Shown: piece by piece, positions 1 through 38,633 of the stretch | How positions within the stretch are numbered: the first letter of the stretch is position 1 | How the letters are laid out: each line of letters starts with the position of its first letter | Translations under genes and position numbers: made by a program | Notes under the pieces: generated by a model | What the model was told of the DNA's origin: nothing | Database searches by the model: none | Seen by the model: only the letters and a program-made list of their open reading frames with translations | Source: Deltaproteobacteria bacterium | Lineage (GTDB): Bacteria > Desulfobacterota > Dissulfuribacteria > Dissulfuribacterales > QOAL01 | NCBI GenBank assembly: GCA_027067775.1 | Contig: JAMOVK010000077.1 | Coordinates: forward strand, 1-38,633 | Reading direction: 5' to 3' | DNA length: 38,633 bases

Positions 1-13
1 ACCTTAAGATGCG

Positions 14-2347
14 TTGAAGCGTCAGGGCATCACCATTGTAAGGAGGAAGAGTCAAAATCCTGATGAGATCCTTATTGCAGTTCCCAACAAGAGCTCCCTG
101 CAAAAGATAAAAGAGGTCATCGAAAAGGATTTTCCAAATCTGGTTATAAAAAGCATTGATGATAAGTCCAGATTCCCAACCATTGCCCTTGCCCTGTCTC
201 CCAAGGAAGAACAGTTTATCAGGGAACATGCGGTGGAACAGTCTCTTGAAATCATCAGGAACAGAATAGACCAGTTCGGGGTTACCGAACCGGTGATTGT
301 CCGTCAGGGAGAAGACGAGATTGTAGTCCAGCTTCCTGGCATAAAAGACCCGAAAAGGGCAATAAAGCTGATTGGCCAGACTGCTCAGTTGGAATTCAAG
401 CTGGTTGATGACGATGCCAATGTGGATCTGGGCAGCCTTATTGAAAAGGCCATAAGGGATGGCAGGCTGCCCCGCAATTACAATGTAAAACAGCTAAACG
501 CTGTTCTAAAAGGTCAGATTCCCAGGGGGGACAAGATCTACATCATGAAACAGGTGGATCCCCGTACCGGTAAGGTAAGAAATGTCCCCATCTTGTTGAA
601 AGACAAAACGCTGATGACGGGAGATGCGGTAAAAACGGCCCATGTGAGAATCGGCGGGACCTATAACGAACCATATGTTGCCCTTGAACTGACAGACAGG
701 GGAGCACGAATCTTTGAAAAAATAACAGGTGAGAACGTGGGAAAGCGTCTGGCCATAGTGCTAGATGGTGTGGTGCGTTCAGCCCCTGTTATTCGTGAAA
801 AGATAGGTGGGGGGCATGCCCAGATTTCTGGTTCTTTTACCCATGAAGAGGCAGCCGATCTTGCCATAGTGCTCAGGGCTGGTGCGCTTCCGGCTCCAGT
901 GAAAATAATACAAAATGTCACGGTCGGACCTTCTTTGGGGCGTGATTCCATTCAAAAGGGTCTGGTATCGGGTGTGGCCGGTGCCATATTCGTCATGATT
1001 TTCATGGTAATATATTACCGGCTGTCAGGCTTTATCGCAGATGTGGCCATGCTTTTGAACCTGGTATTTCTAATGGCCGTTTTGGCCCTTTTTCAGGCCA
1101 CCCTGACGCTTCCTGGTATAGCTGGTATCATTTTGACCATAGGAATGGGCGTGGACTCCAATGTTTTGATATTTGAACGAATGCGGGAGGAAAAGGCCCT
1201 TGGCAAGCCTTTGAAGGCCTTTATTGACGGAGGCTATGATAAGGCCTTCTGGACCATTGTTGATGCGCATGTAACCACTCTTATAACAGCCCTTGCCCTT
1301 TTCTTGTTTGGGACAGGGCCGATCAAGGGTTTTGCAGTAACGCTTTCGGCAGGTATCATAATCAACCTTTTTACGGCAATCTACGCCACCAGATGGGTCT
1401 ATCAGTGGCTTCTTTACAAAAATGCCATCAAGGACCTGTCTTTTATGCAGATTATTGGCAAGACCAATATAGACTTTATTGGCAAAAGGAACATTTCTCT
1501 TGCCATCTCCGCAGTTCTGGTACTTACTGGCCTTGTGGCCTTTATCCAGATAAACAGGGGAGCCGCCAACCTTGGTGTTGATTTTGCCGGCGGAACCATG
1601 GTCCAGTACAAGGTAGACAAGCCCTTTAAGCTGGAAGATGTGAGAAAGGCCCTGGCAGCAGCTGGCATAAAAGGCTATGCCCTTCAGGAAGTTCCAAAGG
1701 AGCATATCCTCATTGTTAGGGTCAAGAAGTCCGTGGCAACGGTGGGGGACATTGAAGAGAAGATTACCTCCGCCCTGAAGCAGGGCCTTCCTGGTTACAA
1801 GTTCATTATAGAAAGCAAAACCGAGATAGGCTCTACAGTGAGCAAGGAGCTCAGAAGAAAGGCAATAATCGCCATTCTTATTTCTCTGGCAGGCATTATC
1901 GGATATCTGGCCTTCAGGTTCAATATCAGCTTCGGTGTTGCAGCTGCCATTGCCACATTTCACGATGTGCTGGCGGTTCTTGGCATTTTCTATATTCTTA
2001 ACAAAGAGATAAATCTTTTGATCGTTACAGCCCTTCTTACCCTGGCTGGTTATTCCCTTACGGATACGGTGGTGGTTTTTGATAGGATAAGGGAAAACAT
2101 GAAAAGATACCGCAAGTTGTCCTTTGCAGAGATAATAAACAAAAGTGTCAACGAGATGCTTAGCCGGACTATAATCACCTCGCTTACTACGTTGATAGTG
2201 GTCTTATCCCTTTACTTTTTTGGTGGTGTAGTTATTCATGATTTTGCCTTTGCCCTGGTTCTTGGAATAATCGTTGGAACATATTCTTCAGTGTTTGTGG
2301 CAAGTCCCATTGTCTATATGTGGCACAAGGGAAAGGCACCTAGATAG
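14..2347 (+). CDS. secDF: Fused protein translocase subunit SecDF (5' end truncated by window)
   Basis: SecD and SecF are inner-membrane parts of the Sec translocon that use the proton gradient to pull exported proteins through SecYEG. The first ~470 residues are SecD: the periplasmic P1 head ([32 protein letters not shown]) and a TM region with the charged motif [18 protein letters not shown] SecF half follows ([15 protein letters not shown] from about residue 523, then [15 protein letters not shown]), so this is one fused chain instead of two genes. The N-terminal first TM segment and start lie outside the window; the TTG at 14 is only the first usable codon after an in-frame TAA at 5-7. 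That TAA sits where family members continue, so an edge error or frameshift is likely. It heads a tightly spaced plus-strand operon with murA. Confidence 0.93.
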
Positions 2348-2387
2348 AGATATGGTCCTTTATCAGCGGCCTGGATTTTAGGATGAA

Positions 2388-3665
2388 ATGGATTGTTTAG
2401 AGATAAAAGGGGGCCGCACCCTATCTGGAACCATTAGAATCAGCGGGGCCAAGAACGCTGCCCTGCCCATCCTGTCTGCCACACTCCTTGCAGAAGGTGC
2501 TTTCCGGCTTAGTGAAGTCCCAAGTCTGGAAGACGTGAGGATTTTTGCAGAGCTGTTGCGAGAACTGGGAGTAGAGATAAAGAGTCTTGAAGACAGTACC
2601 TTCTTGATAGACTCGTCAAAGTTGAACAGCCATGAGGCTCCTTATGAACTGGTAAGACGCATGAGGGCGTCCGTGTTGGTTCTGGGCCCTCTGGTTGCCA
2701 GACTTGGCAGGGCAAGGGTGTCCCTGCCAGGAGGCTGTGCTATCGGAGCAAGGCCCATTGATTTCCATCTCAAAGGATTGGAGCTCATGGGAGCCAAGCT
2801 TGAAATACGACAGGGTTTTGTTGAGGCCAGGGCGAGACGTCTCAGGGGAGCCCAGATCTATTTTGATATCCCTTCTGTGACCGGTACAGAAAATCTCATG
2901 ATGGCCGCCTGTCTTGCAAAGGGGAAAACAGTTCTGGAAAACGCCGCGAGAGAGCCAGAGGTGGTTGCACTTGGCAACATGCTGAAGGAGATGGGCGCAG
3001 ACATTCATGGTCTTGGTACAGATACTATAATTATCCATGGAAGTCGTCATTTGAGGCCCGTTACCTGCACAATAATTCCAGACCGGATAGAGGCTGGTAC
3101 ATATCTGATGGCAGCTGGCGCTGCGGGTGGAGAGCTTACCATAGAGAACTGCGTGCCCGAGCATCTTGATACGGTAATGCTGAAACTCAAGGCAGCGGGG
3201 CTCAAGCTCAAGATTATTGATAGCGACAAGATAAGGGTCAGAAGAAGGGGCAGACTGAACAGTGTTGACGTAAAGACCCAGCCCTATCCAGGTTTTCCTA
3301 CGGATCTCCAGGCCCAGATAATGGTTTTGATGGCTGTTGCAGGAAAACTTAGCGTTATTACCGAAACCATCTTTGAAAACAGATTCATGCATGTGGCAGA
3401 GCTGAAAAGACTTGGGGCAGACATAAGGGTCGAAGGAAGAAGCGCAATAGTAAGGGGTGTTAAGCATTTAAACGGAGCACCAGTAATGGCTACTGATCTG
3501 AGAGCCAGCGCCTGTCTCGTTTTGGCAGGTCTTGCTGCAAAGGGAACCACCTTGGTGCAAGGAGTTCATCACTTAGACAGAGGCTATGAGAGGATGGATG
3601 AAAAGCTTGCCCAGGTTGGGGCCCGAATAAGACGTGTAAAAATGCAAGATAGTGATCCAGGATAG
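2388..3665 (+). CDS. murA: UDP-N-acetylglucosamine 1-carboxyvinyltransferase MurA
   Basis: Cytoplasmic enzyme of the first committed step of peptidoglycan synthesis, adding enolpyruvate from PEP to UDP-GlcNAc. The 425 aa length is normal. The N-terminal signature GG(R)[17 protein letters not shown] is present with Lys22 and Asn23, the catalytic loop [13 protein letters not shown] carries the PEP-attacking Cys117 (the fosfomycin target in the family) and Arg122, and FPTDLQAQ carries the base Asp. ATG at 2388 follows a short AGGA. The gene is 40 nt after secDF and 2 nt before moaA, which suggests cotranscription. Confidence 0.97.
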
Positions 3666-3667
3666 TC

Positions 3668-4675
3668 ATGGAATACAATCAAGATACACTTAGGGATTCT
3701 TTTGGCCGACTCATCACTTACTTGCGTCTGTCTATTACAGACAGGTGCAATCTTAGGTGTTTTTACTGCATGCCACAGGCCGATTTTAACTGGATGCCAC
3801 CAAGAAAGATCCTGCGTTTTGAGGAAATAGTTCAGCTTACCAGGGTGCTTGCCAAGCTTGGTGTGAAAAAGGTACGCTTTACTGGCGGTGAACCTCTTGT
3901 TAGAAAAGATGTGGTCAAACTGGTCGCAGATGTAAACGGTCTTGATGGGATCAAAGAGACCTGTCTCACCACCAATGGGGTCTTGTTAAGGTCTTTGGCC
4001 TCTGAGCTTTTTAATGCCGGTCTGCGTCATCTTAACATCAGCCTTGATACCCTAAGAGCCAAACGGTTTGAGCAGATAACAGGCAGGGATTTTTTTCATC
4101 AGGTATGGGAGGGCATAGAAAAGAGCCTTGAGCTAGGATTTTCTCCTGTAAAAATAAACTTTGTAATGATGCGGGGCAAAAATGACGATGAAGTAGTTGA
4201 CTTTGCCAGGCTTGCCCAGCGGTTCGATCTCGAGGTAAGGTTTATAGAGTTCATGCCTATAGGAAAGCATTCTAAGTGGGGAAAACAACATTTTCTTTCT
4301 TCTGACGAGGCAAAGTCCTTGATTGAGCAAGAACTTGGCAGACTTGTCCCTGTTAGGCGCGAAGACGATGCTGGCCCGGCAGATATGTATTCATTGCACG
4401 GTTCAGCAGGCAAGGTTGGCTTTATAAGTCCCTTAAGCCACCGTTTCTGTTCAAGCTGCAACAGGTTAAGGGTGACGGCAGATGGTAGGGTGCGTTTGTG
4501 TCTTTTTTCCGATCTTGAATTCGAACTGAGGGACCTGCTGCGAAAAGGGATTTCGGATAGCCACCTGTCGCATTTTTTTTCTGAGATTATATTAAGAAAA
4601 CCGGCAAGGTATCTAACAGCAAAGAAAAAGGACGTTCCATCTTGTGACAGACAGATGTCTTCCATTGGAGGATAG
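3668..4675 (+). CDS. moaA: GTP 3',8-cyclase MoaA (molybdenum cofactor step 1)
   Basis: Radical SAM enzyme that with MoaC converts GTP to cyclic pyranopterin monophosphate, the first step of molybdopterin synthesis. The 335 aa show the SAM-cluster motif CNLRCFYC (Cys27, 31, 34), the FTGGEPL motif, the C-terminal second-cluster cysteines FCSSCNRLRV...RLCLF, and the C-terminal Gly-Gly (SSIGG) known to be needed for MoaA activity. It starts 2 nt after the murA stop. No other moa gene is in the window. Molybdo/tungsto-enzymes such as formate dehydrogenase are common in sulfur anaerobes, which fits. Confidence 0.97.
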   Translation: MEYNQDTLRDSFGRLITYLRLSITDRCNLRCFYCMPQADFNWMPPRKILRFEEIVQLTRVLAKLGVKKVRFTGGEPLVRKDVVKLVADVNGLDGIKETCLTTNGVLLRSLASELFNAGLRHLNISLDTLRAKRFEQITGRDFFHQVWEGIEKSLELGFSPVKINFVMMRGKNDDEVVDFARLAQRFDLEVRFIEFMPIGKHSKWGKQHFLSSDEAKSLIEQELGRLVPVRREDDAGPADMYSLHGSAGKVGFISPLSHRFCSSCNRLRVTADGRVRLCLFSDLEFELRDLLRKGISDSHLSHFFSEIILRKPARYLTAKKKDVPSCDRQMSSIGG

Positions 4676-4698
4676 TCCATCATAACTAGGAGGAAACA

Positions 4699-5151
4699 AT
4701 GATCATCCTTGAGGATCTCCTCTATACAGAGGAACACATGTGGGTTAAACCCGACGAAAACAGTGAAAAGGCTGTAATAGGAGTGACAGACTACGGGCAG
4801 GAGCGTATTGGCATGGTTAGCTCTGTTGATTTGCCAAGCCCTGGGGATGAATTTGTAGAGACCGACGTGTTTGCAACTGTAGAAAATTCTATGGGCGAGG
4901 TAACGGAACTCCTGTGTCCGATTTCTGGCCGGGTTCTTACGGTAAATGAAATGTTGCTGGACGCTCCAGAGGCCATAAACGAAGATCCTTATGATGACGG
5001 ATGGATGATGGTGATGGAAGTGGTTCAGCCAGAAGAGCTGGATGATCTTATGAGTCCAGAAGATTACGAGCGTTATGTGGAAGAGCTAAAGATCAAAGAC
5101 GAAGAGATCCTGGAAGAGGAGGACGAGGATGTACTGGAGGTAGAGGAATAA
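4699..5151 (+). CDS. GcvH-like (biotinyl/lipoyl fold) protein without the lipoylation lysine
   Basis: The fold is that of glycine cleavage H protein: TEEHMWVKP at residues 10-18, VIGVTDYGQERIGMVSSVDLPSPG, then PISGRVLTVNE and the NEDPYDDGWM motif. In true GcvH the segment before PxSG is ESVKAxS, whose Lys carries lipoate. Here it reads VENSMGEVTELLCPISG (residues 61-77) with no Lys at or beside the position, so it cannot be lipoylated in the normal way. A Cys (C73) sits just before PISG. The C-terminal ~35 residues are very acidic (EEEDEDVLEVEE). No gcvT or gcvP is nearby; it lies between moaA and fabD, sharing one base with fabD (TAATG). A strong AGGAGG precedes ATG 4699. The role is unknown. 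Confidence 0.8.
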   Translation: MIILEDLLYTEEHMWVKPDENSEKAVIGVTDYGQERIGMVSSVDLPSPGDEFVETDVFATVENSMGEVTELLCPISGRVLTVNEMLLDAPEAINEDPYDDGWMMVMEVVQPEELDDLMSPEDYERYVEELKIKDEEILEEEDEDVLEVEE

Positions 5152-6095
5152 TGTCCAAAGTGGCCTTTCTGTTTCCTGGACAGGGCTCCCAATATGTGGG
5201 TATGGGGGCTGATATACGAAAGTCGTACAAGTTCGCCATCCCCATGTTTAAGGAGGCAGAGGATGTCTGTAATATCAATGTAGAGAAACTATGCATGGAT
5301 GGTCCCCTGGAAGATCTGACCAAGACGGTAAATCTTCAGCCTTGCTTGACTACTGTTGATATTATATGCGCCAAGGCCTTGATGGAAGAGGGAATACATC
5401 CCGATGCTGTGGCCGGACACAGTCTTGGAGAGTATCCAGCGCTTTGGGCATGCGGAGCTTTGGGGTTTGCAGATTGCGTCAGGCTTGTCCGAGAAAGAGG
5501 CAGGGTAATGGAAGAGGCTGCCCAGAAAAAGCCAGGTGCTATGGCAGCTATTATTGGCCTTGAATCGCAGCAGTTGCAAAGACTCATTGATGATGTGCTT
5601 TTGCACCTTAAAGGTGTGCTGGCAATGGCAAATCATAACTCCAGGGAACAGATAGTTGTGACTGGGGAAAAGGCGTTGGTCCAACAACTTTGTGGAAGGG
5701 TCAAAGAGTTGGGCAAAAGGGCGGTAATGCTCAAGGTCTCTGGTGCATATCACAGCCCTTTGATGAAGGAGGCGGCAGACAAATTTGCAAAAGCACTTTC
5801 TTCTCTAAAGCTCAAAAGGCCGTCCATCCCCATATACAGTAATGTAAGTGCAGAACCTGAAAAAGAGCCTGACACAATATCCCGCCTGCTTTTCCAGCAG
5901 ATGTGTATGCCTGTAAGGTGGTATGAGATCGCAAACAATATGTACCGGGACGGAGTCAGAATTTTTATTGAGACAGGACCTAAAAAGGTACTTTCCAATC
6001 TGATTAAAAAATCTGTTGATGCCGATGATTACCAAGTCCTAAATGTTGAAACCACCTCTGATATAGACAATGTAAAACATGCGCTTTCAATTTGA
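5151..6095 (+). CDS. fabD: Malonyl-CoA:ACP transacylase FabD
   Basis: Transfers malonyl from CoA to acyl carrier protein, supplying fatty acid elongation in the cytoplasm. The 314 aa start with FLFPGQGSQYVGMG. The nucleophile Ser91 lies in GHSLGEY and the partner His201 in SGAYHSPLM, close to the positions in E. coli FabD; IETGPKKVLSNL near the C-terminus is also family-typical. The start overlaps the GcvH-like stop by one base, so translation is likely coupled. No other fab gene is present here. A small UGA-containing gene follows after 17 nt. Confidence 0.97.
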   Translation: MSKVAFLFPGQGSQYVGMGADIRKSYKFAIPMFKEAEDVCNINVEKLCMDGPLEDLTKTVNLQPCLTTVDIICAKALMEEGIHPDAVAGHSLGEYPALWACGALGFADCVRLVRERGRVMEEAAQKKPGAMAAIIGLESQQLQRLIDDVLLHLKGVLAMANHNSREQIVVTGEKALVQQLCGRVKELGKRAVMLKVSGAYHSPLMKEAADKFAKALSSLKLKRPSIPIYSNVSAEPEKEPDTISRLLFQQMCMPVRWYEIANNMYRDGVRIFIETGPKKVLSNLIKKSVDADDYQVLNVETTSDIDNVKHALSI

Positions 6096-6112
6096 GAAAA
6101 GGAGGCCTGCAG

Positions 6113-6319
6113 GTGTTTTATTTTCAAAGAAAAAATAACAAGCCGGTTGATTTAGAGTGTAGACTGTGCGGTTGCCAACTTGAGATATGCAGAAGATGAA
6201 GATCAGTGGCCTTGAGGTGTCAAGGCTGTGGCAAGCTTTTTTCTATTGGCGAGTATGCAAATGAGATGAGCGATGAATTGGCCAACATGTTGGCCTATAC
6301 CAGGGTTGACAGACTCTAA
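6113..6319 (+). CDS. Small dual-CXXC selenoprotein candidate (in-frame TGA, Sec29)
   Basis: Absent from the ORF track because of an in-frame TGA at 6197-6199. Starting from GTG 6113, seven bases after a full AAAGGAGG, 28 codons read ...LECRLCGCQLEICRR, then TGA, then 39 codons RSVALRCQGCGK...TRVDRL to TAA. Read with selenocysteine this is a 68 aa protein with CxxC (16,19), CxxU (26,29) and CxxC (36,39). A 7-bp perfect hairpin with a GGUG loop follows the TGA (separate entry). The gene at 34745-34945 has the same Cys/Sec spacing with TGA at the same place, which argues strongly against a chance nonsense mutation. From memory this resembles small dual-CXXC (seleno)proteins annotated in deltaproteobacteria; the function is unknown, with a redox or metal-binding role inferred. 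It probably belongs to the secDF-fabD operon. Confidence 0.82.
6209..6226 (+). promoter_or_regulatory. Putative bacterial SECIS hairpin after the UGA codon
   Basis: GCCTTGA-GGTG-TCAAGGC is a 7-bp perfect stem with a GG-starting loop, 9 nt after the TGA at 6197-6199; the loop begins 16 nt after the TGA. Flanking wobble pairs can lengthen the stem. Known bacterial SECIS elements (E. coli fdhF, loop AGGUCU about 17 nt after UGA) have an apical G in the first loop positions and similar distance; here the hexaloop reads AGGUGU if the A-U pair is open. It would bind SelB for Sec insertion. Confidence 0.7.
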
Positions 6320-6325
6320 ACCAAA

Positions 6326-6348
6326 AAGGGCTCCATACAGGAGCCCTT
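6326..6348 (-). terminator. Terminator between convergent genes
   Basis: Inverted repeat AAGGGCTCC / GGAGCCCTT with a 5-nt loop. On the minus strand the hairpin is followed by TTTTT, so it should end transcription of the secreted protein gene (6588 to 6382). It also lies 7 nt after the plus-strand selenoprotein gene, where it may act weakly, as no T-run follows on that strand. Confidence 0.75.
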
Positions 6349-6381
6349 AAGTCTCAAATCCCTTATAGGCCTTGGTCTCAA

Positions 6382-6588
6382 TTAGCAGCCTTCAACCTTG
6401 GCAGCACTCTTGACCTTGATCTTAACGGAATCCCCTGCCTTTGCCTTGCATTCGTCCTTAAGCTTGATTACAAGTTCACCACCTTCATTCTTCACCACTT
6501 CGCCTTTGCATTTGGCGGCAAGACTTACACCAGAAAGACCTACTGTGAAGAAGAGTGCCAGAACCAGGGATGTAATTTTTTTACGCAT
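6382..6588 (-). CDS. Small secreted cysteine-containing protein, unknown function
   Basis: 68 aa with a clear Sec signal peptide (MRKK, hydrophobic core, likely cut after SLAA near residue 25). The mature part is ~43 aa, lysine-rich and beta-prone (GEVVKNEGGELVIKLKDE, DSVKIKVKS) with three Cys (CKG, DEC, final GC). It could be a small OB-like or beta-barrel periplasmic protein; I do not recognise a named family. The odd Cys number leaves one free thiol or metal ligand if a disulfide forms. A perfect AGGAGG precedes ATG 6588, and promoter and terminator hairpin flank it, so it is a monocistronic, probably well-expressed gene. Confidence 0.85.
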   Translation of the reverse strand: MRKKITSLVLALFFTVGLSGVSLAAKCKGEVVKNEGGELVIKLKDECKAKAGDSVKIKVKSAAKVEGC

Positions 6589-6646
6589 GACTTCCTCCTT
6601 TTCCTTTTGTTGAAATGTTCTAATGACAGAACTACAGTACTGTTTT

Positions 6647-6673
6647 AGTATACGAACCTTTAAGGCGTGTCAA
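6647..6673 (-). promoter_or_regulatory. Sigma-70-type promoter for the small secreted protein
   Basis: On the minus strand, TTGACA (6673-6668) and TATACT (6652-6647) are separated by 15 nt. The boxes match consensus 6/6 and 5/6, but the spacer is shorter than the ideal 17. It leaves a ~50-nt leader before the AGGAGG. Confidence 0.55.
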
Positions 6674-6703
6674 GTGGTTAAGTGAAATAGCACTCAAAAT
6701 ATT

Positions 6704-8122
6704 ATGAAGAACTTAAACCTATCATCAGGACCCATAAAAAACGATCCGGCCGAACCAGGGGGGAAGCATCCCCTGAAGCTTTTACTTGATTTTGTGATCA
6801 AGCTTAATTCCGCCTTTGTTACCGCACAGGAACTGGAAGAGATATTTTGTGCGATTCTTGTTGGAGCTACCGCAGGCGAGGGGCTTGGCTTCAACAGGGC
6901 CTTTCTTTTCTTGATAGATGAGACTGGTAACAGGCTGTGTGGGCGCTTTGGTCTTGGCCCTCAGGACCTGGAAGAGGCAGGAAGGATTTGGAATAGCATC
7001 TCTGCAGAAAGACTCAACCTTTTTCAAATCCTTGAAAAAGTGCGCGATCAACTCTCGGATGACAATCAGCCCCTTAACCGGTTTGTGCGGTCTATCCAGA
7101 TACCTTTATCTCAATCGGAAAACTGTTTTATAAAGGCGTTAAAAGAGAACCAGGCCTATTTGATAACAGATTCTCCGCGAGTGGGGGCCATCCATTCCCA
7201 AGAGTTGTGTCGACTTTTTGGCACCGGAGAGTTGGTGGTGGCTCCATTAAACACGCATGGTAAAGAGTATGGGGTTGTGGTGGCGGATAATATCTTTACC
7301 AAGGCGCCTGTGGCTGAAGAAACTCTTTACTGTCTTCATTTGTTTACTGGCCTTGGATCTCTTGCCATATGTCAAAAAAATATGTGCCAGAGCCTCGAAG
7401 ACAAGGTGCTACAGTTAAAAGAGGCTAACAGGGCGGTAGAGGCCCAAAAGGATCTTTTAATAGAGATAGAAAAGCATTCTGCTATTGGACGGATGCTGGA
7501 TCATCTGCTTCATGAACTGAGAAATCCTCTTGCAGCCATTGGCGGTATAGCACGACTACTGGAAAGAAGAGAAGGCGATGAGGTCATGAAACGTTATCTT
7601 GCCACTGTCATAAAAGAGGTCGAAAGGATTGAGAAGACCTTGGCAGCAGTGGCGGAACTTCATGAGATTAAGACCATAGAGTGTTCTGAGTTGGAGCTGA
7701 TATCACTGGTTGAAACTGTAGCCATGATTGTTCGAAGCGATATGGAAGAGGCTGGCATTGTACTCCACAAGAACTATCCCAAAAAACCTGTGGTCATTGT
7801 TGGGGACAGGGAGAAGCTGCAGGAGGCCATTTTATGCGTGTTGAAAAATTCTATTGAGGCAATGCCTGATGGCGGAATAATAGTTCTGGCTCTTTCCCAA
7901 AGGGGTTCGGATATTGAGATTCGCATTTCAGACAGCGGCCTTGGTATAGCCCGTGGCCATTTCAAAAAGGCGGATAATCCATTTTTCACAACCAAGTTCA
8001 ATGCCATGGGGCTTGGATTATCAAAGGCCAAAAAGATAGTAGAGCTACATGGTGGTTCCTTGTTTCTGACCTCTAACAGAATAGGTGGAACCACCTGCGT
8101 TATAACCTTGCCCAAATCGTGA
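6704..8122 (+). CDS. GAF-domain sensor histidine kinase
   Basis: 472 aa cytoplasmic-looking kinase with no TM segment. Residues ~25-225 form a GAF-like sensor (AILVGATAGEGLGFNRAFLF, then VAPLNTHGKEYGVVVAD, both typical). A short coiled coil (LEDKVLQLKEANRAVEAQKD) leads to the H-box LLHELRNPLAAIGG with phospho-acceptor His270. The ATPase domain has the N-box (VLKNSIEAMPDGG), the G1-box ISDSGLGI, the FFTTKF motif and the G2-box GLGLSKAKKIVELHGG. No response regulator is adjacent, so it is an orphan whose partner must be elsewhere. ATG 6704 is the first start after an in-frame TGA; no good ribosome binding site precedes it. It heads a run of metabolic genes (tatD, maf, yggS, que). Confidence 0.92.
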   Translation: MKNLNLSSGPIKNDPAEPGGKHPLKLLLDFVIKLNSAFVTAQELEEIFCAILVGATAGEGLGFNRAFLFLIDETGNRLCGRFGLGPQDLEEAGRIWNSISAERLNLFQILEKVRDQLSDDNQPLNRFVRSIQIPLSQSENCFIKALKENQAYLITDSPRVGAIHSQELCRLFGTGELVVAPLNTHGKEYGVVVADNIFTKAPVAEETLYCLHLFTGLGSLAICQKNMCQSLEDKVLQLKEANRAVEAQKDLLIEIEKHSAIGRMLDHLLHELRNPLAAIGGIARLLERREGDEVMKRYLATVIKEVERIEKTLAAVAELHEIKTIECSELELISLVETVAMIVRSDMEEAGIVLHKNYPKKPVVIVGDREKLQEAILCVLKNSIEAMPDGGIIVLALSQRGSDIEIRISDSGLGIARGHFKKADNPFFTTKFNAMGLGLSKAKKIVELHGGSLFLTSNRIGGTTCVITLPKS

Positions 8123-8150
8123 TGTTTAACAAGTTCTTCAAGGGTGTAAA

Positions 8151-8939
8151 ATGACAGATCTGTTGGTGGACAGCCATGCACATCTTGACATGATCAGTCA
8201 AGATATAGAGGCTGTATGTGCGGTAATGAAAAGGGCTAGGAACGAGGGTGTTGGAGCTGTTCTGTCAGTTGGTATAGATATGGCAAGTTCTAAAAGCGCA
8301 GTCCGCTTTGCACAGCGGATTGACGATGTCTTTGCTTCGGTTGGCATTCATCCAAACGATGCTGATCAATTTTCTCAAGATGCTTTGATGGTGTTGAAAA
8401 GACTCAGCCAGAACGACAATGTGAAGGCCTGGGGCGAGATAGGCCTTGACTATTACAGAAATCGTACTCCAAAAAAGGTGCAGCAAAAGGCATTTGAGGC
8501 CCAGTTGCAGGCGGCTTCTGACATGTCTTTGCCAGTCATAATTCACGCCCGTGATGCCCTTGAAGACTGCATCCATGTAATAAGAAACTTTTTGACAAAA
8601 GGGCCGCTAGGTGGGGTGTTTCATTGCTTTTCAGGTACGGAAGCAGATGCAAGAAAAGTACTAGATCTTGGTTTTTATATCTCTTTTACAGGAGTGATCA
8701 CTTTTCCAAAGGCCGAGATTGCTAGAGAAGTGGTCCGTTTTGTCCCAATGGATCGTATATTGATAGAAACGGACAGTCCTTTTCTTAGTCCAGTTCCGTT
8801 TCGTGGTAAGCCCAACGAGCCTGCAAGGGTACGCTATGTTGCTGAAATGGTAGCCCGTGTAAAAGGTGTGGATTATGCAGAGGTAGCCTCATGTACTACA
8901 AAAAATGCCAAGGACCTTTTCGTTCTTCCTGTTCCATAG
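8151..8939 (+). CDS. tatD: TatD-family metal-dependent hydrolase / DNase
   Basis: 262 aa metal-dependent TIM-barrel hydrolase. The metal site starts with DSHAHLD (His9, His11) and continues with WGEIGLDYYR (Glu), PVIIHARDA, GVFHCFSGT and LIETDSPFLSP, the signature set of the TatD family. Members act as 3'-5' DNases or in RNA/D-aminoacyl quality control; the exact substrate here is not shown by sequence. It begins 28 nt after the kinase stop, and its end is overlapped by maf for 49 nt. Confidence 0.95.
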   Translation: MTDLLVDSHAHLDMISQDIEAVCAVMKRARNEGVGAVLSVGIDMASSKSAVRFAQRIDDVFASVGIHPNDADQFSQDALMVLKRLSQNDNVKAWGEIGLDYYRNRTPKKVQQKAFEAQLQAASDMSLPVIIHARDALEDCIHVIRNFLTKGPLGGVFHCFSGTEADARKVLDLGFYISFTGVITFPKAEIAREVVRFVPMDRILIETDSPFLSPVPFRGKPNEPARVRYVAEMVARVKGVDYAEVASCTTKNAKDLFVLPVP

Positions 8940-9517
8940 TCTTGGCCTCGGGTTCTCCAAGGCGCCGGGTATTATTAAGACAGCTGGGTTTGAGCTTTTC
9001 TGTCTGTACTGGTAAGGTACACGAACTTGATGATGCTTCAGGGTTTCAGCCTGATCAACTGACAATGGAAAATGCCATGATGAAGCTTGAAGCTGCAAAG
9101 GGCCCGTGCAGTGCAGATGTGATAATATGTGCTGATACCTGTGTCTATTGTAATGGTAGAGTTTTTGGAAAGCCCGTTGATTTCCAGCAGGCAGTAGAAA
9201 TGCTTAGCCAGTTGAGTGGTAGATGGCATGAGGTCTACACCAGTTTTGTTCTTTTCAGAAAAAAAGAAGATAAACTGAAACAGAAAACGGTAATTTCTAG
9301 GGTGTATCTGGACATCATTAATAGCGAGGTCTTGCATGCCTACTGCAGTTCAGAAGAGCCATATGATAAGGCAGGTGGGTATGCTGTTCAGGGCAGTGGT
9401 GCATTTTTGGTTCGTGAGATTGAAGGATCGTATACAAACGTGGTAGGACTTCCTATAACCGAGTTAGTAAGGGATCTTCTGGCGCTTGGGGCAATAGAGC
9501 CATGTGTGAACGCCTAG
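8891..9517 (+). CDS. maf: Maf/YhdE-family nucleoside triphosphate pyrophosphatase
   Basis: 208 aa. The family signature is IVLASGSPRRRVLLRQLG near the N-terminus, followed by ADTCVYCNGRVFGKP (normally ADTVV) and KAGGYAVQGSGAFLVREIEGSYTNVVGLP. Maf proteins hydrolyse non-canonical or modified NTPs to monophosphates and have been linked to septum formation. The start at ATG 8891 overlaps tatD by 49 nt; no later in-frame ATG occurs before the signature, so the overlap is likely real. It also overlaps yggS by 16 nt. Several extra Cys occur (ADTCVYC, YCSSEE). Confidence 0.93.
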   Translation: MYYKKCQGPFRSSCSIVLASGSPRRRVLLRQLGLSFSVCTGKVHELDDASGFQPDQLTMENAMMKLEAAKGPCSADVIICADTCVYCNGRVFGKPVDFQQAVEMLSQLSGRWHEVYTSFVLFRKKEDKLKQKTVISRVYLDIINSEVLHAYCSSEEPYDKAGGYAVQGSGAFLVREIEGSYTNVVGLPITELVRDLLALGAIEPCVNA

Positions 9518-10182
9518 ATGACATTAGGCATAGGGTTGAGATGGCTGCAGAGCGGTCTGGTCGAAAGTCGTCCGATATAACTATAGTGGCAGTAAGCAAA
9601 AAAAAGCCCTCCTCCATGATCCATTCATTATATGATTGTGGTCAGCGAGTATTTGGCGAGAACTACATGCAAGAGGCCGTCAATAAGATAAAGGAACTTT
9701 CCGATCTTGCAGATGTTAAATGGCACTTTATTGGGCACCTGCAGCGTAACAAGGCCAAACATGCAGCCAAATGGTTTGACTGGGTAGAAACTGTTGATTC
9801 GTTAAAACTCGCCAAGGCCTTGAATAAAAGGGCCGGGGAGCTAGGCAGGCGGCTCAAGGTACTCGTGCAGATTAATATAGCAGGCGAGCAGACAAAGCAT
9901 GGGGTGGCTCCGGAGGATGCACAGGCCTTGTTGGAAGAGATAGGTACTTTGTCTAGGCTGGAATTTAAGGGACTGATGACCATTCATCCCTTCTCCGCAG
10001 ACCCGGAAGATGCCAGACAGTGGTTTAAGAAGATGGCGCAGCTCAGAGACGATTTTTCTGCTCTTTATCCTGCGCTTGATTTTTCTGAACTCTCTATGGG
10101 CATGTCAAACGATTTTGAAGTGGCTATAGAAGAGGGGGCCACTATTGTCAGGATAGGGACAGCCCTTTTTGGGCCAAGGTAA
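9502..10182 (+). CDS. yggS: YggS-family pyridoxal phosphate homeostasis protein
   Basis: 226 aa PLP-binding TIM-barrel protein without known catalysis (YggS/PLPBP), which buffers free PLP in the cytoplasm. Visible motifs are IVAVSKKKP with the PLP Lys, VFGENYMQEA, WHFIGHLQRNKAKH, VQINIAGEQTKHGV, GLMTIHPF and the phosphate-binding SMGMSNDFEVAIEEGATIVRIGTALFG. It overlaps maf by 16 nt, a sign of translational coupling. Confidence 0.96.
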   Translation: MCERLDDIRHRVEMAAERSGRKSSDITIVAVSKKKPSSMIHSLYDCGQRVFGENYMQEAVNKIKELSDLADVKWHFIGHLQRNKAKHAAKWFDWVETVDSLKLAKALNKRAGELGRRLKVLVQINIAGEQTKHGVAPEDAQALLEEIGTLSRLEFKGLMTIHPFSADPEDARQWFKKMAQLRDDFSALYPALDFSELSMGMSNDFEVAIEEGATIVRIGTALFGPR

Positions 10183-10200
10183 ACAACAAGGAATTTCATC

Positions 10201-10575
10201 ATGTACAGGGTATTCATAAAAACACATTTTTCATCTGCCCACTATCTGCGAAACTACCCTGGAAATTGCGAACATCTCCATGGTCATAATTGGGACGTGA
10301 CGGTTTTTGTTAAGACCGAGACTCTGAATGAAATTGATGTTGCCATAGACTTTCGCGATCTGAAGAGAATCGTGGCAGAGATAATGTCTGAGCTTGATCA
10401 CAAAAATCTGAATGACCTCCCACAGTTCAGTAAAAGAAATCCATCTTCTGAAAGACTTGCAAAGTATATTTATGAAAGACTTGAAGGCAAGTTACAGGCC
10501 TTTGCCGGAGTTTGTCCGGACAGCGTCGAGGTGAGAGAGACACCAAGTTCTGGTGTAATATATTCTAAAGAATAA
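10201..10575 (+). CDS. queD: 6-carboxytetrahydropterin synthase QueD
   Basis: Second step of 7-deazaguanine (queuosine) synthesis: converts dihydroneopterin triphosphate to 6-carboxy-5,6,7,8-tetrahydropterin. The 124 aa contain the zinc His triad His14 (FSSAHYL), His27 and His29 (HLHGHNW), the catalytic Cys23 and ELDHKNLND. It lies 18 nt after yggS and 2 nt before queE, the next enzyme. Confidence 0.96.
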   Translation: MYRVFIKTHFSSAHYLRNYPGNCEHLHGHNWDVTVFVKTETLNEIDVAIDFRDLKRIVAEIMSELDHKNLNDLPQFSKRNPSSERLAKYIYERLEGKLQAFAGVCPDSVEVRETPSSGVIYSKE

Positions 10576-10577
10576 GA

Positions 10578-11231
10578 ATGGGGTCAGGGAAATCGGTTCT
10601 CCAGGTCTGTGAAACGTTCACCAGTATCCAAGGAGAGGGTTTGCACGCTGGACTGCCTTGTTTTTTCATTCGTCTGACCGGTTGTAATCTGCGCTGCTCT
10701 TACTGTGACACCACCTTTGCCCATGAAGGAGGATTCAGAATATCAGTAGAGGAGCTTGTTTGTAAATGGCAGGACAGTAAGGTTTCACATGTTCTCATCA
10801 CAGGGGGCGAACCTCTTCTGCAGACACCTGTTTACGAGCTTATGGAACTGCTGCTGACAAAAGGGGCCAGGTGTCTGCTGGAGACCAATGGATCCATTTC
10901 CCTTTCATCCGTGCCTAAAAAGGTGGTAAAAGTGGTAGACTGGAAAACTCCGGGAAGTGGCCATTCCGATAGCTTTTTGGAAGAAAATCTCCGTTTTATT
11001 GGTGCAAATGATGAAATAAAATTTGTCATAACTTCCCATGCAGACTATATATGGAGTGCAGAAATTGTCCGTAGCCGTGCCCTATGGCTTTTTACATCAG
11101 TGATTTTTTCTCCTTGTTACGGACTGGTTAAAGCATCAAGACTGGCTCAATGGTTGCTTAGGGACAATTTGGAGGTCAGACTGCAAATCCAGCTTCACAA
11201 GGTGATTTGGGGGGAGAAAAGAGGCGTTTAG
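10578..11231 (+). CDS. queE: 7-carboxy-7-deazaguanine synthase QueE
   Basis: Radical SAM ring-contraction enzyme converting QueD product to 7-carboxy-7-deazaguanine. 217 aa with the substrate motif SIQGEGLHAGLPCFFIRL, the cluster motif CNLRCSYC (Cys36, 40, 43) followed by DTTF, and the GGEP motif (LITGGEPLLQ). Immediately follows queD. queC and queF are not in the window. It ends the operon that began with the histidine kinase; the ATP synthase promoter follows within 30 nt. Confidence 0.95.
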   Translation: MGSGKSVLQVCETFTSIQGEGLHAGLPCFFIRLTGCNLRCSYCDTTFAHEGGFRISVEELVCKWQDSKVSHVLITGGEPLLQTPVYELMELLLTKGARCLLETNGSISLSSVPKKVVKVVDWKTPGSGHSDSFLEENLRFIGANDEIKFVITSHADYIWSAEIVRSRALWLFTSVIFSPCYGLVKASRLAQWLLRDNLEVRLQIQLHKVIWGEKRGV

Positions 11232-11257
11232 TTTACGGAAAAATAATTTAAAAGGCG

Positions 11258-11286
11258 TTGACAGGACGTTACAAATAATGTAAAAG
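11258..11286 (+). promoter_or_regulatory. Sigma-70-type promoter for the ATP synthase operon
   Basis: TTGACA (11258-11263), a 17-nt spacer, then TAAAAG (11281-11286; 4/6 to TATAAT). It lies between queE and the first atp gene and gives a leader of ~75 nt containing the inverted repeats described separately. Confidence 0.6.
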
Positions 11287-11294
11287 CTACTTCT

Positions 11295-11337
11295 AAAATT
11301 TAATGAATGAAGCTTCATTTTTAATTCATTAAAATTT
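11295..11337 (+). promoter_or_regulatory. Structured AT-rich leader with nested inverted repeats before atp genes
   Basis: An outer repeat AAAATTTAATGAAT / ATTCATTAAAATTT matches at 13 of 14 positions. Inside it lies a perfect 14-bp palindrome AATGAAGCTTCATT (11306-11319). The two share bases, so they are alternative structures. It could be an operator, an mRNA-stability hairpin or a terminator for queE; no T-run follows, so the last is less likely. Confidence 0.5.
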
Positions 11338-11368
11338 CGGCTAGTTAGCCTTCGGGGTAGGAGACCTT

Positions 11369-11794
11369 ATGATAACTATAGACCTTTCTATTGTGGCAGA
11401 AATTATTGGCGTGCTCATCATGATTGTGGTCCTCAACTCAATGCTTTACAAGCCTATCAGGCGCATGCTTAGGGAGAGACAGGAAAAGATGGATGCGATA
11501 GAGGCTGAGGCAGTGAAGTTTGAGGACAGGATTAAAAGTCTCATTGAAGATTACGAGAGAAAACTTCGGGAGGCAAGGCAAGCTGGCAAAGCAGAGTTTG
11601 AGAAGTTGCGGGAGGAGGCCAAGCAGCTTGAACAGAAGCTCCTGGAAGAGAGTATGAAAGAGGCGGAGGCCAAAAGGCAGGAGTTGATGAGCCAGCTTAC
11701 CAGTCAGATCGAGGCTGCTAAAAAGGAACTGCAGGCCAAGGCCGAATTGTTTGCGGTAGAAATAGCTCAAAAGTTGCTTGGGAGGGCCATTTAA
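11369..11794 (+). CDS. ATP synthase F0 subunit b' (atpF-type, short form)
   Basis: 141 aa: one N-terminal TM segment (IVAEIIGVLIMIVVLNSMLY), then KPIRRMLRERQEKMDAIEAE and a long charged coiled coil to LFAVEIAQKLLGRAI. This is the b/b' peripheral stalk architecture. As the first of two b-type genes, without signal peptide, it is best called b'; it should pair with the next gene to hold the F1 head against rotation. It starts the operon and shares one base with the next gene (TAATG). Confidence 0.9.
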   Translation: MITIDLSIVAEIIGVLIMIVVLNSMLYKPIRRMLRERQEKMDAIEAEAVKFEDRIKSLIEDYERKLREARQAGKAEFEKLREEAKQLEQKLLEESMKEAEAKRQELMSQLTSQIEAAKKELQAKAELFAVEIAQKLLGRAI

Positions 11795-12489
11795 TGTCTA
11801 GAAGATTTATTATAGTGTTGCTCTTTAGCCTGGGTATGCTTTTTTACATAGCTGGCCCAGTATGCTCAGAAGAGGCAGGGTCGATGCACAAGGCCGCATC
11901 TGCTGCAGTGGAGACGGCACATGAAGCGGCTTCGGCTGTCCATGGTGAAGTGGCTCACGAGGGTGCCCACGAGGCTGGTGGTCATGGTGAGCATCATGGC
12001 CTGACCCGTGTGCAGGTTATGAATTTTGTATGGCACTGTCTCAACTTTACCTTGCTCATGATCATCTTGGTTAAGTACCTGAAAAAGCCTATAGCCGACA
12101 GCTTAAAAGGCCGTCAGGAATCCATTGCCAAGGCCTTTGAGGAGCTTGAGTCCAAGAAGGAAGAGGCTGCTGCTCGTTTTAAGGAGTATGAGCAGAAGCT
12201 GTCTGGTATGGATGAGGAGGCCAAGAAAATCCTTGAGAACTTCGTAGCTCAGGGCAAAAAGGAAAGGGATACCATTATTGAGCAGGCCAAAGCTGCGGCA
12301 GAACGCATAAAGGCTCAGGCAGAATTTTATGTCCAGCAGGAGCTTGCTAAGGCCAAGGTGGAGCTGCAGAAGGAAGTGGCTGACATGGCCGTAAAGATGG
12401 CGGAAGAAATAATAAGGAAGAATCTGACTGAGCAAGATCAAACGAGGCTCATCAGTGAATACCTTGAAAGGGTGGTGCATAAAAATTGA
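11794..12489 (+). CDS. atpF: ATP synthase F0 subunit b with signal peptide and His-rich N-terminal extension
   Basis: 231 aa, longer than the usual ~160. Residues 1-26 look like a cleavable signal peptide (MSRRFIIVLLFSLGMLFYIAG). Residues ~27-68 are Ala/His/Glu-rich (EVAHEGAHEAGGHGEHHG). Then come the TM segment (VWHCLNFTLLMIILVKYL), the b-type motif KKPIADSLKGRQESI and a long coiled coil ending EEIIRKNLTEQDQTRLI. The extension would lie in the periplasm and could bind metal or protons; that is inference. Overlaps atpH by 4 nt. Confidence 0.93.
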   Translation: MSRRFIIVLLFSLGMLFYIAGPVCSEEAGSMHKAASAAVETAHEAASAVHGEVAHEGAHEAGGHGEHHGLTRVQVMNFVWHCLNFTLLMIILVKYLKKPIADSLKGRQESIAKAFEELESKKEEAAARFKEYEQKLSGMDEEAKKILENFVAQGKKERDTIIEQAKAAAERIKAQAEFYVQQELAKAKVELQKEVADMAVKMAEEIIRKNLTEQDQTRLISEYLERVVHKN

Positions 12490-13037
12490 TTAGCACAGTA
12501 TTAGCAAGAAGGTATGCAAAGGCGCTCTTTGCTGCAGGCAAAGAGGAGGACAAGCTGCAGGCCTTTAATGAGACCCTTCAGGCTCTCAATGAGTTTCTCA
12601 AAGCAAATCCTGATATAGAGGCCGCCCTGGAAAGCCCGGTAATAGGGTTGGACGTTAAGCAGGAGGTTGTAGAGGAGCTTATCAAGGCCGCAGGTGTTGA
12701 AAAGACCATGGCCAACTTTTTGAGAATCCTGGTTCAGAACAACAGGATTCACTATTTAGGCCTTATAGCTGAAGCGTATCAGGAGCTCATGGATGAACAA
12801 ATGGGTGTTGTGCGGGCCAAGGTGATTACGGCCGTGCCTATCAAGAAGGATCTGCAAAAGAAGATGCAAAAGACCTTCTCTGAGCTTACTGGTAAGCAGG
12901 TGGTGTTAGAGGCTGTGGAAGACCCCGAAATTATAGGTGGGGTTATTGCAAAGGTTGGCGACAGGGTCTGGGACGGTAGTATAAAAAGCCAGCTTGAAGG
13001 CTTTAAAGAATCTATAGGGAGGGGTGAAATAGGATAA
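12486..13037 (+). CDS. atpH: ATP synthase F1 subunit delta
   Basis: 183 aa OSCP/delta subunit linking the b/b' stalk to the alpha3beta3 head. The N-terminus [20 protein letters not shown] is typical, as are [37 protein letters not shown] and [23 protein letters not shown] at the C-terminus. The start is TTG at 12486, inside the atpF stop region; no ATG fits the conserved N-terminus. Shares its last base with the atpA start. Confidence 0.96.
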
Positions 13038-14560
13038 TGGCACAGATAAACGCATCCGAAATTAGCGATATTATAAAAAAGAAGATTGAGGAGTTTGAAA
13101 AGAGTGTAGATTTGGCGGAAACCGGTACGGTTCTGTCAGTCGGTGACAACGTTGCCCGTGTCTATGGCGTGCGCAATTGCATGACCATGGAGCTTTTGGA
13201 GTTTCCGGGAGGCGTTATGGGCATAGCCCTGAACCTGGAGCAGGACAACGTCGGTGTCGCCGTTATGGGTGACTGTTCACTTATCAAGGAAGGTGATCAG
13301 GTAAAACGTACTGGCAGAATTGCTCAGGTGCCTGTAGGTGAGTGTATGCTAGGCAGGGTTGTGGATGCTCTGGGAAATCCGATTGACGGCAAAGGGCCCA
13401 TCAACGCTTCAGAATTTCGCAGGATCGAGATGAAGGCTCCCGGTGTTATTGATAGAAAGCCTGTTCATGAGCCCTGTTATACGGGTCTCAAGGCTATTGA
13501 TGCCATGACGCCAGTTGGAAGGGGTCAGAGGGAGCTCATTATTGGTGACCGTCAGATTGGTAAGACTGCCATAGGTGTGGATGCCATAATCGCTCAGAGA
13601 GAAACCGACGTCTACTGTATATACAATGCAGTGGGTCAGAAACAGGCTACCGTGGCCCTTGTTGTTGAGGCTCTCAGAAAGGCTGGGGCTATGGAGTATA
13701 CAACTGTTGTTGCCAGTAGTGCCAGTGAGCCTGCATCACTTCAGTATCTGTCCTCTTTTTCCGCTACAGCTATGGGCGAGTATTTTAGGGACAATGCGAA
13801 GCATGCTCTTATAATATATGACGATTTGTCAAAGCAGGCTGTGGCATATCGCGAGCTTTCACTTCTTCTCAGGCGTCCTCCAGGACGTGAGGCCTATCCA
13901 GGAGATATTTTTTACAATCACTCGCGTCTGCTCGAGCGTTCTGCAAAGCTTAATGACGATCTGGGGGCTGGAAGCCTTACTGCCCTTCCCATAATTGAGA
14001 CCCAGCAGGGCGACGTTTCAGCATATATTCCAACAAACGTTATCTCTATTACAGATGGTCAGGTGTACCTTGAACCGTCTTTGTTCTTTGCCGGTATTCG
14101 TCCAGCGGTTAACGTTGGTCTGTCAGTGTCCAGGGTTGGTGGTGCTGCCCAGGTTAAGGCAATGAAACAGGTTGCAGGTACCTTGAGGCTGGACCTGGCC
14201 CAGTACAGGGAGCTGGCTGCGTTTGCACAGTTCGGTAGTGATCTTGATGAGGCTACCCAGAAACAGCTGCGCAGAGGTGAGCGACTTGTGGAGCTGTTGA
14301 AGCAGCCACAGTACAATCCTCTGCCAATGGAGAAGCAGGTTCTTGTTCTTTTTGCAGGTACCCAGGGCCTGTTGGATGAACTTCCTGTATCGGCTATCCA
14401 AGAATTTGAAAAGGAACTGTATGATTTTGTAGAACAGAAATATCCCCAAATATATCAAGAACTGCGCGAAAAGCAGGAAATATCCGATACGCTTGAGAAG
14501 ACCATGAGGGACGCAATAGCAGAGTGCATTTCACAGTTCAAAACCGCACACAATCTATAA
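13037..14560 (+). CDS. atpA: ATP synthase F1 subunit alpha
   Basis: 507 aa non-catalytic nucleotide-binding subunit. Walker [16 protein letters not shown], the [20 protein letters not shown] segment, the Walker B-type [34 protein letters not shown] region (quoted in part: [15 protein letters not shown]) and [17 protein letters not shown] are all intact. Preceded by a good GGAGGGG-type site. Sits between atpH and atpG in the standard order. Confidence 0.98.
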
Positions 14561-14573
14561 GAGGACGGGATAA

Positions 14574-15467
14574 ATGGCGTCTTTAAAGGACATCAAACTA
14601 AAAATAACGGGTATCAAAAAGACCGAGCAGATCACGAAGGCCATGAATATGGTCGCTGCGGCCAAGTTCCGTGGCGCTCAGGAGCGGATGGAAGAGTTTC
14701 GGCCCTATGCAGGAAAGTTTTCGGGAGTGATGGGTCAGCTGGCCACCAGAGTGGATCCAAATGCGTTTCCGCTCATGGAAGAACGAGATGTGAAAAAGTC
14801 CATGGTCTTAGTGGTTACCTCTGATAGAGGTCTTTGTGGTGCTTTTAATGCAAACATCATTTCTGCAGCTGAGAACTTCATCGATGAGAAAAAGGGTGAA
14901 GGCAAAGAGGTGGCTGTAGGGTGTATAGGCAGGAAAGGGTATCAGTATTTTTCTAAAACCGACGTAGAGGTGCCCATAGAGATCACGGACTGCATGGCCA
15001 GGATCGAGATGGTGGATGCCAAGAAGGCAGGACAAGAGTGTATCAGGCTATTTCTTGACGGTCAGTTGGATGAGATCTACCTGCTTTACGGTCGTTTTGT
15101 TAATGTGGTTACTCAGAAACCAACTTTAAAAAAATTAATTCCTATTAGCGCCACTGAACTGTCAGAGGTGGGGGAAGAAACGGAAGAAGAGAAAAGCGGC
15201 CCTAAGGCAGCCTATATATACGAACCAGATCCTGAAGAGATCCTGAATATCTTGTTGCCCATGTTTGTCAATGTGCAGATTATGGCTGCAATGCTTGAGA
15301 CTGCTTGCAGTGAGCAGGCAGCGCGCATGACGGCAATGGATAATGCAACTAGGGCTTGTTCAGACATGATTCATGAATTGACCCTTGCCTACAACAAGGC
15401 ACGTCAGGCCGCCATTACGGCAGAATTGATGGACATTGTTGGTGGTGCCGAGGCACTCAAGGGTTAG
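14574..15467 (+). CDS. atpG: ATP synthase F1 subunit gamma
   Basis: 297 aa central rotor shaft. N-terminal helix MASLKDIKLKITGIKKTEQI with TKAMNMVAAAKFRGAQ, the VTSDRGLCGAFNANI signature, and the C-terminal helix with MTAMDNATRACSDMI and LTLAYNKARQAAITAEL. A short acidic stretch (GEETEEEKSG) lies in the variable region around residue 205. 13 nt after atpA. Confidence 0.98.
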   Translation: MASLKDIKLKITGIKKTEQITKAMNMVAAAKFRGAQERMEEFRPYAGKFSGVMGQLATRVDPNAFPLMEERDVKKSMVLVVTSDRGLCGAFNANIISAAENFIDEKKGEGKEVAVGCIGRKGYQYFSKTDVEVPIEITDCMARIEMVDAKKAGQECIRLFLDGQLDEIYLLYGRFVNVVTQKPTLKKLIPISATELSEVGEETEEEKSGPKAAYIYEPDPEEILNILLPMFVNVQIMAAMLETACSEQAARMTAMDNATRACSDMIHELTLAYNKARQAAITAELMDIVGGAEALKG

Positions 15468-15512
15468 GCAGTTTATATAAAAAGTTTGGGTTTATTACCC
15501 TGTGGGAGGTAG

Positions 15513-16922
<1,410 letters not shown>

Positions 16923-16936
16923 ATAATAAATAAGGT

Positions 16937-17359
16937 GTGAAAATGGCGAATAAACTTAATTTAGAAGTGGTCACGCCTACAAAGCTGGTGGTCAGTGATG
17001 AGGTAGATCTTTGTACCGTACCGGGTACTGAAGGTGTCTTTGGCGTAATGGCTAATCATGCCCCAATACTGTCGACGCTGAAAATCGGCGAGATGCATTA
17101 TGATAAAGATGGCAATATTGTCCGGTTGGCAGTGAGCGGCGGTTTTGTTGAAGTCTCGGCAAACCGTATGACAGTGTTGGCTGAAGCAGCAGAAATATCT
17201 GAGGATATAGATGTGGAAAGGGCGCTTCGTGCCAAAGAAAGAGCTGAAAAACGTCTACAGGAAGCTGAAAGCGGGCGTGAGGATATAGATATAGCTAGGG
17301 CCAAGGCAGCCATGGCAAGGGCACTGACCCGGCTAAAGGTAGCAGGAAAACCCAGTTAA
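16937..17359 (+). CDS. atpC: ATP synthase F1 subunit epsilon
   Basis: 140 aa. N-terminal beta-sandwich: LNLEVVTPTKLVVSDEVDL, VPGTEGVFGVMANHAPILSTLKIGE and AVSGGFVEVSANRMTVLAEAAE. C-terminal helical hairpin: RALRAKERAEKRLQEAESG ... AKAAMARALTRLKVAG, the part that can inhibit ATP hydrolysis. Last gene of the operon, followed by a strong terminator. The a and c genes (atpB, atpE) are not here, as in other deltaproteobacteria with a split atp locus. Confidence 0.97.
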   Translation: MKMANKLNLEVVTPTKLVVSDEVDLCTVPGTEGVFGVMANHAPILSTLKIGEMHYDKDGNIVRLAVSGGFVEVSANRMTVLAEAAEISEDIDVERALRAKERAEKRLQEAESGREDIDIARAKAAMARALTRLKVAGKPS

Positions 17360-17386
17360 AAATATATATTTTCCAAGGGGAGGGGA

Positions 17387-17421
17387 GAAAAGGCAAGCCA
17401 TAGGCTTGCCTTTTCTTTTTT
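17387..17421 (+). terminator. Rho-independent terminator of the ATP synthase operon
   Basis: GGCAAGCC-ATA-GGCTTGCC, extended by an AAAA/TTTT base, then a run TTTTCTTTTTT. Textbook intrinsic terminator 27 nt after atpC. Confidence 0.95.
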
Positions 17422-17441
17422 ATATAGCAATATATTAAATC

Positions 17442-18434
17442 ATGAAAAATCGTCAAATGATAGGTCTTGTTCTAGCGGCAGGAAAAGGCACCAGGATGAA
17501 ATCGGCGCTGCCGAAAGTTTTGCATCCCCTTCTGGGCAAGCCCATTTTGGCCTATGTAATCGATCTTCTTCATGAGATTCATGTCGATGGGACCGTTGTC
17601 GTGATTGGACACGGCGGTGATCTTGTGAAAAAGAGGTTCAAGTCCCGGGGTCTGGACTTTGTTGTCCAGCAAGAGCAAAGAGGTACTGGTGATGCCGTCA
17701 GGTGTGCAGAAAAGTGTATAGAAAATAGACACTGTGATGTGTTGATCATCTGTGGGGATACCCCACTGTTTACAAAGGAAACTATCAGGTCATTTATAAA
17801 GGCCCACAGAGAAGCCGAACATAAGGTGTCAATTTTATCCACTAAACTGTCCGACCCGACTGGTTATGGTCGCATTATCAGAGACGAGCATGGGGGGTTT
17901 TCCAAGATAGTGGAAGAGAAGGATGCTTCTGTTGAGGAGCGCAAGGTTACAGAGGTCAATACCGGGACCTATCTGGCAGATGGGAAGGTGCTTTTTGAGC
18001 TGGTTAAAGGAGTGGGATGCGACAATGCCCAGGGCGAGTTTTATCTTACCGATATCGTAGCCCTTGCCAAAGAAAAGGGTTATCCGGTAGGTGCTTTTAC
18101 CCTGGCTGCAGAAGAAGAGGCTATGGGCGTTAATTCCCGGATGCAACTGGCAATGGCTGAAAAAGTGTTATTAAATAGAGTGCGTGAAGGCCATATGGTC
18201 AATGGTGTAACCTTTTCAATGCCTCATACCACGTATATTGAACAAGAAGTAATCGTCGGGCAAGATGTGATCATTGGGCCGTACTGTGTCTTGAAAGGCC
18301 AGACCCTGATAGAAGACGGTGCGACAATCGGTTCGTTTTCTTATATTGAAAACGGTTATGTCCCAGCTGGCAGTGTCATAGAACCTTATACTAAGATAAT
18401 AAAAGCGGGACATGAAAAAGACTCGAAAGACTAA
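17442..18434 (+). CDS. GlmU-like sugar-1-phosphate nucleotidyltransferase lacking the full acetyltransferase domain
   Basis: 330 aa against ~450-460 for bifunctional GlmU. The pyrophosphorylase part is complete: GLVLAAGKGTRMKSALPKVLHPLLGKP, VVQQEQRGTGDAV, ICGDTPL, PTGYGRIIRD and VNTGTYLADG, NAQGEFYLTDIV. The C-terminal part has only about three hexapeptide-repeat turns (YIEQEVIVGQDVIIGPYCVL...) and stops before the catalytic region of GlmU. So UDP-GlcNAc formation from GlcNAc-1-P is plausible, but GlcN-1-P acetylation would need another enzyme. No ribosome binding site is visible before ATG 17442, which is only ~20 nt after the terminator T-run. zapB follows after 21 nt. Confidence 0.88.
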   Translation: MKNRQMIGLVLAAGKGTRMKSALPKVLHPLLGKPILAYVIDLLHEIHVDGTVVVIGHGGDLVKKRFKSRGLDFVVQQEQRGTGDAVRCAEKCIENRHCDVLIICGDTPLFTKETIRSFIKAHREAEHKVSILSTKLSDPTGYGRIIRDEHGGFSKIVEEKDASVEERKVTEVNTGTYLADGKVLFELVKGVGCDNAQGEFYLTDIVALAKEKGYPVGAFTLAAEEEAMGVNSRMQLAMAEKVLLNRVREGHMVNGVTFSMPHTTYIEQEVIVGQDVIIGPYCVLKGQTLIEDGATIGSFSYIENGYVPAGSVIEPYTKIIKAGHEKDSKD

Positions 18435-18455
18435 AAGGAAAGGAGCTGCTTATTT

Positions 18456-18770
18456 ATGAGCGATGTAGCTATCATAGCTGTTTTAGAGGAAAAAATAGAC
18501 GGACTTATATCCTATATTGAACGTTTAGAAGAAGAAAAACAGGATCTTTTTAATCAGATCCGTGAAAAGGATACCCAAATTAGTGATCTGGAAGGCAAGA
18601 TTGAGGCCTTTGAAAACGAGAGGGCAGAAGTAGGGAAAAGGGTGGAACACATTCTTGAAAAGCTTGGCCGGATTTCTGATGGTCAACGGAGTGGGGAACA
18701 GGTAAATGATCTTCACAATGAGGAAGTAGATTCATCAAAAGATGGCTTTCAGTTTACGGATTCTGATTAG
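18456..18770 (+). CDS. zapB: ZapB-like coiled-coil cell division protein
   Basis: 104 aa, mostly one coiled coil (LEEKIDGLISYIERLEEEKQ..IREKDTQISDLEGKIEAFEN), then a polar tail. ZapB-type proteins are short coiled coils at the Z ring; placement directly before zapA supports the call. The sequence alone is low-complexity, so family membership is less certain than for zapA. An AAGGAAAGGAG site precedes ATG 18456. Confidence 0.75.
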   Translation: MSDVAIIAVLEEKIDGLISYIERLEEEKQDLFNQIREKDTQISDLEGKIEAFENERAEVGKRVEHILEKLGRISDGQRSGEQVNDLHNEEVDSSKDGFQFTDSD

Positions 18771-18785
18771 TTTACTCAAAGAATA

Positions 18786-19079
18786 GTGGGGCAAAAGTTT
18801 AAATTAAAGTTTCTTGGGCATGTCTATGAATTAATGGGAGAGGATCCTGATATTGATTTACAGGAAGTGGCTACATACGTAGAGAAAAAGGCAGCTGACA
18901 TTGAAAACAGGTATCCAGGACTGTCCCCCTCAAGACAGATGATCCTTATCGCCATGAGCCTTGGAAAGGAATATTTTTATCTGAAAAAGAATCTTGACAG
19001 GCTCGAAGCCAATCTTGATTCAAAGCTTAAAATGCTTAATGAAAAATTAGACACTCAATTGATGAAAAAAAAAGATTGA
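18786..19079 (+). CDS. zapA: Cell division protein ZapA
   Basis: 97 aa. N-terminal beta domain QKFKLKFLGHVYELMGEDPD, then VATYVEKKAADIENRYPGLSPSRQMILIAMSLGKEYF and a coiled-coil tail, the ZapA layout. ZapA binds FtsZ and bundles filaments at mid-cell. The start is GTG 18786 (GTGGGGCAAAAG), 15 nt after zapB. The zapA-6S RNA neighbourhood downstream is found in many proteobacteria. Confidence 0.92.
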   Translation: MGQKFKLKFLGHVYELMGEDPDIDLQEVATYVEKKAADIENRYPGLSPSRQMILIAMSLGKEYFYLKKNLDRLEANLDSKLKMLNEKLDTQLMKKKD

Positions 19080-19084
19080 TATGT

Positions 19085-19090
19085 TATAAT
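19085..19090 (+). promoter_or_regulatory. -10 box of the 6S RNA promoter
   Basis: Perfect TATAAT right after the zapA stop, ~12-16 nt before the predicted 6S 5' end. No convincing -35 at 17 nt; TTGATG at 19059-19064 is 20 nt upstream. Confidence 0.55.
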
Positions 19091-19100
19091 TTTTATTAAA

Positions 19101-19280
19101 GCATTCCCTGCTGTGTACGTGGCAAGCTGAAAGTTTGTTGAGCCAACACCCCGTACAAGGGAGTCGTTTCTCCGTGGAAGAGTGGAAAAGGAGAACAGCC
19201 TTTTCCGTTGGAAGCGGATATGACACCCACCTGAGTTCGCTCAGGTTCAATAGACTCAGCTTCACGGCACGGCGGGGTTT
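19101..19280 (+). ncRNA. ssrS: 6S RNA (SsrS)
   Basis: Regulatory RNA that mimics an open promoter and sequesters housekeeping RNA polymerase. A closing helix pairs CCCTGCTGTG (19106-19115) with CACGGCACGGCGGGG (pairing to 19277), continuing as AAGCTGA/TCAGCTT. A large asymmetric internal region follows, with the 3'-side hairpin ACCTGAG-TTCG-CTCAGGT flanked by GACACCC and TTCAATAGAC, as in known 6S RNAs. The terminal arm includes GGAAAAGG/CCTTTTCC. Position between zapA and the next gene is a classical 6S location. Ends are estimated to within several bases. Confidence 0.85.
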
Positions 19281-19292
19281 TTGAGTTGCTAT

Positions 19293-19311
19293 AACCCCGT
19301 CCGGGTTTTTT
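19293..19311 (+). terminator. Terminator after 6S RNA
   Basis: AACCC-CGTCC-GGGTT followed by TTTT, 13 nt after the 6S closing helix. Short stem but well placed. Confidence 0.65.
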
Positions 19312-19315
19312 ATAT

Positions 19316-19507
19316 AAACGGATAACGGTGAGAATACAAAGAGATAAAATCTGCAAACAGCGGATTCATGATATACGGGAACATCTACCAAACAGGTGTC
19401 TGATAGAGAATTTGGTTATGACTTGCCATAAAACATGACTTTGTGTTTTGGGTGACAGGCAAGTAGACAATGTCCAGCCGGTAATTTCCACCAGTTATCC
19501 GTTTTTT
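19316..19507 (+). ncRNA. Candidate structured RNA of unknown family between 6S RNA and rny
   Basis: AAACGGATAAC (19316-19326) pairs perfectly over 11 bp with GTTATCCGTTT (19494-19504); GGTG/CACC adds 4 bp beyond a bulged A, and the 3' strand runs into a six-T tract. Inside are AATCTGC-AAACA-GCGGATT and ACTTGCC...GGCAAGT capped by AAAACA/TGTTTT. No convincing ORF runs through it. It may be an independent small RNA ending in its own terminator, or a leader of rny mRNA. I do not recognise the family. Confidence 0.55.
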
Positions 19508-19558
19508 CATAAAGTAGTGAGATGGGGTGTGGCACTATAACCTATATGGAGGCCACAC

Positions 19559-21121
19559 ATGATAGACATTACAACCATTTTTCTTCTTATCCTATTCGCT
19601 GCAATTGGAGGCGCTGTAGGCTTTGGAGTGGCTAAGGTCCTATTTTCCAAGAGGCATAGCGAAGAACGGGATGAGGCTATCAGGCTCAAGAAAGATGCTG
19701 AGGCAGAGGCCAAACGACTGCTTAAAGAGGCTAGGGTTCAGGCAAAGGAAGAGGCCTTGCAACTCAAAAAGGAGGCAGAGCGCGAGGTTGAAGAACGTCA
19801 AGGTGAACTCAGAAGTCGCGAAAAGAGGCTGCTTCAGCGTGAGCAACAAATTGAGAAGAAAAAGGAACTGGTAGATAACAAAGAGATAGAGCTTCTTGAA
19901 AAGGAAAAGAGTATTCAGGCAACACAGAGCAGACTCAAAGAAAGGGAGAGGGAAATAGACAGTCTGGTCAATGCTCAAAGGGAGAGGCTTGAGCAAATAT
20001 CTGGGATGTCAAAAGAAGAGGCCAAGGAACAGCTTCTTAAAAGCTTTGAAGCCGAGGTCAGGCAGGAAGCAGGTAAACTTCTCAGAAAAGTGGAGCAGGA
20101 AGCGAAAGACGTGGCAGATAAGAGGGCCCGGGAGATTATCGCCCTTGCCATTGCGCGATATGCAGGTGAATATGTTGCTGAACGGACTGTTTCTGTAGTG
20201 GCTTTACCTAATGAGGAGATGAAAGGGCGTATCATAGGTAGAGAGGGTCGGAATATAAAGGCTATAGAGGCTGCAACGGGTATTGATATTATAATTGACG
20301 ATACTCCCGAGGCGGTCTTGTTATCTGGTTTTAATCCGGTTCGCAGGGAAGTGGCCCGAGTGGCACTTGAAAGGCTTGTGCTTGATGGAAGGATTCATCC
20401 CGCCAGGATTGAAGAGGTGGTCCGCAAGGTAGAAAAAGAAATAGATGCAGCCATCAGGGAGGCAGGGGAACAGGCCACTTTCGATGTAGGGGTTTACGGT
20501 ATTCATCCAGAACTGGTCAAGCTTCTAGGAAAACTCAAGTTCCGTACCAGCTATGCCCAGAATGTCTTGCAACATTCTGTAGAGGTGGCCTTTCTCTGTG
20601 GTATTATGGCTGCAGAACTGGGCATAGACGTGAAAAAGGCAAAACGAGCCGGACTCCTTCACGACATAGGAAAGGCGGTTGACCACGAGGTGGAAGGTTC
20701 CCATGCCATTATCGGTGCTGATCTGGCAAAGAAATATGGTGAACCAAGGGACGTTGTTCATGCCATAGCAGCTCATCATGAAGACGTTAAACCAGAATCC
20801 GTCCTTGCGGTTTTGGTACAGGCGGCAGACGCCCTTTCTGGTGCAAGGCCTGGAGCCCGTCGAGAGATGCTTGAGAGCTATGTCAAGCGTCTAGAGGATC
20901 TGGAACGTATTGCAACGTCGTTTACCGGTGTTGAAAAGTCCTTTGCGATCCAGGCAGGGCGCGAGATAAGGATAGTTGTTAACAGCGAATCCATATCTGA
21001 TTCCGAGGCAGCCATGTTATGCAGGGATATTACCAAGAAGATAGAGAGCGAACTTACGTATCCTGGCCAGATCAAGGTTACTGTAATAAGGGAGACTAGG
21101 GCTGTTGACTACGCCAAGTAG
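19559..21121 (+). CDS. rny: Ribonuclease Y
   Basis: 520 aa membrane-anchored endoribonuclease that initiates mRNA decay. N-terminal TM helix ([20 protein letters not shown]), long charged coiled coil to about residue 200, KH domain ([20 protein letters not shown]), then the HD domain with [18 protein letters not shown] and [13 protein letters not shown], ending [13 protein letters not shown]. All family motifs are intact and length is standard. A TGGAGG site precedes ATG 19559. tyrS follows after 18 nt. Confidence 0.97.
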
Positions 21122-21139
21122 AAGGACTGGGATTAAAAG

Positions 21140-22351
21140 ATGGAAAGGGACATCGAAAAATCATTAGAATTGATAAACCGTGGTGCTGTTGAGGTGATTT
21201 CTCCAGATGAGCTTAAAAAGAAGTTAGAAAAGGCTGTTTCGGACAATCGCCCCTTGAGGGTTAAGGCAGGCTTTGATCCAACTGCTCCGGATCTTCACCT
21301 GGGTCATACTGTATTGATCCAGAAAATGCGTCACTTTCAGGAATTGGGACATCAAGTGATCTTTCTGATAGGCGATTTTACCGGCCTGATCGGTGATCCT
21401 ACAGGCAAGTCTGAGACTCGCCCCCCTTTAACCCCTGAACAGGTCCAGGAAAATGCTGCTACTTACAAAGAACAGATATTCAAGATTCTTGATCCGGAAA
21501 AGACAGAAATAGCATTTAACAGCAAATGGATGCAGAAGATGGCCTCTATAGACATGATACGTCTATGTGCAAAATATACAGTGGCAAGGATGCTCGAACG
21601 AGAGGATTTCAAACAGAGGTTCCAGCAACAGAGGCCCATTGCTATTCATGAGTTTATTTATCCTCTTATACAAGGTTATGATTCTGTGGCATTAAAGGCC
21701 GATGTGGAGCTGGGCGGGACAGATCAAAAATTCAATCTGTTGGTAGGCCGTCATATACAGAAGGAATATGGTCAAGAACCTCAAGTTGTGCTAACCATGC
21801 CTCTTTTAGAAGGCCTCGATGGCGTCAACAAGATGAGCAAATCCCTTGGCAACTACGTAGGTATTACAGAAGAACCCGCATCCATGTTTGGCAAGTTGAT
21901 GTCCATATCAGATGAACTCATGTTTCGTTATTACGAACTTTTGAGCACAAGGTCTTTGGACGAGATCAGTCAGCTTAAGCAGGGAATCGAACAGGGCAAA
22001 TTGCATCCAAAAGATGTAAAGATTCAGCTGGCCTTTGAATTGGTGGCACGTTACCATGGCGAAGATGCAGCTCAAAAGGCTAAAAGCCAGTTTGTAGCCC
22101 AGTTTTCAAGGGGTGAAGTTCCTGAGGACATCCCAGAGTATAGACTGCCAAGCGACTCAGGCGATAAAATCTATTTGCCAAAAGTACTCAAGGAAGCTGG
22201 TTTGGTCCATAGCACATCCGAGGCGAGAAGGCTGATAAAGCAAGGAGCTGTCAGCCTCCAGGGGGAGAAGGTTCGCCAAGAAGAGGTTGACAGGCCTTCT
22301 CATGGAACGGTTTTAAAGGTTGGTAAAAGGCGTTTTTTAAAACTGCTCTAG
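21140..22351 (+). CDS. tyrS: Tyrosyl-tRNA synthetase
   Basis: 403 aa class I synthetase charging tRNA-Tyr. [20 protein letters not shown] contains the HIGH-type [23 protein letters not shown] and [13 protein letters not shown] are typical of the TyrZ-like branch, [11 protein letters not shown] is the KMSKS loop, and the last ~65 residues form an S4 RNA-binding domain ([18 protein letters not shown]). No T-box-like leader was seen in the 18-nt gap after rny. Confidence 0.97.
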
Positions 22352-22395
22352 GTCTTCATTCAAGGCCTATGGATCTTGCAAAATCGTGACGTAAT

Positions 22396-22812
22396 ATGAA
22401 TACTTGGTTAGGCAACGCTTTGGCAGCCCTGTTGTGTTGGGGTCTGTGGGCATTTTTCCCTAAGCTTTCTCTTGCAAGAATATCCCCGGCCAGTTCGGTT
22501 TTTTTTGAGGCATGCGGTGTCATGGCTACCAGTATAGTTGTGGTAATGCTTCTTGGCCCTGGTATTGACAGGGATTTTGAAGGTGCGTTATTTGCAATCC
22601 TGACCGGTATATTTGGTACGGTTGGTCTTTACTTTTTCTTTTGCGCCGTTAAGACCGGTCCCATTTCCGTTATATCTTCTCTTACCGCCCTTTATCCAGT
22701 GGTAACAGTAGTGTTGGCAATGATAGTGCTTCATGAAAGACTTGCCTTGAGGCAGATTTTTGGAGTGCTGCTGGCCCTGGTTGCAGCTGCCCTCCTGTCT
22801 TCCAAGGCTTAA
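22396..22812 (+). CDS. Half-size EamA/DMT-family transporter
   Basis: 138 aa, about one EamA repeat with roughly five hydrophobic segments: LGNALAALLCWGLWAFFPKL, then FEACGVMATSIVVVMLLGP, LFAILTGIFGTVGLYFFFCA, and the EamA-type end SSLTALYPVVTVVLAMIVLHERL ... QIFGVLLALVAAALL. Full DMT permeases have two such repeats (~300 aa), so this would work as a dimer, as small EamA proteins are thought to. Substrate unknown. No clear ribosome binding site before ATG 22396. Confidence 0.85.
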   Translation: MNTWLGNALAALLCWGLWAFFPKLSLARISPASSVFFEACGVMATSIVVVMLLGPGIDRDFEGALFAILTGIFGTVGLYFFFCAVKTGPISVISSLTALYPVVTVVLAMIVLHERLALRQIFGVLLALVAAALLSSKA

Positions 22813-22924
22813 AAGATTTCCTTGGTCAGGTGTTGGAAAACAATGTCATTTAAACCGTTTTATATTATGGGCCTACTTGAAAAGCGTTTCGATAGTTCAA
22901 AAGATAAAGACCGTCTTGCATATA

Positions 22925-23013
22925 TGGTGCCGAAGGGGAGATTCGAACTCCCACGGGGATAACCCCCACTAGATCCTGAATCTAGCGCGTCTACCAATTC
23001 CGCCACTTCGGCA
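22925..23013 (-). tRNA. tRNA-Leu (anticodon CAG)
   Basis: Read on the minus strand: acceptor TGCCGAAG pairs with CTTCGGCA, followed by encoded CCA. The D arm is GCGGAATTGGTAGACGC, the anticodon stem-loop CTAGA-TTCAGGA-TCTAG has CAG at 34-36, the long variable arm TGGGGGTTATCCCCG marks a class II tRNA, and the T arm contains GTTCGAATC. It decodes CUG. It is antisense to the flanking plus-strand genes. Confidence 0.97.
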
Positions 23014-23026
23014 ACTGCAACCGTTT

Positions 23027-23055
23027 ATTAAATAAAGAGGAGTTGCGATTGTCAA
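23027..23055 (-). promoter_or_regulatory. Promoter of tRNA-Leu
   Basis: Minus strand TTGACA (23055-23050), 17-nt spacer, TTTAAT (23032-23027; 5/6), 13 nt before the tRNA 5' end. Near-consensus, as expected for a stable RNA gene. Confidence 0.75.
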
Positions 23056-23101
23056 GTGCTCATATTACTGTTTCCAAGACAATTTAACAGGTGATTTTGT
23101 A

Positions 23102-24046
23102 ATGAAAGTATATTCTTCTTTAGAGGAGATCAAGAAACCATTCTATCTGCCAGCCCTTACCATTGGTAACTTTGACGGTGTTCACCTTGGCCATCAGGCA
23201 CTTTTTCGAAAGGTGGTGGAGTTGGCAGATGCCAGAAAAGGAGACAAGGTCGCCTTGACCTTTCATCCTCATCCCATGAAGGTATTGCGGCCTGATAATC
23301 CTCCAAAACTCATATGTACTCTTGAACAAAAAATAGAGCTGATAATGGCATCAGGTATCGAGCACTTAGTCTGCCTGCCTTTTACTCGTCAGTTTGCCAG
23401 TACTCCGGCCAGTCAATTTGTGGAAAAGATCTTGTTCAATACCATAGGTGTTGAAGATCTGGTGGTAGGTTATGATTATGCCTGCGGCAAGGGACGAGAG
23501 GGCGATATTAACTTTTTGAAGAAGATGGGCCAAACGCTGGGTTTTAAAGTTCATGTCATCCCTCCTGTAAAGATTAACGGCATTATTGTAAGTAGCACTG
23601 CCATAAGGGAATTTGTAAAAAAGGGTGACATGAAAATGGTCCGAAAAATGCTGGGGCGGTTTTATCAGATTAGAGGAGTGGTACAAAAAGGTAAAAGGCG
23701 TGGTGGGCCGGTAGTGGGTTTTCCCACTGCTAATCTTGCAATTAATCCAGAGGATCTTTGTCCAAAGCCAGGTGTTTATGCTGTACAGGTGATACATGCT
23801 GACAAGTTGTACAATGGAGTGGTGAATATTGGTTTCAATCCAACCTTTGGGGATGGCCAGCTTGGTGCCGAGGTACACATATTCGATTTTAATAAAGAGA
23901 TTTATGGTCATGAGATAAAAGTGAATATTGTGGAAAGGATAAGGGATGAAAAGAGATTTTCAGGTCCTGCCGAGCTTGCCGCACAGATAAAAAAAGACAT
24001 ACAAAAGGCCAAGGAAATTTTGGATTCTGTGAAAAATGGCAATTAA
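23102..24046 (+). CDS. ribF: Bifunctional riboflavin kinase / FAD synthetase RibF
   Basis: 314 aa making FMN and then FAD. N-terminal nucleotidyltransferase half: LTIGNFDGVHLGHQALFRK, TFHPHPMKVLRP and the SSTAIREFVKKGDM motif. C-terminal kinase half from ~residue 185: RGGPVVGFPTANLAI with the PTAN Mg site, GVYAVQV, NIGFNPTFG and VNIVERIRDEKRF. Full length and intact. FMN/FAD is used by many redox enzymes of sulfur metabolism. Confidence 0.97.
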   Translation: MKVYSSLEEIKKPFYLPALTIGNFDGVHLGHQALFRKVVELADARKGDKVALTFHPHPMKVLRPDNPPKLICTLEQKIELIMASGIEHLVCLPFTRQFASTPASQFVEKILFNTIGVEDLVVGYDYACGKGREGDINFLKKMGQTLGFKVHVIPPVKINGIIVSSTAIREFVKKGDMKMVRKMLGRFYQIRGVVQKGKRRGGPVVGFPTANLAINPEDLCPKPGVYAVQVIHADKLYNGVVNIGFNPTFGDGQLGAEVHIFDFNKEIYGHEIKVNIVERIRDEKRFSGPAELAAQIKKDIQKAKEILDSVKNGN

Positions 24047-24080
24047 AGTCAAAAAAGGGGCTGAATTTTGATTTCAGCTG

Positions 24081-24626
24081 ATGAAGCGTGAGATACGCAA
24101 ATCAATGAAGAACACTCCTGAGAAAAAGAAAACAAAAAATTTTTCGGGAATGCGGTTTTTAATCACTTATTTGCTTCTAATGGGCGGCCTTGCCCTTGCC
24201 CTGAGTCTTGAGGCAGTCAAAAAGATTATAGATATAAACGGGCTTTATACCCGTTTTATAGTAAAGGCTACAGCGTTGGTACTTGAACCACTTGGGCTTG
24301 TAAAAGGGATACAGGGCTCTGTTATTCATCTCAGAGGAATATCTTTGGATGTCAAATTCGGATGTAACGGGCTTGAAGCTTTCCTTATTTATATGGTGGC
24401 AATTCTTGCCTTCCCTGCCCCATGGAAGACCAGAGTGATGGGAATTGCATGGGGGTTTGTTATCATCCAACTTTTCAACATATTAAGGATAGCAGCGCTT
24501 GGTTATTGCGGGGTACATTTTGCCCATTTTTTTCATGTGTTTCATATTTACATAGCCCAGGGCATCATGATTGCCGTTGCCTTTGTACTTTTCCTTTTTT
24601 GGCTTGACCGTGCAGTTAAAGAATAG
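24081..24626 (+). CDS. xrtH: Exosortase H (XrtH-like transpeptidase)
   Basis: 181 aa integral membrane cysteine protease/transpeptidase that processes proteins with a C-terminal PEP-CTERM-like sorting signal. The catalytic triad of the exosortase family is visible: Cys95 in KFGCNGLEAF, Arg136 in LFNILRIAALG and His155 in FHVFHIYIAQG. Several TM segments surround them. The small size and the following membrane gene match the XrtH subtype, which in databases is tied to IPTLxxWG-CTERM targets; no such target is in the window. Start may be ATG 24081 or 24105; neither has a strong ribosome binding site. 34 nt after ribF. Confidence 0.85.
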   Translation: MKREIRKSMKNTPEKKKTKNFSGMRFLITYLLLMGGLALALSLEAVKKIIDINGLYTRFIVKATALVLEPLGLVKGIQGSVIHLRGISLDVKFGCNGLEAFLIYMVAILAFPAPWKTRVMGIAWGFVIIQLFNILRIAALGYCGVHFAHFFHVFHIYIAQGIMIAVAFVLFLFWLDRAVKE

Positions 24627-25212
24627 GTTAGTACTGGCAATTTTGGCCTTTTTGGCCACCTATGTTTTGATGGTTTTTTTGTGGCTTTACTTAAAGGCCT
24701 TTTATGGGGCTGTGGTAACAAATGTTGCTGCACACCTGGCTGCCCTCGTTACTGGCAGTCTGGTTGACAGTATCAGCATATATGATGAGAAGGCAGTCTG
24801 TAATTTTTTATACCAGGCACTGACTGTAAGAGGACCGGCCAATCTGCATTTTGATGCCGTCCTGCATGTCTCCCAGTATTCTTACAATGTGCCACTTACT
24901 GTTGCCATCGTAGCAAGCCTTCTGCCGCTTATAAAATGGAGGATACGTTTTGTTGTAGAAGCCCTGTTTTTGGTCTTCTTTATCCATCTTCTGTATGTCT
25001 TTTTTTACTGCGTTCTTCAGATCTACTATGCCTTGGTTAGTGCGGGGATCAAGCGTCCTTGGAAGCCGGAGCAGTTTTTCTGGGAATTTTCCTGGACCTT
25101 TATAAACGCCATGGTGATCAGGTTTGAGCCTTTTCTTATAGGTGTGTTTTTATGGTTTAGAAGTAGTGTAAAAACATGTTCAGGCCTGAAAAAGAAAAAA
25201 CAAGAAGATTAA
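24610..25212 (+). CDS. Exosortase H-associated membrane protein
   Basis: About 200 aa with four or more TM segments (LVLAILAFLATYVLMVFLWL, VPLTVAIVASLLPLI, FVVEALFLVFFIHLLYVFFY, and a C-terminal FEPFLIGVFLWF) and a Lys-rich tail. Overlaps the end of xrtH by 17 nt if GTG 24610 is used; the track start at 24571 lies deep in xrtH and is less likely. It is recognised mostly by its place beside exosortase H; its biochemical role is unknown. Confidence 0.75.
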   Translation: MQLKNRLVLAILAFLATYVLMVFLWLYLKAFYGAVVTNVAAHLAALVTGSLVDSISIYDEKAVCNFLYQALTVRGPANLHFDAVLHVSQYSYNVPLTVAIVASLLPLIKWRIRFVVEALFLVFFIHLLYVFFYCVLQIYYALVSAGIKRPWKPEQFFWEFSWTFINAMVIRFEPFLIGVFLWFRSSVKTCSGLKKKKQED

Positions 25213-25228
25213 AACCAGGTCAGATCAT

Positions 25229-25253
25229 AAAAAAAGGCCCCTGCAGTGGGGCC
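25229..25253 (-). terminator. Terminator of the ferredoxin gene (converging region)
   Basis: Perfect GGCCCC-TGCAGT-GGGGCC stem. On the minus strand it is followed by TTTTTTT, giving a strong intrinsic terminator for the ferredoxin gene; on the plus strand it is 17 nt after the exosortase-associated gene but lacks a T-run. Confidence 0.9.
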
Positions 25254-25278
25254 CTGAGCCTTTCGAAATTGCATGGCC

Positions 25279-25464
25279 TTAGACTTCTTCTACAGTAATT
25301 GCACCTACAGGGCAAACCTCAACACAGGTCTCGCAACCAAGACAGTCATCAGGCCTGGCTATAACCGGCTTATCATCCTCGAAATCATAAACTTCTGCAG
25401 GACAGGCGTTTACGCATTCCTCATCGCCCTGGCACTTGTCATAATCGATAGTGATCTGAAACAT
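25279..25464 (-). CDS. 7Fe/8Fe-type ferredoxin with Asp at a cluster ligand position
   Basis: 61 aa. Cluster I motif is CQGDEECVNACP: C11-xx-D14-xx-C17-xxx-C21, with Asp where the second Cys normally sits. Cluster II is complete: CLGCETCVEVCP. The same C-xx-D-xx-C arrangement is known in Desulfovibrio africanus ferredoxin III (7Fe, interconvertible 3Fe/4Fe) and Pyrococcus furiosus ferredoxin, so a [3Fe-4S] or Asp-ligated [4Fe-4S] plus a [4Fe-4S] is expected. Perfect AGGAGG before ATG 25464. It has its own promoter and terminator and lies beside a CbiA/DsrN-like gene and dsrMKJOP; ferredoxins occur near dsr genes in other sulfur anaerobes. Confidence 0.95.
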   Translation of the reverse strand: MFQITIDYDKCQGDEECVNACPAEVYDFEDDKPVIARPDDCLGCETCVEVCPVGAITVEEV

Positions 25465-25538
25465 GGCTTCCTCCTTTATTTTTTAATTTACGGGAGCAGG
25501 TCCCTAGTTCTTCACCAATTCAATATTTCGACAGAACT

Positions 25539-25568
25539 CATATAGACTATAGTCAAAGGCATTGTCAA
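25539..25568 (-). promoter_or_regulatory. Promoter of the ferredoxin gene
   Basis: Minus strand TTGACA (25568-25563), 18-nt spacer, TATATG (25544-25539; 4/6). Gives a ~70-nt leader before the AGGAGG. Confidence 0.5.
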
Positions 25569-25614
25569 GCCTATTTTCGCTTTTTGCTCAAAATCTCACA
25601 TGCTATCTTTAGCA

Positions 25615-27042
25615 TTAATTTCCAGCTCTTTTGCCCTCTGCTACTTTATTAAGGAACACTTTTGGCCACTCTTTTTGCCCAAGGGCATGGATATGGGTAT
25701 AGGTTGAAAACGTATTACGATACACAAATCCTTCGCTTTCTCCATCAAATCCAGTACCTCGAAGTACCTTGCAAGAGAACCCGCCTTTTCCTGTCTTCTT
25801 ATTCAAAACAGGTTTTGAATAGTGAAATTCATGGCCTTTTATTACTGCTCCCTTGTCGTAAAAAGGAGAATCTGAGTCGAATTTTAAGACTGTGTATCCA
25901 TGGCCAGCGGGTTTGCGTTTCATTTCAAAACAAAAAGGTGTGGCACCCACCATCTGATACCGTTTTTTTTCCCAGTCAATAGACTGGCCAAGATACATGA
26001 GTCCGCCGCATTCGGCATAGACCGGAAGGCCGTTTTGGATTTGTGTGAGCAGACTTTTTCTAAAGGACTCGTTTGCCATGAGGGCTTCTGCCTGGGTCTC
26101 TGGAAAACCTCCTCCAATATACAGGCCGTCTATTGGGGGAATAGAAGAGTCGGTCAACGCATTTAAAAATATGAGTTGGGCACCAAGAAGCTCGAGTGCT
26201 TCGAGATTTTCCGGATAATAAAATTGAAAGGCGCTATCCTTTATTATGCCAATTTTTAGGCCCTGATAGATACCCGGGTTTATGTTCAAAAGCTTCTCAA
26301 CGCTAGATATGCTTTTTGAGTGGGTTTTGTTTCTTGTCCCGAGACGGACTATGCGTTCAAGATCAACATGTTTTTCCGCAAGCTTGGCAAGTTCGTCAAC
26401 TGCCTCTGAGGGGGCAGAAAATTCGTCTGCAGGTGTTAGCCCCAGATGTCTCATGGGCAAAGGGTCCTTTTTGAGACGAGGGAAAAAACCCAAGACCGGC
26501 AGGTCTGTATAGGCTTCCACAGCTTCTGTAACTATCTTTCTGTGTCTTGGGCCTGAGATCCGGTTAAGTATTACTCCAATAAAATCTAGGCTGGGGTCAA
26601 ACCTCATGCAGCCCAGGACCGTGGCAGCTACTGTCCTGGTGGATTTGGTGCAGTCTACCACTAGAAGCACAGGACTATTTAACATTTTTGAAAGCTTTGC
26701 AGTGCTTGCCGAACCTTTGATATCCATTCCATCAAAAAGTCCCCGGTTACCTTCTACTATGGCGACATCTGCTTTTTTGGCCCTCAAGTTAAAAGACGCC
26801 CGTATGGTGGACTCATTCATTAAAAAAGGGTCAAGATTGTAACATTTGTTTCCAGATGCAGCTGCCAGCCAGGCTGCATCGATATAGTCAGGCCCTTTTT
26901 TAAAGCTGGTAATGTTCAATCCCCTGTTTTTCAGGGCGCGTGTTATGGAAAGACTCGCAATAGTTTTGCCAGAACCACCACTTAAGGCAGCAATAGTGAA
27001 GGTGGCCAATTTTTTATCTTTATTTTCTACGTTTTTCCTCAT
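25615..27042 (-). CDS. cbiA: Cobyrinate a,c-diamide synthase family amidotransferase (CbiA/CobB; possibly DsrN)
   Basis: 475 aa glutamine-dependent amidotransferase. N-terminal P-loop domain: IAALSGGSGKTIASLSI, FKKGPDYIDAAWL, VEGNRGLFDGMD. C-terminal glutaminase domain: IGGGFPE, the Cys nucleophile in YAECGGLMYLG and GHEFHYS. Canonical CbiA amidates cobyrinate in B12 synthesis. A homologue in sulfate reducers, DsrN, sits by dsr genes and is proposed to amidate siroheme for DsrAB. The location between a ferredoxin and dsrMKJOP, with no other cobalamin gene, favours DsrN; sequence motifs alone do not decide it. It starts 23 nt after the radical SAM gene, probably one transcript. Confidence 0.9.
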   Translation of the reverse strand: MRKNVENKDKKLATFTIAALSGGSGKTIASLSITRALKNRGLNITSFKKGPDYIDAAWLAAASGNKCYNLDPFLMNESTIRASFNLRAKKADVAIVEGNRGLFDGMDIKGSASTAKLSKMLNSPVLLVVDCTKSTRTVAATVLGCMRFDPSLDFIGVILNRISGPRHRKIVTEAVEAYTDLPVLGFFPRLKKDPLPMRHLGLTPADEFSAPSEAVDELAKLAEKHVDLERIVRLGTRNKTHSKSISSVEKLLNINPGIYQGLKIGIIKDSAFQFYYPENLEALELLGAQLIFLNALTDSSIPPIDGLYIGGGFPETQAEALMANESFRKSLLTQIQNGLPVYAECGGLMYLGQSIDWEKKRYQMVGATPFCFEMKRKPAGHGYTVLKFDSDSPFYDKGAVIKGHEFHYSKPVLNKKTGKGGFSCKVLRGTGFDGESEGFVYRNTFSTYTHIHALGQKEWPKVFLNKVAEGKRAGN

Positions 27043-27064
27043 GCTTGCTCGCTTTTGCCTCAGG

Positions 27065-28801
27065 TCAACAGGCCTGGTTCATTTCTTTTATTTGTTTTTC
27101 AATTTTCAGACATAGCTGTCTGTTTCCAAGGGTTTTTGCACAATTTAGGGCGTACTGGAGATTTTGAAGCGATGGCCTTCCTTTTGTAAAAAAGTGGATG
27201 GCCTCTTTAAGTTTGCCTAGATTCATGTAACTGACACCGATACAGCCGCACAGTTGTTCAGAGTGAGGAAAGTGTCTAAGGCCTTTTTGAATAATCTGGA
27301 TTGCCTCGAGATGCTCTCCCTTTTTTTGATACATTATTGCAAGACCGAGAAAGGCCCTGTGATCTGGAAACATTGTTAATGCCCTTTGAAAGAGTTTGAT
27401 AGCAGTTTCAGACTTGTTGGGAATCTGGCGTATCCTTGAATAGTCGCCAAAAGCAAAGGTCATGCCAAGTCTTGAAAGAAAGGCTGCATGGTACGGGGCT
27501 AGCTCGGGAGTGTTTTTTAGTTCCAAATTCATGGCAAAACTTGGCAGGCTGGAGTAAAAGGCTTTTCTCAGCGTCTTGCCATATTTTAATATCTTTTTTT
27601 GGTCGATTTTCGGGTCGGTTTCAAAGTACATGATGTCTTCTATTTTTTTGAGCCAGATGTCATCATCTTTTCCAAAGCGTTTTTTGAAGTCATCGTAAAG
27701 TCTTGTTCCTGGAAAGATGTCTAAAATATAAAATATGGCCCCTAAGGGACCTATCTTTTTTATCAGTTTTACCGATTCGTTTATGGTTTCCTTGTTTTCT
27801 CCAGGGCTTCCATAAATAAAATAGGCTCTAGGCATTATGCCGTAAGACTTTGTTAGCCTAAAAGCCCTGTGGATCTCCTTGTCTGTTATATTTTTGTTCA
27901 GAATCTTTCTAATCCTGGCTGAACCGCTTTCCACTCCATAACTGATTTGTATGCAGCCTGCCCTTCTCATCCAGTAAAGTATTTCTTCATCCACTATGTT
28001 AACTCTCGAGATGGCAGCCCATTCAATTGACAGATTTGCGTCTATGATCCCTTTGCAGATGGAGATAACCCTGTCTTTTTTTAGGGTAAAGGTGTCATCT
28101 GAAACAAAGAAGAAATTTTGCCCCTGTTTGTTTAGCCTTGCAAGTTGTGTAACAAAGTAGTTGCTGCTGTGAAAACGGACGGTTCTCCGCCAGATTTTTG
28201 GTGAGCCGCAAAAGGCACAGTTCCAGGGGCAGCCTCTTGATGAGATTACGTGCTGGAAGGAAAAATGCAGAGACGGATCAGGTAGGGTGTCAAGGTCCTG
28301 GATAAAGGGTCTTTCGGCCGTTTTTTGAGGCACTCCATGGCGCCTGAATGCAAGTCCGGCAATGGATTCAAGGTCTGAAAATCCTTTTGTTTCAATTGTC
28401 TGAACGAGTTCGGCCATGGTGTTTTCGCCTTCACCCATAACAATGGCGTCTATTTCCTGAAAGTTGGCCAAAAGATGTTGCCAGACAAAGGTGGCACCAG
28501 GTCCTCCAAAGATGACCGGCCTTTCAGGGCATATCTTTTTTGACAACCTGGCTATGTCTATTCCGCCCCATCTGTTTGCATGCAGTATAGAAATAGCCAC
28601 AATGTCTGGAGACAGCCGTCTAAGCTCCTGTTCCATGAGTCCTTGTTGATTTTGCATTGAAGACCAGTTGAGTATGGTACAGTCATGTCCAAGCTGGATA
28701 AGGGTAGAGGCAAGGTAATAAAGACCTATTGGTGGAATGCGGACATCATGATCCTGGATTCGGGGATCCAAACAATAGGGATTTACAAACACTATTTTCA
28801 C
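27065..28801 (-). CDS. B12-binding-type radical SAM protein with C-terminal TPR repeats
   Basis: 578 aa. Residues 1-145 look like the cobalamin-binding-type Rossmann domain (IVFVNPY, PPIGLYYLASTLIQLGHD, VIFGGPGATF, VMGEGENT) without a clear DxHxxG, so B12 may bind base-off or not be His-ligated. The radical SAM core follows with CPWNCAFC (Cys191, 195, 198), GVESGSARIRKILNK and YFIYGSPGENKETI. From ~residue 465 come TPR repeats (AIKLFQRALTMFPDHRAFLGLA, HLEAIQIIQKGLRHFPHS). Start is GTG 28801 behind AAGGAAGAGG. Substrate unknown; divergent to the dsr operon and upstream of the amidotransferase, so a role in cofactor or DsrC/Dsr maturation is possible. Confidence 0.88.
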   Translation of the reverse strand: MKIVFVNPYCLDPRIQDHDVRIPPIGLYYLASTLIQLGHDCTILNWSSMQNQQGLMEQELRRLSPDIVAISILHANRWGGIDIARLSKKICPERPVIFGGPGATFVWQHLLANFQEIDAIVMGEGENTMAELVQTIETKGFSDLESIAGLAFRRHGVPQKTAERPFIQDLDTLPDPSLHFSFQHVISSRGCPWNCAFCGSPKIWRRTVRFHSSNYFVTQLARLNKQGQNFFFVSDDTFTLKKDRVISICKGIIDANLSIEWAAISRVNIVDEEILYWMRRAGCIQISYGVESGSARIRKILNKNITDKEIHRAFRLTKSYGIMPRAYFIYGSPGENKETINESVKLIKKIGPLGAIFYILDIFPGTRLYDDFKKRFGKDDDIWLKKIEDIMYFETDPKIDQKKILKYGKTLRKAFYSSLPSFAMNLELKNTPELAPYHAAFLSRLGMTFAFGDYSRIRQIPNKSETAIKLFQRALTMFPDHRAFLGLAIMYQKKGEHLEAIQIIQKGLRHFPHSEQLCGCIGVSYMNLGKLKEAIHFFTKGRPSLQNLQYALNCAKTLGNRQLCLKIEKQIKEMNQAC

Positions 28802-28829
28802 GCTTTATCCTCTTCCTTTTGAGACGCAA

Positions 28830-28845
28830 ATGAAAAATTTTTCAT
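28830..28845. promoter_or_regulatory. 16-bp perfect palindrome, possible operator
   Basis: ATGAAAAATTTTTCAT, located just downstream of the weak promoter for the radical SAM gene. Its 14-bp core is TGAA-N6-TTCA, the same layout as the palindrome after the dsr promoter. Confidence 0.4.
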
Positions 28846-28872
28846 GCTAGATCACATTCACAGTACGTCCAA
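28844..28872 (-). promoter_or_regulatory. Weak candidate promoter for the radical SAM operon
   Basis: Minus strand TTGGAC (28872-28867), 17-nt spacer, TAGCAT (28849-28844). Boxes match consensus only partly; the spacing and position are right. Confidence 0.35.
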
Positions 28873-28928
28873 CTGCCTGGTTTTTCAAGATGAATTCCAA
28901 GTTGTCACAATGCGTTTGAATTAGTGAC

Positions 28929-28957
28929 TTGACACACAAGCTCTTTTTGTCTATAGA
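28929..28957 (+). promoter_or_regulatory. Sigma-70-type promoter of the rsbRD-like/dsrMKJOP operon
   Basis: TTGACA (28929-28934), 17-nt spacer, TATAGA (28952-28957; 5/6). A strong candidate giving a ~100-nt leader before the AAAGGAGG of the first gene. Confidence 0.75.
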
Positions 28958-28971
28958 TAGAAACTGTCGGC

Positions 28972-28985
28972 TGAATGGCCATTCA
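28972..28985. promoter_or_regulatory. 14-bp perfect palindrome downstream of the dsr promoter
   Basis: TGAATGGCCATTCA, starting about 8 nt after the predicted start site. TGAA-N6-TTCA layout as at 28831-28844. Possible repressor operator or leader hairpin. Confidence 0.45.
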
Positions 28986-29062
28986 TTAGATATTTATTGT
29001 CCGCTGGGGAGAAAGGCAAGAGGGTATACTTACCCTAGAATCTCTTTTCAAAGGAGGCATCT

Positions 29063-29638
29063 GTGGGGAGAAATTTGCATAAAGGGCTTAGGGAGATTCT
29101 GGTGCATAAAAAGGGCCCGATAGTTGAAAAGTGGAGGGAGCTGATCCACAAATCCTATCCCCCTGAAACGGCACAGTTCCTGAAAAGAGAAAAAGACAGA
29201 TTCTCAAATCCCATTGGCTCATCTATAGAAGATAGCATCTGGCCTCTTTTTGACCAGCTCATAGGAGAGGCTGATCCATCCACAACCAAAAAGCTCCTGG
29301 ACAACTTGGTAAGGGTAAGGGCAGTGCAGGACTTCACTCCTGCAAGTGCGGTACAGATAATTTTTGCTCTCAAGCAGATTGTCAGGAAAGAGGTACTACC
29401 TGCAGCTCAAAAAAAAGGCCTCTTAAGGGAGTACCTTGAATTTGAGTCGGAGATCGACAGGTTTGGACTCTTGGCTTTTGATGTCTTTATGGAGTGTCGC
29501 GAAAGGGTTTGGGAGATCAAGAGAAACGATCTTTTGAAGAGACCATATCTGCTGGCAGGTGGTATGTGTCCTTCCTATATGATGAAACGTGGCATCAAGC
29601 ACCTTGAAAAATTGAAAAAAGAGATAACCCAACATTAA
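29063..29638 (+). CDS. RsbRD N-terminal-domain protein of the dsr operon
   Basis: 191 aa, all-helical globin-like RsbRD N-terminal type (VHKKGPIVEKWRELIHKSYP, RFSNPIGSSIEDSIWPLFDQ, RVRAVQDFTPASAVQIIFAL, FDVFMECRERVWEIKRNDL). The C-terminal end has GGMCPSYMMKRG with the only non-motif Cys of note. Genes of this type commonly stand directly before dsrM in sulfate reducers; a sensory or assembly role is supposed but unproven. Start GTG 29063 behind AAAGGAGG. dsrM follows after 15 nt. Confidence 0.85.
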   Translation: MGRNLHKGLREILVHKKGPIVEKWRELIHKSYPPETAQFLKREKDRFSNPIGSSIEDSIWPLFDQLIGEADPSTTKKLLDNLVRVRAVQDFTPASAVQIIFALKQIVRKEVLPAAQKKGLLREYLEFESEIDRFGLLAFDVFMECRERVWEIKRNDLLKRPYLLAGGMCPSYMMKRGIKHLEKLKKEITQH

Positions 29639-29653
29639 TTTAGAGGAGTAGGT

Positions 29654-30649
29654 ATGGCAGCGCGTATATTGTTTCCACTAGCAGTAGTCTTGGCAATTGT
29701 GGCAGTGGCTCTTATAGGAGGGTCCATTCCCTTCTTGCAGCCCTTGTTTAGCGTGGCCCTGCTCTACGTTACCTTTGCCATTTTTATTTTTGGCTTTATG
29801 GCAAAGGTAATCAACTGGGCTAGGTCACCGGTGCCTTTTCGTATTCCTACCACGGCAGGTCAAGAGTACTCATTGCCATGGATCAAGTGGTCTAAGATAG
29901 AAAACCCCAGTACAACCGGTGGCGTCCTTATGAGAATGTTTTTTGAGGTGTTTCTCTTCCGTTCCCTCTTTAGAAACATGAGGACAGATCTACGTTCCGG
30001 TTGGCTTATCCACTCTCCAACCAAGTGGCTATGGTTGCTGGCTTTGGGTTTTCATTATTCATTCCTTATTATTGCTTTGCGGCACTTGCGTCTGTTTGTG
30101 CATCCCATTCCTGGTTTTGTGGAAACTCTGGATGCAGTTGACGGGATGTTCCAAATAGGTATTCCTCCGCTTTATCTTACTGATATAACCATTTTGCTGG
30201 CAGTATCCGGACTGCTTATTAGAAGACTTTTTCTGCCGAAGGTAAGGTTTATATCTCTTGCCGCAGACTATTTTCCACTTTTTCTAATATTGGCAATTGT
30301 GATAAGTGGACTTCTAATGAGGTTTGTCTTTAGGGTGGATATAACCGCAGTAAAGGCATTGGCTACAGGTATAGCAAGTTTCCATCCTGTAGTTCCCGAT
30401 GGAATAGGTGCCATCTTTTTTGTCCATCTAGCATTGGTATGCACTCTTATTGCATATTTCCCCTTTAGTAAGCTCATGCACATGGGTGGTGTTTTTATGA
30501 GTCCTACAAGGAACCTGGCCAATATTAGCAGAATGATTTATCACGAGAATCCTTGGAGACAACCGCCCAAGTTTCATTCTTATGAAGAGTATGAAGACAT
30601 GTACAGAGAGTATATGAAAGAAGCTGGACTACCACTTGAGAGAGAATAA
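29654..30649 (+). CDS. dsrM: DsrM, membrane cytochrome b subunit of DsrMKJOP
   Basis: 331 aa NarI-like di-heme b membrane subunit that exchanges electrons with menaquinone. Multiple TM segments: AARILFPLAVVLAIVAVAL, LFSVALLYVTFAIFIFGFM, WLLALGFHYSFLIIALRHLRL with likely heme His, ITILLAVSGLLI, FPLFLILAIVISGLLM, and AIFFVHLALVCTLIAYFPFSKLMHMG. Conserved start of the loop KVINWARSPVPFRIPTTAGQ is typical of DsrM. In the standard order M-K-J-O-P. Confidence 0.96.
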   Translation: MAARILFPLAVVLAIVAVALIGGSIPFLQPLFSVALLYVTFAIFIFGFMAKVINWARSPVPFRIPTTAGQEYSLPWIKWSKIENPSTTGGVLMRMFFEVFLFRSLFRNMRTDLRSGWLIHSPTKWLWLLALGFHYSFLIIALRHLRLFVHPIPGFVETLDAVDGMFQIGIPPLYLTDITILLAVSGLLIRRLFLPKVRFISLAADYFPLFLILAIVISGLLMRFVFRVDITAVKALATGIASFHPVVPDGIGAIFFVHLALVCTLIAYFPFSKLMHMGGVFMSPTRNLANISRMIYHENPWRQPPKFHSYEEYEDMYREYMKEAGLPLERE

Positions 30650-30667
30650 GTAAAAGGGAAAGGTATC

Positions 30668-32305
30668 ATGGCTAAAGAACTAACACCCCAAGAAATGTTG
30701 AGAATAGACCTTACTCCCCCGAACAAGGACTGGATGGATATCCCTACTGTTATAAAGCCGGGAATCTATTGTTATCCGGCTAAGCCTGAAAAGGTAGAGA
30801 TAGTTGGGATGCCTAATCCGCATGTTTGGAGTCCGCTGGATGATGACTGGGGTCTGCCAGAAGATTGGAAAGAAACCTTCCTCGAGGGAATGAGGGAGAG
30901 GCTCAATAAACATCGTTCTTTTAAGATTTTTATGGATATCTGTGTAAGATGTGGTGCCTGCGCTGATAAATGTCATTTCTTTTTAGGATCGGGAGATCCC
31001 AAAAACATGCCTGTTGCAAGGGCAGAGCTTATCCGGTCGGTTTACCGTGGTGAGTTTACTAAGGCGGGCAAGATACTTGGAAGGCTTGCAGGTGGCAGGA
31101 AGATCACGGAGGATGTTTTAAAGGAAATTTGGTACTACATGTTTCAGTGTACCGAATGTCGAAGATGTTCTCTTTTCTGTCCATATGGAATTGATACGGC
31201 AGAAGTAACCATTATTGGCCGCGAGCTCATCAATCTATTTGGTCTGAATATCAACTGGATCCAGGAGCCAGTTGCCAACTGTTACGAGACTGGCAATCAT
31301 TTAGGGCTTCTTCCCCATACCTTTAAGCAGAACATCGAGTTCATGTGTATGGATATAGAAGACTTTGTAGGTGTAACCATAGAGCCACCTTTTAACAAAA
31401 AGGGAGCAGAGATCTTGTTTGTTACTCCTTCTGGTGACGTTTTTGCTGATCCTGGAATTTATACCCTTATGGGGTATCTGCTCCTGTTTGAGCATATTGG
31501 GCTGGACTATACCTGGAGTACCTATGCCAGCGAGGGTGGAAACTTCGGTTTTTTTACATCCTTGGATATGGCCCAAAGGCTGAATGCCAAAATATATGCT
31601 GAGGCGAAAAGGCTTGGCGTTAAATGGATTCTGGGCGGTGAATGTGGCCATATGTGGCGTGTGGTGCACCAGTATATGAATACATTCAACGGGCCGCCTG
31701 AGTTTCTTGAGGAGCCTGTAAATCCACTGACCGGTACAAAATTCGAGAATGCAAAGTCTGCCAAGATGATCCACATTTCAGAGTTTACAGCCGACCTCAT
31801 AAAACACGGCAAATTGAAACTCAATCCAAAAAGAAACGACCATCTGAAGGTCACCTATCACGATTCCTGTAATCCATCTCGTGGTATGGGGATGTTTGAA
31901 GAACCTCGTTACATTATAAATAACGTCTGTAACAACTTTTATGAAATGCCGGAAAACACCATACGAGAACAGACATTTTGTTGCGGAAGTGGTGCTGGAC
32001 TGAATGCAGGCGAAAATATGGAGCTCAGGCTCAGGGGAGGTCTTCCCAGGGCAAACGCGGTTAAATACGTGCACGAGCGTTTTGGTGTAAACATGCTTTC
32101 GTGTGTTTGCGCCATTGATAGGGCCGTGCTTCCGGCTTCAATGGAGTACTGGGTGCCAGATGTCAATGTCTGTGGTGTGTCTGAACTGGTAGGAAATGCT
32201 TTAATAATGGAAGGAGAGCATGACCGGCCCACAGACCTGAGGGGTGAGGAAATACCTGGGTTTGCCAAGGCAGAAGGTGAGGAGGAGGTAACAGAAGATG
32301 TATGA
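30668..32305 (+). CDS. dsrK: DsrK, HdrD-like iron-sulfur catalytic subunit
   Basis: 545 aa cytoplasmic subunit resembling heterodisulfide reductase HdrD; thought to reduce the DsrC trisulfide. Two [4Fe-4S] ferredoxin motifs, CVRCGACADKC (92-102) and CTECRRCSLFC (161-171). The CCG-type sites for the special [4Fe-4S] cluster are at GGECGHMW, YHDSCNPSRGMG, TFCCGSGAGLNAGE and MLSCVCAIDRA. Length and motifs intact. Its stop overlaps the dsrJ start by 8 nt. Confidence 0.97.
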   Translation: MAKELTPQEMLRIDLTPPNKDWMDIPTVIKPGIYCYPAKPEKVEIVGMPNPHVWSPLDDDWGLPEDWKETFLEGMRERLNKHRSFKIFMDICVRCGACADKCHFFLGSGDPKNMPVARAELIRSVYRGEFTKAGKILGRLAGGRKITEDVLKEIWYYMFQCTECRRCSLFCPYGIDTAEVTIIGRELINLFGLNINWIQEPVANCYETGNHLGLLPHTFKQNIEFMCMDIEDFVGVTIEPPFNKKGAEILFVTPSGDVFADPGIYTLMGYLLLFEHIGLDYTWSTYASEGGNFGFFTSLDMAQRLNAKIYAEAKRLGVKWILGGECGHMWRVVHQYMNTFNGPPEFLEEPVNPLTGTKFENAKSAKMIHISEFTADLIKHGKLKLNPKRNDHLKVTYHDSCNPSRGMGMFEEPRYIINNVCNNFYEMPENTIREQTFCCGSGAGLNAGENMELRLRGGLPRANAVKYVHERFGVNMLSCVCAIDRAVLPASMEYWVPDVNVCGVSELVGNALIMEGEHDRPTDLRGEEIPGFAKAEGEEEVTEDV

Positions 32306-32696
32306 TTCAGGGAAGGTCATAATAGGTCTTGCAGTCTTTGCGTGTATCTTTTTGTTTCCCTTCCTGTACAATCGGGGTACTGCTGCGCCACAGCCAAAGC
32401 CAAGTTTAGATACACCAGCCATCAAGGCCCTTTCAGAAAAAAAGTGTGTCGAGAATACCAGGTTTATGATTACCACGCATATGCAGTTTCTGAATGACTG
32501 GCGTGACCAGGCCCTGAGAGAAGGAAACAGATGGTACGTCAACAGCGAAGGTAAAAAGGTCTGGATCAGTCTGCAGAATACATGCATAAAATGTCACTCA
32601 AACAAAAAAGAATTTTGCGACAAGTGTCATAACTATGCAGGTGTAGAACCCTATTGCTGGGATTGTCATTACGATCCAAATGGGAGCAAGCTATGA
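32298..32696 (+). CDS. dsrJ: DsrJ, periplasmic triheme cytochrome c
   Basis: 132 aa. N-terminal signal anchor (VIIGLAVFACIFLFPFLY), then three CxxCH heme sites close together: CIKCH (96-100), CDKCH (107-111), CWDCH (120-124). Cys50 in KKCVENTRFMITTHMQFL matches the conserved Cys proposed as an axial ligand of one heme (His/Cys) in this family. The heme groups lie on the periplasmic side with DsrO. Overlaps dsrK and, by 4 nt, dsrO (ATGA). Confidence 0.97.
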   Translation: MYDSGKVIIGLAVFACIFLFPFLYNRGTAAPQPKPSLDTPAIKALSEKKCVENTRFMITTHMQFLNDWRDQALREGNRWYVNSEGKKVWISLQNTCIKCHSNKKEFCDKCHNYAGVEPYCWDCHYDPNGSKL

Positions 32697-33511
32697 GCAT
32701 GGATAGAAGAAAATTTTTAAAGGCTGCCGGTCTCACTACTTTGGTGGGGCTTGGAGGAAAGGGTGTTTTTGAGCTGCTAAGGCCTGGAGCCGTAGAGGCT
32801 GAAATGGCCCATGAGTCTCATGGCCACGACAAGCACCATGAGCAAGAGGCGGGGCCAAAGGTTCGCTGGGCGATGCTGATAGATGTGATGGCCCTTAATA
32901 AAGAAAAAATAGAAAAGATTGTCCACACATGCCACTATTTACACAATGTACCTAACTGGGGCGATCCCAAGAATGAAATCAAATGGATCTGGGAGGACGA
33001 ATACGAGCATGTCTTCCCAGACAGTTACAATGAGTACAATCATATATTGGAAGGTCTGCCTTTTCTCCTTTTGTGTAACCACTGTGACAATCCTCCATGT
33101 GTAAGGGTTTGTCCGGTACAGGCCACCTTTAAAAGGCCAGACGGTTTGGTCGCCCAGGATTATCATCGCTGTATTGGGTGCCGTTTTTGCATGGCCGCCT
33201 GTCCTTACGGTTCAAGAAGCTTTAACTGGCTTGATCCAAGGGTTCAGTTGAAAAAGGAGATGGCCCATGGCAGAAAACTGAACAAGCAGTTTCCAACTAG
33301 AATGAGGGGCGTTGTAGAAAAATGCAACTTCTGTGTTGAGCGTCTGGCCGAGGGTAAGCAGCCTGGATGTGTGGAGGCAGTACCTGATGTGATGTTTTTC
33401 GGCAATCTGGCTGATCCAAACTCTAATGTCCGTAAGATTCTCAAGGAAAGAATATCATTACGGCGTAAGCTAGAGCTTGGGACAAAACCATCAGTCTTCT
33501 ATCTGATATAG
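32693..33511 (+). CDS. dsrO: DsrO, Tat-exported periplasmic iron-sulfur subunit
   Basis: 272 aa from ATG 32693 (the track start 32654 lies inside dsrJ; ATGA overlap and the twin-arginine signal MDRRKFLKAAG right after it decide the start). Ferredoxin-type motifs: CNHCDNPPCVRVCP, CIGCRFCMAACP and CNFCVERLAEGKQPGC. The first site common in related FeS proteins is incomplete, with only THTC-type HTCHYLHNVP left. A His-rich linker (HESHGHDKHHEQE) follows the signal. Works with DsrJ and DsrP. Confidence 0.95.
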   Translation: MSMDRRKFLKAAGLTTLVGLGGKGVFELLRPGAVEAEMAHESHGHDKHHEQEAGPKVRWAMLIDVMALNKEKIEKIVHTCHYLHNVPNWGDPKNEIKWIWEDEYEHVFPDSYNEYNHILEGLPFLLLCNHCDNPPCVRVCPVQATFKRPDGLVAQDYHRCIGCRFCMAACPYGSRSFNWLDPRVQLKKEMAHGRKLNKQFPTRMRGVVEKCNFCVERLAEGKQPGCVEAVPDVMFFGNLADPNSNVRKILKERISLRRKLELGTKPSVFYLI

Positions 33512-33523
33512 TGTGAGGGCATT

Positions 33524-34684
33524 ATGATTGAAAAGGCATTAAAAGGATCATCAGTTTATTGGGGCTGGATTATTTTTCTTCTGTGTCTTATTGGCGCGGG
33601 AATGATGGCCTACCTGTATCAGCTTAAGGTAGGTCTTGGCATAACCGGCATGAGCCGTGATATTTCCTGGGGCGTTTACATTGCACAGTTTACCTACTTT
33701 GTTGGAGTGGCTGCAGGAGGAGTAATGGTGGTTATTCCAAAATATCTTCACCACTATACAAAGTATGGAAAGATCGTGGTGTTTGGGGAATTTCTTGCCA
33801 TTGCAGCCGTTGTAATGTGCTTGCTTTTTATTGTTGTAGATATTGGGCAACCAATGCGAATGCTGAATGTTGTGCTTCATCCAACTCCTCATTCTATGTT
33901 GTTCTATGATATGATAGTGCTAAACGGTTACCTGCTGCTCAATATAATTTGTGGATACAATACTCTCCTGGCAGACAAGAAAGGTGTGCCGTGTCCTGGA
34001 TGGGTAAAGCCTTTCATCTACATATCCATCCCATGGGCCATCAGTATCCACACTGTGACTGCCTTCTTGTACGCCGGTCTGCCTGGCAGGCATTTCTGGC
34101 TGACTGCCATCATGGCACCTCGCTTTCTCGCATCGGCCTTTGCTGCAGGCCCTGCACTGCTTATTATGATACTTCTTTTTGTAAGAAAGGTTACCAAGTT
34201 TGATCCAGGCGATGAGGCCCTTCAGACCATTGCAAAGACTGTTTGCTATGCCATGATTGCCAACCTTTTCTTTATGGGATGCGAATTTTTCACTGCATTC
34301 TATAGCCAGATTCCTGGGCACATGCATACATTGGAGTATCTCTTTGCCGGTCTTGATGGATATGGCAATCTCGTCCCCTTTATGAGGGCTGCAATAGTAA
34401 TCGGACTTTTTGGTGTGTTCCTGCTGCTTGTTCCCAGGATACGCCGCAATCCTAAGGGATTGGCTTTGGCTTGTGCGTCGGTATTCTTGGCAACATGGAT
34501 TGATAAAGGTGTAGGATTGGTTATTGGCGGATTCATTCCCAACCCCTTTGAGACAATAACCGAATATCATCCGACACTTCCTGAAATTACTATAGCAGCT
34601 GCAATTTGGGGTGTGGGAGGCCTGATCGTGACAATCCTTTACAAGGTGGCCATCTCTGTAAGAGAGGAGCAGGCAAGAGTCTAG
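33524..34684 (+). CDS. dsrP: DsrP, NrfD/PsrC-like quinone-reactive membrane subunit
   Basis: 386 aa, ~10 TM segments, NrfD family: YWGWIIFLLCLIGAGMMAYL, DISWGVYIAQFTYFVGVAAGG, MRMLNVVLHPTPHSMLFYDM, WAISIHTVTAFLYAGLPGRHFW and FIPNPFETITEYHPTLPEI. It exchanges electrons between menaquinol and DsrO. Last gene of dsrMKJOP; a strong hairpin follows after 37 nt. Confidence 0.96.
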   Translation: MIEKALKGSSVYWGWIIFLLCLIGAGMMAYLYQLKVGLGITGMSRDISWGVYIAQFTYFVGVAAGGVMVVIPKYLHHYTKYGKIVVFGEFLAIAAVVMCLLFIVVDIGQPMRMLNVVLHPTPHSMLFYDMIVLNGYLLLNIICGYNTLLADKKGVPCPGWVKPFIYISIPWAISIHTVTAFLYAGLPGRHFWLTAIMAPRFLASAFAAGPALLIMILLFVRKVTKFDPGDEALQTIAKTVCYAMIANLFFMGCEFFTAFYSQIPGHMHTLEYLFAGLDGYGNLVPFMRAAIVIGLFGVFLLLVPRIRRNPKGLALACASVFLATWIDKGVGLVIGGFIPNPFETITEYHPTLPEITIAAAIWGVGGLIVTILYKVAISVREEQARV

Positions 34685-34721
34685 GCGAAAACGATATTAA
34701 TATAAGGTAAGAAAGGTTTAC

Positions 34722-34746
34722 AAGGCGGCCTTGTTAAGGCCGCCTT
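34722..34746. terminator. Bidirectional terminator between dsrP and the second selenoprotein gene
   Basis: AAGGCGGCCTT-GTT-AAGGCCGCCTT, an 11-bp perfect stem with a 3-nt loop, followed on plus by ATTGTTTGTT. It overlaps the stop codon of the minus-strand gene at 34745. The T-run is poor on both strands but stem strength and placement fit. Confidence 0.75.
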
Positions 34747-34945
34747 ATTGTTTGTTATCTGTAACGAAAGACTTGATAAGGTCTTCTTTCATCGCCTCAA
34801 TCTCTTCTGTATAGTGGCGAGCTGGCAACGTCATCCCGCAATCCTTGCAGGTAACAGTTGCATTTGCTCATCTACCGCAAATAGTGGCAGGACCTCCACA
34901 GAATTTACACTCAAGGGTTGTTTTGTTATCGGGTTTCTTTTGCAT
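34745..34945 (-). CDS. Second small dual-CXXC selenoprotein candidate (in-frame TGA, Sec26)
   Basis: Missing from the ORF track owing to an in-frame TGA (plus-strand TCA at 34868-34870). From ATG 34945: 25 codons ...LECKFCGGPATICGR, TGA, then 40 codons ANATVTCKDCGM...VTDNKQ to TAA. Read through it is 66 aa with CxxC (13,16), CxxU (23,26), CxxC (33,36). The spacing C-to-U of 13 and U-to-C of 7 is identical to the gene at 6113-6319. A SECIS-like hairpin follows the TGA. Tail-to-tail with dsrP. No good ribosome binding site or promoter was found upstream. Function unknown; thiol/selenol redox or metal handling is inferred. Confidence 0.8.
34835..34851 (-). promoter_or_regulatory. Putative SECIS hairpin of the second selenoprotein gene
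   Basis: On the minus strand CCTGCAA-GGA-TTGCGGG: 7 bp including one U-G pair, GG-starting loop, beginning 16 nt after the TGA and with its loop ~23 nt after it. Within the distance range described for bacterial SECIS elements. Confidence 0.65.
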
Positions 34946-35043
34946 GATATATCAATTTATTATGTAAATCCCTGCTGTTTATGTTAGATTATGACACCTC
35001 TTAGTAAGAAAATCCACATATACGCCTTTATTCAGGAGGAAAA

Positions 35044-35679
35044 ATGGCTCAGAATCCAATAAAAAGTGGCGATATAGAACAAGTAGTTAAAGATCTCGAA
35101 AAGGAAACCAGGGAAAATCCAAATTCTGTTGTGGCACATCATCGGTTGGCCCTTGCCTATTGGCGTGCAAATCGCCTGGACGACGCCGTAACGTCTTTTC
35201 AAAAGGCCTTAGAGATAGACCCAACCTCCTACCAGGTCAGGATAAATCTTGGCACCCTCTTTTTTCAGATGGGACGGCTGGAAGATGGAATTAGAGAGAA
35301 TAAGGAAGCCTTGAAGGCCCATCCTGGTTCTGCAGAAGCCATGGCAAATATAGGTTCAGCCTACATGCAGCTTGGCAAATGGGCAGAAGCTGCTGATTAT
35401 TTTGAACAGGCCCTTGATATAAAGCCAGAGATGGTTCCAGCCCTTATTAATCTTTCGTCTATTCTTGTGGAGCTTGATAATCTTGAACGTGCAGTTGCCC
35501 TGGCAGAAAAGGCAGTGAGTCTGTCTCCCCGCTTCGGTCTTGCCAGGAACAATCTTGCAGTAGCCTACTATTTTGGCGGAGACTACAAGCGGGCAAAGGA
35601 AGAGATGGAAAAGGCAAAGGAGTTTGGCTATCCTGTTCATCCTGACTTTGAAAAGCAGGTTAACGAAAAGGCCATATAA
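35044..35679 (+). CDS. TPR-repeat protein
   Basis: 211 aa, soluble, four to five tetratricopeptide repeats: VVAHHRLALAYWRANRLDDAVT, YQVRINLGTLFFQMGRLEDGI, AEAMANIGSAYMQLGKWAEA, VPALINLSSILVELDNLERA, RFGLARNNLAVAYYFGGDYK. A protein-protein interaction scaffold. CAGGAGG precedes ATG 35044. It follows the dsr operon with the second selenoprotein gene (minus) between, and is 9 nt before a second repeat protein. No enzymatic domain is visible. A link to Dsr assembly is only suggested by position. Confidence 0.9.
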   Translation: MAQNPIKSGDIEQVVKDLEKETRENPNSVVAHHRLALAYWRANRLDDAVTSFQKALEIDPTSYQVRINLGTLFFQMGRLEDGIRENKEALKAHPGSAEAMANIGSAYMQLGKWAEAADYFEQALDIKPEMVPALINLSSILVELDNLERAVALAEKAVSLSPRFGLARNNLAVAYYFGGDYKRAKEEMEKAKEFGYPVHPDFEKQVNEKAI

Positions 35680-35688
35680 TCAAGATCC

Positions 35689-37428
35689 ATGTCAATTATT
35701 AAGGGAGTAGTTGAACCAGTCTGTCCTTTTTGTTCTCAAAAACTACCAAGGCCCAGACGGGTTGAACCTACAAGATTGGGCGATTTTGATTTTGGTGTAT
35801 GCCAATGTGGTGCTGTTTTTGTCCATGATGTGACTGGTCACAATCTGGGTGCTGCCATGGTGGAGGCCCTTGGCTTTGCATGTGACAACGATTGGGATCT
35901 GGCCTGGAATCTTCTGCCTGGAGAAGATTATAAAGACGCCCTGATAGAAGGATATGATTTTGATAGACATGTGGTTTTCCCCCATGGCCATGACGTAGAG
36001 GGGAAAAAGATACGCGGAGCACTCAGTTTTATCCGTCTCAAGGAAGATTTGCAGGAGTTAAAACACCAAGGTGTTAGGACCAGATTTGAAAAAGGCTCTC
36101 TTGCTACGAGCAAAGTATCCCAGCAGGTTAACAGGCCTGGTTCCCAAAGGGATAAAAGTAAAAGATATTCCAAAAAAGAGGTGGCAAAGGCCGTAAGGGA
36201 TAAGGATGCAAATCTCTTGTCCATGATGGCCCTGGAAGACAGGCTTGTCCTTAGGAAGATCCAGAGACTTCTATATTCAGCAGATTTGGAGGCCCGCTGG
36301 AATGCGGTAATTGTATTGGGCCAAGTAGCAGCGGCAATCAGCAATCAAGATCCCTCTACTGTTGGGGACCTTTTGAGGAGGCTGTTGTATTCAGCCAATG
36401 ACTCTGCTGCAGCAAATTGGGGAGCCATTGAGACAGTTGGCGAAATTATAAGAAATCAGCCCAGTCTGTACGGTTCCTTTGTTCGACATATACTTGGCCT
36501 TGTGGGTGATGTTCCATCAAGGCCAGCCATTTTATGGGCTATTGGCAGGATAGGAGAGCTTCATCCAAAACTGGTGCGGACAAATTCGTTTTTTGTCATG
36601 TTTGACCTGCTGGATTCAGATGACCCTGCCACGCGCGGCCATGCTGCATGGGCCCTGGGTAAGATTCAGGCAAAAGAGGCATTGGGGGCCCTTTCCAAGA
36701 TGGCGAATGATCAGGAGGAGTTCTATATTTTCGATGGTGATCAGTTACAACTGACAACAGTTGGTAATGTTGTAAGAGAGGCAATCAGGAGCATGAATGA
36801 AGAAAAAGTAATCAAGGAAGGACTTGAAAAAGAAAAAATAACTCAACAGACGCAAAAACAAGAGCCCAAAGAAATAGTTGATGCAAGACAGGCTTATCAA
36901 GAGGCAAATATATTAAAAAACCGGGGTCAATCCTTGGACGCCCTTGCTAAGTTTGAGGAAGTGTTGAGTGTCTTTGATGATGCCGGTTACGATGTTGATG
37001 TTGCAAATATCTGTGAAAAGATTGGTGATCTTCATGTAATGCGCGGAAACATGAAGGCTGCCCTTTCCCCCTACCAAAGAACACTGGCTATTTGCGAAAA
37101 GAAAAATGATCCAATCAGTACTGTAATCATGTTAGAAAAGGTTATCGATATATACCGGCATCTAAAAGAATATGACAAGGCCCTTCCATATTATTTTAGG
37201 GCCTTGGAACTTGTAGAACAACTGAGTGATGTCAAGCGTTCTGCCCTCTTTTTGGCAGGCATTGCAGATGTGTATGAACGGCAAGGTAAAATAGAGGAGG
37301 CGCTCGACGCCTACAGGTTGGCCGAGAAGCTTTTTAGGGGAATGGGTGCCAGGGAAAAGGCGGATTTATTAGAAGAGGGGATCAAGATACTTGAAAAGGG
37401 ATTGGAAGAGCAGCCTGATGATCAGTAG
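35689..37428 (+). CDS. Zinc-ribbon / HEAT-repeat / TPR protein
   Basis: 579 aa multidomain protein. Residues 1-70 have a possible zinc ribbon (VCPFCSQKLP ... FGVCQCGAVF). Residues ~175-370 form HEAT-like helical repeats (LEARWNAVIVLGQVAAAI, AAANWGAIETVGEIIRN, RPAILWAIGRIGELHP, ATRGHAAWALGKIQAKEA). After a charged linker, TPR repeats run from ~400 (YQEANILKNRGQSLDALAKFEEVL, ANICEKIGDLHVMRGNMKAAL, LAGIADVYERQGKIEEALDAY). Cytoplasmic scaffold; function unknown. The end overlaps the convergent gene by 7 nt. Likely co-transcribed with the TPR gene before it. Confidence 0.88.
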   Translation: MSIIKGVVEPVCPFCSQKLPRPRRVEPTRLGDFDFGVCQCGAVFVHDVTGHNLGAAMVEALGFACDNDWDLAWNLLPGEDYKDALIEGYDFDRHVVFPHGHDVEGKKIRGALSFIRLKEDLQELKHQGVRTRFEKGSLATSKVSQQVNRPGSQRDKSKRYSKKEVAKAVRDKDANLLSMMALEDRLVLRKIQRLLYSADLEARWNAVIVLGQVAAAISNQDPSTVGDLLRRLLYSANDSAAANWGAIETVGEIIRNQPSLYGSFVRHILGLVGDVPSRPAILWAIGRIGELHPKLVRTNSFFVMFDLLDSDDPATRGHAAWALGKIQAKEALGALSKMANDQEEFYIFDGDQLQLTTVGNVVREAIRSMNEEKVIKEGLEKEKITQQTQKQEPKEIVDARQAYQEANILKNRGQSLDALAKFEEVLSVFDDAGYDVDVANICEKIGDLHVMRGNMKAALSPYQRTLAICEKKNDPISTVIMLEKVIDIYRHLKEYDKALPYYFRALELVEQLSDVKRSALFLAGIADVYERQGKIEEALDAYRLAEKLFRGMGAREKADLLEEGIKILEKGLEEQPDDQ

Positions 37429-37967
37429 ACTTTATCCAGTAATACGGCTGATATGGGCCATCTTTGGTTGGCCTTCTGAGGGTCGACCTGTCCGCTTATT
37501 TTAAGGAGTTCTTCTTGAATGATGTTAAGTCTTATGGTGGGATAGCTTTGCCCAGCCTTGAAACCGGAAAGGGAGCAGACATGTCCATGTCCATTTATTT
37601 CCGTTGGGACTCCATAGGTCCTGCAGTTTACGGGTCGTACTTCGTAAAGAAGGCATTCTTCATCTCTGCTTAAGAGCGGGCAGGGTATGCGCAGTTTGGA
37701 TATGTCATCTATTGTTTTGGCAACAAAGTTTTCATCCCATGTCTTTTGGGCTTCCTTGGCCTTTTTGAGGACTTGCCTCCTGGTCTTTCTTCCAAGCATG
37801 GAGAAATACTTTTTGATTAGCATTGCCTCTGCAAGAGAGATGTCAAAGACAGCATTGCAGCAGTCTGAACAGCCCTTTTTGCATCTGAATTCTCTGGGAT
37901 GTTTTTGGGCAACAGTCGCAACTGCATTGTCAATCTGGTTGAATAGCTGTTTTAATTCCTTTTCCAT
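37422..37967 (-). CDS. YkgJ-family cysteine-cluster protein (first of a divergent pair)
   Basis: 181 aa from ATG 37967 (the track's 38309 start runs antisense through the neighbouring gene and is not credible). Conserved Cys pattern: FRCKKGCSDCCN near residue 42-52, IPCPLLSRDEECLLYEVRPVNCRTYGVP further on and HVCSL, the zinc/iron-chelating CxxCC-type domain. Such proteins are thought to bind Fe-S or zinc; function is not established. Start codons of this and the divergent gene are only 37 bp apart. Confidence 0.88.
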   Translation of the reverse strand: MEKELKQLFNQIDNAVATVAQKHPREFRCKKGCSDCCNAVFDISLAEAMLIKKYFSMLGRKTRRQVLKKAKEAQKTWDENFVAKTIDDISKLRIPCPLLSRDEECLLYEVRPVNCRTYGVPTEINGHGHVCSLSGFKAGQSYPTIRLNIIQEELLKISGQVDPQKANQRWPISAVLLDKVY

Positions 37968-38004
37968 TACCTTGAAGACCTGTTGATTTTGTTTGGTTGT
38001 ATCT

Positions 38005-38625
38005 ATGCACATTAATGTAACCGATGAAGAATGCAAGAGGTGTGGTGAGTGCTGTATCAAGGGAGGGCCGGTATTGCATACACCCGACAGGGTGTTGGTG
38101 GTTAACGGTACCCTGTCTCCAGCTGATCTCCTGACTATCAGAAGAGGGGAGCCAGGTTTAGATCCCCGTACTAATAGGGTAGTGTTGCTTGAGAACGAGT
38201 TGATAAAGATTCGAGGTGTAAACAAAATTGGTGCGTGCAAGTTTTTTGATTCCCAGATGCATGCCTGTTCCATATATGGCACGAGACCTGTTGAGTGCAA
38301 ACTTCTCAAATGTTGGGATACCAGGGAGTTGGAAAGTATTTTTATGAAGGATCTTTTACAAAGAAAGGATCTGATCCCTGCTGGAGCTGCTCTTTTTGAA
38401 CTGATAGAAAATCATGACAAGGTCTTTGATATAAAAAAGATCACCGAAGCCTTATCTGGTTTTCCCGGTCCTGGTTCCTGGAATTTTTCCGTTATTGAGA
38501 AGGTCGTCAGAGAAGAAAGGCGTTTTAGGCAAAAGGTGATGAAGGATCTGTCTTTTAAAGAGGCGGACATGGACTTTTTCTTTGGAAGATCTCTGGAAGA
38601 GGTTTTTGCAGTCTCGGGCCCGTAA
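38005..38625 (+). CDS. YkgJ-family cysteine-cluster protein (second of a divergent pair)
   Basis: 206 aa from ATG 38005 (MHINVTDEECKRCGECC; the track's TTG 37993 is four codons upstream). Cys sites: ECKRCGECCIKGGP at 9-19, GACKFFDSQMHACSIYGTRPVECKLLKCW around residues 75-102. Same CxxCC...C..Y..RP.EC pattern as its divergent neighbour but otherwise different. The C-terminal ~90 residues are helical and charged. The stop TAA is at 38623-38625, eight bases before the window end. Confidence 0.88.
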   Translation: MHINVTDEECKRCGECCIKGGPVLHTPDRVLVVNGTLSPADLLTIRRGEPGLDPRTNRVVLLENELIKIRGVNKIGACKFFDSQMHACSIYGTRPVECKLLKCWDTRELESIFMKDLLQRKDLIPAGAALFELIENHDKVFDIKKITEALSGFPGPGSWNFSVIEKVVREERRFRQKVMKDLSFKEADMDFFFGRSLEEVFAVSGP

Positions 38626-38633
38626 AAATATCT

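Follow-up and report, generated by a model that had tools for sequence, protein, structure and literature searches.

The 6S RNA and rny locus

The window, i.e. the whole stretch of 38,633 nucleotides that was analysed, carries ATP synthase genes, a nucleotidyltransferase gene, zapB, zapA, 6S RNA, a spacer, rny and tyrS; its closest records are metagenome-assembled Deltaproteobacteria. The spacer between 6S and rny measures 276 nt and is gene-free. RNase Y is the enzyme that initiates mRNA decay in many bacteria, and the rny product, with its RNase_Y_N, KH and HD domains, is itself an RNase, a trait of the class of autoregulatory RNase leaders. When the window was scanned with 4227 Rfam models (release 15), nothing scored above the gathering threshold except 6S and one tRNA, and at E<=10 no match, even weak, overlapped positions 19288-19558. 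According to this covariance search, proposed as a check in the first-pass annotation of the sequence, the spacer fits no Rfam family. The tRNA gene (RF00005) lies at 22928-23012 on the - strand, opposite to the surrounding genes, and overlaps a mechanically called + strand open reading frame at 22760-22972. A membrane protein encoded at 24081-24626 contains a CNGLEAFLIYMVAILAFPAPW stretch, which we take to resemble exosortases.

The first-pass annotation had placed a structured RNA at 19316-19507. The helix on which these limits were based is present; as an extent they are too narrow, as the conserved element begins at 19288 and extends to the rny start codon (ATG at 19559). The features of the locus are as follows.

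19062-19090, + strand: promoter-like site before 6S with the extended -10 TGTTATAAT; TTGATATGTTATAAT recurs in most genomes of the genus
19102-19282, + strand: 6S RNA (Rfam RF00013, 74.8 bits against a gathering score of 46.4)
19288-19301, + strand: 5' strand of helix P1, GCTATAACCCCGTC, A19294 bulged, 5 nt past 6S; near-invariant in most genomes of the order, covarying with 19521-19533
19293-19307, + strand: terminator-like hairpin AACCC-CGTCC-GGGTT with a T-rich tail (local fold), overlapping the 5' strand of P1
19316-19330, + strand: 5' strand of helix P2, the closing helix of the first-pass annotation (letters of the window, fold, covariation)
19348-19366, + strand: hairpin P3, AATCTGC/GCGGATT (19348-19354/19360-19366), kept in the genus and the nearest genera only
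19421-19464, + strand: hairpin P4, ACTTGCC/GGCAAGT (19421-19427/19458-19464), seen by eye
19489-19504, + strand: 3' strand of P2, followed by a T-run that is not conserved (letters, spacers of relatives, covariation)
19521-19533, + strand: 3' strand of P1, GATGGGGTGTGGC (conserved block, covariation)
19527-19558, + strand: P0, ribosome-binding-site hairpin GTGTGGC/GCCACAC around the Shine-Dalgarno sequence GGAGG (19548-19552) (RNAalifold, covariance model R1)
19559-21121, + strand: rny, encoding RNase Y, the gene that would be under control (Pfam RNase_Y_N, KH_1, HD)

Covariation of P2 and P1 across the order

The long-range helix first noticed in this region is present as described. Its 11-bp part pairs AAACGGATAAC (19316-19326) with GTTATCCGTTT (19494-19504), all 11 pairs being Watson-Crick, and past the bulged A19493 a 4-bp extension follows (GGTG/CACC, 19327-19330/19489-19492), P2 closing about 190 nt. 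T19505-19507 stand directly after the 3' strand. Both internal hairpins, P3 and P4, are likewise in place. The statement that such a helix is unlikely by chance holds only at the level of about 1%: of 300 dinucleotide shuffles, 3 contained a perfect helix of 11 bp with a span of 120-260 nt. Compared with such shuffles, the fold of the region is somewhat better (z -2.8), as is that of its complement (z -3.8). Since the helix is only moderately unusual in a single sequence, P2 was established by comparison with relatives.

The order was represented by 46 genomes, in which matches to 6S and rny were gathered. Spacers were inspected in 40-odd of these genomes, plus G042 and G036. A second, weaker 6S-like match was seen elsewhere in genomes G027, G034, G043 and G021. 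Spacer length in the order ranges from 183 to 578 nt, and the middle is variable in both sequence and length. Two blocks are conserved: GGCTATAACCCCGTCTGGGTT-TATATA, found 1-11 nt after 6S in nearly every genome, and GATGGGGTGTGGC...GGAGG.GCCAC(A/C)C just before the rny start. Within P2, both-side changes affect 8 of the 9 core pairs across the order, and none of 500 shuffles reached any of the five covariation measures. Pairs change for instance from C-G to A-U in G019 and G029 and to U-A in G041, and in the f10 genomes the helix reads AAGCGAATTTGG/CCAAATTCGCTT. Many families contribute to the set of 23 distinct nine-pair strands, in which 85% of cells are paired; this percentage is biased upward because the registers were placed by eye, and the fair contrast is with the slid registers, which pair 18-51%. 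A mechanical register for P2 had been misplaced in several genomes and was replaced by the hand-set ones. When the 5' and 3' regions of P2 were swapped mechanically between 21 genera, a z of -6.0 was obtained, against -2.1 for the control with a reversed 5' strand, which gauges the effect of composition. Gene order kept around a helix that is neither conserved nor covarying was the outcome that the first-pass annotation had held against its own proposal; the opposite was found.

P1 links the first conserved block with the nucleotides that precede the Shine-Dalgarno sequence of rny (GCUAUA-A-CCCCGUC with GAUGGGGUGUGGC, one A bulged), and P2 is nested within the larger element that P1 closes. 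An ungapped alignment of 17 distinct rows shows 94.5% of the P1 cells paired and four pairs altered on both sides; the covariation score was matched by 1 of 500 shuffles, and slid registers pair 40-52%. Depending on lineage, U-A, A-U or G-C forms the outermost pair. Divergent genomes seemingly keep P1 in other letters, as judged by eye (AAUCCCU/AGGGGUU in G028, CAAC-A-ACC/GGUGUUG in G042, AUCCU/GGGGAU in G023). The swap test for P1 (z -3.2) is not counted as evidence because it is confounded by base composition, its reversed control giving -3.0. A family-only alignment, A1, was too narrow a sample: its joint covariation score for P1, P2 and P3 was reached by 9 of 500 shuffles, and it is uninformative on P1 because the P1 columns never vary there. 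From the family genomes RNAalifold recovered P1, P2, P3 and P0 unprompted, and the minimum-energy fold of the window's own sequence holds P1, P2 and P0 together. The inner hairpins are less widely shared. P3 reads TCTGC/GCAGA followed by TATAT in relatives, and by eye P4 is partly swapped for other pairs within the genus, e.g. CTCCGCC/GGGCGGA in G006.

The 3' strand of P1 doubles as the 5' arm of P0; the 3' arm of this hairpin includes part of the Shine-Dalgarno sequence and in the genus ends at the ATG. The covariance model R1, built on this ribosome-binding-site part, gave one match per genome, always at the rny start, in 36 of the 46 genomes of the order, and zero matches in the genomes of other orders within a 297-genome sample of the phylum. 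By these matches, the element in its R1 form is tied to rny and to the order; in G024 and G036 it could not be recognised. The structure is fixed to a single downstream gene on the same strand and reaches its ribosome-binding site, as in cis-acting leaders. On average, the predicted P0 pairs fall from 7.2 to 3.3 when the 5' strand of P1 is present. A switch of Shine-Dalgarno accessibility was considered and dropped: P0 is displaced in these predictions, yet by family the predicted accessibility of full and truncated leaders does not differ significantly (0.35 versus 0.32, p 0.85). Folding by itself thus gives no support to an ON/OFF switch of translation.

An rny leader and its alternatives

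Besides the site at 19062-19090, no promoter-like site was found within 18950-19700, hence none between 6S and rny. One candidate there, the TATATA that ends the first conserved block, was rejected: its start would fall inside P2 and leave P1 untranscribed, which contradicts the covariation. As both strands of P1 and both strands of P2 covary, they should lie on one RNA, which would put the start of the rny transcript upstream of 19288. Since no promoter was found between the two genes, transcription probably continues from 6S into rny. In two genomes, insertions of about 96 nt (G010) and 157 nt (G021) part 6S from the first block, which remains with the rny leader; together with the covariation, these insertions favour a leader that is probably reached by such read-through. 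We therefore consider it rather likely that the region is a structured 5' leader of the rny mRNA with P1, P2 and P0, and not a free-standing gene. Of the two possibilities raised in the first-pass annotation, a leader of rny is the one that gains support, since the structure includes the rny ribosome-binding site and sits only at rny. Some observations go against it: no P1 is recognisable in G024 and G036, the P2 interior differs in sequence between families, unlike a riboswitch aptamer, and the terminator-like hairpin stands between 6S and the leader, so that 6S could end there. This hairpin and P1 are mutually exclusive because they overlap in the 5' strand of P1. In several families its tail is not T-rich; the palindrome is conserved. 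It may be a 6S terminator, at which some 6S transcripts would end, an attenuator or a DNA operator.

The other first-pass possibility, a new sRNA, would be a separate trans-acting molecule of about 19310-19507 that ends at the 3' strand of P2 and the T-run. The region has a compact fold with internal hairpins, and in the window's genome P2 does end in TTTTTT. The six T residues are thus present, but not as a shared terminator, the relatives reading TTTCTAG, TTTCACA or TTTAAAT, which speaks against a free sRNA that carries its own terminator. An own promoter combined with an own conserved terminator, the signature of a stand-alone sRNA, was not found between 6S and rny. The interior is moreover free to change between families, and the conserved structure extends via P1 into the ribosome-binding site of rny. 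A separate sRNA is therefore unlikely, although one is still conceivable because a processed fragment of the leader could also act in trans. Somewhat less probable again is a device for 6S processing, in which an RNase would cut the linker and P1 and P2 would thereby set the 3' end of 6S while hardly affecting rny. That P1 begins 1-11 nt past 6S in almost all genomes and that 6S and rny are neighbours throughout the phylum fit this idea; against it, P1 stays with rny in G010 and G021, where insertions split it from 6S, and P1 is linked to the Shine-Dalgarno hairpin, for which 6S maturation has no need.

We regard a ligand-binding riboswitch or an RNA thermometer acting on rny as improbable to the same degree. 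The ribosome-binding site could take part in mutually exclusive pairings, but the conserved multi-helix core that an aptamer requires was not found across lineages: the families share only P1, P2 and P0, and the interior of P2 is family-specific. It is very improbable that the palindromes have no function as RNA and are DNA operators or remnants of conserved sequence. The P1 strands are near-invariant in most genera, hence little informative, and AACCC..GGGTT is a DNA palindrome; however, P2 covaries strongly although its strands are distant, and P1 covaries too. We also dropped the idea that 6S acts as an antisense RNA to the rny leader. In the genus, GCCAACACCCC of 6S matches GGGGTGTGGC, but 6S of the g6 genomes reads GCCAACTCTC and the arm in the leader stays the same.

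Possible role in RNase Y control

From its structure, position and exclusivity to rny, the leader probably sets RNase Y synthesis, and the spacer is probably a previously undescribed region for the control of this enzyme. The following steps can be proposed. The short linker at 19283-19287 would be cut, separating 6S from the rny transcript. P1 and P2 would hold the distal strand next to the ribosome-binding site, where they would compete with P0 or stack on it. A cleavage that removes the 5' strand would then leave P0 free to close and the new 5' end open to decay. The likeliest cutter would be RNase Y, which would give autoregulatory feedback. Autoregulation is the likeliest purpose of the leader, a proposal that we make tentatively.

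Structured leaders of RNase genes are known. The RNase E 5' UTR element rne5 (RF00040) forms a structured leader on the mRNA of the main endonuclease that initiates decay, and serves feedback; its likeness to the present leader is one of function, there being no Rfam match and the enzyme, fold and lineage being different. In Escherichia coli, rnc and pnp are governed via a stem-loop in their own leader, which RNase III cuts. A leader stem-loop of an RNase gene is common to these cases and ours, whereas the rnc and pnp stems are short and local and have no link with 6S. In E. coli, ssrS (6S) is followed by ygfA. At both loci 6S lies directly upstream of the next gene on the same strand; here, that gene is rny and the spacer has a conserved structure of its own. 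To our knowledge, RNase Y control has hardly been studied outside Bacillus and its relatives.

A precedent for control of RNase Y by its own cleavage, as proposed in the first-pass annotation, comes from Bacillus subtilis, where the enzyme cuts the 5' UTR and the start of the coding sequence of its own mRNA, limiting its own synthesis, in contrast to RNase E control of the rne5 type (PMC10303841). RNase Y of B. subtilis favours AU-rich single strands beside structure (PMC10303841), and the linkers between 6S, P1 and P2 are AU-rich and fit this preference. Both rny genes have a long 5' UTR with structure at the ribosome-binding site; that of B. subtilis differs in its length of about 160 nt and its AU-rich 5' part, and neither a 6S neighbour nor a long-range helix like P1 or P2 is described in the part of the source used here (PMC10303841). 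In the open-access literature searched, we found no report of a 6S-rny linkage or of a Deltaproteobacterial rny leader. In the former Deltaproteobacteria, the covarying helix between the border of 6S and the ribosome-binding site of rny offers a direct, testable element for the control of RNase Y.

The leader also brought a phylum-wide linkage to attention. When the phylum was sampled evenly, 6S and rny were both found in 72 genomes, and in 68 of these 6S immediately precedes rny on the same strand, with a gap of 123-1228 nt (median 377 nt). A broader reading, which we think doubtful, is that 6S and RNase Y form one transcription unit conserved throughout the phylum, the spacer being a lineage-specific switch whose cutting would mature 6S and set the RNase Y level. 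If so, transcription, through 6S as an inhibitor of RNA polymerase, and mRNA decay would be coupled via one precursor RNA. In the Desulfurivibrio/Desulfobulbaceae-like records L045-L064, a different, strongly conserved spacer of about 400 nt was observed at a distance of about 400-500 nt upstream of rny. No Rfam match was obtained in the members scanned (L045, L049 and L056). With its long predicted closing helix AUCAAGAGGAUGCGAGAACGG/CCGUUUUUGUUUCCUCCUGAU, inner paired motifs and a large covariation term, this spacer is possibly another new structured RNA.
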